A DNA stretch of 64,000 bases from Bacteroidota bacterium (GTDB lineage: Bacteria; Bacteroidota; Bacteroidia; Flavobacteriales_D; Sanyastnellaceae): the NCBI GenBank assembly GCA_027624855.1, contig JAQBTQ010000014.1:1-64000 (forward strand), given 5' to 3'. Of the stretch, positions 1-64,000 are shown piece after piece; position 1 is the stretch's first letter; every line of letters starts with the position of its first letter. The translations under genes were made by a program, and so were the position numbers. The notes beneath the pieces were generated by a model that was not told the origin of the DNA, made no database searches, and saw only the letters and a program-made list of their open reading frames with translations.

Positions 1-947
1 AAGATTGACCCGACCATCGCCTTGTACCCAAAGATGGGCTTCCGAGCATTGGTTGCGATGACTTCCGAGCTAATTCCCAATGCTGGCAATAGTACGATGT
101 ATACCTCTGGGTGACCAAGGAACCAGAACAGGTGTTGATACAAGACTGGACTACCACCTGTTACATCCAACGCTTCGCCGCCGATGAAAATGTCAGACAA
201 GTAAAATGCCGTCCCCATGGTACGGTCCATCAAGAGCAACACCACCGCCGAAACCAAAACTGGGAAGCTCAAGACACCAAGGATAGCCGTAACCATGAAG
301 GCCCAAATGGTCAGAGGAAGACGTGTCATGGACATGCCTTTCGTGCGCAAATTGATGACTGTCACAACATAGTTCAATCCTCCTAGCAAGGAGCTCACAA
401 CGAACAAGACCATTGAAATCAACCACAATGTCATCCCCATTCCAGAACCTGGCATCGCCTGAGGCAGCGCGCTCAGCGGAGGATAAACGGTCCAACCCCC
501 TGAAGCCGCACCCCCTTCCACAAACAAGGACAATATCATGATGACACTAGAGAAGAAAAAGAACCAATAGCTCAACATGTTTAAGAAACCCGACGCCATG
601 TCTCGCGCTCCAATTTGAAGCGGGATGAGCAGATTGGAAAACGTCCCAGAAAGCCCTCCCGTCAATACAAAAAACACCATAATGGTTCCGTGTATCGTCA
701 CCAATGCGAGGTAAGCATTCCGATCCAATACGCCTCCAGGCGCCCACTTACCCAAGAATGTTTCTAGAATCGCAAAGCTCTCTCCAGGCCAACCAAGTTG
801 CAGTCGAAAGAATACCGATAACATGACCGCTACAATTCCCATCACAATGGCTGTGACCAAGAACTGCTTGGAGATCATCTTGTGATCGTGCGAAAAAACG
901 TACTTCGAGATGAAGCTTTCTTCGTGATGATGTGCGTGTGCTCCCAT
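1..947 (-). CDS. coxA: Cytochrome c oxidase subunit I, partial (C-terminal part beyond left edge)
   Basis: Catalytic heme-copper subunit of the terminal oxidase, an integral inner-membrane protein that reduces oxygen to water and pumps protons. I translated the minus strand from the ATG at 945-947. The product begins [16 protein letters not shown] and contains the family-typical segments [11 protein letters not shown] (first heme ligand region) and, near the window edge, [10 protein letters not shown], which holds the CuB histidine and the neighbouring Glu and Tyr. About 315 residues are visible; the usual length is 550-600, so the rest lies left of position 1. It starts 2 bp after the coxB stop and is the last visible gene of the act-cox operon. 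Confident; only the C-terminal end is unseen. Confidence 0.96.
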
Positions 948-949
948 GA

Positions 950-2425
950 TTACAGCGATGCAGTTACGTTAGTTGATTCAATTGATTCTTCGACAGCAGG
1001 TTGCTCTGCTCCTTCTTCTGATTGTTCTTGAAGCGGCTCCTCTTTCACCAAGAACTCATCTTGTTCCGAAAGCCACGCTTCGTAATCCTCTTGCGACTCC
1101 ACGACCAGCTTCATCTGCATGTTGAAGTGAGCAGCGCCACAGACCTTATTGCACAATAAAACATAGTCAAACTCTGGATCACCAAGAACGACTCGCATGG
1201 AGTCCGTAGTAACCGTTGGAGTCATCTTAAACCGAGTAGGTACTCCGGGCACCGTATTCATCTGGGCGCGGAATTGCGGCATGTAAGCTGAATGAATCAC
1301 GTCACGAGAACGGAAGATGAATTCGACTTCTCGTCCGACAGGTAAATGGAATTCACCCTTAACAATCTGATCATCCATCCCCGCTTCCCAAGCACTCAAT
1401 TCTCCATCGTAGTTAAACTCACGGATTTCTTCAATGCGCTGTCTGTGTCTTTGCAAGCGGTAGAGTTTATCTTCCTTTGCTTCATAAGCCGCATCGGTCA
1501 GGATGGTCACCTTATCAGAAGCCAGCATTTCTTCGATTTCACTCAATCGTGCTTCAATTATGGCTTTGACTTCATCTCCATTATGCCCATGATCATGCCC
1601 ATCGTGATTGCCATGTTCTTCATGACTGTCATCATGCGCTCCGTGTTCATCATGAGCACCATGCGCGTCATGAGCACCGTGGTGAGCATCGCCCTTCAAT
1701 TGCTCCATTAATGCCTCCCGCTCCGCGATCAAGTGACCCTTCTCGTACATGATTTCTTCTTCCACTTCAGCAATCTTCGCATTGATCTCATTCATTGCTT
1801 CTGCGATGCCCTCCTCCGTGACTATGCCCAGGGCATTCATGGGAGTGATCAAATTGTAGTTTGCCAATCCAAACTCCCCATCATTTCCTGGATAACGAGC
1901 CGTCCAATCGAATTGCTTAGAATAGAGCTCCACTCGCAACGCGTCTTCAGATGCTTCGCCCGTCATTTCATTCCATGTTTTTAAGCCGTAAGCAATAATG
2001 ATTGCTAGGACAATGGAAGGAATGATGGTCCATACCAGCTCTAACCGGTTATCATGAGCAAAGAAACGCGCCTTACGATCAGCTCGATAGTAGTACTTCG
2101 CCGCAAACCAAAATAACAGCGTGTTTACAATGAAAAACACCACGAAAATGATTGCCATATTGAAATTCATGAGTTGGTCTACTGCCAAACCATGCTCAGA
2201 AGCTGGGGGCGTGCCGTAGCTCCCGTATCGCAACATCAACCAAATAAACGAAGCATAAAAGAATACCATGAATGCTAGCCAAGCGCCACCGTTTAAGCGG
2301 TTATCGGCTTCAGAGATGTCCTCTTCTCGCTTTCCTCTCAATGAAATAGAAAGCTGGTAAACTTTGGAAAGCTGCACTGCAGCTACCAAACCAAGGACAA
2401 CAACGAGGAGAATGAGCAATTTCAT
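950..2425 (-). CDS. coxB: Cytochrome c oxidase subunit II with histidine-rich insertion
   Basis: Subunit II accepts electrons at the binuclear CuA centre in the periplasm. The 491-residue product has an N-terminal hydrophobic segment (1-17), further membrane helices near 45-66, 88-108 and 128-148, then a cupredoxin domain. CuA ligands are visible as H378, C425, C429, H433 and M436 ([12 protein letters not shown]). Between the first cupredoxin strand (QFDWTARYP, about 171-179) and the segment leading to DVIHS sits an extra region of about 150 residues predicted as charged coiled coil (206-245 and 285-335) flanking a stretch with 13 His in 34 residues (248-281). It lies between actF and coxA with short spacings. 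The subunit is longer than the usual 250-350 residues, entirely because of the insertion and an acidic C-terminal tail. Confidence 0.96.
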
Positions 2426-2444
2426 TACTTAGTGGTTCTTGCAA

Positions 2445-3704
2445 TCAATAATGTAAATCCTTCGACTCTTGCAACATGGGGTGGTTTTTCGGGAGCAAGG
2501 GGGCTTTACCTAACGCATTCAATGTGCGGTTGAGGAATAGCCCAAGGAATCCCAAAAACAACGCCACTTCAAAAATACCGAATTCATTGTGGTCGAAGAG
2601 GGTGCCGGGTATGACTAGCAGATAAACATCCGCAAAATGCCCAATAAAGATGAGCAAGCCTACCGGAATGATATATGAAGGGTTGCGCTTCGTGTCGCGC
2701 GGCAACAACGTGTAAAAAGGAACCGCGAAGTTGATGAAGAAGGTCAACAAAAACGGCACTTGATAGTCTGAGAAAAATCTTTGCGTGTAGTACGTCACCT
2801 CTTCAGGAATGTTCGCATACCAGATCAACAAGAACTGACTCACCCACAAATAGCTCCATAGCATGGATATGGCAAACATCCATTTCGAAATGTCATGCAT
2901 ATGGCTTGAAGTAACTTCTTGATAATACCCTTTGCTTTTTAACCAGATCAATCCAAGATTCAACATGATCATGAAGCTCACCCACATGCCGCTAAACAAG
3001 TACCACCCAAAGAGGGTCGAGAACCAGTGCACATCAATGGACATGATCCAATCCCAAGCCAACATGGAACTGAACACAGCAAAGAATACCAAAAACAAAG
3101 CACTGCGACGGAATTGCTTATAATGCAAGTCCAGGCTTGGTTGTTCATCTTCGAGCAACGACCATCGGCGGAACAATCGCGCAAAAATCAAAAACGTTCC
3201 GAGGTACGCCACCGTCCTGAGCCAGAAAAACCAAGTTGAAAAATACGCCTGCTTGCCTGCGATGATGTGATCGTAATTGGGATTGGAAACCGCCCCCTCC
3301 GTCATTTCATCTACGTACGTTGTTTGGTCACCATCCACTACCATGAATTCATGATACAAACTCGTATCCATCCAATGGTAGAGATGATGTGCGTGGAAAA
3401 ACTGGCCTGCGACAAGTACTACAACAATGACTCCGCCTCCTATTGGCAAAAAATGCCACATCGCTTCAAAAGTTCGCTTGATGATGGCTGACCAAGAAGC
3501 TTCTACAGCATAATTGAGCGCATAAAAGAATAACGCTGCCAATGAAATGGAGAACCAGAAAAACCCATTTACGAGCAAGTTGGCCCACCACCGCTGGTGA
3601 TGATCAGTCGAATCGGTCATAAAACCGCCGATGAGCGCAATTACCCCGATTCCCATTAGGATTTGGGTAATTAATTTCGTTCGTCCTTCGAATTTGAATT
3701 CCAT
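2445..3704 (-). CDS. actF: Alternative complex III membrane subunit ActF
   Basis: Integral membrane subunit of Alternative Complex III (quinol:electron acceptor oxidoreductase). The 419-residue product is strongly hydrophobic with about ten predicted helices; it resembles the second, NrfD-related membrane subunit seen in Bacteroidota act operons. Recognition rests on hydrophobic pattern, local motifs (for example SIDVHWFSTLFGWY) and operon position between ActE and CoxB. It starts 2 bp downstream of the actE stop. No cofactor motif is expected in this subunit. Confidence is high because gene order actABCDEF-coxBA is a family hallmark. Confidence 0.93.
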   Translation of the reverse strand: MEFKFEGRTKLITQILMGIGVIALIGGFMTDSTDHHQRWWANLLVNGFFWFSISLAALFFYALNYAVEASWSAIIKRTFEAMWHFLPIGGGVIVVVLVAGQFFHAHHLYHWMDTSLYHEFMVVDGDQTTYVDEMTEGAVSNPNYDHIIAGKQAYFSTWFFWLRTVAYLGTFLIFARLFRRWSLLEDEQPSLDLHYKQFRRSALFLVFFAVFSSMLAWDWIMSIDVHWFSTLFGWYLFSGMWVSFMIMLNLGLIWLKSKGYYQEVTSSHMHDISKWMFAISMLWSYLWVSQFLLIWYANIPEEVTYYTQRFFSDYQVPFLLTFFINFAVPFYTLLPRDTKRNPSYIIPVGLLIFIGHFADVYLLVIPGTLFDHNEFGIFEVALFLGFLGLFLNRTLNALGKAPLLPKNHPMLQESKDLHY

Positions 3705-3706
3705 GA

Positions 3707-4408
3707 TCAGTTATTCATAGCCATGGCATCTCCTGATTCAGTAGACACCGGTTTCACCACATTACCATTTTCATCGAATTCAGGCATCTCTCCGCCTTGC
3801 TGGAGCACCTTGATGTATTCGATGACTAGCCAACGATCCTTTTGCGACAATTGTGAAGCATGTGATCCCATGAGCCCTTTTCCATAGGTCAGGGTATGGA
3901 ACATCTTTCCTTCAGGGAGATCCTTGAGCTTATCGCTGTAACTGGGGATCCCTTGGATGTGACCGTTGCGACTTAATGCGCCATCTCCTTTTCCTTCCTC
4001 ACCATGACATTGCGTGCACATCAACGTATAGATTTCTTGGCCTGCTTCGATCTCAGCTTTCCCAACTTGCGCCAAAGGCGAAGTCAAGCTGTCCCCTGCT
4101 GCTTCATAACCTTCGACCGTATTTGGGTAAGGGTAAGGCATGACAAAATCCAGGTTTTCAGGATTGAACGGGATGGTCCCGGCTACAGGCTTTCGAGCAG
4201 ACTGAATCATACGCTGAGCTGCCGCTACCTCTTCCCCGACCTGATAGGGGTCTTGACCATAATCGACATACGCTTCAATGGCCGGAGAACGATACATGTC
4301 AGGCATGTACTCCAGTCCTGGGCTATCCGGATCGTTCGTACAACCCGTTGTGGCAATCAATGCGACTGCCACCGCTGATAGAATGAAAATATTCCGGATG
4401 TTCATCAT
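3707..4408 (-). CDS. actE: Alternative complex III monoheme cytochrome c lipoprotein ActE
   Basis: Periplasm-facing monoheme cytochrome c subunit that is thought to relay electrons out of the complex. The 233-residue product begins with a lipoprotein signal ending ATTGC (lipid-anchored Cys23). The heme c site is C131-x2-C134-H135 (CTQCH), and Met180 (GLMGSH) is the likely distal ligand. The start overlaps the actD stop by 4 bp (ATGA), indicating translational coupling. A second Met directly follows the first, so the exact initiator could be one codon later. Confidence 0.94.
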   Translation of the reverse strand: MMNIRNIFILSAVAVALIATTGCTNDPDSPGLEYMPDMYRSPAIEAYVDYGQDPYQVGEEVAAAQRMIQSARKPVAGTIPFNPENLDFVMPYPYPNTVEGYEAAGDSLTSPLAQVGKAEIEAGQEIYTLMCTQCHGEEGKGDGALSRNGHIQGIPSYSDKLKDLPEGKMFHTLTYGKGLMGSHASQLSQKDRWLVIEYIKVLQQGGEMPEFDENGNVVKPVSTESGDAMAMNN

Positions 4409-4935
4409 TTATAGTCTTTGATGCTCAACTCAAACAACTCGGTCTCTTTGATTGCTGCTTCGAGCTCGTCTGCAGAAAGGCTGTTTTGTTCAGTAGTGAT
4501 TTCCATCACGAATTTGTCGTCCGTGGTTCTTGGATCTGGATTAGAAGCAGGCATTCCTGGCAGCGTTCCATTACGCAGCAAATACGTGATTGCCATACCA
4601 TGTGCACCGCAAAGCACTGAAAACTCAAAAGTCACCGGGATAAAGGCCGGTAAATTTTCAATCAACGAAAAACTCGGCTTTCCGCCAATGTTCATTGGCC
4701 AATCAGAAATCATGAAATACCACATCCCAAGCAGCGCTAACGTCGTGCCTGTTGTCGCATACATGAACGCTGCAATGCCCAAACGGGTGCGCTTGACACC
4801 AATGATGGGATCAATCCCGTGAACTGGAAAAGGAGAGAAAACATCCTTGACCCGGATGCCCTTTGCTACCAATGCCGATGCCGCCTCTTTCAGCGTATCG
4901 TCATCATCATACATAACATGGAATACCTTATTCAT
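4405..4935 (-). CDS. actD: Alternative complex III subunit ActD (DUF3341)
   Basis: Small membrane subunit of Alternative Complex III. The 176-residue protein has an N-terminal soluble ferredoxin-like region (MNKVFHVMYDDDDTLKEA), two hydrophobic helices (about 53-77 and 92-121) and a short cytoplasmic tail, the layout of DUF3341/ActD. The FEFSVLCGAHGM segment in the second helix is family-like. It is located between actC and actE with overlap to actE. Family recognised by length, helices and position. Confidence 0.92.
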   Translation of the reverse strand: MNKVFHVMYDDDDTLKEAASALVAKGIRVKDVFSPFPVHGIDPIIGVKRTRLGIAAFMYATTGTTLALLGMWYFMISDWPMNIGGKPSFSLIENLPAFIPVTFEFSVLCGAHGMAITYLLRNGTLPGMPASNPDPRTTDDKFVMEITTEQNSLSADELEAAIKETELFELSIKDYK

Positions 4936-4946
4936 GGCCGTAAGGG

Positions 4947-6326
4947 TCAGTGGTTTGCTTGTTTTTTCTTGAAGTTCTCACCGCTGGTTTTCAAGATGGT
5001 TTTCAATTCGTTTAATGCCAAAACAGGGAAGTACCGAGCAAAGGCTAAAAACAAGGTGAAGAAGATTCCGAGGGTTCCGATGAAAATACCCACGTCCACG
5101 CTTGTTGGGTGAAATTCCCCCCAACTTGATGGATCATAATCACGGTGAATCGATGTTACGATGATTACGTATCGTTCAAACCACATTCCGATGTTTACCA
5201 CAATGGAAAGAATGAACGTAGCAATCAGGCTGCGGCGAATTTTCTTGATCCAAAACAATTGAGGGCTGATTACGTTGCATGTCATCATGATCCAGTACGA
5301 CCATGAATAGGGTCCACTAAAACGGTTGATGAATGCGTAGCTCTCATATTCCACGCCTGAGTACCATGAAATGAACAACTCCGTCAAGTATGCAACACCC
5401 ACAATGGAGCCCGTTACAATGATGACGATGTTCATGTATTCTACGTGCTTTACGTGAATGTAGTTTTCCAACTTCATGCCCTTGCGCATGATGAGCAGCA
5501 ACGTTTGCACCATGGCAAATCCTGAGAATACCGCGCCGGATACGAAGTATGGAGGGAATATGGTAGTGTGCCAACCGGGAACCACCGATGTTGCAAAGTC
5601 CATCGATACAATCGAGTGTACCGAAAATACCAGCGGCGTGGCGATGCCCGCCAAGACCAGGGACACCTCTTCAAAACGATTCCAGTGCTTGGCACGTCCG
5701 CTCCAACCGAAGCTCAATACCCCGTAGATCTTCTTGGCCAGTGGCTTCGTCATCCGGTCTCGAATGGTCGCAAAGTCAGGAATCAAGCCAATGTACCAAA
5801 ACACCAGCGAAACCGAGAAGTACGTGGAAATCGCAAATACGTCCCAAAGAAGAGGGCTGTTAAAATTCACCCAAAGCGAACCAAATTGGTTCGGGAGTGG
5901 CAAAACCCAATAGCTCACCCAGATCCGTCCCATGTGAATGCCTGGGAAAATTGCGGCCATAATCACCGCGAAAATGGTCATAGCCTCCGCAGATCGATTG
6001 ATGGCCATACGCCACTTTTGTCGGAACAATAGCAATACTGCAGAAATCAGTGTGCCCGCGTGACCTATACCAACCCACCAAACGAAGTTGGTGATGTCCC
6101 AGGCCCATCCTACCGTTTTATTTAATCCCCACACGCCAATTCCCGTTCCTAAGAGGTAAAGGATACTTCCTACACCGTAAATGGCTACGATGCTAGAGAT
6201 GGTGATCATGATTTTCCACCCAATCGGCGCTGCGCCTTGGATGGGTCCGACCACATCGTCTGTGATGTCCTTGTAAGACTTGTCCCCAAGAATCAGGGGT
6301 TCCCGAATGGCTGCTTCTTTTTGCAT
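4947..6326 (-). CDS. actC: Alternative complex III quinol-binding membrane subunit ActC (NrfD-like)
   Basis: NrfD/PsrC-family membrane subunit that holds the main quinol-oxidation site of Alternative Complex III. The 459-residue product starts MQKEAAIREPLIL and has about ten transmembrane helices. Typical NrfD-like segments are NFVWWVGIGHAGTL in helix 2 and SIVSMDFATSVVPGWH in the middle, with the VVNIGMWFERYVIIV helix near residue 380. It lies 7 bp downstream of actB and is followed by actD. High confidence from motifs and operon order. Confidence 0.95.
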   Translation of the reverse strand: MQKEAAIREPLILGDKSYKDITDDVVGPIQGAAPIGWKIMITISSIVAIYGVGSILYLLGTGIGVWGLNKTVGWAWDITNFVWWVGIGHAGTLISAVLLLFRQKWRMAINRSAEAMTIFAVIMAAIFPGIHMGRIWVSYWVLPLPNQFGSLWVNFNSPLLWDVFAISTYFSVSLVFWYIGLIPDFATIRDRMTKPLAKKIYGVLSFGWSGRAKHWNRFEEVSLVLAGIATPLVFSVHSIVSMDFATSVVPGWHTTIFPPYFVSGAVFSGFAMVQTLLLIMRKGMKLENYIHVKHVEYMNIVIIVTGSIVGVAYLTELFISWYSGVEYESYAFINRFSGPYSWSYWIMMTCNVISPQLFWIKKIRRSLIATFILSIVVNIGMWFERYVIIVTSIHRDYDPSSWGEFHPTSVDVGIFIGTLGIFFTLFLAFARYFPVLALNELKTILKTSGENFKKKQANH

Positions 6327-6333
6327 CGTCTTA

Positions 6334-9300
6334 TCAGGCTTGGTTAGGTTCTACGTTTCGCACTTTGGTCATGTAGAAGATGTTCGGCTTGACCCCGATT
6401 TCTTCCAATGCATGGTACGCTCGGTTATTTTCAGATATGGCTCGCGCCTTCGATCCCGTATCATTCAAATCCCCGAATGATATGGCATGGGTTGGGCACG
6501 CCTCAGCGCAGGCCGTTACAACGCTTCCATCTTCCAATGGTGCTCCGGCCTTTTTGGCTTCAAGTTTTCCAGCTTGCAGTCGTTGAACACACATGCTGCA
6601 CTTTTCCATAACTCCCCGGCTTCTTACCGTAACGTCTGGATTGAGCACCATGCGCATCAGGCTGTCCTGTGCTGGATTAAAGTTGGCGAACTTCTTGTAA
6701 CCCGGGTAATTGAACCAATTGAATCGGCGCACCTTATATGGGCAGTTGTTTGCACAGTACCGTGTTCCAATGCAACGATTGTAGGTCATTTGGTTCAACC
6801 CTTCATTTGAATGGGTTGTAGCAGCAACTGGGCAAACCGTCTCACATGGAGCGTGATTGCAATGTTGACACATCATGGGCATGTGCACCGTCTGTGGATT
6901 CGCGGCTGCGTCTTCCATCTTTCGATAAGAAGCAATGACGCCTTCTCCTTCCGCCTCTCCGCGCTCCAAGCTGTAATCAGACGCAAAGAATCGGTCGATT
7001 CGCATCCAATGCATGTCGCGGTGTCGTCGCACCTCATCCTTTCCTACAACAGGTACGTTATTTTCGATGTGGCACGCTGTGACACAGGCACTGCATCCAG
7101 TACATGTGGTGAGGTCAATGGTCATCCCCCATCGATGACCCACATTTTCAACAGCGTGCTCATGCCATAAATCGAAGGCCTCGGTTGGTTTGGCATCTTG
7201 TGCATTGATCGTGCCGTCACCATTTACATCTTCATGAACCGCAAGCTTTACTACGCGGTTCCAACTCGCTTCTCCCTTTGCCACCTCACGTTCATTAAAA
7301 TAGCTCATGAAGTCTGTCTCCTTCACAATGCTATCACGCCCCATGAACGTGTTCTGAATTTGCGTGCAGGCCAGAGGGTAAGTGCCTCCTGTTGCAGCGA
7401 CCTCTACATTCAATTGCTGATAGTCATGCAAGCCATTTTGTTCCGACACCCATGGAAATGCGTTTTGACCTACGGGGACCAAATTTCCAGCCTCATCAGT
7501 CAAGAATGACCCATTTTCACCGGTCTGGAACGCCGCTTTTCCGATGTTCTCGCCATTGGCTCCTCGACCGTATCCCAGCGCAACACCAATGGTTCCCGGT
7601 GCTTGACCTGGCATTGGGAAAACAGGCAATTCCATTGATGACCCATTGACCGTTACTTTGACAACGCTCGCTGGTTTCTCTTGACCAATAAACCCATTCA
7701 ATCCCATGGCATCAACGTCTGCATGCGCCATGGTCACGTAGTTATCCCAAGTTACTTTCGTGAGTGGATCGGGAGTCTCTTGCAGCATCGGATTCGCTGC
7801 GTGCTGTCCGGCACCCATGGTGGTTTTTTGGTACAACGCCAATTCGAAAGAGCCCCCTGTCTTTCCATTCAATGCACTTACTGCATCGGCAACTCCATTG
7901 GAATTGAAGGTCGGCACCACATCTTCCCCTTTTTCCAATCCTACGAATCCATTGTGCACAGCCTTATTCCAGTCGGCATCGGTGTACATCGAGGCAGCTG
8001 TGTATCCGGCTGAATGGGTCTGACGCAAGAACGTGTACCAATCTACTGGGTTGCCCGACCAAACCGTCAAGCTTTCTCCCCAATTTCGGGTATTGTGTAA
8101 AGGCGATATGGTCGGCTGGACCAGATCGATTCGGTAGTCATCAATCTGAAGGTCTCCCCATGACTCCAACCAATGGTGCGTTGGAGCCACAATTGAGCAA
8201 AGACTTGCAGTTTCATCCCCAAACAAGCTTGTGCTTACCGATGTTTTTACCTTGGATAATCCCTCAACAAATGCTGCCGCATTTGGGAGATGGTAAACTG
8301 GATTGCAATCAGCGATGATGAGGGTTGTAACCTCGCCCTTATTCATGTCTTGGACAAGCTTGTTGACAGAAGCATTGTCGCCCTGCAACAACTTCGTCCC
8401 ATCGAAATTGATGGTTGTTCCAACGCAGCCAAGCGCGGCATTGATGGCGTTTACCACACGTTGCAAATTCAAATCATTTGCACCGGCTACAACCAATCCG
8501 CGTTCGCCTGCACTTTTCAGGTCTTTTGCCGCCTTAGCAACGGCTGCTTGCACGCCTTCCGAAAGCTCTCCAGCCTGTCCTTCGCCTGTGATGGCCTTCA
8601 ACAATGCCGTTGCAACCTTTCCTTGTTCGGAAGGCTTGACCATGGTGCGGTAGTCCGCATTTGAACCTGTCAAGCTCATGTTTGATTCAAAGGCATGCAA
8701 TCTTGACATGCTGCCTTGTTCTGGATTCCGAGTTTTGGCCCAATTCTCGGCGTAGTAAACTGAATCCCCAAATGTTCCCAAGAAATCTGCTCCAATCGAG
8801 ACAACCGCAGACGCTTGATCGAAACGATACGATGGAAAGGTGTTCACTCCAAAATCTAACTCTGAAGCCTTGCGGAAGGCTCCGTAGTCGATGGAATCAA
8901 ACTGAACATGTTCCAACCCTGAATTGGTAATGGCACGAAGCAACGAAGGGCTCATCACCGTATTCGTCAAAAGCACCTTTCTGCCTGAGGCAGCCATTGC
9001 CTGTCCTACCTTTTCATCAACAACTCCCCAAGAGGTCTCTGACCCATCCATCAACGGTCCCGTTACTCGCGCTCCGTCATACAAAGACATTACCGAAGCA
9101 TTGACACGAGCATTCACGCGACCTACGCCCGTTTGGGTATTGGATTTAATGAAAATGGGGCGGCCTTCCCGTGTTTTCACCAAGACATTCACATAATCCT
9201 GGCCATCATAGTAGGTGCTGGCGTAGTGATTCGCCACACCAGGAGTTACCTCTTCTGGCTTGTTGGTGTATGGAATGCTCTTGACCACTGGAGTTTCGCA

Positions 9301-9504
9301 TGCAGCGAGCGTGGCAGCCGTGAGGCTGAATCCCATAAACTTTAAAAAGTCCCGTCGACCAGTGTGAGTCGATTCCAACTGATCATCGGACAAAAACTCA
9401 TCCACCGACTTGGATTCTGGAAACTCTTGCTCCTGAATCGTCTTGAATGCTTCTGTTTCGTGAAGCTCGTCCAGTCCGGACCAATAACGCTTTGTATTTG
9501 CCAT
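6334..9504 (-). CDS. actB: Alternative complex III iron-sulfur subunit ActB (fused ActB1-ActB2)
   Basis: Large periplasmic iron-sulfur subunit. The 1056-residue protein has a twin-arginine motif (R50-R51, GRRDFLKF) followed by a lipobox-like LAAC (Cys69), then a molybdopterin-oxidoreductase-like domain (about 100-720; in this family it binds no molybdenum cofactor) and a C-terminal ferredoxin domain. Cluster ligands are visible: C801/804/807/811, C879/882/887/891, C911/917/921 and C969/972/999/1003. Just before the first cluster, residues 759-770 form a perfect EF-hand/dockerin-type calcium loop (DVNGDGTINAQD). The gene follows actA by 41 bp. Function is certain at family level; the calcium loop is my observation. 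Confidence 0.96.
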   Translation of the reverse strand: MANTKRYWSGLDELHETEAFKTIQEQEFPESKSVDEFLSDDQLESTHTGRRDFLKFMGFSLTAATLAACETPVVKSIPYTNKPEEVTPGVANHYASTYYDGQDYVNVLVKTREGRPIFIKSNTQTGVGRVNARVNASVMSLYDGARVTGPLMDGSETSWGVVDEKVGQAMAASGRKVLLTNTVMSPSLLRAITNSGLEHVQFDSIDYGAFRKASELDFGVNTFPSYRFDQASAVVSIGADFLGTFGDSVYYAENWAKTRNPEQGSMSRLHAFESNMSLTGSNADYRTMVKPSEQGKVATALLKAITGEGQAGELSEGVQAAVAKAAKDLKSAGERGLVVAGANDLNLQRVVNAINAALGCVGTTINFDGTKLLQGDNASVNKLVQDMNKGEVTTLIIADCNPVYHLPNAAAFVEGLSKVKTSVSTSLFGDETASLCSIVAPTHHWLESWGDLQIDDYRIDLVQPTISPLHNTRNWGESLTVWSGNPVDWYTFLRQTHSAGYTAASMYTDADWNKAVHNGFVGLEKGEDVVPTFNSNGVADAVSALNGKTGGSFELALYQKTTMGAGQHAANPMLQETPDPLTKVTWDNYVTMAHADVDAMGLNGFIGQEKPASVVKVTVNGSSMELPVFPMPGQAPGTIGVALGYGRGANGENIGKAAFQTGENGSFLTDEAGNLVPVGQNAFPWVSEQNGLHDYQQLNVEVAATGGTYPLACTQIQNTFMGRDSIVKETDFMSYFNEREVAKGEASWNRVVKLAVHEDVNGDGTINAQDAKPTEAFDLWHEHAVENVGHRWGMTIDLTTCTGCSACVTACHIENNVPVVGKDEVRRHRDMHWMRIDRFFASDYSLERGEAEGEGVIASYRKMEDAAANPQTVHMPMMCQHCNHAPCETVCPVAATTHSNEGLNQMTYNRCIGTRYCANNCPYKVRRFNWFNYPGYKKFANFNPAQDSLMRMVLNPDVTVRSRGVMEKCSMCVQRLQAGKLEAKKAGAPLEDGSVVTACAEACPTHAISFGDLNDTGSKARAISENNRAYHALEEIGVKPNIFYMTKVRNVEPNQA

Positions 9505-9545
9505 GTGGCTATTGCGATAAGGGGTTCGCGATTACTTGTGCTTTA

Positions 9546-10982
9546 TTAATAATGGCACTTGGCGCATTCCCATCCGCCGAGTTCCTTTACTGTTATTTTA
9601 TCGTCCTCCATATACTTACGGAGTTCTTCATTGCCTCGAAGGTTCTCCTTCAAGCGACCGTGAATTTCTTCATAGTACCCACTGCTTGCCAGATCAATCT
9701 CCGCCTTGTTGTGGCACTCAATGCACCATCCCATCGTCAGTGTTGGTTTTGAGAGCTCAATCAATCCAGGGTACTTATCGACCAATTGGTTGATGTCGTC
9801 TACGTTTGCAACCCGGCCAACCGTGTACGTTTCTACATCACCGTGGCAGTTTTGGCATTGCAAACCGCCCACAACGACGTGTTGTTGGTGACTGAAATAA
9901 ACGTGATCTGGCAAATTGTGCACTTTATTCCAACGAATGGGTTCACCATCGAAGGAATCCTGAGGGTTTGAATACCCATTCTTTCCTTCTCCATCAATGT
10001 AGGTCCCAGATTCCGGGTCAAAACCGATGGCTTCGTATATTTTCCCGATTTCTGTTTCTCCGTAACGACGGCCTTTCTTGACGGCTTTGTGGCAATTCAT
10101 ACACACATTGGTTGAAGGAATGCCTGCGTGCTTCGATTCATATGCGCTGTGGTGGCAGTACTTGCAGTCCACTTCATTTTCACAGACGTGTACGCTGTGA
10201 ATAAACTTGATGGGTTGATCCGGCTTATAGCCTTCGACCACCCCAACCCGCATCAATCCTTGATAGCCCAAAACTGCTCCGTAAGCCACAAAGAATACTC
10301 CAATCAAGGAAACGACAACTCGGTTATCCCAGGCCCAATTTTTCGCTCGCTGCGAATAGGGCAGATCAGCTAGCAACGCTTCTCCTTCACGTTCTCGACT
10401 GGCGTTTGAAAGGGACCGATTGACTCCCGCAGCCGCCATTGCTACAATCAAGAACAAGACCAGGAGCATGGTAAACCACATGCCGCTGTCATCTGAGCTT
10501 TCCTCTATCGGCAATTCGTCCACTGTAATGCAGTCAGAACCCGAATCCGCTACCTGAGCAACATCCGGCGGATTTTGAACATACGCCATGATGTTTTTGA
10601 TGTCATCTGCTGACACTGCTTGAGCAGTCATCCAACCGTAGGTAGGGACATAACGGTCAACCAAAGACTTGATGTAAGGGTCACCTGATTCAGCAGCTCC
10701 CTGAGGATTTTGAATCCATTGAATCAAAAGCTCTTCACTCGAACCCCAGCGATCCGCTATGCCCGCCAAACCTGGTGCGGCAAGCACCTCGTTGGTCACT
10801 TTGTGGCATGAAGCACAGTTGGCATTGAACAAAGCTTGGCCTGCTTCAATTTCACCTTCATCCCAAATCCCTGCAGTGAGGTGAGATGTAAACAGAAGAA
10901 GACAGGCAACGATTGCGGTCTTGGAGAAGGTCATAGAAGCCTTGAAACCCGTTGAAGCCATCATGAATTTTGCTTTTCGCAT
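9546..10982 (-). CDS. actA: Alternative complex III multiheme cytochrome c subunit ActA
   Basis: Periplasmic cytochrome c subunit that takes electrons through a chain of hemes. Six CxxCH motifs are visible: one in an N-terminal monoheme domain (CASCH) and five in the C-terminal pentaheme part (CKYCH, CMNCH, CQNCH, CIECH, CAKCH, the last close to the C-terminus). A hydrophobic helix (SDDSGMWFTMLLVLFL...) separates the two parts. I chose the ATG at 10980-10982 (478 aa) because a longer TTG-initiated frame would begin inside the promoter box at 11010-11017; ATGs at 10964/10961 or 10934 (directly before the signal-like MTFSKTAIVACLLLF) are alternatives. First gene of the act-cox operon. Confidence 0.93.
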   Translation of the reverse strand: MRKAKFMMASTGFKASMTFSKTAIVACLLLFTSHLTAGIWDEGEIEAGQALFNANCASCHKVTNEVLAAPGLAGIADRWGSSEELLIQWIQNPQGAAESGDPYIKSLVDRYVPTYGWMTAQAVSADDIKNIMAYVQNPPDVAQVADSGSDCITVDELPIEESSDDSGMWFTMLLVLFLIVAMAAAGVNRSLSNASREREGEALLADLPYSQRAKNWAWDNRVVVSLIGVFFVAYGAVLGYQGLMRVGVVEGYKPDQPIKFIHSVHVCENEVDCKYCHHSAYESKHAGIPSTNVCMNCHKAVKKGRRYGETEIGKIYEAIGFDPESGTYIDGEGKNGYSNPQDSFDGEPIRWNKVHNLPDHVYFSHQQHVVVGGLQCQNCHGDVETYTVGRVANVDDINQLVDKYPGLIELSKPTLTMGWCIECHNKAEIDLASSGYYEEIHGRLKENLRGNEELRKYMEDDKITVKELGGWECAKCHY

Positions 10983-11009
10983 TACGAGGAAAATCACGCT
11001 TTTCGCGCG

Positions 11010-11017
11010 CAAAATTA
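11010..11017 (-). promoter_or_regulatory. Candidate -7 box of the act-cox operon
   Basis: On the minus strand this reads TAATTTTG, a full match to the Bacteroidota -7 consensus TAnnTTTG, 27 bases before the chosen actA ATG. No convincing -33 TTG lies at the usual 19-21 base spacing, so the call is tentative. Confidence 0.5.
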
Positions 11018-11112
11018 AGCATAGAAGGTCAAATATTCAGGCGCTGAAGACTCAATGTCGCATTTGTTCGTTATTCAGAATTATTCTTAATACATATCTC
11101 ACTGATAATGTG

Positions 11113-11128
11113 TTGTGTAACTTCACAA
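11113..11128. promoter_or_regulatory. Inverted repeat TTGTG-N6-CACAA between actA and the SPOR gene
   Basis: A short dyad (TTGTG, 6-base spacer, CACAA) lies about 100 bp upstream of the act -7 box in the divergent intergenic region. It is the size and shape of a dimeric-regulator operator but the spacing does not match CRP or FNR consensus. Could be chance. Confidence 0.2.
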
Positions 11129-11246
11129 TGAGAGGTGTTTCGATTTCGATTTCTTTCATCACATCGCTGACCATATGCGGAACGACTTTAATTTCGCTTC
11201 AAGATTTGCGTTTAAACTCAATCATTGGAATCAAAAAACTGATCCG

Positions 11247-11915
11247 TTGCGCGTAACGTTACTCACCCTGGGAATTCTCTGTTGGAACTTGGCGATTGGC
11301 CAGGATTCCGAACCGTGGTGGAAAACACTTTTCAAAGGTGGAACGACAGAAACCAAACAAGATTCAGTGGTTCCATTGGACGGGTCATTTCAGCCTATTC
11401 TGCTACCGGGAGATTCAGCCATGCTCTCCGAGTTAGGCTTGGCCGAAGGAGGCCACTCAAATGCAGAAGTGTTACCTGCTGGATTCGAGAACCGACCACA
11501 AGGTTCATTATCCATTGATTGGCAGGAAGGACTGGATAAATTGAATGAGCAATGGCATCGTCAAGAACACGTGAACTTGGGATACCGAATCCAGCTTTAT
11601 TCGGGAAATCTCGAAAAAGCCCGCATGGTGCGTGCCAAGGCGCGCGGATACGCAGCCGGTATGGGCGTTTATTTCAATCCAAATCCCCCTGCTTACGAAG
11701 TTTCAGTCGGTGATTTTCGATCCAAATGGCATGCGTTAGAAATGTTGCCTGTATGGCAAGAACATTTTCCCTATGCCATCGTAACCAGAGAACCCGTAGA
11801 AATCAATTTTCCTTCTTTGGTTAAGCAGAAAGCGGATGAAAATAAAGAGCAGGCTGAGCCCTCTGCTGAGAAGGAATCAGAAAAGAAAAGTCAACCGCAA
11901 TCATCGAATGATTAA
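11247..11915 (+). CDS. SPOR-domain exported protein
   Basis: Probable exported peptidoglycan-associated protein; SPOR domains bind denuded glycan strands. From the TTG at 11247 the product is 222 residues: a signal peptide (LRVTLLTLGILCWNLAIGQ), a linker, then a SPOR-like domain at about 112-184 with its two halves visible (YRIQLYSGNLEKARMVR and YEVSVGDFRSKWHALE), and a charged Lys/Glu tail. An in-frame ATG at 11175 would add 24 residues (with Arg and Lys) ahead of the signal peptide, so I prefer the TTG; this is uncertain. It is divergent from actA and convergent with infB. Confidence 0.75.
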   Translation: MRVTLLTLGILCWNLAIGQDSEPWWKTLFKGGTTETKQDSVVPLDGSFQPILLPGDSAMLSELGLAEGGHSNAEVLPAGFENRPQGSLSIDWQEGLDKLNEQWHRQEHVNLGYRIQLYSGNLEKARMVRAKARGYAAGMGVYFNPNPPAYEVSVGDFRSKWHALEMLPVWQEHFPYAIVTREPVEINFPSLVKQKADENKEQAEPSAEKESEKKSQPQSSND

Positions 11916-11961
11916 ACGTTGAATAGCGGGTTGAGCAGCAGAAAATTATTGCTAGAATCCC

Positions 11962-14718
11962 CTAGTCTTCAAGCGTTTGCTTGACTTCCACTTCTTCATA
12001 CGCCTCAATCACATCTCCCACTTTGATGTCATTGAATCGATCCACATTCAAGCCGCACTCGAAGCCTTTTGCTACTTCTTTGACATCGTCTTTGAATCGC
12101 TTGAGCGACCCCAATGTTCCGGTATACACTACAACCCCTTCTCGAATCACTCGAACTTTGTTGTTGCGATGAATGTTTCCGTCGATGACAAAGCAACCCG
12201 CAATGGTTCCCACCTTTGAAATCTTGAAGGTTTCTCGGATTTCAGCAGAACCCACAATACTTTCTTCAATTTTCGCAGACAGCAGACCTTCCATCGCGTC
12301 TTTCATCTCCTCGATGGCTTTGTAGATTATAGAATACAGCTTAATCTGCACACCTTCTTTTTCAGCCAATTTTCGAGCTGCACCGCTTGGTCGGACTTGG
12401 AAACCAATGATGATTGCCGATGACGCCGAGGCCAGCAATATGTCGGATTCAGATACTTGGCCCACCGCTTTGTGGATGATGTTCACCTGAACTTTTTCCG
12501 TAGACAACTTCTCCAACGAATCGCTCAATGCTTCAATGGATCCATCCACATCGCCTTTAACAATGAGGTTTAATTCCTTGAATTCTCCAACGGCAATTCG
12601 ACGACCCAATTCTTCAAGCGTCACAGAGCGTTGGGAGCGAACTCCTTGCTCGCGCTGAAGTTGCTGTCGCTTTACTGCAATATTTCTCGCTTCGCGTTCG
12701 TCATCAAAGACATGGAACTTATCGCCAGCATTGGGTGCTCCATCAAATCCAAGAATGGATACTGGAACCGATGGGCCCGCTTCTTCAACCCGGGTGCCGC
12801 GCTCATTAAACATGGCCTTTACCTTGCCGGAAAACTGCCCAGCGAGAACGGCGTCACCAACGCGGAGCGTCCCACCTTCCACCAGCAAGTTCGTAACATA
12901 CCCGCGCCCTTTGTCCAATGAACTTTCCACAACGGTGCCAATGGCGCGCTTTTCGGGATTTGCCTTCAAGTCGAGCATTTCGGCTTCGAGCAGCACCTTT
13001 TCGAGCAACTCGTTGATGTTGGTGCCATTTTTGGCAGAAATCTCCTGGCTCTGGAATTTGCCCCCCCATTCTTCAACCAAGACATTCATTTCCGAAAGTT
13101 CTTGGCGGATTTTGTCAGCGTTCGCTTCTGGTCGATCCATCTTGTTAATGGCAATGACCATTGGAATGCCAGCCGCTTGGGCATGATTGATGGCTTCCTT
13201 TGTCTGGGGCATTACGGCATCATCCGCTGCCACAACGATGACCGCAATATCGGTCACTTGCGCCCCTCGAGCGCGCATCGCTGTAAACGCTTCGTGACCA
13301 GGGGTATCCAAAAAAGTCATCTGCCCTCCCTGAGGAAGGGTCACATGATAGGCTCCGATGTGCTGGGTGATTCCACCAGCCTCACCAGCGATCACATTTG
13401 CATTTCGGATAAAGTCCAACAATGACGTTTTTCCGTGGTCAACGTGACCCATAACCGTCACAATTGGTGGTCGGCCCGTCAAATCCTCTTCGCTGTCTTC
13501 CTCAATATCAATGGCTTCTTGGACTTCTGCACTGACAAAATTGGCCTCATAGCCAAATTCCTCAGCGATGATGGTAATGGTTTCAGAATCCAATCGCTGA
13601 TTGATGGATACCATAATGCCGAGCGTCATACAAGCAGAAATGACCTCATTGACGTTCGCATTCATCATATTGGCCAACTCAGCAACCGTGACGAATTCAG
13701 TTAGTTGGAGCGTCATCGCCTCCTCCTGCTGTCGAGCTAACTCTTGTTCCTGTCGCTCCGCTACTGCACTTCGCTTTGCACGACGAAGTTTGGCTGCATT
13801 GGATTTTTTTCCTCCGGACAATCGAGCAAGCGTTTCCTTGATCTCCTTCTGAATGTCCGCTTGGCTAACTTCTTTTTTGACTTCATTTCTTCGGCCTCGA
13901 CTTCCTCGAGCGTCACCCCGATTGCCCCCCGTATTCCGAGCCGTTTTTTCAACGTCGACCTTGGTGATTCGCTTGCGCTTCCTTTTGTTATCTTCTGTTT
14001 TCGACGCTGGGGTTTTCTTCTTCTCTACCGGCAACACAATCTTACCCACAACCGTTGGGCCAGAAAGCTTTTCGATTTTGGTCTCATGCTTTTCGACCAC
14101 CTTCGGAGCATCCTCAGCTTTTGGCTTTTCTTTGGCTTTTGCCTCGGCAGCTGCAGCTGCAGCCTTGGCTTCCGCTTCCTTCTTTGTAATCTCCGCCGAT
14201 TTTTTTGCAATCAACTCCTTTTCCGCAGCTTTCTCCTCTTTCGTCTTTGCTTTCCTCTTTTTCTCAACTGAATCCAGATCAACCTTACCTAAAACCTTGA
14301 CCGAACTTTCCTTTGCCTCCTTTGCCTCGGACTTAGCCGGTTCCTCAAGCTCCACGGCTGGGGTCTCTGGCTCTATCCGATCGACTTTCGGTTGCTGTTG
14401 GCTCTTTTGAAATACGGATAAATCAATTTCAACTTCGGCCTCCTCTTTTTGCGAGCTGCTCTTTCTTGCCGATGCCAATGTGACACTTTCACGATCAATG
14501 GCAGATCGACTAGCAGAACTTACGGCCTTTTCCTTCGCCGCTTTTTCGTCTTGGAAATTCGCGCGAATCAACGCATACGCATCCGCCTCAATTTTTGTGT
14601 TGGGTTTGGCTTCTGCTTCAATGCCTTTGCTGGCCAAAAAGTCAACAATGGTTTGTATTCCCAAGTTGAATTCTCGGGCAATTTTGTTCAGTCGTACGGG
14701 TTTGCTAGCGTCAGCCAT
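11962..14718 (-). CDS. infB: Translation initiation factor IF-2
   Basis: GTPase that brings initiator tRNA to the small ribosomal subunit. The 918-residue product has an IF2_N helical domain at the N-terminus ([17 protein letters not shown]), a long Lys/Glu/Ala-rich low-complexity linker (about 60-330), a second IF2_N-like segment (about 340-400), then the GTPase domain with G1 GHVDHGKT (424-431), G3 DTPGH and G4 NKMD, and the C-terminal domains II-IV. The ATG at 14716-14718 is preferred over a TTG two codons earlier. Last gene of rimP-nusA-infB, 58 bp after nusA. Confidence 0.97.
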
Positions 14719-14776
14719 TGGCAATTTTGGGCGTTGTAGTTGCGAATTTAAAGGGAATGCGGGGATTTGACAGGAT

Positions 14777-16012
14777 TTAGTTCAATTCGTCCTTTAGGAT
14801 TTTCATGACTTCGCGGATGGTCTCCACCTCCAAATCTGTTCGATTCACCAAGAAATCTTCATCTCGATTGAGCACAGAACGTGCAGTTTCCAAACCGATT
14901 TTGATGAATTCATCCAAAATCCAAGAATCGATTTCATCAGAGAACTCAGTCAATTCCACATCATCAACTGCATCTTCCTCATCGCGATAAACGTCAATTT
15001 CGTAATTGGTCAGCAACCCTGCCAATTTGATGTTGTTTCCACCTTTTCCGATTGCCAAACTCACTTGGTCTGACTTTAGATAAACCTTTGCTTCTCTTGT
15101 CTCCTCGTTCAATTCAATCGAGGTGATTTTGGCTGGGCTTAACGCTCGAGTCACCAACAATTGCTCATTCTCAGTGAAGTTGATCACATCAATGTTCTCG
15201 TTTTTCAATTCACGAACAATGCTGTGAATTCGCGAACCCTTCATTCCGACACATGCGCCCACTGGATCGACTCGCTCATCGTAAGATTCTACGGCCACTT
15301 TGGCGCGTTCACCTGGAGCACGGACCACTCGTTTGATGGTGATGAGGCCATCAAAAATTTCAGGAACTTCTTGTTCAAACAGTCGCTCCAAGAATTCCGG
15401 TGCCGTTCGAGAAAGGACAATTCGAGGATTGTTGTTTTTCATTTCCACAGCAGAAACAACCGCGCGAATGGTGTCTCCTTTTTTGAAGAAATCCCCTGGG
15501 ATTTGATTTTCTCGTGGCATGACAACCTCATTGTCTTCATCGTCAACCAATAAGATTTCTCGTTTCCAAATTTGGTAGACTTCCGCAGACACAACTTCTC
15601 CTACGCGCTCCTTGTATTTTTGATAGATCGCATCTTTCTCCAAATCCATAATGCGTCCGGCGAGATTCTGTCGCAACGACAATACGTTCCGTCGGCCAAA
15701 AGACTCCAATTTGATCTCTTCTGAAACCTCTTCCCCTTCTTCAAAATCATCCTCGATTTTTAAAGCTTCCGACAACGCAATTTCTTGATTCTCATCTTCT
15801 AAATCTTCATCGGCAACGATGGTTCGGTTGCGCCAGATTTCTAAATCCCCTTTGTCGGGGTTGATGATGATATCAAAATTCGAGTCATCCCCGTATTTCT
15901 TTAGAATCATGGCTCGGAAGACATCTTCCAAAATGCCCATCATCACCTCGCGGTCGATGTTTTTAAACTCTTTGAATTCCTTAAAAGAATCCACCAAATT
16001 CAGCTGTGTCAT
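14777..16012 (-). CDS. nusA: Transcription termination/antitermination factor NusA
   Basis: RNA-polymerase-binding factor controlling pausing, termination and antitermination. The 411-residue protein contains the N-terminal polymerase-binding domain (1-125), an S1 domain (about 130-200, with [14 protein letters not shown]) and tandem KH domains ([12 protein letters not shown] and [13 protein letters not shown] GxxG-type loops). It ends shortly after the KH region with an acidic segment and lacks the long C-terminal repeats of E. coli NusA, as is usual in this phylum. It lies 40 bp after rimP in the same operon. Confidence 0.96.
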
Positions 16013-16052
16013 GGTTTCGTTATTTGCTGTTCTCGGCTATTATTTTCATTTA

Positions 16053-16526
16053 TTAATCCCTCTTGAATGAAACCTGCACTTTCGTCCAGTCCAATCCATT
16101 CAATGGAAACGTCTGCTCTTCTTCTATCCAGGCTTTTGCTTTGCGGCCCTCGATTCTGCGCTTTTCGCGAACGACGAGGGTGATTTCCTCTTCACTCGCC
16201 TTTATCATTTTTCCTTCTACCTTACCTGCGTCAGTAACCTTCACCTGCACCAACCTGCCAATGTTTTTTAAGTATTGTCTGTGCAATCGCAAGGGTTGAT
16301 CCAACCCTGGAGAACTTACGTCCAAGGAAAAATCTTCTACATCTCGATCGAGAGACGATTCAAGGTGACGACTGAGCGCCATGCATTTTTCAATGCTCGT
16401 TCCTTCATCATCATCTAGCAAAATGGAAATGGAATTTCCCTCGCTGACACGGACATCAACCAAAAACCCACTACCCTCCGCGAGGAAGCTTTCAGCAATG
16501 GTTTTGATTTGATTGGCGTCGATCAT
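16053..16526 (-). CDS. rimP: Ribosome maturation factor RimP
   Basis: Needed for maturation of the 30S subunit. From the ATG at 16524-16526 the product is 157 residues (MIDANQIKTIAESFLAEG...). Family signatures include the LDDDEGTSIEKCMALSRHLE segment and DFSLDVSSPGLDQPL. A longer in-frame reading to 16610 would translate through a terminator hairpin and nearly into the promoter, so it is rejected. First gene of the rimP-nusA-infB operon, the conserved bacterial order. Confidence 0.95.
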   Translation of the reverse strand: MIDANQIKTIAESFLAEGSGFLVDVRVSEGNSISILLDDDEGTSIEKCMALSRHLESSLDRDVEDFSLDVSSPGLDQPLRLHRQYLKNIGRLVQVKVTDAGKVEGKMIKASEEEITLVVREKRRIEGRKAKAWIEEEQTFPLNGLDWTKVQVSFKRD

Positions 16527-16540
16527 GGTAAAAATTCGAA

Positions 16541-16569
16541 GAAAAAAAAGAGGGGTAGACTCCCCTCTT
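16541..16569 (-). terminator. Intrinsic-terminator hairpin in the rimP leader (candidate attenuator)
   Basis: Read on the minus strand: an 8-bp stem (AAGAGGGG / CCCCTCTT, + coordinates 16548-16555 and 16562-16569) with a 6-base loop, followed by a run of eight T and a C. The run ends 14 bases before the rimP ATG and the hairpin lies downstream of the promoter at 16597-16626, so it sits inside the 5' leader. There is no upstream minus-strand gene it could terminate. Confidence 0.8.
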
Positions 16570-16596
16570 GGTTTTTCGTTCGCGTTTATTTCGCTG

Positions 16597-16626
16597 CAAA
16601 TATACATCAACCTTCTTGAACTTCAA
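16597..16626 (-). promoter_or_regulatory. Promoter of rimP-nusA-infB
   Basis: Minus strand: -33 TTG at 16624-16626, 19-base spacer, -7 TATATTTG at 16597-16604, matching Bacteroidota primary sigma consensus. The predicted start near 16592 gives a leader of about 65 bases that includes the terminator-like hairpin. Confidence 0.75.
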
Positions 16627-16663
16627 CGAGAAAAAAACGGTATGAATATTAACTTCGTTGACC

Positions 16664-17353
16664 ATGTCGTACGTGCAGAAAATGATTGCGGAAGGGGAAC
16701 ACCAAACCCAAGATTTCAAGATGCGTGTTGATGATGCGCAAAAAATTGCTCGTACCATTGTTGCTTTTGCTAATACCGATGGCGGACGACTACTCATTGG
16801 TGTCAAAGACAATGGCGCAATCACAGGCGTCAACCAAGAGGAAGAGTACCACATGATTGACCTCGCCTGTCAATCGCATTGTAAACCTGCCGTTCCTTTT
16901 GAGATTCAGGTTTGGAAAGCCGAAGGCAGAAGCATCCTCGAAGTCCGCATCCCACGTTCTGCACAGCGTCCTCATTTTTGCGAAGATGAGCAAGGCCAAT
17001 GGCGGGCCTACCTAAGAAGAGAAGACCGCATCCATCGAGCAAGTCCAGTACAAGTCAAAGTGTGGCAATACGAAATGCGAACAGACCGATCCGAATTTCG
17101 CTACGATCAATACATCGGAAAATTATTCGCCTCCTGGCGCCTTGGAAAAGAGCTCAATTTCAGGCAAGTCGCACGCAAAGCCAGACTTTCTTTTAGCGAT
17201 GCGGAAGACCTCCTGTGCCTTCTCATCGTTTGGGGCATCATTCGCTGGGAGCGGGGTCAAAGGGGATTACTCTACTGCCTCAATGATGAAAACGCGTTGG
17301 ATCAGCTCGAAACAGAAGGTGCCGAAAAGTTCAGATGGAAAAATTATTCTTGA
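16664..17353 (+). CDS. AlbA_2/Schlafen-type domain protein
   Basis: Predicted nucleic-acid-binding or regulatory protein; exact role unknown. The 229-residue product opens with an AlbA_2 domain (PF04326-like), seen as EGEHQTQDFKMRVDD, IVAFANTDGGRLLIGVKDNG and a strand-rich stretch to about residue 130. The C-terminal third looks like a winged-helix segment (FRQVARKARLSFSDAEDLL, then a short strand). The ATG at 16664 is preferred over a TTG two codons earlier. A TAACTTCG box (16650-16657) lies 6 bases upstream. It is divergent from rimP and 46 bp before porZ. Many AlbA_2 proteins carry an ATPase-like C-terminus; none is visible here. Confidence 0.75.
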   Translation: MSYVQKMIAEGEHQTQDFKMRVDDAQKIARTIVAFANTDGGRLLIGVKDNGAITGVNQEEEYHMIDLACQSHCKPAVPFEIQVWKAEGRSILEVRIPRSAQRPHFCEDEQGQWRAYLRREDRIHRASPVQVKVWQYEMRTDRSEFRYDQYIGKLFASWRLGKELNFRQVARKARLSFSDAEDLLCLLIVWGIIRWERGQRGLLYCLNDENALDQLETEGAEKFRWKNYS

Positions 17354-17399
17354 CCCCTTCACAATATTCCGAACTTTGAAACGTAAGTCGAGCACCTCC

Positions 17400-19901
17400 A
17401 TGTTCAATCCCAATTCGCAAAACCACATCTCCCGGTGTCTATTATCCGGTCTGCTCATGCTTCTGGTGGAGATGTGTGCCACAACAATTGGTTGGAGTCA
17501 GCAAGGTGAATCGGCTGAGTTGCAAGAGAATCGACCGGTCGGGAGCTGGACCGATTACCTCCCTTATCACCAAACCCGGGAATTGGTGCATTGCGCAAAT
17601 CCGCTCGATTCAGGATTTTGGGCGGTGCGCACCGATCACGCAATTTTCACGGTCGACGAACGCACTGGCGTGATTCAGCGCATTTCAACAGTCCAGGGCC
17701 TCAGTGGTAGTCAACCAACAGCCATGGCATGGGATTCCGAAAGGGAAATTCTTTTGGTGGGCCATGCTGGAGGAGCTGTCGATTTTTTTTCCAATACCGG
17801 GGAGTGGCTTTACACATTAAATGACATCCAACAAAGCAACCTCATCGGAGATAAATCCATATTGCACCTGGGCATCATTCCGGAAATAAACTCGGATGTC
17901 GTCTTCGCGACAACTGCCTTTGGCGTGGTCGTCATTCATCTGCAAGAATTGGATGTACGGGACACTTGGTACCTCCAGGGCCAACAATCCTTGAGGCAGT
18001 GCAAAGGACTTACCGTTCATAATGACAAATTCGTTGTTTGGACCGATGCCGGTATTTTCGAAGCCCCCGTTGCACACCCTTTTTTGAGCTCTCCAGATGC
18101 TTGGACTCGATGGGAGGATGTCCCACTCGAGACGGGTGATTACGACCACGTCGTATTTGCCCCGAATGAACACATTCTCATTCATCGAAAAACCGGGAAT
18201 GCCTCTGCCCCGGATGAATTATGGTTGAAGTCTGGTGGCGTTTGGCAACCGTTTGAGGCCTCCGATAGTCAACAAATCATGGACATTGAAGTCGCTCAAA
18301 TGGGTTCCGATGCAGCGCTCTGGCGCATCGCAATTGCAGACCATCAGTCCATTCGCATTTTCAATTCAGCATGGGAAGAAATTCAATTGGACTATGCAGC
18401 AGCAGGAATTCCTTTGCGTGTACGTGACATGGAATTCCGATTTCGGGTCAATGTCTATGGGAATGTAATTGAACAGGAATTTCAGGATTTATTCATTGCG
18501 AATTTTGAGCAGGGGCTTTTGAAAATGGACATCACCGGAGGAGAATTGGATGATCAATGGTCACCTGAAGGCCCGCCTGTTGCTCTGGTGAGGGATGTCG
18601 ATGCTTGGAACGATCAAATCTGGGTGGCATCTGGAGGCATTGATGAGACATGGACCAGCATGTACCACAAGCATGGGCTTTACGGAATGACCGGTCCACG
18701 TTGGAATTGGATCCCAAATCAAGATGGAGTAAACGATTTGATTGGAATCAATGATCCGATGGTCGTCAGCATTGATCCTCTGAATCCATATCACGCCTAC
18801 TTCGGTTCGTGGGAAGAAGGCTTGATTGAAGTCTTAAACGATGAAATCATCGCCATTCACAATGAAACCAATAGCTCGCTGGAGCTTGGTGATTTCGGAG
18901 GTTCCCCAAGACTGGGAGTCGGTGGCGTTGACTTTGATTCAAAAGGAAATCTTTGGATCTCCAATGCCCATGCCGCAAATCCACTCCACGTCCGAACCAC
19001 CGATGGCACATTCATTCCAATGGCCGTTGGGAACGCGCTAGGAAACGATGGGTGGATGGGCGAGATATTGGCTGCGCGTAACGGCTACATCTGGTGTGTC
19101 CTCCCACGAGGTCAAGGACTATTGGTCTACGACACCAATCAAACTCCAGGCGAAACGCAAGATGACGATTGGCGCATTTTGACCACCGACGAATCAAAAG
19201 GCGGACTGCCCTCAGATGATGTGTATTGCCTTGAAGAAGATTTGGATGGTGAGATTTGGATTGGGACGGCAGCTGGACCCTGCATCATTTATCTCCCAAG
19301 CGCCGTTTTTGACGACGATTACGAAAGCCCCATCGCATCGCAGGTGCTCATTGAACAAGATGGAAATTATCAGCTGCTGTTGGAAACCGAAATCATCGAG
19401 TCCATTTGCATTGATGGCGGAAATCGGAAGTGGATCGGCACGCAAAATTCAGGCGCATACCTACTGAGTCCCGATGGAATCGACCAAATCCATCATTTCA
19501 CAGAGGACAATAGCCCTTTGCTTAGCAATCAAATCACGGATATAGCATTGAATCATCGCAATGGCGAGGTTTTAATTGGCACGCAAAGGGGATTGATGGG
19601 GTGGCGAGGTGACGCCAGCAATTTCAAAGCGGAAATCACAGACGTCAAAATCTATCCCAATCCGCTGCGAAGCGAATTCGATGGCATGGTGACCATCGAT
19701 GGTTTAGCCTTTGAATCGACCGTACATGTTACGACCATCTCGGGACGGGTTGTCGCAGAATTTCAATCTCAAGGCGGACGAGGGGTTTGGAACGCAAGGG
19801 ATTTCAATGGCGAACTTGTTCCTTTTGGCGTTTATCTATTTTTCGCAACCGACCCCCAGGGCAATTCTGCAGGTGTCGGAAAATTGGCCGTGACCCGTTA
19901 A
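17400..19901 (+). CDS. porZ: Type IX secretion system protein PorZ
   Basis: Cell-surface component of the T9SS attachment complex, which helps transfer A-LPS to cargo in studied species. From the ATG at 17400 the product is 833 residues: a signal peptide (CLLSGLLMLLVEMCATTIGWSQ), a PorZ N-terminal beta-propeller region beginning GSWTDYLPYHQTREL, a second propeller with two-component-regulator-type blades (for example GLPSDDVYCLEEDLDGEIWIG), and a C-terminal sorting-like Ig domain starting DVKIYPNPLRSEFDG. A TTG-initiated frame from 17142 overlaps the upstream gene and lacks a signal peptide at its start, so it was rejected. Length fits PorZ (about 780). It is followed 15 bp later by a methionine-salvage gene. 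Confidence 0.85.
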   Translation: MFNPNSQNHISRCLLSGLLMLLVEMCATTIGWSQQGESAELQENRPVGSWTDYLPYHQTRELVHCANPLDSGFWAVRTDHAIFTVDERTGVIQRISTVQGLSGSQPTAMAWDSEREILLVGHAGGAVDFFSNTGEWLYTLNDIQQSNLIGDKSILHLGIIPEINSDVVFATTAFGVVVIHLQELDVRDTWYLQGQQSLRQCKGLTVHNDKFVVWTDAGIFEAPVAHPFLSSPDAWTRWEDVPLETGDYDHVVFAPNEHILIHRKTGNASAPDELWLKSGGVWQPFEASDSQQIMDIEVAQMGSDAALWRIAIADHQSIRIFNSAWEEIQLDYAAAGIPLRVRDMEFRFRVNVYGNVIEQEFQDLFIANFEQGLLKMDITGGELDDQWSPEGPPVALVRDVDAWNDQIWVASGGIDETWTSMYHKHGLYGMTGPRWNWIPNQDGVNDLIGINDPMVVSIDPLNPYHAYFGSWEEGLIEVLNDEIIAIHNETNSSLELGDFGGSPRLGVGGVDFDSKGNLWISNAHAANPLHVRTTDGTFIPMAVGNALGNDGWMGEILAARNGYIWCVLPRGQGLLVYDTNQTPGETQDDDWRILTTDESKGGLPSDDVYCLEEDLDGEIWIGTAAGPCIIYLPSAVFDDDYESPIASQVLIEQDGNYQLLLETEIIESICIDGGNRKWIGTQNSGAYLLSPDGIDQIHHFTEDNSPLLSNQITDIALNHRNGEVLIGTQRGLMGWRGDASNFKAEITDVKIYPNPLRSEFDGMVTIDGLAFESTVHVTTISGRVVAEFQSQGGRGVWNARDFNGELVPFGVYLFFATDPQGNSAGVGKLAVTR

Positions 19902-19916
19902 TCTTCAAGCTCATCG

Positions 19917-21101
19917 ATGGAAGGATTTACCATGCGCTCATCCAAATTACCCGCGATAGGAACGACCATTTTCACCAAGATGAGCGCCTTGGCCCAGCAG
20001 CACGGAGCCTTGAATATGAGTCAGGGGTTTCCAGATTTTGATCCTCCAAGTGCCTTGCAATCTGAAGTTTCCAACGCCATGGCCCATGGACACAATCAAT
20101 ATGCGCCCATGGCTGGAAATGTGCAATTGAGGCATTGGGTTCATGATGATGTGTTGAGCCGAACAGGGGCATCCTTTGATGCCGAACAGGAAATCACCAT
20201 TGGCGCTGGGGCGTCTTCTTTGATTTTCGCAGCCATTCAAGCATTGATTCACCCAGGAGATTGTGTGATGGTGTTGACGCCATGCTATGATTTATATGAG
20301 CCAGCGGTAAAACTCGCTGGAGGAGAATTGATTGCGGTTCCATTAAATGAAAAGGACCACCATTTAAATCTTCCCGCGATCAAAGCTGCGTGGAATGACC
20401 GTATCCGCATGCTCATTGTCAATGTCCCAAATAACCCAACGGGTTCTACTTGGACTCGAAACGAACTGCGCGATTTAGGCGAATTCATGCAAGATTCAGA
20501 TGCTTGGATCCTTAGCGATGAGGTGTACCATCCCATGTGTTATGACGATGCTGGACCCCTGAGCGTGGCGCATGAACCCAAATTGCGTGATCGATGCATC
20601 ATTGCAGCTTCTTTCGGCAAAATTTTGCATTGCACGGGTTGGAAAATTGGTTACGTCTGTGCCCAATCGGAGATCATGCGAGAGATTCGGAAAGTGCACC
20701 AGTACGATGTATTCTCCACTGGTGCGCCTTTCCAAGAAGGCATCGCGTCATTTTTGTGCAGCGAAAATGGCCGCCAGCACATGGCTCAGCTCAGCATGTT
20801 CTATCGCGAAAAACGAGACCGGCTTTTGCAAGGATTAGCAGGTAGTCGGTGGGAGTTTTCTCCTGCTGAAGGGGGGTACTTTCAAATCCTGAACTATCAG
20901 TCGTTTTCGGATTTATCCGACATGGATGCAACAGAAACCTGGTGTAAAAAACCAAACGGAATCGCGCTCATCCCATTGAAACCATTCTATCCAGCAGGAA
21001 CCGCACCCAAGAATTTAAGCAGCGTTCGCGTCTGCTTCGCAAAAGAAAACGACACCCTTGACCAAGGCATTGAGCGCCTATTGAAAATATCGAATCCATG
21101 A
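19917..21101 (+). CDS. ybdL: Methionine aminotransferase, YbdL family
   Basis: Class I/II PLP-dependent aminotransferase likely converting methionine and 2-oxo acids (last step of methionine salvage, or glutamine-transaminase-K-like). The 394-residue product closely follows E. coli YbdL in recognisable blocks: SKLPAIGTTIFTKMSALAQQH, LNMSQGFPDFDPP, NQYAPMAGN, NVPNNPTGSTW and the PLP-lysine segment SFGKILHCTGWKIGY. The ATG at 19917 is used; an in-frame ATG at 19932 is possible. The stop overlaps the start of the omega-amidase gene by 4 bp, so the two are translationally coupled. Kynurenine transaminase activity is an alternative in this family. Confidence 0.88.
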   Translation: MEGFTMRSSKLPAIGTTIFTKMSALAQQHGALNMSQGFPDFDPPSALQSEVSNAMAHGHNQYAPMAGNVQLRHWVHDDVLSRTGASFDAEQEITIGAGASSLIFAAIQALIHPGDCVMVLTPCYDLYEPAVKLAGGELIAVPLNEKDHHLNLPAIKAAWNDRIRMLIVNVPNNPTGSTWTRNELRDLGEFMQDSDAWILSDEVYHPMCYDDAGPLSVAHEPKLRDRCIIAASFGKILHCTGWKIGYVCAQSEIMREIRKVHQYDVFSTGAPFQEGIASFLCSENGRQHMAQLSMFYREKRDRLLQGLAGSRWEFSPAEGGYFQILNYQSFSDLSDMDATETWCKKPNGIALIPLKPFYPAGTAPKNLSSVRVCFAKENDTLDQGIERLLKISNP

Positions 21102-21928
21102 AGGCCCAAAAAGACCTGCGGATTGCTTTGTTGCAGACTGAATTGAGTTGGGAGGATCCCAAAGGAAACATCCACCGCATTGACCAATCAATAAACCTGC
21201 TGCAAGCACCTGTCGACGTCATTGTTTTGCCCGAAACCTGGGCCACCGGATTCACCATGCATCCCAGTCTCCATGGCATGGAATGGAATCCGGCCATGGA
21301 ACAGCAACTGGAGCATTGGCCTGGGCCATTGGCATCCATGCTTCGCTGGGCGCAACAGTGCAATGCGGCAGTCACCGGAAGTTTGGCCTGTCATTTACCC
21401 GCGGAATCCCGATGTGTGAACCGTTGCTTTTTCGTTACTCCAGAGGGAGAGCTTTCTTATTATGACAAAAAGCACCTCTTCACATTCCATGATGAGCACC
21501 TTTCGTACACTCCGGGAAATGAGCGCAAGATCGTCGAGTGGAGGGGGTGGCGAATTCTGCTCCAAGTTTGCTACGACTTGCGCTTTCCAGTGTTCAGCAG
21601 AAACCGGAAAGGCAACTTGTATGATTTGGTGATTTATGTAGCCAATTGGCCCGCCGTTCGATCAAATGCTTGGTCAGCTTTGTTGCCCGCTCGGGCCATC
21701 GAAAACCTCGCCTTTGTCGCAGGTGTCAATCGCGTTGGAGTTGATGGTAATGGAATTGATCATGACGGACGGAGTGTCATCCTCGATCCCTACGGACAAG
21801 CCATTGCATCATTGGATCCTCATCAATCGAGTTGGATTATCGGGAGTTGCAGCGGCGAGGAACTCATTCGGTTTCGATCCCGGTTCCCGGCTCTATCGGA
21901 TGCCGACAGATTTTCTTTGGAGCCTTAA
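21098..21928 (+). CDS. yafV: Omega-amidase, YafV/Nit2 family (nitrilase superfamily)
   Basis: Carbon-nitrogen hydrolase that hydrolyses alpha-ketoglutaramate or 2-oxosuccinamate made when glutamine or asparagine is the amino donor. The 276-residue product shows the Glu-Lys-Cys triad: Glu in VLPETWATGF, Lys in YYDKKHLF and Cys in QVCYDLRFP. Length fits the family (about 255-280). It overlaps the aminotransferase gene by 4 bp (ATGA), a pairing that makes the transamination irreversible. The stop codon overlaps the gcdH stop on the other strand (21925-21928). Confidence 0.92.
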   Translation: MKAQKDLRIALLQTELSWEDPKGNIHRIDQSINLLQAPVDVIVLPETWATGFTMHPSLHGMEWNPAMEQQLEHWPGPLASMLRWAQQCNAAVTGSLACHLPAESRCVNRCFFVTPEGELSYYDKKHLFTFHDEHLSYTPGNERKIVEWRGWRILLQVCYDLRFPVFSRNRKGNLYDLVIYVANWPAVRSNAWSALLPARAIENLAFVAGVNRVGVDGNGIDHDGRSVILDPYGQAIASLDPHQSSWIIGSCSGEELIRFRSRFPALSDADRFSLEP

Positions 21929-23103
21929 ACGAACGCGTTCAGACCGGTCACATCCAATCCGGTGATGAGTAGATGGATGTCGTGGGTTCCTTCATACGTC
22001 ACAACGGATTCGAGATTCATCATGTGGCGCATGATGGGGTATTCTCCCGTAATTCCCATCCCTCCCAGCATTTGCCTTGCATCGCGAGCGATGGTTAAAG
22101 CCATGTCAACATTGTTTCGCTTAGCCATTGATATCTGAGCCGATGTCGCTTTTCCCTCATCACGCAACTGACCCAATCGATGGGTGAGTAATTGCGCTTT
22201 TGTGATTTCTGTAATCATTTCCGCTAGCTTCTTCTGCTGCAGCTGAAATTGACCAATGGGGCGATCAAATTGAATGCGCTCTTTGGAATAGCGTAAAGCG
22301 GTATCATAACAATCCAAGGCGGCGCCAATGGCTCCCCATGCAATGCCATAACGCGCCGAATCAAGGCAACTCAGTGGAGCGCCAAGCCCATCTCGACCAG
22401 GTAAAATATTGGCTTTGGGCACGCGCACATTGTCAAAAATCAATTCCCCGGTATCGGAGGCGCGCAAGCTCCACTTTCCGTGCATCGTTGGCGTTGTGAA
22501 GCCATCCATCCCACGCTCTACCACCAATCCTTGAATTCGCCCTGCTTCATTCTTCGCCCATACCACCGCGATGTCTGCAAATGGCGCGTTGGAAATCCAC
22601 ATTTTGGCTCCGTTCAATATGACATCATCTCCGTCCTCTTTGAACTGAGTGGTCATGCCCCCAGGGTTGGAACCATGATCTGGTTCTGTGAGTCCGAAGC
22701 ATCCCATCATTTCGCCCGTTGCTAGTTTGGGGAGGTACTTCATTTTTTGCTCCTCGGAGCCATAGCGCCAAATCGGATACATCACCAAACTGCTTTGTAC
22801 CGAAGCGGTAGAACGCAAGCCACTATCGCATCGCTCCAATTCTTGCATCAAAAGCCCATAGCTGATTTGGTCGAGCCCGGGTCCACCATACTCCTCGGGG
22901 ATGTACGGACCAAACGCCCCTATTTCTCCTAATCCAGGAAGCAAGTGCCTCGGGAATTCGCATTTTTCAGCAGCGTCTTCAATGATTGGGCTCACCTCAC
23001 GCTTAACCCATTCTCGTGCGGTTTCGCGAATCAACTTGTGCTCCTCAGTTAGAAGGTCATCCAGTTGATAGTAGTCATGTCCTTGGTACAAATCCGTTCG
23101 CAT
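21925..23103 (-). CDS. gcdH: Glutaryl-CoA dehydrogenase (acyl-CoA dehydrogenase family)
   Basis: FAD-dependent enzyme oxidising and decarboxylating glutaryl-CoA to crotonyl-CoA in lysine and tryptophan breakdown. The 392-residue product has the acyl-CoA dehydrogenase core (GCFGLTEPDHGSNPGGM, substrate-loop SGLRSTASVQSSLVMYPI, and ARQMLGGMGITGEYP). The catalytic Glu is in VTYEGTHDIH, and the Arg of LRSTASVQ matches the glutaryl-specific residue in human GCDH. Own promoter at 23131-23138. Substrate specificity is inferred from these motifs. Confidence 0.88.
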   Translation of the reverse strand: MRTDLYQGHDYYQLDDLLTEEHKLIRETAREWVKREVSPIIEDAAEKCEFPRHLLPGLGEIGAFGPYIPEEYGGPGLDQISYGLLMQELERCDSGLRSTASVQSSLVMYPIWRYGSEEQKMKYLPKLATGEMMGCFGLTEPDHGSNPGGMTTQFKEDGDDVILNGAKMWISNAPFADIAVVWAKNEAGRIQGLVVERGMDGFTTPTMHGKWSLRASDTGELIFDNVRVPKANILPGRDGLGAPLSCLDSARYGIAWGAIGAALDCYDTALRYSKERIQFDRPIGQFQLQQKKLAEMITEITKAQLLTHRLGQLRDEGKATSAQISMAKRNNVDMALTIARDARQMLGGMGITGEYPIMRHMMNLESVVTYEGTHDIHLLITGLDVTGLNAFV

Positions 23104-23130
23104 TGCTCGTGGGATGTTCTATTAGTCCGG

Positions 23131-23138
23131 CAAAGATA
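23131..23138 (-). promoter_or_regulatory. -7 box for gcdH
   Basis: Reads TATCTTTG on the minus strand, a perfect TAnnTTTG match, 27 bases before the gcdH ATG (23101-23103) and downstream of the rnhA stop. Confidence 0.6.
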
Positions 23139-23179
23139 CAGCCCCGTTCCCCATTCCGCGAGCATTCATCGGTTTGGCA

Positions 23180-23641
23180 TTAGGAGTCCAAGGACTCATA
23201 CCCTTCATCCACACCCAAAACCCCATTCTGATATGCAGAAACAGCCAATTGATCTACAAACTCGTTGTTCGGGTTTCCCGCATGACCTTTGACCCAATGA
23301 AATCGCACCTGATGTTTCCTGTAGATGATTAAAAAACGACGCCAGAGGTCAGGGTTTTTTTTGTCCTTGAAATTCTTTTTCTCCCAATTCGTTAACCACC
23401 CTTTTTCCACGGCATCAACCACATATTTGGAATCAGAATAAACCTCAACGTCCAAACCGTTTCGCTTCAACGCTTCCAACGCGACAATCACGGCCAACAA
23501 CTCCATGCGATTGTTCGTCGTTCTTCGAAATCCAGCACTCATTTCTTTCCGATGATTCCCATACAGCAGAAGCGCGCCATACCCTCCTGGGCCCGGGTTT
23601 CCGCTAGCTCCACCATCGGTATAGATTGTCACAATTCCCAT
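23180..23641 (-). CDS. rnhA: Ribonuclease HI
   Basis: Degrades the RNA strand of RNA-DNA hybrids. The 153-residue product contains the acidic active-site residues in YTDGGASGNPGPGG (Asp), NNRMELLAV (Glu), VYSDSKYVVDAV (Asp) and NNEFVDQLA (Asp), plus the WVKGHAGN loop with the active-site His. Length matches E. coli RNase HI (155). It begins 2 bp after purN and is probably the last gene of the DUF2723-purN-rnhA unit. Confidence 0.96.
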   Translation of the reverse strand: MGIVTIYTDGGASGNPGPGGYGALLLYGNHRKEMSAGFRRTTNNRMELLAVIVALEALKRNGLDVEVYSDSKYVVDAVEKGWLTNWEKKNFKDKKNPDLWRRFLIIYRKHQVRFHWVKGHAGNPNNEFVDQLAVSAYQNGVLGVDEGYESLDS

Positions 23642-23643
23642 GA

Positions 23644-24225
23644 TCAGCTCATTTGAGATTGAATGACTTGAGCAATAACGCGAGGAAAATACTGGTGCTC
23701 CAGCGCCTGTACCTTGGCGGCGATTGAATCGGGAGCTTCATGAGCTTCTATTTCACATGAAGCTTGAAAAACGATTTCTCCTTCATCATAATTTTCCGTT
23801 ACCCAATGCACCGTCATTCCAGATTCCGTCACTCCCGCATCGCTTACCGCCGAATGCACGTGCCCCCCGTACATGCCTTCTCCACCGAAGTTGGGCAACA
23901 AAGAGGGATGGATGTTCAACATCCGCCCATGGAAAGCTTGAACCAGCGCAGTGGGAATCTTGAGTAAAAACCCGGCGAGAATAACCCAATTCACCTCAAG
24001 TTCATTTAGCAGGGATTGCAGCTGGCCACTGGCCAATTGTTGCTTCGTAATGTGGGTCGTTTCCACTCCCCATCGGCGTGACTTCTCGTAGACTCCAGCC
24101 GCAGCCTCAGGCCGATTGCATCCAACAAAAACGACATCAATTTCGTCGTGATCATCAAAAAAACCTAAGATCCCTTCGGCATTGCTGCCAGATCCAGAGG
24201 CCAAGATGGCAAGGCGCTGTTTCAC
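23644..24225 (-). CDS. purN: Phosphoribosylglycinamide formyltransferase
   Basis: Transfers a formyl group from 10-formyl-THF to GAR in purine synthesis. Signature blocks are LAILASGSGSNAEGI at the N-terminus, VNWVILAGFLLKIP, the catalytic-site NIHPSLLPNFGGEGMYG (Asn and His) and VHWVTENYDEGEI with the catalytic Asp. No ATG is available at the N-terminus: I use the GTG at 24223-24225 (193 aa), with the preceding TTG at 24226-24228 as alternative. The start abuts the DUF2723 stop, suggesting coupling. Confidence 0.93.
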   Translation of the reverse strand: MKQRLAILASGSGSNAEGILGFFDDHDEIDVVFVGCNRPEAAAGVYEKSRRWGVETTHITKQQLASGQLQSLLNELEVNWVILAGFLLKIPTALVQAFHGRMLNIHPSLLPNFGGEGMYGGHVHSAVSDAGVTESGMTVHWVTENYDEGEIVFQASCEIEAHEAPDSIAAKVQALEHQYFPRVIAQVIQSQMS

Positions 24226-24228
24226 CAA

Positions 24229-27200
24229 CTAGAATTTTACCACTTCACGAGTTTGCACACGCATCTCTGACTCGACCATAATCGCTTCAACCTCCTCCAT
24301 TTTCTTCGTTAAATCCGTGGCGAGTGAATCATCAGGAAGGTAAACAGAAGCGGTTTGAATCATCACCTCTGCTACCTGTTTGGCAATTCTTCGTTCTTGA
24401 CTCATGGAGTCAAATCGTTTCTTATCCAAGGAATGATAATAGACCAACTCATCCGCATGAAGCTGAAATAAATCTTGCGTCAGTTCAATTGCCAGCGCTT
24501 TTGCGAGTTTGCGCTCGTCTTCTTCAAGTTTGTAAATTTTCTTTACGCCAGGAATGGAATCAGCAACCGCGAGTTCCATCAATACCGTCTGTGCCGTCAT
24601 CAGTACTCGGCTCATCGGTACGTTTTCATTCGGCATCTTTTCCAACATCAAAGCACAAATGTCTAGCGCCTTGGAAGGCTTATCCTCCTTCAATAATTCC
24701 TCTGCCAAAATCGACATCTGCAATCTAAAGTTGGTAACCATCCGACGGTTATTCTCATCCATGTAAATGCCATTGGCAACATCATCCATGCCACCCCATG
24801 ACCACTTTTCCATGATGTTATCGTACATCAAATCCGTTTGAACCCCACCATAGGCATTCGGATTTTCACTCTCTGGGTATCGAATTGGAACCAATCGGTA
24901 AGCCAATCCTTCCAATCGGAAAAACTCTTGCAATCCCATGTAACTGTCCGGCCCAGTGGTAACAGCGAAATAAATGGGTCGTTCCCAATTGTTATTGTGG
25001 ATCATATCCAGCACCGCAAGCTGGTTCTTTAAAATGTAACCTTTAGGTTTTCCGTCCGCTCCCGTAAGCGTGAACTCTATGGCATCCACCAATTCGTCCA
25101 TCTCGTTATCCGTTAAAAAGCCCAATCCTGCAATGGTTGCGCTATCGACTGGCACTCGAAACGCGTTTGTAGGAAAATAGGCAAACGATTTTCCTCCCTG
25201 GTAATCCCTGAGTTTCTGGTCATCAAGTGCTACCTCCAAAGCTTCCCCCAGATCCATGTAAGGATTGTTCGCGTCCTTCGGATCATCTAATATCACAAGA
25301 TCCCGGGTACCCTGACGATATCCCTCTTCAGGCATGCGAATGGGTACCGGAGCACTTTCATACGCTTGTCGTTTCATCTGATCGATGTACCAATCTGTAT
25401 TGAGCAAGCTCAGATTACAAATTCTCACATCTGTTCGATGGCCTTCGACTTCTTGAGCATACCAAAGTGGAAAGGTGTCGTTGTCTCCATTGGTAAACAA
25501 AATGGCATTGGGCGCAAGTGAATCCAGATAATTCTTCGCAAAATCCACTCCTGTTCTGCGCTTCGCACGGTTGTGATCATCCCAACCTTCGCTTGCCATC
25601 AAAGCTGGAACAATCAATGACAGACCTACCATCACAATCGCCCGAATGGAGTCCTGATTTTGTAAAAGTTTCAACACAAGCGCAATACCCAGCAGGAGGA
25701 TAACCATCACTGACATGTACAGCAAGGACCAGCTCAAAGCATGATCAGATCCAGCAATCGTCTCAGTCAGGAAGGATAACACCCCCACGCCGACACTTGA
25801 TCCCGCAATAATTACAGCATTTTCTATGGAAAGGTTTCTAATCCAATCATACAAGGCGAATACTCCAATGCCTATCCAAATAGCAAATGCATAAAACGAA
25901 CCGACGTATGCATAATCTCTTTCTCGAGGCTGAAACGGGTACTGATTTAGGTAGACGACAATCGCGACACCCGTCAATACAAACAATGAAAGCACCACCA
26001 GAAATTGTCGGTGATCACGAAAGGCATGAAAGAACAAACCAATCAACCCGAGAATCAATGGCAGATAATAAAAGCGATTGAAGCCTTTATTGGCCCGCTG
26101 CGATTCAGTCAATTCGCTCTGATTTCCCAGGCGTTCAGCATCAATAAATGGAATACCGCTGATCCAGTTTCCGTCTAAAAAATCACCATGGCCTTGCGTG
26201 TCATTTTGGCGCCCAGAAAAATTCCACAGGAAATAACGGAAATACATCCAACCCATCTGGTAATTCTGAAAATAGCGCAGGTTCTCACTCATGGTAGGTT
26301 TCAAATCCCTCTCTACACGATCCAACATGTTTTGCGCCTGCCTCATCCCTTGTGCATCACCGGAGCTTGCCGCATAGCGCAGTTGGAGCTCCAACTGCCT
26401 CTTTTGTGATTCAAGCGATTGAACATATCCAGAACCGCGAGACATACCAGATTCCAAATCAGCCACCAGGAATTGAGCCACAGCATCTGCCATTCCAGGG
26501 GAGTTCAATGGCGCTGACTCCATCCTGCCCGACCTTGGGTTCATCACCTGTACAACATCATCCGAAGCCACTTGAAATAGTTCGGCGTTCAGGCGTCGGC
26601 GATTGGCACTAAAAAGGGCGTTGAGACCGCGAATGCGGTCTTCCTTTTTCAATCCTGCCTGGAGGTAATTATCCGCGACGAATTGCTCCAACTCTCTGGA
26701 GTTGAGCCCACGATCCAATCCAGGAACTTCAAACAGAAAGGACTCATTGTACCCCTTGTAGTTACTCCATTGTTTGTAGGCTTCCTGGTGATTGGCCTGT
26801 GAGCTCCACATCCGTGGGAAGACCATGGTGAATCGGCTATCATAGTTCGGCACTTGGCCCTTTTTTTCACCGCTGTCCACGTATTCTTCCGAAATCCACA
26901 TACGTGCATTTCCGTTTTCCTTCATCCAAGCATCGGCTGCTCCTTGCGAGCGGAAAGACTTGATCCGCACATCCCGACCTTTGTTTTCGTAGACACTGAA
27001 ACTTTTGACGTAGGTAGGACGGCCGTCAAGGTATGATTTACCCGTTTCAACCGGGGTCCCCCAATACTCTCCCGTAGCCAATGGCCGTGAACCGTATTGC
27101 TCCCGGTTTAAGTAGGATAAAAGCGCAAATAAGTCTTCTGGATTGTTTTCATCCATGGGAGGGTTTGCGGCACTTCGGATGACAATTACCGCAAAAGTTG

Positions 27201-28101
27201 AGTATCCAATGAGCACCAAGGTCATGCCCAATACAAAGGTGTTAGCAGCCCACCAGCCTTTCTTGTGGGTCCACCAAATTGCCGAGGTTAGGAATCCAAC
27301 CAACAGAATCGAATAGGCCAACACGCCCGAATTGAAACTGAGGCCCAAATCATTCACAAAGAACAATTCGAATTTTCCTGCCAAATTCACCACTCCTTTG
27401 ATCAAGCCCTCTTGAACAAATCCCAACAGTCCAACAGAAATGGCAAGCGTGATGGCAAGCCCTTTCCAAGAGAATTCGAATTTTTTGAAGTAATAAACCA
27501 GTGCAATTGCAGGAATGGCGAGCAAATTCAATAGGTGCACTCCAATGGACAACCCCATGAGGTAGGCAATCACCAAAATCCATCGCAAATGACCCGGTTC
27601 GTCGGCAGCATTTTCCCATTTCAAAATGGCCCAAAAAACCGCAGCAGTGAACAGCGAAGACAATGCGTACACCTCTCCTTCGACCGCCGAAAACCAAAAA
27701 CTATCACTGAATGTGTAAGCCAATGCACCAACTGCACCCGCTCCCATGATGGCCAATCGATCCCCAAAAGACTCTGTTGAATCATCTCGCCGGACCAATT
27801 TTCTCGTCAGGTGAGTGATGCTCCAGAACAAAAACAATATGGTGAATGAACTGCTCAAAGCCGAAAGTGCATTGGCAAACACTGCTGCATTTTCTGGCGT
27901 TCCAAATATCATTAGAAATCGAGCCAAGAGCATGAAAAATGGCGCTCCTGGAGGGTGCCCCACTTCCAGCTTATAAGCCGATGCAATGAATTCTCCGCAA
28001 TCCCAAAAGCTCGCCGTTGGCTCGATGGTGAGCAGATAAACCGCCGTCGCCACGAGCCACACGCCCCAGCCTGTGAAGTTGTTCAGTTTCTGATAGGTCA
28101 T
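24229..28101 (-). CDS. DUF2723 integral membrane protein (glycosyltransferase-like)
   Basis: Large membrane protein of the DUF2723 family common in Bacteroidota, thought to be related to GT-C/O-mannosyltransferase enzymes; substrate unknown. From the ATG at 28101 it is 1290 residues. The N-terminal half holds about 10 helices and the family motif LTIEPTASFWDCGEFIASAYKLEV... near residue 25 followed by HPPGAPFF; the middle contains a large soluble loop (about 330-640), a second helix cluster (about 690-860) and a soluble C-terminal domain with TNGDNDTFPLWYAQEV. Possible TAACTTCG -7 box lies at 28128-28135. Likely co-transcribed with purN and rnhA. Confidence 0.88.
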   Translation of the reverse strand: MTYQKLNNFTGWGVWLVATAVYLLTIEPTASFWDCGEFIASAYKLEVGHPPGAPFFMLLARFLMIFGTPENAAVFANALSALSSSFTILFLFWSITHLTRKLVRRDDSTESFGDRLAIMGAGAVGALAYTFSDSFWFSAVEGEVYALSSLFTAAVFWAILKWENAADEPGHLRWILVIAYLMGLSIGVHLLNLLAIPAIALVYYFKKFEFSWKGLAITLAISVGLLGFVQEGLIKGVVNLAGKFELFFVNDLGLSFNSGVLAYSILLVGFLTSAIWWTHKKGWWAANTFVLGMTLVLIGYSTFAVIVIRSAANPPMDENNPEDLFALLSYLNREQYGSRPLATGEYWGTPVETGKSYLDGRPTYVKSFSVYENKGRDVRIKSFRSQGAADAWMKENGNARMWISEEYVDSGEKKGQVPNYDSRFTMVFPRMWSSQANHQEAYKQWSNYKGYNESFLFEVPGLDRGLNSRELEQFVADNYLQAGLKKEDRIRGLNALFSANRRRLNAELFQVASDDVVQVMNPRSGRMESAPLNSPGMADAVAQFLVADLESGMSRGSGYVQSLESQKRQLELQLRYAASSGDAQGMRQAQNMLDRVERDLKPTMSENLRYFQNYQMGWMYFRYFLWNFSGRQNDTQGHGDFLDGNWISGIPFIDAERLGNQSELTESQRANKGFNRFYYLPLILGLIGLFFHAFRDHRQFLVVLSLFVLTGVAIVVYLNQYPFQPRERDYAYVGSFYAFAIWIGIGVFALYDWIRNLSIENAVIIAGSSVGVGVLSFLTETIAGSDHALSWSLLYMSVMVILLLGIALVLKLLQNQDSIRAIVMVGLSLIVPALMASEGWDDHNRAKRRTGVDFAKNYLDSLAPNAILFTNGDNDTFPLWYAQEVEGHRTDVRICNLSLLNTDWYIDQMKRQAYESAPVPIRMPEEGYRQGTRDLVILDDPKDANNPYMDLGEALEVALDDQKLRDYQGGKSFAYFPTNAFRVPVDSATIAGLGFLTDNEMDELVDAIEFTLTGADGKPKGYILKNQLAVLDMIHNNNWERPIYFAVTTGPDSYMGLQEFFRLEGLAYRLVPIRYPESENPNAYGGVQTDLMYDNIMEKWSWGGMDDVANGIYMDENNRRMVTNFRLQMSILAEELLKEDKPSKALDICALMLEKMPNENVPMSRVLMTAQTVLMELAVADSIPGVKKIYKLEEDERKLAKALAIELTQDLFQLHADELVYYHSLDKKRFDSMSQERRIAKQVAEVMIQTASVYLPDDSLATDLTKKMEEVEAIMVESEMRVQTREVVKF

Positions 28102-28187
28102 TTTCGCTTCGGTGAACAATGTGTGTAAACCAATGCGAAGTTAAGGCAGGTCCAGCTTGAATAAACGAAATCTAACCTTCGTTGGCA

Positions 28188-28210
28188 TTCGATTCTTCAG
28201 TGAAATCGAA
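28188..28210 (-). terminator. Weak hairpin downstream of the T9SS gene
   Basis: Inverted repeat TTCGATT / AATCGAA with a 9-base loop between the end of the 28239-30482 gene and the DUF2723 start. It lacks a T-run, so termination is uncertain. Confidence 0.3.
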
Positions 28211-28238
28211 GGCCTTCACCCTTCAAATAATAAACACA

Positions 28239-30482
28239 TCAATGAAGCACCATCACCTTTCCTTGAAGTGGGCGGCCATCGGTATTCGTCCAGCGAATAA
28301 CATAATAACCATTTGGCCATTCTGAGACATCCAATGTTCCTGTGGATTGCATCAATGCCTGACGATGCATTTCACGGCCATCAACGGAATAAATAACAAT
28401 GGGACTTCCCCACTTTGCTTCTTCGATTTGCCAATTCAAAGCGCCTGCCGTTGGGTTGGGCCAAACAACATGAACGGGGTCGTGTGATTCTGAAACCCAC
28501 ACCTCGTCAAAACAATCTGGCAACAACCCAAAATTCGCCTCATCATTTGATCCAAACCAATCGAACAACGTAATGGGATCACCTTGTGCAAGCAATACTG
28601 CAACCAACAATTCCTCCACGTTGACATTGGCTGCATCCCAACCCCAGAAGACATCAAAGCAAGCGGGTGGCACACATAAATTCAAGGTGTCAGATAGGGA
28701 TCCTTCAGCCGACCAAGCATCTTCAAAAGACCATCCAGCAATTTCAAATCCATCAATGAATGCTTCGAAACCCAGTTCAAAGGCCCATTCAACATCCGCT
28801 GTCCAATCGCCGTTGATGACCAATTGAATTTCCTCGCATGCCATGCCCGGGGTCTCCAATTCAATGCACGTTTCTCCGCCTGGGCAATCTTGCCAACTTT
28901 GATATCCGATGCACATCCCAACCTCCATCGGCTCCTCTGTGTCCCACGTCCAGGCGAAAGGATTTCCAGAGCCCACATTCGAACCTCCCGTCCACCAATG
29001 AATTTCTCCCCCGTAAAGTTCACCGGAAGCAGTCACCGCTGAAAAGAGGTAAATCCCATCGGCCAGTTCATCATACACAATGGAAACATCACAGCCCATT
29101 CCCGTGCAATCTGAGCATATCTCTACCTCTGCAAATGCTCCTTGAGGGCAATCAGGCGTTTCATAGCCAACTCCAAAAACATGGCATCCGTCCTCTTCAA
29201 ACGTGAAGGTCATCTCGGCAAATCCATATTCATAAGGCTCACCATCCAAGGTCCAATACAAGGTCGCTCCTTCTGGTTGGTTTAAGGCTTCAATAAAGAA
29301 GTAATCACATTCTATCTCATTCCAAGCCAATTCCAAATCGCACCCTTCGCCATCTCCACACCCTTCTGTATTCACTTCTATCGCATAGGTTTCTCCAGGG
29401 CAGTTTGCAGAATAGTAAACGGCTTGAATCACATGCCATCCCCCCGTTTCGAAGTCCCAATCAAATGCATAATTAGACCATTCAATGAATTCTCCATCAA
29501 TGGACCAGCCAATTTCTTGGTTGTCGAGGTTGCCGATACTGAATACATAGTGACATCCTTCTGAATCCACCGATATGCCCTCAGGACAATCTGTTTCAAG
29601 GTTGGAATAACACGCTTCTGCACCTTCGGGACAGGCATCCGTGAAGACTTCGACACAGACCGTCCAATTGGGATTAAAATCAAATCCAGCCTCAAACGTC
29701 AAACCATTTTCACTGGTGGGTGGCACCACTTGGCCATTAATGTACCATTCGATGATCGCACCTTCCGGTTGCTCGGGGATGGTAAACGTATACCACATCC
29801 CATCCTCGGTTGAGACCTCCATCTCCAATTCGCAATCCGCATCACCGCAACCGGTCACTTCGACTGTTGTCTGCAGCTCAACACCCATAGGACAATCAAA
29901 AGATGTGAAAAAGGCATTGATTTGATACGTGCCAGAGGCGGGAAATTCATGCTCTATGAAGTGACCTCCCCAAAAAGGTTCCGTTCCATCTCCAAAATTC
30001 CACATAACTTCTTCACCTTCTTGAAAACTGCCAATTTCGAAGGCCCAAGAACACCCTTCTCCCGCCGCATAGTCAATCGCATCAGGGCAGTTGAATTGCT
30101 GCCCTTGTTCAATGCAAAACGTTGCATCCCAGACCCCTTCGCCTTCGCCGGGAGACAATTCCAATATTTGGACGAAATCCGATTGAAAAAGTTCTATGCC
30201 AACACTTTCACCGGTCACTCCATCACCGCTTATGGCTATGGTATAACATCCAACTGAAAGGCAAAATTCTGCAGCGATGCCATTAGGCGTGACTTCCCAC
30301 GTTCCATTGGCCGTTGGCATTCCGTTGGCATTCGAAATCAAATAGTTGACATTCAAGACTGGAAAGTTCTCTCCTGCTTGATTGGAAACCCAAAACTGAA
30401 AATTGGTGCACTCCTGAGCTTGACCAGAATACGAGGCAAGCCACAGAGTCAATGCAAAACCGTAATGAAGAAAACTTTTCAT
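28239..30482 (-). CDS. Secreted cysteine-rich repeat protein with T9SS type A sorting end
   Basis: Probable surface or secreted protein of unknown function. From the ATG at 30480-30482 it is 747 residues: a signal peptide (MKSFLHYGFALTLWLASYSGQAQ), at least five PKD/Ig-like modules with recurring Cys pairs (for example MWNFGDGTEPFWGGH, GAIIEWYINGQV, EIGWSIDGEF, GATLYWTLDGEP), a further globular region, and a C-terminal T9SS sorting domain starting VVWPNPTAGALNW and ending GKVMVLH. A longer TTG-initiated frame would overlap the dioxygenase gene and start without a signal peptide, so the shorter start is used. It is 52 bp downstream of the dioxygenase gene on the same strand. Confidence 0.82.
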   Translation of the reverse strand: MKSFLHYGFALTLWLASYSGQAQECTNFQFWVSNQAGENFPVLNVNYLISNANGMPTANGTWEVTPNGIAAEFCLSVGCYTIAISGDGVTGESVGIELFQSDFVQILELSPGEGEGVWDATFCIEQGQQFNCPDAIDYAAGEGCSWAFEIGSFQEGEEVMWNFGDGTEPFWGGHFIEHEFPASGTYQINAFFTSFDCPMGVELQTTVEVTGCGDADCELEMEVSTEDGMWYTFTIPEQPEGAIIEWYINGQVVPPTSENGLTFEAGFDFNPNWTVCVEVFTDACPEGAEACYSNLETDCPEGISVDSEGCHYVFSIGNLDNQEIGWSIDGEFIEWSNYAFDWDFETGGWHVIQAVYYSANCPGETYAIEVNTEGCGDGEGCDLELAWNEIECDYFFIEALNQPEGATLYWTLDGEPYEYGFAEMTFTFEEDGCHVFGVGYETPDCPQGAFAEVEICSDCTGMGCDVSIVYDELADGIYLFSAVTASGELYGGEIHWWTGGSNVGSGNPFAWTWDTEEPMEVGMCIGYQSWQDCPGGETCIELETPGMACEEIQLVINGDWTADVEWAFELGFEAFIDGFEIAGWSFEDAWSAEGSLSDTLNLCVPPACFDVFWGWDAANVNVEELLVAVLLAQGDPITLFDWFGSNDEANFGLLPDCFDEVWVSESHDPVHVVWPNPTAGALNWQIEEAKWGSPIVIYSVDGREMHRQALMQSTGTLDVSEWPNGYYVIRWTNTDGRPLQGKVMVLH

Positions 30483-30534
30483 TGAACTTGGATTTGGTAC
30501 AATGACAAGACTCCTGACATTGCAGGATGGTTGC

Positions 30535-31068
30535 TCAATCCACAAACCGAGGGTCCGTCTCCATGACGTGCCCGCAGCCATCGCAAGTGCGCAAATCCTC
30601 GCTTCCATAGAATTCACGAAATCGCGGCAAGAAATCCTTTTCGATGTTTGTCAATTCAAAATACGTCTCATGCAGTGGGTGATTGCAGGCATCACAAAAC
30701 CACAATAACCCGTCTTTGGCATCAGTCCCTGCACGCTTGCATTCTATTACCAATCCGAGCGAACCTTCTTCACGCATGGGGCTGTGGGGCACTTTTGCAG
30801 GATGTAAATACATGTCTCCTGGACCCAATTTCATATCCACTGGCTTTCCATCTTCTTGAATCCGGACAGTGATATTTCCTTCCAATTGATAGAAGAGCTC
30901 CTCGGTTTCATTGTAATGGTAGTCCTTACGCGCGTTCGGGCCTGCGACAATCATGACGATGTAATCGCCACTTTCGACATACAAATTTTTGTTGCCCACC
31001 GGGGGCTTGAGCAGCTCGCGATTTTCTTCAATCCAAGCCGTGAGGTTGAAAGGTTTAGCAATTGGCAT
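30535..31068 (-). CDS. nbaC: 3-hydroxyanthranilate 3,4-dioxygenase
   Basis: Iron-dependent cupin enzyme opening 3-hydroxyanthranilate to ACMS, the precursor of quinolinate and NAD. The 177-residue protein shows the metal ligands in DYHYNETEELFYQ (His and Glu) and YLHPAKVPHSP (His), the substrate Arg in GPNARKDYH, and a C-terminal rubredoxin-like iron site of two Cys pairs (CDACN and CDGCG), the bacterial/fungal form. It matches kynureninase at 42706-43986 in pathway. Located 35 bp after the EamA gene on the same strand; a weak box TACTTTCA lies 4 bases before its ATG. Confidence 0.95.
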   Translation of the reverse strand: MPIAKPFNLTAWIEENRELLKPPVGNKNLYVESGDYIVMIVAGPNARKDYHYNETEELFYQLEGNITVRIQEDGKPVDMKLGPGDMYLHPAKVPHSPMREEGSLGLVIECKRAGTDAKDGLLWFCDACNHPLHETYFELTNIEKDFLPRFREFYGSEDLRTCDGCGHVMETDPRFVD

Positions 31069-31103
31069 GAGGTGAAAGTACGAATCTTATGAGTAAGTTG
31101 GAT

Positions 31104-32036
31104 TCAGGCAGAAGGGGCACTTTTTCTGCGGGTAGGCCAACTGACCAATGCCACACCCGTAAAAATCGCACCTGCGCAAAGCAACGTCCAACCATCCAAA
31201 TCGGCCGTGTAATCAATTCCTCCATCACGGCTTGCCCACCACGAAAATCCTGTAGCCAGCAGTGGCTGTAAATAAATGTAGATGCTTACAACTGTGGGCT
31301 GGACATGCAACAACGCAAAAATATTGAGTAGATACACCAAAAATGTCGTTGCCAAAACCACATAGGCCAATCCATTCCAATGAATAGCGGAAAAAGCAGA
31401 CCAATCTATCGCAGCTGCTTGTTGAATCCCAATTGGCACAACCCATAAAGCCCCAAAAAGAAACACCCACGAAATCACGGTCAATGGGCGGTATTTTGCC
31501 ATCAAGGGTTTGACAAGAACCAAATAAAAACCATAGCTCATGGCATTGATCAGCACCATGAGATCCCCTTGCCAAGAAGCATGCAGCTGCTCTTGGTTCG
31601 CGCCAATAACGAGCAACGAAATTGCTCCAACAGCACCCACGCCAATCCCAACTAGTTTTCTTGCGGTGACTGCCGTACCCAGCATCAAGGCAGATATTAC
31701 CAATACCAAGACCGGATTGATGGTCATGATGATGGATGCATTCACTGGGCTGGTGGCATTCAACCCATTAAAAAACAGCAACTGATTAATGGCCACTCCC
31801 GTTGTTCCGCACAAGAATAGCCTGAATAAATCACCGCGCTCCACCGCTTCCCAATCTCCGCGGATTCGCATAAATCCACGCAACACCCAAAAAAGGCCTC
31901 CGCCACCAATGACGCGCAACACGATAAAACCGCTCGGCCCAATGAGGTCCGGCATCAACCCTTTCGCAATTAAATAGTTGCCCCCATAAATCAGGGCCAC
32001 AATGAACAATGCGAAATGAGCCAAAAATTGCCACAT
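31104..32036 (-). CDS. EamA/DMT-family transporter
   Basis: Ten-helix inner-membrane transporter of the drug/metabolite superfamily; substrate unknown. The 310-residue product has two EamA repeats, with GGNYLIAKGLMP in the first and NAMSYGFYLVLVKPLM opening the second, and the ASIIMTINPVLVLVISALMLG helix pattern. It lies 13 bp after the ArsC/Spx-like gene and may share its transcript. Confidence 0.88.
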   Translation of the reverse strand: MWQFLAHFALFIVALIYGGNYLIAKGLMPDLIGPSGFIVLRVIGGGGLFWVLRGFMRIRGDWEAVERGDLFRLFLCGTTGVAINQLLFFNGLNATSPVNASIIMTINPVLVLVISALMLGTAVTARKLVGIGVGAVGAISLLVIGANQEQLHASWQGDLMVLINAMSYGFYLVLVKPLMAKYRPLTVISWVFLFGALWVVPIGIQQAAAIDWSAFSAIHWNGLAYVVLATTFLVYLLNIFALLHVQPTVVSIYIYLQPLLATGFSWWASRDGGIDYTADLDGWTLLCAGAIFTGVALVSWPTRRKSAPSA

Positions 32037-32049
32037 GGAGTCGATCTGC

Positions 32050-32412
32050 TTATCCTATCAAGGACTCCTTTGCAGCTTGGACTGCCGCTTTAGCCGAACC
32101 AACACAAACTTGCTCATCAAATAGAAACACGGGTCGCTTAAGGAAGGTATATTCCTCAAGTATCAGCCTGCGATAATCCGCTTCCGTTAGCGATTGATCC
32201 GCCAATCCCATCGACCTGAATTTCATGGCACGTCTTGAAAAAAGGGCTTCATATGAACCTGCCAATTCTTTCATTCGGTCCAAATCTTCGGGCGCAATGC
32301 CTTCAGCCTTGATATCCACCACTTCACAACCATGTTGCTCAGGTTTGAGTTCATCAAAAATTTTCACACAGGTTTTGCATGTTGGCAGGGTAAAGGCCTT
32401 TTTCATTTCCAT
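32050..32412 (-). CDS. ArsC/Spx-family thioredoxin-fold protein
   Basis: Small 120-residue protein of the ArsC/Spx family. An N-terminal CxxC-like site is visible in LPTCKTCVKI, then SRRAMKFRS with the family Arg, and RPVFLFDEQVCVGSA near the C-terminus. It could be an arsenate reductase-like or a Spx/YffB-type protein; no arsenic-resistance genes are nearby, so arsenate reduction is not assumed. It abuts the uridine kinase gene with no spacing. A start two codons later (MKKAFTLPT) is equally likely. Confidence 0.8.
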   Translation of the reverse strand: MEMKKAFTLPTCKTCVKIFDELKPEQHGCEVVDIKAEGIAPEDLDRMKELAGSYEALFSRRAMKFRSMGLADQSLTEADYRRLILEEYTFLKRPVFLFDEQVCVGSAKAAVQAAKESLIG

Positions 32413-33018
32413 TCAGTTTGAAGTTTTTTCCATCAGTTCAATCAAAGCGTGTAAGCCCTCTTGCCAATGGTGTTCATTGTCGACCACGACATGGGCGCGT
32501 TTCTTCCAAGGTTCAATGAATGCTTCATCAGCCGGTCGAACATGTTGCTTCCATTGGTAGCGCACCTCATCCTCTGTATAACCCCGTTCTGCTCCATCCC
32601 GGTCAATCCTGCGTTGAAGCCGCACCGAGGCTGGCGCGTCGATGTATCCGAGCAAATCAACCCGCTCCTCCATTTCAGGATAGGCCATGGCAAAAAGCCC
32701 TTCGACGACTAACCACTCCGATGGTTCAATGATGATTTTCTCCGACTGCATCACATCCCTATTGTACGTGTAAGAATCCAACTCGATGGGATGCCCGAGT
32801 CTCAATTCATCAATATCACGGATCATGGATTGGTGATCAATCACTTCAGGCAAATCAAAATTTGTCTCCCCATTTTCATCGACCGGAAGTTCGGACTTGG
32901 GCTTGTAATAATTATCCAGCGAAAGTACCGAAGCGCGTGGTCCAAAATGATCTCGAAGTCCATTCAAAACGGTCGATTTACCCGAACCGCTTCCCCCTAT
33001 GAGTGCGAGAATCTTCAT
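32413..33018 (-). CDS. udk: Uridine kinase-like P-loop kinase
   Basis: Phosphorylates uridine/cytidine in pyrimidine salvage, or a related substrate. The 201-residue protein has Walker A GGSGSGKST, the LSLDNYYKP segment with the catalytic Asp, the substrate motif NFDLPEVIDHQ, SYTYNRDV, and the VVEGLFA and IDAPASVRLQRRIDRD segments of the family. Length is close to E. coli Udk (213). It overlaps the GH3 gene by 4 bp and abuts the ArsC-like gene. Confidence 0.88.
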   Translation of the reverse strand: MKILALIGGSGSGKSTVLNGLRDHFGPRASVLSLDNYYKPKSELPVDENGETNFDLPEVIDHQSMIRDIDELRLGHPIELDSYTYNRDVMQSEKIIIEPSEWLVVEGLFAMAYPEMEERVDLLGYIDAPASVRLQRRIDRDGAERGYTEDEVRYQWKQHVRPADEAFIEPWKKRAHVVVDNEHHWQEGLHALIELMEKTSN

Positions 33019-34517
33019 GGTTGACTAACTTTTTCTATAACCTCCGCAAATTCACGGTTGTTTCCTAGTCGCGGCGGTTTGTTCTGGCCTCCGAGCTTTC
33101 CCAACGATGCCATGGCTCGCTGAAAAGATCCTGATGAGACAACGGTCATTCTTGCTGGCTGAAGGATTGAACCTGAAATTAAATCTTTGTAGTAAGGGTT
33201 TCTTTTCACCACACCTTCATTGGCAATGCGACCAAAGCGCTCCAAATCATGAGGTTCACGGCTAAATTCAATGAACCACTCATGGTAGGGCAAGCCTTCC
33301 TCAGGATTCACTTGCGGCGCAACATGAAATTCTACTACGGTCGATTGTTCATTCTCCATTGCCTCGCGAATCGCAGCCTCCACTTCCTCAGCGATTACAT
33401 GTTCTCCAAAGGCACTCGTAAAATGCTTGATTCTTCCCGTCACTTCGAGGCGATAGGGTGACTTCGAAATGAATTTCACCGTGTCTCCGACATCGTAAGC
33501 CCACAACCCCGCATTGGTCGTAACTACCAGAGCATACTGAACATTCAATTCAATTTCTGCAAGGGTAAATCGAGGTGGATTTTCCTCAAAATACCGATCG
33601 GCAGGAATGAATTCGTAAAAAATTCCCTCGTCCACCACCAATCGCAGGCCTGGCTGGTTCAATTGATCCTGGTACGCAAAAAATCCTTCCGAAGCAGGAT
33701 ACAGCTCAACTGTTGGCAAGTCTCCTCCAATCAACGCTTGAAATCGCGATCGATAGGGCTCAAAAGCAACACCTCCGAATACAAAGAGCTCCAAGTTTGG
33801 AAAAACTTCAAGTACATTTTTGGCGCCTGTGACTTCCAACAGCCGTTCAAAGTAATTCTGGACCCATGAGGGAATGCCGCTGATGAGGCGCAGATCAGCA
33901 TGCCTGGTCTCTTCAACAATCGCATCAATTTTGGCCTCCCAAGGCTCCAGGCAATTCGTCTGATACGAGGGCAATCGATTGGACTGCAGGTATTTCGGAA
34001 CGTGGTGTGCAACAATTCCGCTCAATCGGCCCATGGGAATGCCTCCCTGAGTCGCAGCGAGTTCAGGAGAACCCTGCAAAAAAATCATCTTGCCATCAAG
34101 AAAATGCGCTCGGCCCGAATTTGCTATAAAATGCAAGAGTGCGTTTCGAGCAGAACGAATATGATTGGGCATAGAATCCTTGGTAAGTGGAATGAATTTC
34201 GCTCCACTCGTCGTGCCACTCGTCTTGCAAAAGTACAAGGGTTCGCCCGGCCATAACACATCCTTTTCACCCGCAACCGCGCGATCAACCCAAGGCTTTA
34301 GTCCTTCGTAATCACGGACGGGGACCGCTGCTTGAAACTCCGCGATGCTCATCTCCGAATGCAAGCCATGATCCCGACCAAAAATGGTCCTTTCTCCTTG
34401 CCCCAGCAGGACCTTAAACCAACGGGTTTGGCAAGCTTTCGCATCAAGCGCTTTGCATGCTTCAGCCTTGACATTTTGCCTGGCAAAGATGGAACCTACC
34501 ATTGATTTGATGGACAT
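33015..34517 (-). CDS. GH3-family acyl-adenylate amino-acid ligase-like protein
   Basis: Member of the GH3 family (adenylating, acyl-acid amido synthetase fold) widespread in Bacteroidota; substrate unknown. The 500-residue protein shows the ATP-binding FCKTSGTTSGAKFIPLT, the GGVAFEPYRSRF and LYPASEGFFAYQ motifs and the VGDTVKFISKSPYRLEVTGR segment near the C-terminal domain. A -7-like box TAACTTCG (34522-34529) stands exactly 4 bases upstream of the ATG. First gene of the series running to 28239. Confidence 0.9.
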   Translation of the reverse strand: MSIKSMVGSIFARQNVKAEACKALDAKACQTRWFKVLLGQGERTIFGRDHGLHSEMSIAEFQAAVPVRDYEGLKPWVDRAVAGEKDVLWPGEPLYFCKTSGTTSGAKFIPLTKDSMPNHIRSARNALLHFIANSGRAHFLDGKMIFLQGSPELAATQGGIPMGRLSGIVAHHVPKYLQSNRLPSYQTNCLEPWEAKIDAIVEETRHADLRLISGIPSWVQNYFERLLEVTGAKNVLEVFPNLELFVFGGVAFEPYRSRFQALIGGDLPTVELYPASEGFFAYQDQLNQPGLRLVVDEGIFYEFIPADRYFEENPPRFTLAEIELNVQYALVVTTNAGLWAYDVGDTVKFISKSPYRLEVTGRIKHFTSAFGEHVIAEEVEAAIREAMENEQSTVVEFHVAPQVNPEEGLPYHEWFIEFSREPHDLERFGRIANEGVVKRNPYYKDLISGSILQPARMTVVSSGSFQRAMASLGKLGGQNKPPRLGNNREFAEVIEKVSQP

Positions 34518-34521
34518 GGCA

Positions 34522-34529
34522 CGAAGTTA
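34522..34529 (-). promoter_or_regulatory. -7-like box placed for a leaderless GH3 mRNA
   Basis: TAACTTCG on the minus strand (one mismatch to TAnnTTTG) lies 4 bases before the GH3 ATG. A T-rich -33-like region is supplied by the T-run of the terminator just upstream, 20 bases away. Confidence 0.4.
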
Positions 34530-34549
34530 CATCCAGAACCTTCGAGCAT

Positions 34550-34579
34550 AAAAAAGGGCGGTTCAAAAACCGCCCTTTT
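34550..34579 (-). terminator. Intrinsic terminator of the 34600-36633 gene
   Basis: A perfect 12-bp stem (AAAAGGGCGGTT / AACCGCCCTTTT, + 34552-34563 and 34568-34579) with a 4-base loop, followed on the minus strand by a T-run, 21 bases after the stop codon. Confidence 0.9.
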
Positions 34580-34599
34580 CAATGAAAATCTAAATTCTA

Positions 34600-36633
34600 T
34601 TACTTGACCATCATTTTCTTGGTCAAGCGCATGCCATCTGCAACAAGCGTGTACGTGTAAATTCCGCTTTGCAAGTCAGAAACATTCAATTCCACCTGAT
34701 GCGTGCCAGCAGGAAGCTGTCCGCGCTGGATGGACTGGATGAGGCGCCCTTGTAGGTCACGCATCTCTACTGTCACATTGCGAGACTGCAACATTTCAAA
34801 CCGCACCATGGTCGTTCCATTCGCAGGGTTAGGAATGTTTTGGTGCAAATCGATGCCGTTGTAGTTGGCGATTTCATCGATTCCAACACGCTCAGACAAA
34901 ATCAAGCGGATTGCTGGAGTAGCTGTTTGTGAAGTGAACCAAACAAAATCTCCTGCGCCAGTGAGGTTGTAATCTCCTGTAGAGTTATCTGTATCACTAT
35001 CGGCATTGCCTAAAACGGTCAATTGTGCTTCACTTTCGAATTCATTGATCACCCCAGCGAAGTAGAAGTCTTCATTGGTCAATTCAATTGGATCTTCGAA
35101 CGGCAAGTACACAAAATCACTTGTTTCGGCACTAGAAGGTGTCCATGCATCATCATACGTCCAATAAGTGGTTTCAAAAGGAGAGTCTGTTAATCCAACG
35201 GCACCATCATAGGTGTAAAGTCGCGTTTCAAACTCCAAATCACCACCACCGCAGCTAGGACCAAATCGAACGGTTACCCCGTATGCCATTGAGCCCGAGT
35301 TGTGCATGTGGAAGTAGTTTCCGTAGCCGCAAGGATTGAACAATCCTTCGATGTCAGAGTCACGAGGAGTGAATTCCACGTCCAACGCGCCTTCATCGTC
35401 ATGACCATACTCGTCATCGGTGTAGACGATGACTTTGCTGATGACGTTGTCATCAGGGTTTTCGTCCTCGTTGGCCGATGCAATCGTCGCTTGGAGCACA
35501 TAATTACCTGTTGCTGTTGGGGTCCATCCCGTTGCAACATAGACGGTGTCTTGAGAATTTGCAGGGCAGTTTGCCGCATTGGCGAAGCTGTTCACCGTGC
35601 CCAATTCTTCGACCGTTGTGCTCAAAACATTTCCTCCCTCGTCCAACACTTCAATGGTAACCGTCGTTTCATCCTGGTTGGCATTTCCGTTGTTGCGGTA
35701 TAACAATCCTGCCAACAATCCACCGTCTGCTTCAGGGATGGCCTGCTCCAATGGCGTGACGCGGTATTCGAAAACATTCCAAACGTCACCATTGGTCAAT
35801 TGAACTGTAGCAAGATCGTTTGCAACTGGGTTTTCAGAAATGGTCACGTCGTCAATACCCCAGTAGTAGTGGCTGTATGCATCGCCTGTTTCAGGGGCCT
35901 GCAAGTAAGAGAACCGCACTTGAACATCAGCGCTGTAAGCCGCAACACATGAAATGTCAACCGATGTGGTCAAGACATTCGCTGAAGCGGTGTTTGCCGA
36001 TTCGATGAACGATCCGTGCGCGTCAAAAGTGGTCCAAGTCGCGCCGCCATCATTTGATACTTGCAAGTAGATTGGAGCATATGGGTAACAGCAGTATCGG
36101 AAATATTGCTCCCAAGTAATCACCACTGAGCCTACGGCAGACATATCCAATGTAGGTGAGGTAATCCATCCCTCAGTGTTTTCATATCCTTCAGAAATCG
36201 GCGTGTTGAAGTAATCGCAATCGAAGACCATCCACCCATTATCTGCCGTGGTAGAATTGATGCTTGGAATGTTGGTTGAAAATTCTCCGGCAGGAGGTTG
36301 AACTCCAGACGCTGAACCGTCGGCATAGTATCCATTGCCCGCTTCATCAACTGCTTGCCAGATCATTCCTTCTCCTGTGTCTTCAGCTGTCCAAGCCCCA
36401 ATCCCATTGTTCCCCTCAAACCCATTGGCAAAGTCTTCGTAAAACAAGATTGTTCCGCCTCCGCGTTGAGCCACTTCCAATGCTGATTCCCCCGATCCGC
36501 GCATGGCCTCTGCCTCAGCTTGTGTCAAATCAGATGGAACTTGAGCAAATGAATAAACATCTGTAATCCGCTGCGCTTGAGCTCCTAACGCGAGCCCTAA
36601 GAAAGCAGCAAGTAAAAAAGTAAAGTGCTTCAT
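34600..36633 (-). CDS. T9SS type A sorted secreted protein
   Basis: Secreted or surface protein of unknown function, 677 residues. A signal peptide (MKHFTFLLAAFLGLALGAQAQ), a jelly-roll-like region with GWITSPTLDMSAVGSVVITWE and YYWGIDDVTISENP (MAM/choice-of-anchor type), a Cys-containing middle, and a C-terminal sorting domain starting IDLHQNIPNPANGTTMVRF and ending TKKMMVK. The order is shared with the next gene upstream (36766-38745). Own leader of 29 bases downstream of a TAATTTCA box. Confidence 0.85.
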   Translation of the reverse strand: MKHFTFLLAAFLGLALGAQAQRITDVYSFAQVPSDLTQAEAEAMRGSGESALEVAQRGGGTILFYEDFANGFEGNNGIGAWTAEDTGEGMIWQAVDEAGNGYYADGSASGVQPPAGEFSTNIPSINSTTADNGWMVFDCDYFNTPISEGYENTEGWITSPTLDMSAVGSVVITWEQYFRYCCYPYAPIYLQVSNDGGATWTTFDAHGSFIESANTASANVLTTSVDISCVAAYSADVQVRFSYLQAPETGDAYSHYYWGIDDVTISENPVANDLATVQLTNGDVWNVFEYRVTPLEQAIPEADGGLLAGLLYRNNGNANQDETTVTIEVLDEGGNVLSTTVEELGTVNSFANAANCPANSQDTVYVATGWTPTATGNYVLQATIASANEDENPDDNVISKVIVYTDDEYGHDDEGALDVEFTPRDSDIEGLFNPCGYGNYFHMHNSGSMAYGVTVRFGPSCGGGDLEFETRLYTYDGAVGLTDSPFETTYWTYDDAWTPSSAETSDFVYLPFEDPIELTNEDFYFAGVINEFESEAQLTVLGNADSDTDNSTGDYNLTGAGDFVWFTSQTATPAIRLILSERVGIDEIANYNGIDLHQNIPNPANGTTMVRFEMLQSRNVTVEMRDLQGRLIQSIQRGQLPAGTHQVELNVSDLQSGIYTYTLVADGMRLTKKMMVK

Positions 36634-36703
36634 ATTTTGTGAATCAGATTTTCAACGGCTGAAATTACACCATAGCGGCTGAAAATCAAGATAAAAAGCA
36701 AAA

Positions 36704-36753
36704 GAGGGGAACTCCTGACGGAATTCCCCTCCTCAATAACCGGTCGAGCCGGT
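36704..36753 (-). terminator. Two-hairpin terminator of the 36766-38745 gene
   Basis: Proximal hairpin ACCGG / CCGGT (36739-36753) and a distal 8-bp stem GAGGGGAA / TTCCCCTC (36704-36711, 36724-36731) followed on the minus strand by TTTTGC. Confidence 0.75.
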
Positions 36754-36765
36754 ATTCAAATTCAA

Positions 36766-38745
36766 TTAGTCAACGAGCAAACGCTCTGTTGCTCGTGCAC
36801 CATTCACCACCAACGTCGTCGTGTAAACGCCAGATTCAAATGCTGATACATCCAACGTAATGCTGTGGTAACCCGCAGCACGTGATCCTTGGTTCAATTG
36901 CTGCACCAATTTTCCAGTCATGTCATAAACTTCCAATGAGACATCGGCCACCTGATCCAATCGGTATTGCAATCGAGTGGTTTCAGCCGCTGGATTCGGG
37001 GCCAAAGGATACAATTGGAAATGCTCTGTGTTCACCTCTTGGACAGCAACCGTATTGGTCGCATTTGGATCCAAATTCAATCGAACCATTGGCGTTTCGT
37101 TGGTATAGTACCAATCATAAGCGCTTCCGCTACCGAATGGCCCATAAACGAAACATGTTTGATCATAAGCGTATTGTGATTCCCAAATTTGAACATTCGA
37201 TCCTCCATAGTGCTCAAAACCAGCAGCAAGTACCGTTCCACCTGGCGCAGTGTATGGATCTTCCAACACCAACGTGTACCAAACGATGTCGCCTGGCTCT
37301 TCAGAGCCATCATTTGAATAGGCCGCAGCCAAATCGATTTCAGCCGTGCTTCCAATCAAACCTCCGTATTGTTCTACCAAATAATTCTCATCGAATCCAT
37401 CAAACAAGTGAGCAACAATCGGAGTTCCATTTTCTGAACCTGCAGCGATGGCAACGTCAATTGCGTAAACCGTGATGTCCTCGAAAATATCATATGGATT
37501 CAACGCGATGAAATCATCGGTTCCATCTCCAGGGAACAATCCCGTCATCGTACCATTGTCACGACCGTAGTGCAACGAACTCACTTCAAACGATTGAGTC
37601 GTCGTGTTGTTCGCTGGATTTTCATCTTCGTTCATAGCGCTAACGGTATAAGTCAAATCATAGGTGCCAACTGCTGCCATGTCGAATCCAACACGCAACG
37701 TGTCGATGGCTTGGTAACCCAATGTCATAGGATCTGAAGAACCCGCGTCGGCCCCGTTCACATTCAATGTCATAGAAGTCTCCTCTTGATCGAGGTATCC
37801 TACGTTGTAGACCTTCGCTGCCGCTTCCAATGTAGAAAGCTGCCCTTCTGCAAACACCCCTGCTTCCCAAATTCCCGTTGTGAAGTAGTCTGTGTAGCTT
37901 ACGTAGTTGTCGATTCGAATGTCATTTGCAGGTGTTTCGTAAATCTGGATATCATCGATTTCCCAGCTGTAGCCCCAAGTACCTGACCAACGGAATCGGA
38001 TCCAGACTTGGTCTTGTCCTCCGGCTGCAGAGCTGATATCAAATTCTACCAAAGATGGGTTGTCTGATTCACTTCCTGTTTCGTAGCCTGGGAATACTTC
38101 CCAACGACTTGCAATCAATTCACCATCGCCATAGTCAACGGTTCCATCAATTTCCGCAAACGTTTCGATATCTGGCCAATTGACCCCGTCTCGCGACACT
38201 TCAATCAGGCACTTTTCGCTATCATCTGAAGACCCATTGTCCCAGCATCGGTAGCGTGTTTCGAGCGAAATGCTTACAAATTCCAATGAGCTACAATCGA
38301 TTGGGTCAGCTGTTTGAACCCAGCTGTTTTCAATCCAAGCTGCGCTATAGTTCGCATCTGCACCGAATAAATCAGAATCCACGATGAGCAAACCATTGTC
38401 GCTGGTGGTGGAGTTCATGGCGCTAGCAGCAGAGAAATCTCCTGTACCGCCGGCCCATTGATTGTAAGGACCTGCAGGACCGTCGAGGCTGCATTCGAAG
38501 TTCAAATCAATGCCCTCCCACGGAGACCCAGCAATGTCTGAACCGTTGCCAAAGACCCATGTAGAGCAATCATCGATGTTGCAATCATGCGACCAGATTA
38601 CGTCGCGTTCAACTTGAACGTTAGAATTTACCGCCTTTACTCGGCGCGTTTGTGCTGTTTTATCCGCGTTAACTGGCAATAAGCCTTGAGCAGATACAGC
38701 CGTTGACAGAAGTGCAGCAATGGCTGCGAAGTAGAAATGCTTCAT
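36766..38745 (-). CDS. T9SS type A sorted secreted protein, paralogue of 34600-36633
   Basis: Secreted protein of unknown function, 659 residues from the ATG at 38743-38745. Signal peptide MKHFYFAAIAALLSTAVSAQ, N-terminal MAM-like segment (SWEIDDIQIYETPAND), a central region and a C-terminal sorting domain with FQLYPLAPNPAAETTRLQYR ending ATERLLVD. Order of blocks (signal, DSDLFGADAN or FDCDYFNTPI, jelly roll, IDD, paired domain, sorting end) matches the downstream gene. A perfect -7 box TATATTTG lies at 38776-38783, 30 bases ahead of the ATG. Confidence 0.85.
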   Translation of the reverse strand: MKHFYFAAIAALLSTAVSAQGLLPVNADKTAQTRRVKAVNSNVQVERDVIWSHDCNIDDCSTWVFGNGSDIAGSPWEGIDLNFECSLDGPAGPYNQWAGGTGDFSAASAMNSTTSDNGLLIVDSDLFGADANYSAAWIENSWVQTADPIDCSSLEFVSISLETRYRCWDNGSSDDSEKCLIEVSRDGVNWPDIETFAEIDGTVDYGDGELIASRWEVFPGYETGSESDNPSLVEFDISSAAGGQDQVWIRFRWSGTWGYSWEIDDIQIYETPANDIRIDNYVSYTDYFTTGIWEAGVFAEGQLSTLEAAAKVYNVGYLDQEETSMTLNVNGADAGSSDPMTLGYQAIDTLRVGFDMAAVGTYDLTYTVSAMNEDENPANNTTTQSFEVSSLHYGRDNGTMTGLFPGDGTDDFIALNPYDIFEDITVYAIDVAIAAGSENGTPIVAHLFDGFDENYLVEQYGGLIGSTAEIDLAAAYSNDGSEEPGDIVWYTLVLEDPYTAPGGTVLAAGFEHYGGSNVQIWESQYAYDQTCFVYGPFGSGSAYDWYYTNETPMVRLNLDPNATNTVAVQEVNTEHFQLYPLAPNPAAETTRLQYRLDQVADVSLEVYDMTGKLVQQLNQGSRAAGYHSITLDVSAFESGVYTTTLVVNGARATERLLVD

Positions 38746-38775
38746 TCTCAAGCAATTTGGTGTTTAGGATTTCGA

Positions 38776-38783
38776 CAAATATA
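38776..38783 (-). promoter_or_regulatory. -7 box for the 36766-38745 gene
   Basis: Reads TATATTTG on the minus strand with a T-rich -33 region about 20 bases upstream; it lies between the gcvP stop (38808) and the gene start. Confidence 0.55.
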
Positions 38784-38807
38784 GGAGACCACGTACGACT
38801 GAAAAAA

Positions 38808-41684
38808 TCAACCGAGCAGTTCTTCAAACGCGGACATCGGCGGACAGCTGCAAACAAGGTTTCGATCACCGTATGCATTGTCGACTCGAGCCACAGGGCT
38901 CCAAAATTTTCGTTCCTTCATTTCAGGTGACGGATAGGCCGCTTCTTCTCGTGTGTAAGGATGATTCCAATTCGAAGAAGCAACCTCTAGGGCAGTGTGA
39001 GGTGCCATTTTCACCACATTGTCTTCTCGATCAGCCGCGCCTGTCTCGATTGCTCGGATTTCTTCCCGAATGGAGAGCATCGCGTGCACAAACCGGTCCA
39101 ATTCTTCCAACGACTCAGATTCAGTCGGCTCAACCATGAGGGTCCCTGCGACAGGCCAAGAAACCGTTGGAGCATGAAATCCATAATCGATGAGTCGCTT
39201 CGCAATGTCCATCACTTCAATTCCCGCACTGGCCTTGAATCCTCTGCAATCCAAAATCATTTCATGTGCAACCGTCCCATTGCGGCCCTTGTACAAAATG
39301 GAATATTCTCCTTCGAGTTTCACTTTCAGGTAATTGGCATTCAATATGGCCACTTCAGTTGATTGAGTAAGGCCTTTTTCTCCCAACATCTTGATATAAG
39401 CATACGGAATTTGGCAAATCAGAGCGCTACCAAAAGGTGCTGCACTGATTGCATTGATGGCTTGTTCTCCTCCCGTTGATATCACCGTATGTCCCGGCAG
39501 AAATGGGGTCAAGTGTTCCGCAACGCCAATGGGTCCAACGCCTGGTCCACCGCCGCCATGAGGTATCGCAAAGGTTTTGTGCAAATTCAGGTGGCACACA
39601 TCCGCCCCGATAAGTCCGGGGCTCGTCAACCCAACCTGGGCGTTCATATTGGCCCCATCCATGTACACTTGTCCCCCATGAGCGTGAATCATTTGGGTGA
39701 TTTCCAATATGTCTTCCTCATACACTCCATGGGTGGAAGGATAGGTGATCATCAGCGCTCCCAATGAAGATGAGTGAGCCTCAGCTTTTGCCTTCAGGTC
39801 GTCCAAATCAATGTTTCCTTCTTCATCACATCCGACAACTACGACGTTCATTCCCGCCATTACTGCCGAAGCGGGGTTGGTACCATGAGCAGATGACGGA
39901 ATCAAACAGATATCGCGATGCGATTCACCACGTGACTCATGATACGCTCGAATCACCATCAGCCCTGCAAATTCTCCTTGGGCACCAGAGTTTGGTTGCA
40001 GTGAGACCCCCGCAAAGCCAGTAATGGTCGCCAAATCTGATTCCAATCTGGACAACATTTCCAAGGTTCCTGCAGCCTGCTCTTTAGGACAAAACGGATG
40101 AAGTTCTGCGAACGCAGCCCAGGTAATGGGTATGAGTTCTGTAGCAGCATTCAACTTCATTGTGCAGGATCCCAATGGAATCATGCTATGCACCAAGGAC
40201 AGGTCTCTGTTTTCTAATTGCTTGATGTACCGCATCATTTCGGTTTCCGAACGATAACGATTGAATACTGGATGATGGAGGTAATCCACATCCCTCCATA
40301 AATCCCCCAAGAATGTGCGATCAGCAGATACCCCAGAGACCATGCTCACCCCGAAAACGGTGCAGAGATCAACCAATTCTTTCATCGAGACTCTTTCATG
40401 AAGGGAAACTCCGACATGCAACCCATCATTGAAATATCGCAGATTGATTTCCATCGCCTCAGCCCTGGCCTTTAGAGCATTCATCTCATTGCCACCGCCA
40501 TTCACTCGAATTTTCAAGGTGTCAAAATATTGGGCGTTTACCTGCTCATAGTTATCTGTTCCCCGCAATGCCGCATCCAAGCTTCGGGCAGCACCATGAA
40601 TGTTCTCTGCAATTTCTCGCAGCCCTTGAGGTCCGTGATAAACGGCATACATCGATGCCATCACCGCCAACAGCGATTGTGCTGTACAGATATTCGAAGT
40701 CGCTTTGTCTCTACGAATGTGTTGCTCACGGGTTTGCAATGCCATGCGCATGGCCGATGACCCCAAACGATCCTTCGATACCCCAATAATTCTTCCGGGA
40801 AAATGTCGTTTGTAGGATTCCCTCGCGGCGAAAAAAGCAGCGTGCGGACCGCCATAGCCCATGGGGACTCCAAATCGTTGAGTCGTCCCTACTACGACAT
40901 CAGCTCCCATGGACCCAGGGCTTTTGAGGAGGGCAAGCGCCATGATATCCGCTGCAACGATGACTTGCACCTCCCGATCTTTGGCCTCTCCTGTTAGGGC
41001 TGATAGATCTTTGGCAACACCGTCGCCATCAGGATATTGGAACAACACCCCAAATACGTCTGTCATGGCGTCAAAAAGCATCGCTTTTCTTGAAACGACC
41101 TCCAGCTCCACGCCCAGGTATTTGGCTCGAGTTTTGAGCAAATCAATGGTTTGGGGAAAGACCGCTTCATCCACCAAGAATCGATTTTTTTCAGCCTTTG
41201 ACTGGGCACGAGAACGGGCTGCATACGCCATGGCCATCGCCTCAGCGGCCGCCGTAGACTCATCCAGCAATGAAGCATTCGCCAATTCCATTCCTGTCAA
41301 GTCACAAACCATTGTTTGGAAATTCAACAATGCCTCGAGTCGGCCTTGTGCAATTTCAGCCTGGTAAGGAGTGTAAGCGGTGTACCAACCTGGATTCTCC
41401 AACACATTTCGCCGAATGACACTAGGAACTTCTGTCGGGTAATACCCCATTCCTATGTAATTCTTGAATAGCGTGTTTTTTGATGCCAACCGATCAATAT
41501 GTTCCAGGTATTGGCTTTCGGATAATGCACCGTCCAACCCCAATTTTTCTCTTTGCCGGATTTTACCCGGAACCGTCTGAGATACAAGGTCTTCCAAGGT
41601 TGCTACCCCAATGGTACGCAACATCGATTGTTGATCTTCTTCGCGTGGCCCGATGTGGCGAGCGGTGAATTTTGCAGCATGCAT
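38808..41684 (-). CDS. gcvP: Glycine dehydrogenase (decarboxylating), P protein of the glycine cleavage system
   Basis: PLP enzyme that decarboxylates glycine and passes the aminomethyl group to the H protein lipoyl arm. From the ATG at 41682-41684 it is 958 residues ([13 protein letters not shown]), the length of the single-chain form. Both halves are visible; the PLP lysine is in [17 protein letters not shown], with the glycine-rich loop next to it and [10 protein letters not shown] before it. A TTG start 66 bases upstream overlaps the promoter box and is rejected. Other gcv genes are not in the window. Confidence 0.97.
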
Positions 41685-41703
41685 GAGCGATCCTTTGAAG
41701 GGG

Positions 41704-41711
41704 CAAAAATA
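41704..41711 (-). promoter_or_regulatory. -7 box for gcvP
   Basis: TATTTTTG on the minus strand (perfect TAnnTTTG), 19 bases before the gcvP ATG; -33 element weak. Confidence 0.55.
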
Positions 41712-41802
41712 AAACCGGTTTACTCGGATTTCCGCATTGAAATTGTTCACAAGTCTGAACCCTCATTTTAAAGGCACAGACGACCTTTGTGTCGTTATTG
41801 AG

Positions 41803-42654
41803 ATGGTCAAAATTCTCGCATACACTCACGTTTGGATTGCTCTGGGTGCAGCAAGTGCGGCTTTAGCTACCCTTCATTCAATTCACCCGACACTTCCGTG
41901 GAATGAATTTCCTTGGTATTGTCTCGGAGCTATAGTTGCTGCGACTGGGCTGGTTTACACTTTCCAAAGAATCATCAAGTTGCGTCGCAATCCAAATTCA
42001 ATGCCCATGAGCCGTCGGGCTTTTCTTGACCGATGGAAATGGTCATTGCTCTCGTTTTGGTCTGTGGTGGTGATTGGATTGATCGTTGCCGAACCAACTG
42101 AGTGCTGCGGGTGTTTGCATTGGACGCCCCAACAATTGGTCATCCTACTCATCATAGGCGTTTTGGCTGTTGGCTATGCTTCAAATCCGTTTGGCAGAGG
42201 ACCTGGTTGGAGGGATCAACCTCGATTGAAATGGCCCGTCATAGCGGTGGTCTGGGGGTTGGTCACAGGGTGGTTTCCAGCGCAATGGGTTGACCCGACC
42301 CATTTCATTGATGAATGGACGCAATTTGCATTGCAATTCGGTTTTGTGGCTGGAATTACACTCCCCTTCGATTGCCGCGACTTATCCATTGATTCGCCGA
42401 AACTCAAAACCACTCCACAACTGATCGGCGTTCAAAACACGATGCGCTTGGCAATTTTCTTGGTCGCCGCGAGCGCGGTGGGATTCTTCATTGCTGATGT
42501 TAATCTTGCACGATTCATGGTGTGCGGAATCGCCATCATCGGGATGGTCTTTAGTCAGATCAGACAGGAAGAATGGGTATACAGTTTGTGGATTGACGGG
42601 ACCCTTATTCTGCAAGGTTTACTTTCATTTTTATTCTCGAATTGGATTTTTTGA
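41803..42654 (+). CDS. Divergent UbiA-like integral membrane protein
   Basis: Membrane protein of 283 residues with about eight predicted helices. The segment TLPFDCRDLSIDSPKLKTTP (D190, D193, D197) resembles the second Asp-rich motif of UbiA/MenA prenyltransferases (D-x2-RD...D...K.T), and the overall helix layout agrees. The first Asp motif (NDxxDxxxD) is replaced by VYTFQRIIKLRRN. It may be an altered or inactive prenyltransferase; substrate unknown. The ATG at 41803 is preferred over a TTG at 41737 that would crowd the gcvP promoter. It precedes kynU by 51 bp. Confidence 0.55.
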   Translation: MVKILAYTHVWIALGAASAALATLHSIHPTLPWNEFPWYCLGAIVAATGLVYTFQRIIKLRRNPNSMPMSRRAFLDRWKWSLLSFWSVVVIGLIVAEPTECCGCLHWTPQQLVILLIIGVLAVGYASNPFGRGPGWRDQPRLKWPVIAVVWGLVTGWFPAQWVDPTHFIDEWTQFALQFGFVAGITLPFDCRDLSIDSPKLKTTPQLIGVQNTMRLAIFLVAASAVGFFIADVNLARFMVCGIAIIGMVFSQIRQEEWVYSLWIDGTLILQGLLSFLFSNWIF

Positions 42655-42705
42655 TGCGATTCGCTCGAACTTTGCGGCGCACGAAGTGAGAAAATAGCTC
42701 TATAG

Positions 42706-43986
42706 ATGTCGAATGATCTCTCCCAATATGAATTGTCAGCCGCCCGAAAAATGGACGCGGAGGACCCGATTCCAAGTCGGAGAGATGACTTTCACATTCC
42801 GATGCACCAAGGCAATGAAGCCATTTACTTCACCGGTAATTCACTTGGACTGCAGCCGAAAGGGGCACGTGAAGCCTTGGAAACAGAATTGGATGATTGG
42901 GCTCGATTCGGTGTAGAGGGCCATTTTCAAGCCAAATACCCCTGGGTAAGCTACCATGAACGGTTTCAACAGGGCCTCATGCACTTGGTGGGGGCTAAAG
43001 AAACTGAGGTCGTTGCAATGAATGCGCTCACAGTCAACCTTCACCTCTTGTTGGTGAGTTTTTATCGCCCTGAAGGCAACCGCAAAAAAGTTATTTGTGA
43101 AGCCAAAGCGTTTCCTTCAGACCAATATGCTTTGGCCAGCCAGGTTCGATTTCACGGAGGTGTTCCCGAAGAGGACATCATAGAGGTCGCGCCAAAACAA
43201 GGGTCACATATCATCGAAGAAGCCGATATCGAAGCCGCTATTTCTGCATGTGGAGATGAATTGGCCTTGGTGATGATTGGGGGAGTTCAATATTTCACGG
43301 GCCAATGGATGGACATGGAACGCATCGCACGTGCTGCACACAACGTAGGAGCAATGTGCGGATTTGATTTGGCTCATGCTGTGGGCAATGTCCCCATGCG
43401 TCTTCATGATTGGAACATCGATTTTGCTTGTTGGTGCTCATACAAATACCTCAATTCAGGGCCGGGAGCTGTCGCGGGGGCTTTTGTTCATGAGCGTCAT
43501 ATTTCAGACCCAACAATACCCAGATTTGAAGGATGGTGGGGACATGATGCGAAACGCAGGTTTTTGATGGAGCCCCGGTTTGTCAGCATGGATACGGCAG
43601 AGGCTTGGCAATTATCAAACGCTCCTGTGATGAACATGGCCATCCATGCCGTTGCATTGCAGCAGTTTACAACCGCTGACATCAATGAATTGCGCGAAAA
43701 AAGCCTCAGGCTCACTTCATACCTTGAAAAAGGAGTCATGCAAATTGCTGAATACAGTGGTTCCTTCATTGAAATCATCACGCCCTCCGACCCCAATCGC
43801 AGGGGCTGCCAACTTTCTTTGGTAGCGCATGATCACGGCAAGCAATTATTTGAAGATTTGACCGAAGCTGGAGTGATTGTGGATTGGAGGGAACCCAATG
43901 TGATTCGCATGGCTCCAGTGCCTTTGTATAATACCTTTGAGGACATTGCACGATTCATCCAAGTGCTAAAGAAATCCATTAGATAA
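42706..43986 (+). CDS. kynU: Kynureninase
   Basis: PLP enzyme cleaving kynurenine or 3-hydroxykynurenine to (3-hydroxy)anthranilate and alanine. The 426-residue product shows FTGNSLGLQPKGA near the start, MNALTVNLHLLLVSFYRP, GFDLAHAVGN and the PLP-lysine block CSYKYLNSGPG followed by PRFEGWWGHD, all typical of kynureninase. Together with the dioxygenase at 30535-31068 it covers two consecutive steps of the tryptophan-to-quinolinate route. Followed 17 bp later by the potassium-channel subunit. Confidence 0.96.
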   Translation: MSNDLSQYELSAARKMDAEDPIPSRRDDFHIPMHQGNEAIYFTGNSLGLQPKGAREALETELDDWARFGVEGHFQAKYPWVSYHERFQQGLMHLVGAKETEVVAMNALTVNLHLLLVSFYRPEGNRKKVICEAKAFPSDQYALASQVRFHGGVPEEDIIEVAPKQGSHIIEEADIEAAISACGDELALVMIGGVQYFTGQWMDMERIARAAHNVGAMCGFDLAHAVGNVPMRLHDWNIDFACWCSYKYLNSGPGAVAGAFVHERHISDPTIPRFEGWWGHDAKRRFLMEPRFVSMDTAEAWQLSNAPVMNMAIHAVALQQFTTADINELREKSLRLTSYLEKGVMQIAEYSGSFIEIITPSDPNRRGCQLSLVAHDHGKQLFEDLTEAGVIVDWREPNVIRMAPVPLYNTFEDIARFIQVLKKSIR

Positions 43987-44003
43987 GCCCAAACGAGAAA
44001 ACC

Positions 44004-44699
44004 ATGCGAAAATCTTCCCGATTCGCCGTATTCGGAATTGGCCGCTACGGAAAGCAAATTGCTCTATCACTCGCTTCGAAGGGTGCTGAAGTGTTGACAT
44101 TTGACACGAACGCACATCGATCGGAGGGCATTAAAGATGATGTTGCTTTGGCGGTGACCCTTGACTCAACAGACATTCGTGCTTTACAGGCCCAAAATGT
44201 TCAAGACATGGATGCCGCAATCGTCGCAATCGGTGAGAACTTCGAAGCAACCGTTCTAACAGCATTGAACTTGCTTGACTTGGGCGTGCCTCGAGTCATT
44301 GTCCGGTCAAATGGTGATCATCAAAAGCGCATTTTGACCAGCCTCGGTATTCAGGAAATTCTTACTCCGGAGAGCGAAGTAGCAAGCATTGTATCTGAAC
44401 GCCTTATTCACCCCAACATTGGCGGCTTCCTGGAACTCCCCGACGATTATGAAATAGCGGAAATTCACGCACCGCAAAACTGCATCGGAAGAACGCTTGG
44501 TAGCATCGATTTGACCAATCGATATGAACTCCGATTGATCACCATTCGAAGAAAATTCGCAGCTGAAAAAGAAGGTGAAGTTGAACAGGAACACATCATT
44601 GGCGTTCCGAAAGCGGACATGGTCATTGAAGACACGGATACGCTCGTGGTGTTTGGAAGCTTGAACGGAGTCAAGCGATTCTTAGAAATCAATTCCTAG
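44004..44699 (+). CDS. ktrA: TrkA/KtrA-family potassium transporter regulatory subunit
   Basis: Cytoplasmic RCK subunit that binds nucleotides and gates a TrkH/KtrB channel. The 231-residue product has an N-terminal Rossmann RCK_N domain (FAVFGIGRYGKQIA, then the acidic strand end LTFDTN), and an RCK_C domain in the second half (EIHAPQNCIGRTLGSIDLTN to DTLVVFGSLNGVKRF). The matching channel gene is not in the window. It is in line with kynU and convergent with the next gene, 5 bp away. Confidence 0.92.
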   Translation: MRKSSRFAVFGIGRYGKQIALSLASKGAEVLTFDTNAHRSEGIKDDVALAVTLDSTDIRALQAQNVQDMDAAIVAIGENFEATVLTALNLLDLGVPRVIVRSNGDHQKRILTSLGIQEILTPESEVASIVSERLIHPNIGGFLELPDDYEIAEIHAPQNCIGRTLGSIDLTNRYELRLITIRRKFAAEKEGEVEQEHIIGVPKADMVIEDTDTLVVFGSLNGVKRFLEINS

Positions 44700-44704
44700 T
44701 TGAA

Positions 44705-46255
44705 TTATCGCAGAATCAGCACAGAGCCAGCGGCCTGTTGCCATGGGCTTAGTTGACCCTCTGGGTCCAAATAATAGCGATATCGTGCCCTCCAATGGTA
44801 CATCTCATCTTCTACATAATGCGTCTTTGCGGGACCTTGAGCATGCCAATATGCTCCTAGTTCCTCGGCTTGCCACACCAATTCTCCCCAACGGTTGTAA
44901 AGCTTAAAGTCCAATTGCACCAGGTTTCGGCCTTCAATGCGAAGCACTTCATTCAATCCATCGCCATCAGGAGTGAAAGCAGACGGCACAAATAACAATG
45001 GCTCTGCACAAAAATCAACGACACTTACATAATGCGTCGATGCACAACCGATGTCATTTGAAACGGACACCCCATAAGTTCCTGGGCCATCAATGCTTAT
45101 GGTATTACTGGACGCACCATCTAGCCATTGGTATCCTGCAAATCCGGCCGGAACACTTATGGAATAAGCGTTATCTGGGATATCATCAAAACACAATGCC
45201 GTGTCCACAGGAAGATAAAACGATGGACTGGGCAACACATCCAACCAGACCGTGCCCGTCGAAACACAACCCCCGGCATCAGTTACCTGAACCATTGCAG
45301 CCTGAGATTCAAAGTACGTCGCTGTTGAAGCGTTTGCACCATTTGACCAGAGGTAGGCAAAAGGACCCGTGCTCAAATCTTCTGGCGTAGCATCAATCTC
45401 AATCCCGGTTTCAGAACAACCGACCAAAGAATCTGGAAGGGCTAAACTGGGACCATCTGTGAATGTTACCGTGATTGCATCCGCATTTTCACAGCCTTCC
45501 GGAGAAGTCACCGTCACGCCATACGTGCCAGAATTCGTGACGGCGAGAACCGGCATATCCTCCCCTGATACCGTCCAATCATAAGTGTAATTTATCGGCA
45601 AACCCGGGTCAATCATGACTTCATCACCTGCACAAGCAATTACATCCGGCCCCAATTCCATGGATGGAAAAATGGACGTGACAGTCACCTGTGCGCTCGA
45701 GGAACAAGAAGCACCGCCCAATCCAGCAATCACAGCCGTTACGGTGTAGACTCCTGTGATTTCCTCCAAAATAAAGGGGTTCGCAATGTTCGCACTGCTC
45801 AATCCAATTTGTGGATCCCACTGCCAATTCATCGCGTTCGAAACGTCAACGACGGCATTGAGCTGAACGCCTACAGTTGAACACTCCGCTACCGTTGGTT
45901 CAGTCAGTACCGAAAATTCCGGATAAACGGTGATCGTTATTTCATCTTCGTAAACCGTTCCATCTGGAGCGGTCATGATAGCTGAAAACGTCATGGTCGA
46001 CGAGGGAGATACCGTAACAGTTTGAATTGTGGGGTCACTGACTTCATTGGCAGGACTCCACGCAAATGTCCAATCGGCCACATTGGTGTTGGGATCAAAG
46101 GCCAGGACATTGCAATACAATGTAACCTCATCATCAGATCCGGCACAGTAGTAATTCTGAGAAGTAGCGATGTATGGAGATTGACCCCAAGAGCGATTTG
46201 CCAATGCCAAAGAAACCGCAAACAGAATTGAAAAAATGAGGCCTATTCGTTTCAT
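44705..46255 (-). CDS. T9SS type B (CHU_C, gliding-motility-associated) sorted secreted protein
   Basis: Secreted or surface protein of 516 residues from the ATG at 46253-46255. Signal peptide MKRIGLIFSILFAVSLALANRSWG, several PKD/Ig-like repeats with conserved tryptophans (DWTFAWSPANEV, WQWDPQIGLS, YDWTVSGED, YLWSNGANA), and the CHU_C end FVPSAFTPDGDGLNEVLRIE followed by LYNRWGELVW, the hallmark of type B sorting. The start overlaps the lipoprotein stop by 4 bp (ATGA), which fixes the start and implies coupling. Specific function unknown. Confidence 0.88.
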   Translation of the reverse strand: MKRIGLIFSILFAVSLALANRSWGQSPYIATSQNYYCAGSDDEVTLYCNVLAFDPNTNVADWTFAWSPANEVSDPTIQTVTVSPSSTMTFSAIMTAPDGTVYEDEITITVYPEFSVLTEPTVAECSTVGVQLNAVVDVSNAMNWQWDPQIGLSSANIANPFILEEITGVYTVTAVIAGLGGASCSSSAQVTVTSIFPSMELGPDVIACAGDEVMIDPGLPINYTYDWTVSGEDMPVLAVTNSGTYGVTVTSPEGCENADAITVTFTDGPSLALPDSLVGCSETGIEIDATPEDLSTGPFAYLWSNGANASTATYFESQAAMVQVTDAGGCVSTGTVWLDVLPSPSFYLPVDTALCFDDIPDNAYSISVPAGFAGYQWLDGASSNTISIDGPGTYGVSVSNDIGCASTHYVSVVDFCAEPLLFVPSAFTPDGDGLNEVLRIEGRNLVQLDFKLYNRWGELVWQAEELGAYWHAQGPAKTHYVEDEMYHWRARYRYYLDPEGQLSPWQQAAGSVLILR

Positions 46256-47865
46256 TCCCCTCCCTTCTCGTCGATTGATTTCCATGTCCAATCCCATTCG
46301 ATGATCCAATTTGACCGTATCACCGGTTGATTTTCAGGGTAAAAATACGGCTCTGGCGATTGAAGTCGCTCAGGATTGACCTTTTGCCAAATGCCATCCT
46401 GGTTCTTATCCCATTCAAATCCAAGTTCCAGTTTGCCGGGTTGAAGGCCTTCAAAGAATAGAACCGTATCGGTTTCAATTCGCATTTTAAGGTCATCCAA
46501 TCGCAACCAACCAGGGCCAGGAATCCCAGACAATTTAAGCTGTAAAGCTCCAAAATAATCCTGAGGATGGGTCTTCCACATCCACTTCAATGTATCATTT
46601 TCCAATTCCCATCCGGACCAAGTTGAAACAGCTCCTGGGAGCAGCTGCAATTCGTACGCTTTGTCCGGTTGTTCATTGAGGGACAATAGCAATTTTCGAG
46701 TCAATGAGGAGTCTTCGGAACCCACGATTTGATAAGACTCTATTGGCTCGCCGTCTTTATAGATGATGCATTTGGAGGGTTCCAAGATCTTGATGAAACG
46801 CTGAAAAGGAAACCCCCTTTGCTCACCCGCTTGCAAGGTTCCCAAATTTTTAGATCTCTTATCCCATTCCAATCCAACAGCCCTCTGAAGCATTCGCATT
46901 CGAGCAGTATCCGCAAATGTCGTTCCTGACCAAATCAATGAACTCGCTGAGCCATCGAGGGCCTGGAATTCCTCAACCCAAACAAAAACGCTATCTCCCT
47001 CGCGCGAGAAGTGTTCATTTCGAGCCTTGAATCCATCCCAAATAGACCATTGTTCGGTTGAATCGGTTTCATCAAAAGGCGCATAAACACGAATCATACC
47101 TGTAGAATCCACTTGACACGACCCAATGGATGGAGGCAATTTCTGAGCTTCTGTTTCTCCTCCATACCACACGTTATTGAGGGTTCCGGCATTGATCACC
47201 ATGGAATCAAGCGCTGCATATTCTCCTGCATCCCAGCGATAGTTTAAATTTTCATCGTCCAGTGCAAATCCCTTGTATTCGCCAGAAGATAAATAACCGA
47301 TGTTGAAGTTCCCAGACTTGTCTGTTTCACCAACTGCAACGGGCAGCGATCCAGACCAAATGGAATCCCAATCCGTCGTTGCGCGATAGAGCAGCACCTT
47401 CAATCCCGAACGACCTTGCCCCGTCATTTGGTCTCGAACCGTACCTCCAATTTGCAAAGTGTCGAGCACAGGCCCTGTAGAAAACGCCCATTTCAAATCC
47501 CGAGCTGAATTCGACTCATGGAGATCAACGATGGATTCCCCAAACGAAAAAACATAGGTTTGGTCAGCACGGAAGTCCGTCGGTGTTAATGAAATTTCCA
47601 CCGTCTTTCCTTTTACTCGCCAAGATGGCGGGTGCTCGATTGGAGGAGAAATAAGCAACTGTTGGTTTAGGTTTTTGACGACGACAAACTCATCAAACTC
47701 CATTACCAAAACTTCCGGGCGAAGATTTACACTTCCATTGACTGGAGTGGCACCAATCAACACAGGTGGGGTTTCATCCCGGGGTCCACCTGTCGGCGCT
47801 GAAACTTGCGCACAGCCGAGCAAACCCATGCCCAACAAGCCAATGATCAGGTGATTAAAATTCAT
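46252..47865 (-). CDS. Ig-like (Big_5/SbsA) domain lipoprotein
   Basis: Probable outer-membrane or periplasmic lipoprotein of 537 residues. Lipobox GLLGC (lipid Cys near residue 18), then AQVSAPTGGPRDETPPVL, a signature of a Bacteroidota lipoprotein family, and an SbsA-like Ig domain with the typical sentence ATPVNGSVNLRPEVLVMEFDEF. The ATG at 47863-47865 overlaps the preceding stop by 4 bp (ATGA). Function not known; coupling to the type B-sorted partner suggests a joint surface role. Confidence 0.8.
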   Translation of the reverse strand: MNFNHLIIGLLGMGLLGCAQVSAPTGGPRDETPPVLIGATPVNGSVNLRPEVLVMEFDEFVVVKNLNQQLLISPPIEHPPSWRVKGKTVEISLTPTDFRADQTYVFSFGESIVDLHESNSARDLKWAFSTGPVLDTLQIGGTVRDQMTGQGRSGLKVLLYRATTDWDSIWSGSLPVAVGETDKSGNFNIGYLSSGEYKGFALDDENLNYRWDAGEYAALDSMVINAGTLNNVWYGGETEAQKLPPSIGSCQVDSTGMIRVYAPFDETDSTEQWSIWDGFKARNEHFSREGDSVFVWVEEFQALDGSASSLIWSGTTFADTARMRMLQRAVGLEWDKRSKNLGTLQAGEQRGFPFQRFIKILEPSKCIIYKDGEPIESYQIVGSEDSSLTRKLLLSLNEQPDKAYELQLLPGAVSTWSGWELENDTLKWMWKTHPQDYFGALQLKLSGIPGPGWLRLDDLKMRIETDTVLFFEGLQPGKLELGFEWDKNQDGIWQKVNPERLQSPEPYFYPENQPVIRSNWIIEWDWTWKSIDEKGGE

Positions 47866-48362
47866 TCCCATTGGTCCCAATGCTCAGCGATGCAGTCGAC
47901 TAAGGGTATCAATCCCCAAAGGTCTTCATTAGAAAAATCAGCCAAATGTTCAGAATCAATATCCAAAACGGCGACGACTCGATCGTCCACAATAATGGGG
48001 AGGACCATCTCAGATTGGGTCAGTGAACTGCATGCCACATGACCATTAAATTCTTCAACATTCGGAACCAATTGAGGCCTCTTTTGATCCCATGCCGCCG
48101 CGCATACTCCTTTGCCATGAAATAGCCTTGTGCAAGCCAAGGGACCTTGGAAAGGGCCCAAAACCAATTGATCCTCTTTGAAATCAACCAAATAAAATCC
48201 AATCCAATGCCACTCAAACGCCGACTTCAGCACCGCAGTCACATTGGCCAAATTCGCAATTCGGTTCCGTTCTCCTCGAAACAGCGATTCCCACTGCTTG
48301 CCCAATTCGGTGTATTGATCCGCACGCGAATCCAAAGCTGAAAATTCTAAGGACTGAGCCAT
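47862..48362 (-). CDS. msrC: Free methionine-(R)-sulfoxide reductase (GAF domain)
   Basis: Reduces free methionine-R-sulfoxide. The 166-residue GAF protein shows WIGFYLVD, LVLGPFQGPLACTRLFHGKG with the first two family blocks, GVCAAAW, and HVACSSLTQSEMVLP, giving the three redox Cys (ACT, GVC, VAC), and VLDIDSE. The ATG at 48360-48362 gives the usual length (about 165); a longer in-frame reading begins inside comF. A perfect TATCTTTG box ends 4 bases before this ATG. In line with comF upstream and the lipoprotein downstream. Confidence 0.88.
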   Translation of the reverse strand: MAQSLEFSALDSRADQYTELGKQWESLFRGERNRIANLANVTAVLKSAFEWHWIGFYLVDFKEDQLVLGPFQGPLACTRLFHGKGVCAAAWDQKRPQLVPNVEEFNGHVACSSLTQSEMVLPIIVDDRVVAVLDIDSEHLADFSNEDLWGLIPLVDCIAEHWDQWE

Positions 48363-48397
48363 GGAACAAAGATACCGCACAAAATCAGGGCTTTGGT

Positions 48398-49063
48398 TCA
48401 TGCGAGCGCCAAGGTAATGATGCCAATCCATTCATGCCCGGCACGTTGAACTGCATCTCCACATGCTGAAAGTGTCGATCCTGTAGTCATTACATCATCG
48501 ACCAAAAACACTTGGAATCGCCCATTGGCATCCTTTGATTCGTAGAGTTCGCGCGAAAGTTCATTTCGGGACTTTCGATCCAGATTTGTCAAACTCTTTC
48601 CATAATGACGGCGACGGAGCAACGAAGAATGCACCGGAATTTTCCACACACTCGAAATCCCCTTTGCAATCCAATGCGCTTGATTGTAACCGCGAATCAC
48701 TCGTTTTTTCCAATGAAGCGGAACAGGAACGAGTACACATCGATTCGGCTGATATTCGTTTGGCAGTGAGTGATGAGTCCCCAACCATTGACCCCAACGC
48801 CTTGCAAGAAACCGGTTGCCTCCATATTTAAATTCATTGACTTGTTGATTCAGCCGCTTTTCCGTTCGAAGACGAAAACCCGTCTGCGCATATTCGACAA
48901 AACATCGTTCCTTCATGAAGACTAAGCCACTCGGACCTCGAAGGTCTGGCCAATGCGCACTGCATAAATCACACGCAATTAACCAGTCGCAGCCTTCATC
49001 CAATAGCTCTTCACAAATGGGACAGTGTTTCGGGAAAAAACCGTTTTTCAAGTACCGAACCAT
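48398..49063 (-). CDS. comF: ComF-family phosphoribosyltransferase-like protein
   Basis: ComF family, required for DNA uptake in competent bacteria; exact activity not known. The 221-residue product has an N-terminal zinc-finger-like set of Cys (CPICEELL and CDLCSAHW), VPVPLHWKKRVIRGYNQA, and the PRPP-binding motif VFLVDDVMTTGSTLSACG. It is divergent from the DUF72 gene. TAACCTTG lies 4 bases before its ATG. Confidence 0.93.
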   Translation of the reverse strand: MVRYLKNGFFPKHCPICEELLDEGCDWLIACDLCSAHWPDLRGPSGLVFMKERCFVEYAQTGFRLRTEKRLNQQVNEFKYGGNRFLARRWGQWLGTHHSLPNEYQPNRCVLVPVPLHWKKRVIRGYNQAHWIAKGISSVWKIPVHSSLLRRRHYGKSLTNLDRKSRNELSRELYESKDANGRFQVFLVDDVMTTGSTLSACGDAVQRAGHEWIGIITLALA

Positions 49064-49138
49064 GTGACAAGGTTAACATCAATACTCGCCGACCCATCGC
49101 TTTAATTCAATTCCTTGGTTGCTAAGTTTACCATCGCA

Positions 49139-50035
49139 ATGCAATTTGGTAAACTGGCATCCATTCATGGGGCATCACCCGAACTATTTCAATTGCCTGA
49201 AAGCCGCTGGCATCAGATCGGTGCACCCCAAAAATGTGCTGTGTTTGTGGGAGGAACAACCTGGAATATTCCACAGTGGGTCGGTGCGACTTACCCTGAT
49301 AAGACACCGCGCCGGCTTTTTCCGGAAGCATATAGCCGAATCTTTGGCACCATCGAATTCAATGCAACGCACTATCGCATTTACAGCGAAGCCAAAATGA
49401 AGGAATGGGCCAATGCGACTCCCGAGGGGTTTCGTTTTTGTCCAAAATTCCCGCAAATCATCAGCCACTTTCGGCGATTTAGTAACTGTGAAGGTCCGAC
49501 GGATGATTTCATTGCAGGGCTGCTAGCACTTGGCAACCGTTTAGGACCGTCCTTCATCCAATTGCCTCCCCATTTCGCACCAAAGCATGCCGACGCACTT
49601 TGGAAGTACCTCGAAAAATGGCCACGGGAATTGCCCGTCTCGGTAGAATTCAGGCATCCCGATTGGTTCTCGGGTGAGCAGCCGCATTGGGATCGCCTGG
49701 CAAGGTTGGGTGTCGGTGCAGTCATCAGCGATACGGCTGGACGCCGTGACGCCTTGCACATGCACATTACCGCACCGCACGTCTTGGTGCGTTTTGGCGG
49801 CTACGAAGGCCATGCCATCGACGGGCACCGTTTGGAACAATGGGCTCGGTGGATCGATATCTTTGAAGCAAATGGCGGCAGGTCTTTTCACCTGCTTGTT
49901 CACGAACCGGACAGCATCCACACCCCGGCTACATGCGATGCATTTGCGCAGTGGTTAGCGCCCGAAAAGCGAGGTCAATGCATTACTCCTAGTCGACCGC
50001 ACCGTCCATCGAGCGAGCAAATCGAACTGTTCTAA
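49139..50035 (+). CDS. DUF72 domain protein
   Basis: Predicted TIM-barrel protein of the DUF72 (YecE-like) family, unknown biochemical activity. The 298-residue product shows FVGGTTWNIPQWVG, the RIFGTIEFNATHYRIYSE segment, FRFCPKFPQIISHFRR and LPVSVEFRHPDW, all family blocks. The ATG at 49139 is preferred over a TTG eight codons earlier. The stop overlaps the stop of the convergent DUF1569 gene (50032-50035). Confidence 0.88.
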   Translation: MQFGKLASIHGASPELFQLPESRWHQIGAPQKCAVFVGGTTWNIPQWVGATYPDKTPRRLFPEAYSRIFGTIEFNATHYRIYSEAKMKEWANATPEGFRFCPKFPQIISHFRRFSNCEGPTDDFIAGLLALGNRLGPSFIQLPPHFAPKHADALWKYLEKWPRELPVSVEFRHPDWFSGEQPHWDRLARLGVGAVISDTAGRRDALHMHITAPHVLVRFGGYEGHAIDGHRLEQWARWIDIFEANGGRSFHLLVHEPDSIHTPATCDAFAQWLAPEKRGQCITPSRPHRPSSEQIELF

Positions 50036-50505
50036 ATGAGTCCAAATTGGTGGAAATGATGCGCCGTGTGATGCAGTAAAAGCGCCTTAAAGTCGGGTGT
50101 TTGCATCGTGCCGTACAACGGGTGTTTCATCGTTTCAGTTGTCAACATTTCAAGCCGCTTTAACATTGCGCCCACGCGCTTCAATCCTTGCTCCCAATCC
50201 GCAACTCTGCTCGAGGAGGCCTTGATCGCCGGCATTGTGCGCAAGTTGCGCGGCGTTCCGCCCAATGGATTTTTGTTCGTCAGCGTTCGCAAGAAAAACG
50301 GCCCCAAGAGGCGTGCTACGCAGCGGGTAAACAAGCTCGTTTTGATTTCACCGAAATACAAATCACCAAAGTCCGCTACATGATGAAGCATTTCAGGGGC
50401 TGACATGCGACCCCACCGAGGGGAAGCATCTGAATCGGCGCCTTCTAGTGCTCGTGTTAAGTCCTGAATCGAAGGAATGTCGATCTGAAACTCGAGGAGC
50501 TTCAT
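50032..50505 (-). CDS. DUF1569 protein (DinB superfamily)
   Basis: Four-helix DinB-like protein of 157 residues from the ATG at 50503-50505. Putative metal-binding His residues are in EMLHHVADFGD and HHTAHHFHQFGL; PRWGRMSAPEM is a DUF1569 signature. Activity unknown. It starts 2 bp after the secA stop, so it is probably co-transcribed with secA. Confidence 0.82.
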   Translation of the reverse strand: MKLLEFQIDIPSIQDLTRALEGADSDASPRWGRMSAPEMLHHVADFGDLYFGEIKTSLFTRCVARLLGPFFLRTLTNKNPLGGTPRNLRTMPAIKASSSRVADWEQGLKRVGAMLKRLEMLTTETMKHPLYGTMQTPDFKALLLHHTAHHFHQFGLI

Positions 50506-50507
50506 AC

Positions 50508-53500
50508 TCAGCCGTGGCACTTTTTGTACTTCTTGCCAGAACCGCAAGGACACGGATCGTTCGGAAGCACTTTCTTTTCTGTGCGCACCGGCTCCACTTT
50601 ACGGGGAGGTGGGGGTGGCCCGCCAGCTCCAGGACGGACACCAAGGGGCGCCTGTTGTCGGGCTTGCGAAGCCGCCTGCTCTTGGATGTTTTGGATGTTC
50701 TCCTTGGACAGGCTGATTTTGTTGGGCATGGAAGGACGAGCCTGCGGCGCCTGGCGCACCTGTTGCTCTGTTGGACCCGTTGGAATCGTGCAGCGCATCA
50801 AAAAGGCGGCCACATCGGCATTCATGCGTTGGACCATGGCTTTGAAAAGCTCGTACGATTCAAATTTGTAAATCAACAATGGATCTTTCTGTTCGAAACG
50901 GGCCAACTGTACATTCGAGCGCAGGTCGTCCATGTTGCGGAGATGCTCCTTCCAGTATTGATCAATGATGGCCAAAACGACCGCCTTTTCGAGGCTTTCC
51001 ATGACGCTAACACCCTCCGAAGCGACGCTTCTTTCAATGTCCGTTGCGACCTGCATGGTCTTGCGACCGTCGGTGAATGGCACCAAAATTTGTTTGAAAT
51101 CATTGGCCGGATCGTCATGCACCCGTTGGATTACCGGATGCGCTCGCTCTGACAAATCTTTGAGCTTCGCCCGGTAAACCCTTTCTGCCTCCTGATACGT
51201 TTCAAAAGCCAAATCCTCCGGATTCATGGTTGCGAATGCATCTTCATCAACGGTCGGTTCAATTCCAAAATCACGCAGCAACGCAAGTTTGAAGGTATCG
51301 AACTGCTTATTCGGCTGGTAATTGAGCACCGAGGCTTCAACCAACTCAAAAAACATATTGGCAATGTCAGTCCGAATGCGGTCTCCATGAAGGGCATGTC
51401 GTCGTCGTTTATAAATGACCTCCCGTTGGGCGTTCATGACGTCATCATACTCCAGCAGCCGCTTTCGAATTCCAAAATTGTTTTCCTCCACCTTTTTCTG
51501 GGCCCGTTCGATGGATTTTGTGATCATGGAATGCTGAATCACATCTCCTTCTTGGTGCCCGAGTCGATCCATCATTTTGGAAACCCGATCCGAAGAAAAC
51601 AATCGCATCAAATCGTCTTCCAGCGAAACATAAAACTGCGATGAACCCGGGTCGCCTTGACGGCCCGCTCTACCGCGTAGCTGTCGATCGACACGTCGGC
51701 TGTCGTGGCGTTCTGTTCCGATGATGGCAAGTCCTCCTGCCGCCTTTACTTCGTCCGTCAACTTGATATCCGTTCCTCGCCCCGCCATGTTGGTAGCGAT
51801 GGTCACGGTTCCAGATTTACCTGCTTCCGTGACAATCTCTGCCTCGCGCTGGTGCAATTTGGCATTGAGCACCTGATGCTTGATTTGACGGATGTCCAGC
51901 ATGCGTGATAACAATTCACTCACCTCAACCGTTGTCGTTCCCACCAATACCGGCCTTCCTGCCTCTCGCAGAGCTACTACATCATCAATGATGGCATTGT
52001 ATTTCTCTCGCTTCGTTTTATAAACCAAATCCTCCCGATCCTCACGTGCAATGGGTCGATTGGTCGGAATGACCATGACATCCAGTTTGTATATATCCCA
52101 TAACTCCCCAGCCTCCGTTTCCGCTGTCCCAGTCATACCCGCTAGTTTGTGGTACATCCGGAAATAATTCTGAAGGGTGACCGTCGCATACGTTTGCGTC
52201 GCTGCTTCTACCTTGACATTTTCTTTTGCCTCTATGGCCTGATGCAATCCGTCAGAATACCGGCGGCCATCCATGATTCGGCCCGTTTGTTCGTCGACGA
52301 TCTTGACCTTGTTGTCCATGACCACATAATCCACGTCTTTTTCAAAGAGCGCATACGACTTGAGTAATTGGTTCATGGTGTGGACCCGCGCACTTTTGAC
52401 AGCATAATCTGCCATCAACTTGTTCTTCTGCTCCAATTTGGCATCTTCATCGCCTTCGCCATTGTCAATGCTGACAAGTTCTGTAGCCAAATCTGGCATG
52501 GTGAAAAAGAGGTCGTCCTCCATGTTCGCGGTGAGAAACTCGATGCCCTTTTCTGTGAGTTCGACTTGGTTTTGCTTCTCGTCAATTACGAAATACAATT
52601 CCTCATCTGCCTTTGGCATTTCCCGCTTGTTATCCTGCAAATAGTATCCTTCGGTTTTCAGCAATTGTTGCTTCATCCCTTCCATACTCAGGAATTTGAT
52701 CAGCGGCTTCGATTTCGGCAGCGCTCGATAGGCTCTGAATAAAGCCAGTCCTCCCTCGGCAATTTCGTCCTTGGATGCCCCTTCTTTTTGAAGAAGTCTT
52801 TTGGCATCGGATAAAAATTGTTGTGCAGCCTTTTGCTGGACGGTGACAAGCTGGACGACTTTGGGTTTTAATTCGACAAATTCTTGCTGGTCGCCCTTGG
52901 GAGTTGGGCCGCTGATAATTAAAGGAGTCCGTGCCTCGTCAATCAAGACCGAATCCACCTCATCGACAATGGCATAATGGTGCTTGCGCTGAACCAATTG
53001 CTCCGGCCGTTGCGCCATATTATCCCTTAAGTAATCAAAACCAAACTCATTGTTCGTGCCATAGGTAATGTCTGCTCGATAGGCATTCCTTCGCGCCTCA
53101 CTATTGGGCTGGTGCTTGTCGATGCAATCAACCTGCAATCCGTGGAACTCGAAGAGCGGTGCCATCCATTCGGAATCTCGTCTCGCGAGGTAATCGTTGA
53201 CCGTTACCAAGTGAACCCCTCGTCCAGTAAGGGCATTTAAAAAAACCGGAAGTGTTGCAACCAACGTTTTGCCCTCGCCTGTCTGCATTTCAGCCACCTT
53301 CCCTCGATGCAGCGCCGTTCCCCCTACCAATTGCACATCATAATGGACCATATTCCATTCCACCTCAGATCCAGCAGCCATCCAAGTATTCCCCCATTCG
53401 GCAATTTCTCCTTCGATCTTTACCCCTCCTCGTTTGGCTGCGATGTCACGATCCCAATCCGTAGCCTGCACCCGCAGCCCTCTATTTTCAGCCATACGAC

Positions 53501-53861
53501 GCGCCGTTTCCTTTACGAGAGCAAAAGCCTCCGGCATGACTTCCTCAAGGACTTCTTCCAGCGATGCGTCAATTCGCTTCGTTAATTCATCAATGGACTC
53601 AAAAAGCGCTTCCTTCTTTTCCAAATCTTCCTCTCCCATAGCACTCACCGACTCCTTCAACGACTGCTGTTCTTTTTCAATCGGAGCGATATAATCCTGA
53701 ATGCGGCCCTTGAGTTCTGTGCTTCTAGAACGCAACTGATCATCGCTGAGCGCCTCCATTTCAGCTTGAAATGAATGAACCGCATCAATGACCGGTCTGA
53801 TTTCCTTCATATCGCCCTCGGCCTTGTCCCCAACTAACTTTTTCAATAACGCTTTTAGCAT
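50508..53861 (-). CDS. secA: Protein translocase ATPase SecA
   Basis: Motor that pushes preproteins through SecYEG. The 1117-residue protein has the N-terminal DEAD-like motor (MQTGEGKTLVATLP Walker A, YAIVDEVDSVLIDEARTPL), the GTDIKL and RHDSRRVDRQLRGRAGRQGDPG motifs of the second RecA domain, and a C-terminal zinc-binding PCPCGSGKKYKKCH segment. It is longer than E. coli SecA (901) because of Bacteroidota-type insertions around residues 340-460. A perfect TAnnTTTG box ends exactly 4 bases before the ATG. It exports the T9SS substrates. Confidence 0.98.
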   Translation of the reverse strand: MLKALLKKLVGDKAEGDMKEIRPVIDAVHSFQAEMEALSDDQLRSRSTELKGRIQDYIAPIEKEQQSLKESVSAMGEEDLEKKEALFESIDELTKRIDASLEEVLEEVMPEAFALVKETARRMAENRGLRVQATDWDRDIAAKRGGVKIEGEIAEWGNTWMAAGSEVEWNMVHYDVQLVGGTALHRGKVAEMQTGEGKTLVATLPVFLNALTGRGVHLVTVNDYLARRDSEWMAPLFEFHGLQVDCIDKHQPNSEARRNAYRADITYGTNNEFGFDYLRDNMAQRPEQLVQRKHHYAIVDEVDSVLIDEARTPLIISGPTPKGDQQEFVELKPKVVQLVTVQQKAAQQFLSDAKRLLQKEGASKDEIAEGGLALFRAYRALPKSKPLIKFLSMEGMKQQLLKTEGYYLQDNKREMPKADEELYFVIDEKQNQVELTEKGIEFLTANMEDDLFFTMPDLATELVSIDNGEGDEDAKLEQKNKLMADYAVKSARVHTMNQLLKSYALFEKDVDYVVMDNKVKIVDEQTGRIMDGRRYSDGLHQAIEAKENVKVEAATQTYATVTLQNYFRMYHKLAGMTGTAETEAGELWDIYKLDVMVIPTNRPIAREDREDLVYKTKREKYNAIIDDVVALREAGRPVLVGTTTVEVSELLSRMLDIRQIKHQVLNAKLHQREAEIVTEAGKSGTVTIATNMAGRGTDIKLTDEVKAAGGLAIIGTERHDSRRVDRQLRGRAGRQGDPGSSQFYVSLEDDLMRLFSSDRVSKMMDRLGHQEGDVIQHSMITKSIERAQKKVEENNFGIRKRLLEYDDVMNAQREVIYKRRRHALHGDRIRTDIANMFFELVEASVLNYQPNKQFDTFKLALLRDFGIEPTVDEDAFATMNPEDLAFETYQEAERVYRAKLKDLSERAHPVIQRVHDDPANDFKQILVPFTDGRKTMQVATDIERSVASEGVSVMESLEKAVVLAIIDQYWKEHLRNMDDLRSNVQLARFEQKDPLLIYKFESYELFKAMVQRMNADVAAFLMRCTIPTGPTEQQVRQAPQARPSMPNKISLSKENIQNIQEQAASQARQQAPLGVRPGAGGPPPPPRKVEPVRTEKKVLPNDPCPCGSGKKYKKCHG

Positions 53862-53865
53862 GGGT

Positions 53866-53873
53866 CAAAAATA
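53866..53873 (-). promoter_or_regulatory. -7 box for secA, 4 bases from the ATG
   Basis: TATTTTTG on the minus strand, perfect TAnnTTTG, followed by ACCC then the ATG. The start of transcription is expected at or next to the A of ATG, so the mRNA is probably leaderless. Confidence 0.6.
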
Positions 53874-54036
53874 CAACGCGAACGAGGTCGGGTAAGCCTA
53901 ATTTTTTCTAATGAATGACTGAGGCAGATTCGATCGCCTACCCTGTACAAAATCATATCAAATTTTTTGAATGAAAATCCAACTTTTTTATCCCCAACGA
54001 ATTAAAAATCGGCGGTACCTCAGAGCCTGTAAGGAG

Positions 54037-54054
54037 TTCGTTGAATTCAACGAA
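54037..54054. promoter_or_regulatory. 18-bp perfect palindrome, candidate operator
   Basis: TTCGTTGAATTCAACGAA reads identically on both strands with no spacer. It lies 60-85 bp upstream of the candidate nrdB promoter and 176 bp from the secA start. Such symmetric sites are typical for dimeric repressors; the regulator is unknown, and it is not like the NrdR box. Confidence 0.45.
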
Positions 54055-54128
54055 ATGAACTGTTAAAAACTCTGCTCCATTGTGAATTCTTTTGTCTTGG
54101 TGTTCTCCCCATTCTTAAGTTTTCTTTG

Positions 54129-54422
54129 GGGCACTGTTGGTCGAGATGCCTGCTTCAAGTCGGCTTCGCGAAAGACCCTTTTTCAATTGCATTTGAGCCG
54201 CGCTCCAAAGGTGGAGGCGAAATCAAAAATGCCTCGAAAAGTTCTGAAACCCCCGGTTTAACGAAGGTTTACCAAAGGTCACGAAAGTTTCGAGCACTGC
54301 ATTTGTCTCCCTTGTTCGAAGCAAGTAAGACGGAATGTAAGACTTCAAAAAGCAACGAAAAAGGCAGCTTGGCCACTTCCTACTTTAATTGCCACACCGG
54401 CCCAAATTCTGATACTGCTACC
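54129..54422 (+). promoter_or_regulatory. Candidate structured 5' leader of nrdB-nrdA
   Basis: About 290 bases of probable untranslated leader. Visible elements: hairpin GAGGC (54214-54218) / GCCTC (54231-54235); a mutually exclusive longer pairing CTCGAAA (54233-54239) / TTTCGAG (54288-54294) enclosing a small hairpin AAACC-CCC-GGTTT (54247-54259); three imperfect 10-base direct repeats at 54261-54290 (acgaaggttt, accaaaggtc, acgaaagttt). No known riboswitch was recognised. Confidence 0.35.
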
Positions 54423-55478
54423 ATGAGCGAACTGACCAAAAACAACCTTGAGACAAAAGAAGTCCAGACGTCAATCGAAGAAGTATTACCTCAAAACACA
54501 GTGGTCACTGAACCCATTCTAGAGGATAATCCCAATCGTTTTGTGTTGTTCCCAATTCAACACAATGACATCTGGAATTTTTACAAAAAATCCGAGGCCA
54601 GTTTTTGGACTGCAGAAGAAATTGATTTGGCCGCAGACATCGTTGATTGGAACGACAAACTCAATGACGATGAACGCTACTTCATCAAGCACGTACTGGC
54701 TTTTTTCGCTGCTTCAGATGGAATTGTAAATGAAAACCTCGCGGAAAACTTTGTTGCTGAAGTTCAATACACGGAAGCGAAGTTTTTCTACGGCTTTCAG
54801 ATTATGATGGAAAACATCCATTCCGAGACCTATTCATTGCTCATCGACACCTACATCAAAGACGATGCAGAAAAAGGCAAACTGTTCAACGCAATCGAAA
54901 CCATGGATTGCGTCAAGAAAAAAGCTGAATGGGCATTGAATTGGATTGATAATGGCTCATTCGCTGAGCGAATTGTTGCATTTGCTGCTGTGGAAGGCAT
55001 CTTCTTTAGCGGCAGCTTCTGCTCAATTTTCTGGCTGAAGAAACGGGGCTTGATGCCAGGTTTGAGTTTTTCAAATGAGTTGATTTCACGTGATGAAGGC
55101 ATGCATTGTGATTTTGCCTGCCTGCTTTACAATGATCACATCGTCAACAAACTTCCAATTAAGACATTGCGCAAAATCATCATTGACGCCGTCAACATTG
55201 AAAAGGAATTCATTTGCGAGTCTTTGCCTGTCCGATTGATCGGAATGAACGCCGATTTGATGTCCCAATACATTGAATTCGTTGCGGACCGTCTGCTCGT
55301 CGAACTTGGAACTGAAAAAGAATACAACGTATCGAATCCCTTTGATTTCATGGATATGATTTCACTACAGGGAAAGACCAACTTTTTCGAAAAGCGCGTC
55401 GGAGAATATCAAAAGGCCGGGGTGTTAACAAAATCTGATGACGGGGGGAAATCCTTCAGTTTGGATGCCGACTTTTAA
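54423..55478 (+). CDS. nrdB: Class Ia ribonucleotide reductase, small (radical) subunit
   Basis: Diiron-tyrosyl-radical subunit. From the ATG at 54423 the product is 351 residues. It closely resembles eukaryotic R2: [34 protein letters not shown] (radical Tyr and metal ligands), [34 protein letters not shown], and ends SLDADF as in human RRM2, the tail that docks on the large subunit. The upstream 297 bases in phase are excluded because they lack any domain and the ATG fits the R2 N-terminus. It is 66 bp ahead of nrdA. Confidence 0.97.
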
Positions 55479-55544
55479 AGTCTACCAGATTTCGCTTAAA
55501 CCCAACCACCACATTTTTTTTCACCTACTAACAATCGCATCATC

Positions 55545-57926
55545 ATGCATGTAGTCAAGCGCGACGGCCGTACTGAACCAGTTCAATTCGATAAAATCAC
55601 AGCTCGAATCAAAAAGTTGTGTTATGAATTGCATGATTCTGTGGATGCGGTCAAGGTCGCGATGCGCGTGATAGAAGGCGTTTATGATGGCGTAACCACC
55701 ACGGAACTTGACAACCTCGCCGCAGAAGTTGCGGCAACGAATGCAGTAACACACCCTGATTACGCCAGTCTCGCCAGTCGCATCGCAGTTTCAAATCTGC
55801 ACAAAGCAACCAAGAAGTCCTTCGCCGAAACCATGGAGGACCTATACACTTACGTAGACCCCGTAACCGGAGAAAATGCTTCATTGATTGCAACCGATGT
55901 CATTGAAATCATACGAGATAACGCGGAGTTTTTGGATTCTCAAATCATCTATGATCGAGACTTCAACTACGATTATTTCGGATTCAAAACGTTGGAGCGT
56001 AGTTACCTCCTCAAAATCAATGGGTCCATTGTAGAACGTCCTCAGCACATGCTCATGCGAGTGTCAGTGGGAATTCACAAAGACGATCTTGACGCTGTAG
56101 TAGAGACCTATAATGGATTGAGCGAAGGGTGGTTTACGCATGCCACCCCTACGTTGTTCAATTCTGGCACTCCAAAGCCACAAATGTCAAGTTGTTTCCT
56201 TTTGACGACCCAAGAAGATAGCATTAGCGGAATCTATGACACCCTGAAGCAGTGTGCCAAAATTTCACAGAATGCAGGAGGAATCGGACTTTCAATTCAT
56301 GACATCCGCGCCACAGGGTCCTACATCAAAGGAACCAATGGCACCTCCAATGGCATCGTACCCATGCTTCGCGTTTTCAATGACACCGCGCGTTATGTAG
56401 ACCAAGGAGGCGGGAAGCGTAAAGGGTCTTTTGCGATTTACATTGAACCTTGGCATGCGGATATCCATGACTTCTTGGATCTGAAGAAGAATCACGGAAA
56501 AGAAGAGCAACGCGCGCGAGATTTATTCTATGCCCTCTGGATTCCAGACTTGTTCATGAAGCGCGTTGAAGAAAATGGTGATTGGACTTTGATGTGTCCC
56601 AATGAGTGTCCGGGATTGGCTGACAACCACGGCGCCGCTTTCGAAGCTCTTTACACCCAATATGAAGCGGAAGGCAAGGGACGCAAGACCATCAAGGCCC
56701 AAGATTTATGGTTCAAAATTCTAGAGTCACAAATCGAGACAGGGACTCCTTACATGTTGTACAAGGATGCGGCGAATGGCAAATCCAATCAACAAAACCT
56801 TGGCACCATTCGGTCTTCTAATTTGTGCACCGAAATCATTGAATACACCGCTCCGGATGAGGTAGCAGTATGCAACCTGGCTTCACTCGCACTTCCGAAG
56901 TATGTAGACAATGGCAAGTTTGATCATGATAAATTATTCGAAGTGACCTACCAGGTCACTAAGAATTTGAACCGGATCATTGATCGAAATTATTATCCCA
57001 TACCCGAAGCGCGTAATTCCAACATGCGACACCGGCCAATTGGCCTCGGCGTTCAAGGTTTGGCCGACGTATTCATTTTGATGCGGCATCCATTTGATTC
57101 GGAAGAAGCACGTGCGCTCAATCGCGAAATCTTCGAAACCATTTACTACGCTGCTTGCACCGCATCAAAGGATTTGGCCAAAGAAGAAGGCGCCTACGAA
57201 TCGTTCCAAGGTTCTCCAGCTTCAGAAGGACGGCTTCAATTCGATTTGTGGGGTGTCACTCCTTCGGATCGATGGGAATGGAGCGTATTGAAAGAAGAGA
57301 TCAAAAAACACGGCATGCGGAACTCATTGCTGCTCGCACCAATGCCAACCGCTTCAACCGCGCAAATTCTTGGAAACAACGAATGCTTTGAGCCGTACAC
57401 TTCCAACATTTACACGCGGCGCGTGCTCTCTGGGGAATTCATCATTGTCAACAAACACCTTTTGCGTGATTTAACCAAGTTGGGTTTATGGGATGAGGAT
57501 ATGAAAAATCGCATCATCAGTGCCAACGGCTCCATCCAAAACATCAATGAGATTCCGGATAATCTGAAAGCGCTTTACCGAACTGCGTGGGAAATTCCTC
57601 AGCGCGCACTCATCGATATGTCAGCTGACCGAGGTGCATTCATATGCCAATCACAGTCACTCAATGTGTTCATGGAAAATGTGAATACGGCAAAACTTAC
57701 TTCCATGCATTTTTACTCATGGAAGAAAGGACTAAAAACAGGTATGTATTACCTGCGAACAAAAGCCGCCACAGATGCCATCAAATTCACCGTGGACAAG
57801 AAGTACAAGACAGCGCCTCAAAATGAAGCGCCGCGTAAATCCATCCAAGAAATGAGCGATGCTGAGCAAGCGGCGATGGCCTGTTCGATTGAAAATGGTT
57901 CAGATTGCGAAATGTGCAGTGGATGA
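55545..57926 (+). CDS. nrdA: Class Ia ribonucleotide reductase, large (catalytic) subunit
   Basis: Reduces ribonucleoside diphosphates. The 793-residue protein has an N-terminal ATP-cone (1-90, [16 protein letters not shown]), the active-site Cys in QMSSCFLL, the radical-Cys block [11 protein letters not shown], the partner Cys in [11 protein letters not shown], the [20 protein letters not shown] loop, and a C-terminal redox CxxC pair (DCEMCSG). This is the full-length, ATP-regulated form. Transcribed after nrdB; ends at a bidirectional terminator. Confidence 0.97.
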
Positions 57927-57949
57927 TCTTGTCCTGCACAAGCATGCAT

Positions 57950-57981
57950 AAAAAAGGCAGTTCCATGGAGCTGCCTTTTTT
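57950..57981. terminator. Bidirectional terminator between nrdA and ctaA
   Basis: A 10-bp stem AAAAAGGCAG / CTGCCTTTTT around the inner palindrome TCCATGGA, with A-runs and T-runs on both sides. It serves both convergent genes. Confidence 0.92.
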
Positions 57982-57982
57982 G

Positions 57983-58999
57983 TTACTCGCTTTCCAACTC
58001 CCCTTTCAAAAAGAAGAGTGACCAAGTATTTACGGTCACCAATCCAATCGCGAGCAATAGATGCACCGGTTGCAGCGCCGCAGGCATTTCAATCCAAACA
58101 AAAAGAATGCCCGATAAAAATTGTAAACCGATCAATCCCAAGGACATCATCACCGCTCTGCGCACGCTTCCTTTTGAAAATCGAAGTGGCCACATCCACA
58201 AAAACTGTGTGAGCACCACTGCCCAGGATCCCGTTCGATGAATTTTCCACCATTCCGGCAGTGAGACTATCCAATCAGAACGCAACACACCCGATTGATG
58301 TAACAAATCAATTTGCTCACGAACCTGCGTTCCCATTACCACTTGAGCAAGTGCAACGCTTGTAGCAATCCACAATAATGTTCTTTTTAACCGGGGCGCA
58401 GCTGTCGGCTCACCGACTGCCCTCATCATTCCAATCAAGCTGATCAATATGGCAATGGCGCCCATCATATGCATAGTGATTGAGAACGGAATCAAATTCC
58501 CGTCAACCACTTTTTTTCCGAGCCACGCTACGAACGCTAAGCATACCAAATGCACCAGCGCCCATGCAAACGGCGCCCACTGCCTTTTGCGAATCCCTCT
58601 CCTTACCGCGAATAAAAAAAGCAGCAATGCTGGAATTCCCGTCAAAGCCCCAAGCAGCCGATTGACAAATTCAACCCATGTATGGACCGGATTGAAAATT
58701 GCATAATCGTGTCGATCATAAGGCATCCATTTACCTTCAACACGTTCCTGTCCAAAGTCTTCTGCAACGACCAATTCTTGGGCTACCCACAAGATGTCTT
58801 GCTCAATCACCATTCTTCCTTCGTCGTAAGATTCCCCCATCTTCCATGTCACCTCACTTTCATCTGTAGGAGGAATGAGTAAACCAAAGCATTTAGGCCA
58901 ATCCGGGCAACCCATGCCCGAGCCCGTCATTCGCACAACACTGCCCGCCAAAATGACCAAAAAAGTCATGGCCATGGCAATGCGTATCAATCGTGCCAT
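57983..58999 (-). CDS. ctaA: Heme A synthase (COX15/CtaA family)
   Basis: Oxidises the methyl group of heme O to make heme A for the cytochrome oxidase. The 338-residue protein has about eight helices; the N-terminal VILAGSVVRMTGSGMGCPDWPKC is the family signature with its Cys pair, EFVNRLLGALTG carries a heme-ligand motif and a second His sits in ITMHMMGA. It starts 12 bp after the HMA lipoprotein stop. The oxidase genes are at the other end of the window. Confidence 0.95.
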   Translation of the reverse strand: MARLIRIAMAMTFLVILAGSVVRMTGSGMGCPDWPKCFGLLIPPTDESEVTWKMGESYDEGRMVIEQDILWVAQELVVAEDFGQERVEGKWMPYDRHDYAIFNPVHTWVEFVNRLLGALTGIPALLLFLFAVRRGIRKRQWAPFAWALVHLVCLAFVAWLGKKVVDGNLIPFSITMHMMGAIAILISLIGMMRAVGEPTAAPRLKRTLLWIATSVALAQVVMGTQVREQIDLLHQSGVLRSDWIVSLPEWWKIHRTGSWAVVLTQFLWMWPLRFSKGSVRRAVMMSLGLIGLQFLSGILFVWIEMPAALQPVHLLLAIGLVTVNTWSLFFLKGELESE

Positions 59000-59011
59000 G
59001 GGATATTTAAA

Positions 59012-59413
59012 TTATTGAATTGATCCTTCTTTGGCGAAGTGCGTTACATTCACTGCCTTCACCTCGTAAAGCTTACCATCTGCGATTTCACTGACAACAC
59101 TTGCAAGTTCATCTGGGGTCACTTTTTCGGGGTCAAACTCGACTTCCGCAGCGTTCAACGTTCTACCTGATTCAAATTCAATATTCGCATTCGCTACACC
59201 AGGAATTTCCAGCAGTTCTTTTTTGATTTTCCCTCCACAGCTCTGCGCACAGTGCATGCCTGAGATTTCCAGCCGAGCCATGGATGTCTTTGTATTGCCC
59301 GCTTCAAATGCCTCGTTCACTTCAACAGAGCAGCAATCGGAGCTACAACTTGACATGCTGAAGCACGTGAATCCCACACTCCAAATCAACGCAATGGACG
59401 TAATTTTTTTCAT
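59012..59413 (-). CDS. HMA-domain lipoprotein, probable copper chaperone
   Basis: Lipoprotein of 133 residues from the ATG at 59411-59413. Signal MKKITSIALIWSVGFTCFSMSSC with a Cys-rich start (CSSDCCS), then a heavy-metal-associated domain (about 40-110) with a metal site of the form CxxxC (GMHCAQSCGGK) in place of CxxC, FDPEKVTPDELASVVSE following. It probably binds copper in the periplasm. Paired with ctaA, it may assist cytochrome oxidase assembly. A perfect -7 box lies 4 bases before the ATG. Confidence 0.82.
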   Translation of the reverse strand: MKKITSIALIWSVGFTCFSMSSCSSDCCSVEVNEAFEAGNTKTSMARLEISGMHCAQSCGGKIKKELLEIPGVANANIEFESGRTLNAAEVEFDPEKVTPDELASVVSEIADGKLYEVKAVNVTHFAKEGSIQ

Positions 59414-59417
59414 GGTC

Positions 59418-59425
59418 CAAAGATA
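59418..59425 (-). promoter_or_regulatory. -7 box of the HMA lipoprotein-ctaA unit, 4 bases from the ATG
   Basis: TATCTTTG on the minus strand, then GACC and the ATG. Predicted leaderless mRNA; a T-rich -33 region is present at the proper distance. Confidence 0.55.
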
Positions 59426-59498
59426 ACGGCACTTATTATCAGAAAAATCCAACTTTTTCTAATTACCGATTACCTTCGGCTGCTCTATTTGGACAGCC

Positions 59499-60431
59499 TT
59501 GGATAGTACTCCTCATAAATGGGCTCCAGCCCTTACGCTCCTGCTTCTTGGCTTTGTCTGGGGAAGCAGTTTCATTTTGATGAAAATTGGCCTCTTCGCA
59601 CGTGATGAATCTGAATTATTCGCGCCTGTAGATTTGGCTTCCTTGCGGGTCGCCATTGCAGGAATAACCTTGTTACCAATCTCCCTCTTTCACGTGCGAA
59701 GGATTCCAAGAGACCTGTGGAAATGGATTGCTGGAGTCGGAATTATTGGAAGCTTTATTCCAGCGATGCTTTTCGCTACTGCTCAATTAAACCTTCCAAG
59801 TGCGATGGCGGGCATGCTCAATGCCCTCAGTCCTCTGTGGACCCTATTGATAGGCATTGGATTATTCGGTGTTTCGATCAAGCGCAATCAATGGTTTGGC
59901 ATTTTGATCGGAATGTTGGGAACGATTTGGCTCATTCTCGTTCAATCAGGATGGCAATTGCAACAAGAAACTTCAATCGAATCGGTGGAGCAATTGTTTG
60001 CCATCGGCCTGCTGGTGATAGCAACTCTCTGTTACGGCATCAGCGTTAATATTACGCGAGAAAAACTTCAAACCATTCCCTCTCGCGCTATAGCAGCTTG
60101 CAGCTTAGGACTCGTTGCGATCCCGGCTTTAGCGATTACACTCAGCAGTGAAGTCCCTACTCTAATCATCGAACACCCGGATGGGCTAAGGGGTTTTTTG
60201 GCAGTATTTGTTTTAGCAGCCGTCGGAACTGCAGGTGCGCTCGTTTTATTCAATCATTTGATTGCTTGGACGAATGCTGTCGTTGCTGCCTCAGTTACGT
60301 ACATCATTCCCCTGTTCGCGGTCCTTTGGGGATGGCTAGATGGAGAATCCCTCACATTTCAGCATCTGCTTGCTGGAAGCTGCATTTTGCTCGGGGTTTG
60401 GATCACTCATGAGCGAAAAAAATCCACATAA
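59499..60431 (+). CDS. EamA/DMT-family transporter
   Basis: Ten-helix membrane transporter of unknown substrate. The 310-residue product shows WGSSFILMKIGLF in the first helix and GISVNITREKL at the start of the second EamA repeat. No in-frame ATG precedes the first helix, so it starts with the TTG at 59499. A near-match -7 box TCTATTTG at 59484-59491 lies 7 bases upstream. Divergent from the HMA lipoprotein. Confidence 0.85.
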   Translation: MDSTPHKWAPALTLLLLGFVWGSSFILMKIGLFARDESELFAPVDLASLRVAIAGITLLPISLFHVRRIPRDLWKWIAGVGIIGSFIPAMLFATAQLNLPSAMAGMLNALSPLWTLLIGIGLFGVSIKRNQWFGILIGMLGTIWLILVQSGWQLQQETSIESVEQLFAIGLLVIATLCYGISVNITREKLQTIPSRAIAACSLGLVAIPALAITLSSEVPTLIIEHPDGLRGFLAVFVLAAVGTAGALVLFNHLIAWTNAVVAASVTYIIPLFAVLWGWLDGESLTFQHLLAGSCILLGVWITHERKKST

Positions 60432-60441
60432 AAGGAGGGTG

Positions 60442-60472
60442 TTGAAAAGTTGAATTCGTTTCCGTACCTTTG
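60442..60472 (+). promoter_or_regulatory. Promoter of rplU-rpmA
   Basis: -33 TTG at 60442-60444, 20-base spacer, -7 TACCTTTG at 60465-60472, a good Bacteroidota promoter; leader about 30 bases including a C7 run. Confidence 0.75.
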
Positions 60473-60505
60473 CCCCCCCTCTTTTGGGAACAAACTATTT
60501 GAATC

Positions 60506-61000
60506 ATGTATGCAATCGTAGAGATCGCAGGGCACCAGTACAAGGTAGAGAAAGACCAACAGGTGTTCGTCAACCGATTGGAGGCTGAAGAAGGCAAGAA
60601 AGTCAATTTTGACCGAGTCCTTCTCATCGACAATGGGAAAGACGTTCAAGTTGGCGCCCCAGCGATAAGCGGCGCGGAAGTGACCGCTCAGGTTGAACGC
60701 CACCTTAAAGGCGACAAGGTTCTGGTCTTCAAAAAGAAGCGCCGGAAAGGATATCAAAAGTTGAATGGCTTTCGCGCTTCTTTGACAGAAATCAAGATCA
60801 CTGGAATTAGTGCTTCCGGTGCCAAAAAGGCTTCTGCAAAGACTGCCGATGCAAAGGCAGAAACTGGTGAAGCGGCAGCAGCTAAGAAGCCCGCAGCCAA
60901 GAAGCCTGCAGCCAAGAAGCCTGCAGCCAAGAAGCCTGCAGCCAAGAAGCCTGCAGCCAAGAAGCCTGCAGCCAAGAAAAACGATAAAACCGAGAAATAA
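60506..61000 (+). CDS. rplU: 50S ribosomal protein L21 with lysine-rich repeat tail
   Basis: Large-subunit ribosomal protein. Residues 1-101 are a normal L21 ([18 protein letters not shown]..., [21 protein letters not shown]). A further 63 residues follow, ending in six AAKKP units plus AAKK and NDKTEK; L21 is usually about 103 residues. The tail is encoded by 15-base tandem repeats (60878-60979). The stop overlaps the rpmA ATG by one base. Confidence 0.96.
60878..60979 (+). repeat. 15-bp in-frame tandem repeat in rplU (AAKKP)
   Basis: Five identical copies of GCAGCCAAGAAGCCT (60893-60967) flanked by a degenerate first copy and a shortened last one. The 15-base length keeps the reading frame, so copy number may vary without breaking L21. 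Confidence 0.97.
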
Positions 61001-61263
61001 TGGCACATAAAAAAGGTGTAGGTAGCTCCAAGAATGGACGGGAATCCGAGTCCAAACGGTTGGGCGTCAAAATCTTTGGCGGCCAAGGTTGTATCGCAGG
61101 AAACATCATCGTTCGTCAACGAGGAACGCAGCATCACCCAGGTGAAAATGTTGGAATGGGCAAAGACCATACCCTCTTCGCTTTGACCGATGGTATTGTA
61201 GAGTTTCGTAAAAAAGCGAACAACCGATCGTATGTATCCGTTGTCCCTATGGGCGACGCTTAA
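61000..61263 (+). CDS. rpmA: 50S ribosomal protein L27
   Basis: Large-subunit ribosomal protein next to the peptidyl-transferase centre. The 87-residue product is a standard L27: [42 protein letters not shown] and GKDHTLFAL. It lies directly after rplU, the conserved order, and is followed by an intrinsic terminator. Confidence 0.98.
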
Positions 61264-61316
61264 AAGAAACCCGATTGACAGGACTATTTAAACACCTGTC
61301 GACTTGAAATTTTGTG

Positions 61317-61345
61317 ACTCCCGGCCCTAAACAGGGTTCGGGAGT
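61317..61345 (+). terminator. Terminator of rplU-rpmA
   Basis: Stem ACTCCCG / CGGGAGT with an inner CCCT / AGGG hairpin, followed by a T-rich tract. A second weaker dyad GACAGG / CCTGTC (61277-61300) lies just ahead. Confidence 0.8.
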
Positions 61346-61387
61346 TACTTATTTTTACCAACCTGAACCCTTTGTGGAGAACCGACC

Positions 61388-62662
61388 ATGCTGACGATTC
61401 AATCCCTTCGTGAAGAAAAAGACCTTGTCATTCGTGCGCTAGAAAAACGCCATTTCGACGCCAAAGATTCCATCGAACAAATTCTTCAATGGGACGCCGA
61501 ACGACGAGCTACGCAGTCAAAATTGGATGATGCCTTAGCCAAAAGCAACGAACTAAGCAGAGAAATAGGCGGGTTGATGCGCGAAGGCCGCAAAGAAGAA
61601 GCAGAAGCCATCAAGGCCCAAACCGCTACGTACAAATCCATTTCGAGCGATTTGAAAGAACAAATGCATGCCTTGGAAGGAAAAATTCACGAAGCACTCT
61701 GCCATATTCCCAATGCTCCGCATGATTCGGTAGCCAAGGGTCGGAATGCGGATGATAACGTTGAGGTATTCCGATCAGGCGACGCTTCCACTTTAGAACA
61801 TCATCAAAAACCACACTGGGATATCGCGGACCAATGCGGATTGATCGATTTTGAACTCGGCGCAAAAGTGACGGGAGCCGGTTTTCCATTTTATCGAGGA
61901 AAAGGGGCCAAACTGCAACGCGGTTTGATTCGCTTTTTTCTTGAAAAAGCGGATGATGCGGGATATGAAGAATTCATCCCTCCGCACATGATCAACCCAG
62001 ATAGTGGGTTTGGTACAGGTCAGTTGCCTGACAAGGAAGGCCAAATGTATCACATGGCGGATGACGACCTGTACATGATTCCAACTGCGGAAGTGCCGCT
62101 CACCAACATCTATCGCGATGTTGTGGTACGGGAAGCAGAATTGCCCATAAAACTCTGCGGCTACACCCCTTGTTTCAGGAGGGAAGCTGGATCGTACGGT
62201 AAAGACGTCCGTGGATTAAACCGATTGCATCAATTCGATAAGGTAGAAATCGTCCAATTCGCCCATCCGGCAAAATCCTACGAAACATTGGACGCAATGG
62301 TGGAACATGTCAAGGGTCTCTTGGAAGCCTTGGAACTGCCCTATCGCATTCTTCGATTGTGCGGTGGAGACATGGGGTTCACGTCGGCATTGACCTACGA
62401 TTTTGAAGTGTGGAGCGCAGCGCAAGAGCGATGGCTGGAAGTGAGCTCGGTGTCAAACTTTGAAACGTACCAGGCAAATCGATTAAAATGCCGATTCAAA
62501 GGCGCAGACGGTAAATCTCATTTGGTCCATACGCTCAATGGATCGGCACTTGCCCTTCCACGCATTGTCGCTGCGTTATTGGAAAATCATCAAGATGCTC
62601 AGGGGATTCGAATTCCTGAGGCACTGGTTCCTTATTGCGGATTTGAACGAATTGATTTTTGA
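61388..62662 (+). CDS. serS: Seryl-tRNA synthetase
   Basis: Charges tRNA-Ser. The 424-residue protein has the N-terminal coiled-coil arm (about 30-110), class II motif 2 (PCFRREAGSYGKDVRGLNR), the serine-binding TAEVPLTN block and motif 3 (NGSALALPRIVAALLENHQ). The stop overlaps the next start by one base. Confidence 0.98.
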   Translation: MLTIQSLREEKDLVIRALEKRHFDAKDSIEQILQWDAERRATQSKLDDALAKSNELSREIGGLMREGRKEEAEAIKAQTATYKSISSDLKEQMHALEGKIHEALCHIPNAPHDSVAKGRNADDNVEVFRSGDASTLEHHQKPHWDIADQCGLIDFELGAKVTGAGFPFYRGKGAKLQRGLIRFFLEKADDAGYEEFIPPHMINPDSGFGTGQLPDKEGQMYHMADDDLYMIPTAEVPLTNIYRDVVVREAELPIKLCGYTPCFRREAGSYGKDVRGLNRLHQFDKVEIVQFAHPAKSYETLDAMVEHVKGLLEALELPYRILRLCGGDMGFTSALTYDFEVWSAAQERWLEVSSVSNFETYQANRLKCRFKGADGKSHLVHTLNGSALALPRIVAALLENHQDAQGIRIPEALVPYCGFERIDF

Positions 62663-63300
62663 TGTTGGGACAAGGTCAACTAAAACAATGGGTTCGTTGG
62701 AGTTTCCTTTGGGGAAGCGCAGCTTGGATGATGGGATGCTCAAATCCTCACCAAGAAACCATCAAAGAATTGCAAGCCCTAGCCGACTCGGTAGAGCTCG
62801 AACTCGTTCGGTTGGAAGAACCCTCTGAGGAAAACGCCGTAGCGGCCTACAACTGGGCCGATTCGCAGCTCCGGGAGTTTGAACTTTTGTTGGAAGGTGG
62901 CTTGGTAACCGTTTCTAAGTCAGAAGGACAAATCATATCGGAAGTCAGCCGAGCCCGACGCCTCTTGAAAGACCAAGCAAAGCGCAGGTTGTCCTTGCCA
63001 AAGAGCGCTGAACGAGCTACCATGCAATTGAGAGGGCTAGCCGATGCAATCGCAAGTCAAAATCCCAAGGATGCCGCCGGAACACCGATTGATGATCTGT
63101 ACATCGAACGAGAGACCACTTTGGAAATGGGGATTGCTCGCGACGTGATCGACGCACTGGAAGAAACCCAAGAACTCGCTGCCCGAGGAATTTCAATTGA
63201 GCAAGCCATCCGCCAACAGTGTGACAGCTTGCAGACGGTTTGCAGAAGTCGCTTGGCCCATGCCATTCTCGGAAGCGATTCAAATCCTGCAAGCGAATGA
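62662..63300 (+). CDS. Lipoprotein of unknown function downstream of serS
   Basis: Unrecognised 212-residue protein. It starts with a lipoprotein-like N-terminus (MLGQGQLKQWVRW... ending WMMGC), then is almost entirely helical and charged (about 30-130 and 160-200), suggesting coiled coils. No known domain was recognised. The start is coupled to serS (1-base overlap) and the stop overlaps the next gene by 4 bp (ATGA), so it probably works with the TPR protein that follows. Confidence 0.6.
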   Translation: MLGQGQLKQWVRWSFLWGSAAWMMGCSNPHQETIKELQALADSVELELVRLEEPSEENAVAAYNWADSQLREFELLLEGGLVTVSKSEGQIISEVSRARRLLKDQAKRRLSLPKSAERATMQLRGLADAIASQNPKDAAGTPIDDLYIERETTLEMGIARDVIDALEETQELAARGISIEQAIRQQCDSLQTVCRSRLAHAILGSDSNPASE

Positions 63301-64000
63301 AAAAACTCTGGATTCTGGCCGCCTTGCTTTCCGCTGCAACCCTGAGTTCAGGGCAATCAGACTTGGAATTGGCCGAATTCTATTACAATGAAGGCTCTTA
63401 CGCACAAGCCAAATTGTACCTCGATCAAATCTGGAAAAAAACGAAGACCAAGGCGGTCTTTGACATGTACTATGCGACGCTCTTGGCGATGGACGATTTT
63501 GAAGCAGCCGAAAAACTTGTCAAAAGCCGCATGCGGAATCGTGATACAAGGGCAACGGCTTATGTCGAATTGGGGCAACTCTATGTTCACTTTGACAAAG
63601 AGGAATTGGCAAGGGAGGCGTATGACGAGGCACTCAACCGACTCGAGCCCCAACGAAATAAAGTCATCGCCCTCGCCAATGCATTCATCAATTTAAACGA
63701 ACTCGACCGCGCGTCGGAAGTTTATTCGAAAGCACAAAATCTAGGGGTCCAAGATTTGGATTATCAATTGGCCGATTTGGAAGGTCGTCGGGGCAACTAC
63801 GATGGCATGATTGACGCATCCTTGCGTCTCCTCATTTCCAAGCCTCAGTATTTCAACAACGTACAAAACAGTTTCAACCGCAATTTGCGGATTCAAGACA
63901 ATCCCGAACTGGCGGAAATGCTTCGTGTTAAATTGTTACGCGCAGCCCGTGAAAATCCAGCAGACCTCTCGTTATCTGAGATGCTCGTCTGGTTCTTCAA
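63297..64000 (+). CDS. TPR-repeat exported protein, partial at right edge
   Basis: Starts at the ATG at 63297 with a signal peptide (MKKLWILAALLSAATLSSGQS), then tetratricopeptide-like helices: LELAEFYYNEGSYAQAKLYL, ATAYVELGQLYVHFDKEELA and LANAFINLNELDRASEVYSK. About 234 residues are visible and the frame stays open to the window end. Probably a periplasmic scaffold protein; function unknown. Coupled to the lipoprotein upstream. Confidence 0.85.
   Translation, partial: MKKLWILAALLSAATLSSGQSDLELAEFYYNEGSYAQAKLYLDQIWKKTKTKAVFDMYYATLLAMDDFEAAEKLVKSRMRNRDTRATAYVELGQLYVHFDKEELAREAYDEALNRLEPQRNKVIALANAFINLNELDRASEVYSKAQNLGVQDLDYQLADLEGRRGNYDGMIDASLRLLISKPQYFNNVQNSFNRNLRIQDNPELAEMLRVKLLRAARENPADLSLSEMLVWFF

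Follow-up and report, generated by a model that had tools for sequence, protein, structure and literature searches.

A conserved leader hairpin with terminator anatomy ahead of the rimP-nusA-infB operon in Bacteroidota, and its possible control by NusA

What might a hairpin with the anatomy of an intrinsic terminator do between the promoter of an operon and its first gene, and which gene of the operon would it serve? Both questions are raised by the rimP-nusA-infB leader in a Bacteroidota genome of the family Sanyastnellaceae, of which one stretch of 64,000 nucleotides (contig JAQBTQ010000014.1; hereafter the window) was analysed.

The rimP leader in the window

On the minus strand, between 16626 and 16524, the order read directly from the sequence is promoter, 27 nt, hairpin with U run, 15 nt and the ATG of rimP. 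The features are as follows.

16597-16626, minus strand: promoter of the Bacteroidota type, TTG-N19-TATATTTG, with TTG at 16626-16624 and TATATTTG at 16604-16597 (read directly)
16570-16596, minus strand: A-rich stretch of 27 nt from promoter element to hairpin (read directly)
16548-16569, minus strand: terminator hairpin of 8 bp with a 6-nt loop (sequence, fold and terminator scan)
16569-16562, minus strand: 5' arm of the hairpin, AAGAGGGG (read directly)
16561-16556, minus strand: loop of the hairpin, AGUCUA (read directly)
16555-16548, minus strand: 3' arm of the hairpin, CCCCUCUU (read directly)
16542-16549, minus strand: run of eight U, the first two overlapping the 8-bp stem (read directly)
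16053-16526, minus strand: rimP, 157 aa, first gene of the operon, ATG at 16526-16524 (RimP_N, E=4e-9; RimP C-terminal SH3 domain, E=1.2e-6)
14777-16012, minus strand: nusA, 411 aa, the presumed acting protein (NusA_N, E=4.3e-30; KH_5, E=1.1e-27)
11962-14724, minus strand: infB, translation initiation factor IF-2 (IF-2, IF2_N and GTP_EFTU domains, Pfam)
16664-17353, plus strand: divergent neighbour, 229 aa, SLFN_AlbA_2 domain (Pfam domain search)

Two of the eight U residues pair in the stem, and the structure can be described either as 8 bp followed by six U or as 6 bp followed by eight U. The leader folds with -20.8 kcal/mol (z = -3.4), and none of 200 shuffles folded equally well. From the promoter spacing, transcription would start at about 16590-16592, inside the A-rich stretch. 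The initial annotation of this locus was right about the TTG-N19 promoter, the 8-bp stem and the eight U residues, and for the distance of about 25-45 bases that it gave between promoter and hairpin, 27 nt are counted from the end of TATATTTG; its gap of 14 nt between U run and ATG has to be corrected to 15 nt. It had further held that no upstream gene on the same strand could use the hairpin as its terminator and that no competing stem is obvious. Both statements hold, since the upstream neighbour is divergent, so that the hairpin cannot be the 3' terminator of an upstream gene, and folding of the leader shows no competing stem (among 151 leaders, with the start assumed, the pairing probability of the stem exceeded 0.8 in 98.7%). 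Neither a sensing element nor a second structure was visible, by sequence or folding, in the leader of about 50 nt ahead of the U run. The start of the divergent SLFN_AlbA_2 gene is alike in sequence in L002-L009.

A terminator scan of 12 kb listed the site but gave no excess over shuffles (13 found, 12.9 expected), and neither did the sigma-70-type promoters of the same scan (6 found, 13.0 expected), of which the consensus is not of the Bacteroidota type. The leader hairpin is thus significant by its conservation and not by the scan. The pattern GAGGGGN3-9CCCCTC has a single location in the genome as a whole, and so has its reversed control, indicating that rarity of the pattern alone proves little; a repeat or regulon built on it was rejected on the same count. 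Relaxing the pattern to AGGGGN3-9CCCCT gave similar numbers for pattern and control in the genus (9 against 7 in G000) and an excess over the control in some other genera (19 against 3 in G026, for example), where many of the listed matches look like tRNA arms; as a signature of the element this looser pattern is useless. Of 20 TAnnTTTG sites in the window, three precede a hairpin and T run, the rimP-leader site being the clean one and the other two having long irregular stems.

Occurrence of the hairpin with and without rimP

The initial annotation made its reading depend on conservation of the hairpin in relatives. The unit of hairpin and U run was found to be kept in the genus, family and phylum samples, mostly behind a TAnnTTTG promoter. 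Within the genus, RimP was found in 21 of 22 genomes, and each of the 21 leaders reads GAGGGG, short loop, CCCCTC, then a T run, with variable loops and flanks; 20 of them have TATATTTG or TATCTTTG no more than 60 nt ahead of the hairpin, and L009 has TATCTTCG. Outside the genus, 83 genomes of the family gave a RimP match, and a terminator was present in all of the 69 loci examined (sets of 29 and 40 loci, with L041 left out of the former as a duplicate of a genus member). In the phylum sample, RimP was found in 147 of 148 genomes, of which two were already in other sets, leaving 145 to be scanned. Terminators were detected in 145/145 at E<=-7 (dinucleotide shuffles, 114/435), in 140/145 at E<=-9 (59/435) and, within 190 nt at E<=-9, in 136/145 (31/435).

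A further set of named genomes consisted of the best 80 NusA loci of a longer list, in 78 of which a RimP frame was identified (the contig end cuts it in L081, and L095 has none). Some terminator was found in 73 of these 78 leaders. Among the five misses, L103 is truncated, and L084, L088, L130 and L101 keep the hairpin with a poor U run. In L092 and L108, both counted among the 73, the terminator that was scored is a different hairpin farther upstream; as the scan accepts any terminator within 330 nt, single hairpins counted elsewhere may also be the wrong one. The sample sets overlap (for instance, L053 and L054 with G009:C38 and G006:C161), and their counts are not to be added.

The frequency at rimP was also compared with that at other genes, using an identical search span (from -200 to +30 around the called ORF start, with E<=-9 and 5 or more T in 8). 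Positive rimP starts numbered 17/23 with a divergent neighbour, 30/36 with a same-strand neighbour and 2/2 at the locus edge, against 20/123 divergent and 22/319 same-strand starts of other genes; 18 of the 80 loci, in which no rimP ORF was called, are left out of this comparison. When the span was made wider for rimP than for the controls, the rimP values were 22/23 and 34/36, respectively. Judged from these sequence comparisons, a leader hairpin with terminator anatomy is real, very widely conserved and not due to chance.

Genomes without rimP bear on the question of which gene the element serves. Of 392 genomes in a larger sample of the phylum, 18 lacked RimP by PF02576. NusA_N was missing as well from six of the 18, which were excluded as probable assembly gaps; the remaining 12 have nusA. 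Together with the genome reached through L095 (G260), in which the gene before nusA is divergent, these made 13 rimP-less genomes. L129 and L131 had been candidates for the same group and were dropped, because the profile search found shortened RimP frames directly before nusA (L129:4692-4970, E 1.7e-24; L131:4636-4965, E 1.3e-27). With all filters off, the RimP profile detected nothing convincing near the 13 nusA genes (best E 0.072); a strongly diverged RimP may exist elsewhere in these genomes.

A hairpin with T run is located upstream of nusA in 13/13 rimP-less genomes (E -6.6 to -17.5), compared with 47/780 shuffles at E<=-6.5. A TAnnTTTG precedes it in 10 of the 13 by script and in L329 and L330 by eye, and none was found in L332; in L329, the hairpin at -189 was taken as the equivalent one over a slightly lower-energy hairpin chosen by script. 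On a NusA tree of 41 rows including 9 of the 13, the presence and absence of rimP required three label changes, of which well-supported branches force at least two. This would correspond to at least two, and most simply three, losses of rimP. The retention of the element where rimP is undetectable indicates that it goes with nusA-infB and that rimP is not needed. In all 13 genomes infB lies downstream of nusA; linkage to nusA rather than to rimP is therefore observed, though inseparably from infB, which could itself be the regulated gene. The self-attenuation by NusA suggested in the initial annotation is supported in part, and indirectly, by the persistence of the element upstream of nusA.

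The genomes having nusA-infB without detectable RimP are G221, G273, G309, G400, G426, G458, G467 and G482 (family f30), G384, G419, G493 and G497 (family f47), and G260 (L095). This suggests loss or extreme divergence of a ribosome-maturation factor in these lineages.

Stem shape, stem sequence and promoter spacing

The initial annotation had proposed that compensatory changes be sought in the stem. Covariation was analysed on an alignment of 14 leaders of family f6 plus one leader of the window's order (13 distinct sequences), which replaced a MAFFT alignment of 33 hairpins with misregistered arms. Four of the eight pairs are altered on both sides in two of the 13 distinct sequences, and four other members of the genus of these two retain the commoner pairs. 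The covariation score was 0.269 against 0.081 in shuffles, none of 500 shuffles being as high. The two changed sequences probably represent one evolutionary event. Two controls were weak: further pair types did not exceed the shuffles in this alignment (192/500 reached them), and sliding the partner by -2 columns still left 3 doubly changed pairs with a score of 0.133. Compensatory change is seen, though not all of its controls are clean. Since the hairpins of the wider survey were chosen for folding, their pairing is no independent test, whereas their presence against controls is.

The 5' arm is G-rich in 178/184 Bacteroidia leaders. Other stems of the phylum are written in different words, such as GAAGTGGGG, AGTGAGCG and GATAGCCCG, and also TCGCCC...GGGCGA with inverted polarity; by a crude pattern count, 28 of the 145 phylum-sample hairpins carry the inverted label. 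The wholesale difference of the stem between clades indicates that shape and position are kept rather than sequence.

This result can be set against the rimP-leader of Naville and Gautheret (2010), who placed rimP at the head of the genes for which premature terminators were predicted, gave the element its name and proposed NusA as the likely regulator on account of a conserved GGGc...gCCC stem (PMC2965389). As described in that paper, the rimP-leader shares with the leader in the window a terminator with U run in the 5' UTR of rimP-nusA-infB (here by sequence), a G-rich 5' arm and C-rich 3' arm (here AAGAGGGG / CCCCUCUU), and, in the general form given there, the lack of a visible antiterminator; the distance to the gene start is 4-130 nt there and 15 nt in the window. 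In contrast, the window's stem, GAGGGG...CCCCUC with the core GGGGAGUCUACCCC, is without the published GGGc...gCCC core (c and g in lower case in the source). We therefore claim the same position and kind as the rimP-leader, not a motif match. A crude count of GGGC..GCCC gave 0/21 leaders in the genus, 15/69 in the rest of the family, 13/145 in the phylum sample and 10/78 among the named leaders. With phylum-sample stems varying by clade and some of them inverted, the published motif is not the constraint there, unlike in the account of PMC2965389, and the published argument for a protein reading a sequence motif is weakened. The main text of PMC2965389 does not name the phylum Bacteroidota, though its supplementary lists may include cases.

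The spacing of the hairpin is more regular on the promoter side. A TAnnTTTG is located within 90 nt upstream of the hairpin in 174/198 Bacteroidia leaders, against 6/311 far-upstream control intervals (all sets, other classes included); among 202 distinct Bacteroidia leaders, counted without selection for T, TAnnTTTG was absent from 13, and in 5 no hairpin lay in reach of one. The distance from promoter element to hairpin has a median of 25 nt with quartiles of 21-28 nt (158 distinct leaders), falling to 5-12 nt in nine leaders, whereas that from hairpin to RimP domain is wide, with quartiles of 24.5-86.75 nt. The 22 nt upstream of the hairpin contain on average 39.5% A (151 distinct leaders), and the stem pairing probability has a median of 0.98 and a lowest value of 0.18 (151 leaders, with the start assumed 5 nt past the promoter element). 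Narrow spacing on the one side and wide spacing on the other fit a signal tied to the polymerase and not to a ribosome site, and a hairpin tied to the promoter rather than to the protein start fits termination better than translational control. Little room would be left before the hairpin for an antiterminator, a riboswitch or a leader peptide.

Attenuation by NusA and alternative readings

Control of this operon through a leader terminator is of a known kind. For the gbs0413-gbs0418 leader of S. agalactiae, RNA-seq is reported to show that transcription terminates 31 nt past the start site and that a single start gives rise to both short and long transcripts; NusA feedback was proposed (PMC4448216). 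The leader belongs to the same operon, with RNA-seq as the evidence there and sequence as the evidence in the window. According to a review citing Mondal 2016, NusA of B. subtilis is autoregulated by NusA-stimulated intrinsic termination in the 5' leader (PMC12288461). The rimP leader of that organism is 180 nt long (PMC2965389), compared with about 65-70 nt in the window, where the terminator would lie near +45 to +50 from the presumed start. In E. coli, rimP is preceded by two terminators, and the operon is said to be regulated by its own product NusA (PMC6511841). The idea of NusA governing a terminator in its own leader is thus already published for the rimP leader (PMC2965389, PMC4448216). 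What the present comparison would add is that the element persists at nusA where rimP is undetectable, and that shape and position are conserved in place of sequence. As far as their texts describe, these papers left open which of rimP, nusA and infB the element serves and whether its sequence is read by a protein; the comparison narrows both questions.

Rfam RF01770 (rimP) is named for the leader of the same gene and has a model of 102 positions. Its covariance model gave no match in the source genome and, among 14 control genomes, matched E. coli only. At the gathering score, no Rfam family was found in the window and none at this leader in 13 related loci, where the matches were a cobalamin riboswitch and tRNA only; at E<=10, weak matches far below the gathering scores were all that appeared in the search. 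The cobalamin riboswitch is located at L101:1823-2026 on a Prevotellaceae contig (103.2 bits). A phylum with its own promoter type gains a simple leader, about 50 nt up to the stop, matched by no Rfam family here, and what is probably a known kind of control is met throughout nearly all of the genomes sampled from this large phylum.

On the evidence of anatomy, conservation and linkage, the promoter-proximal terminator probably acts as an attenuator of the rimP-nusA-infB operon under NusA feedback. RNA polymerase would start about 20 nt before the hairpin and meet the U run around +45 to +50; a fraction would stop there, releasing a transcript about 50 nt long. Polymerase-bound NusA would promote both folding of the hairpin and pausing at the U run; high NusA would then lead to more termination and lower its own operon, and low NusA would let more polymerases read through. 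The terminator in the window looks fairly strong, with its perfect 8-bp stem and six to eight U, and strong terminators may be the ones least in need of NusA; its appearance does not by itself suggest NusA dependence. In B. subtilis, NusG reportedly assists hairpins whose basal pairs are weak, A-U or G-U (PMC8060035), and the two basal A-U pairs of the window's stem mean that NusG could be the factor.

A fixed and unregulated attenuator, with the terminator holding a strong promoter to a low and unvarying read-through, is unlikely. The anatomy would be the same, and a leader of about 50 nt showing no sensing element or second structure fits this idea. A weaker promoter would do as much, however, leaving both the near-universal retention in the phylum sample and the retention at nusA without rimP unexplained, and NusA control of the operon is reported for B. 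subtilis and E. coli (PMC12288461, PMC6511841).

The U run bears on another alternative, in which a 5'-terminal hairpin shields the mRNA from decay and the U run is incidental. In a count made without selection for T, 146/184 Bacteroidia leaders have 5 or more T among 8 after the hairpin, against 7.1% of 7798 control intervals. Good hairpins with a degraded U run were found in L084, L088, L108, L130, L101 and L092 (Tidjanibacter, uncultured Bacteroidales and Prevotellaceae), and a U run of middling quality was seen in several leaders of Alistipes. The low counts arise in part where the U run was taken into the stem; the six degraded leaders, however, are real. These six Bacteroidales leaders indicate that what is conserved may not in all cases be intrinsic termination, and they speak for a shield, as does the closeness of the hairpin to the presumed start (median 25 nt past the promoter element, 5-12 nt in the nine leaders above). 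Given the frequency of the U run elsewhere and the termination seen by RNA-seq in the rimP leader of S. agalactiae (PMC4448216), we regard the shield as quite unlikely.

Relief of the terminator by cold-shock RNA chaperones of the CspA family instead of NusA, with a cold-induced operon, appears very unlikely, because the element is also present in Bacteroidales that their record titles place in the animal gut, where cold would hardly be a common cause. In its favour, transcripts of the E. coli infB operon are reported to rise on cold shock, the terminators t1 and t2 lie upstream of rimP in that organism, and the reference list of the same paper cites CspA-family antitermination (PMC6511841). 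That the hairpin arose by chance, or simply ends a neighbouring gene as its 3' terminator, has next to no probability; the lack of excess in the generic scan might speak for it, but it is refuted by conservation in genus, family and phylum far above shuffles and by the divergent orientation of the upstream neighbour.

We tentatively propose, as a possibility that we still doubt, that the nusA operon of the Bacteroidota carries a terminator read by its shape at a near-fixed distance from the promoter, staying with nusA on loss of rimP and decayed in some Bacteroidales to a hairpin lacking a proper U run. If so, intrinsic termination would in those Bacteroidales have given way to a hairpin pause dependent on NusA, or to a stop assisted by another factor.

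Tandem hairpins about 50 nt apart and of opposite G/C polarity were observed in the rimP leaders L170, L178, L188, L189, L193, L205 and L209. Their order, GGG...CCC followed by CCC...GGG, is the reverse of that reported for Gammaproteobacteria in PMC2965389.
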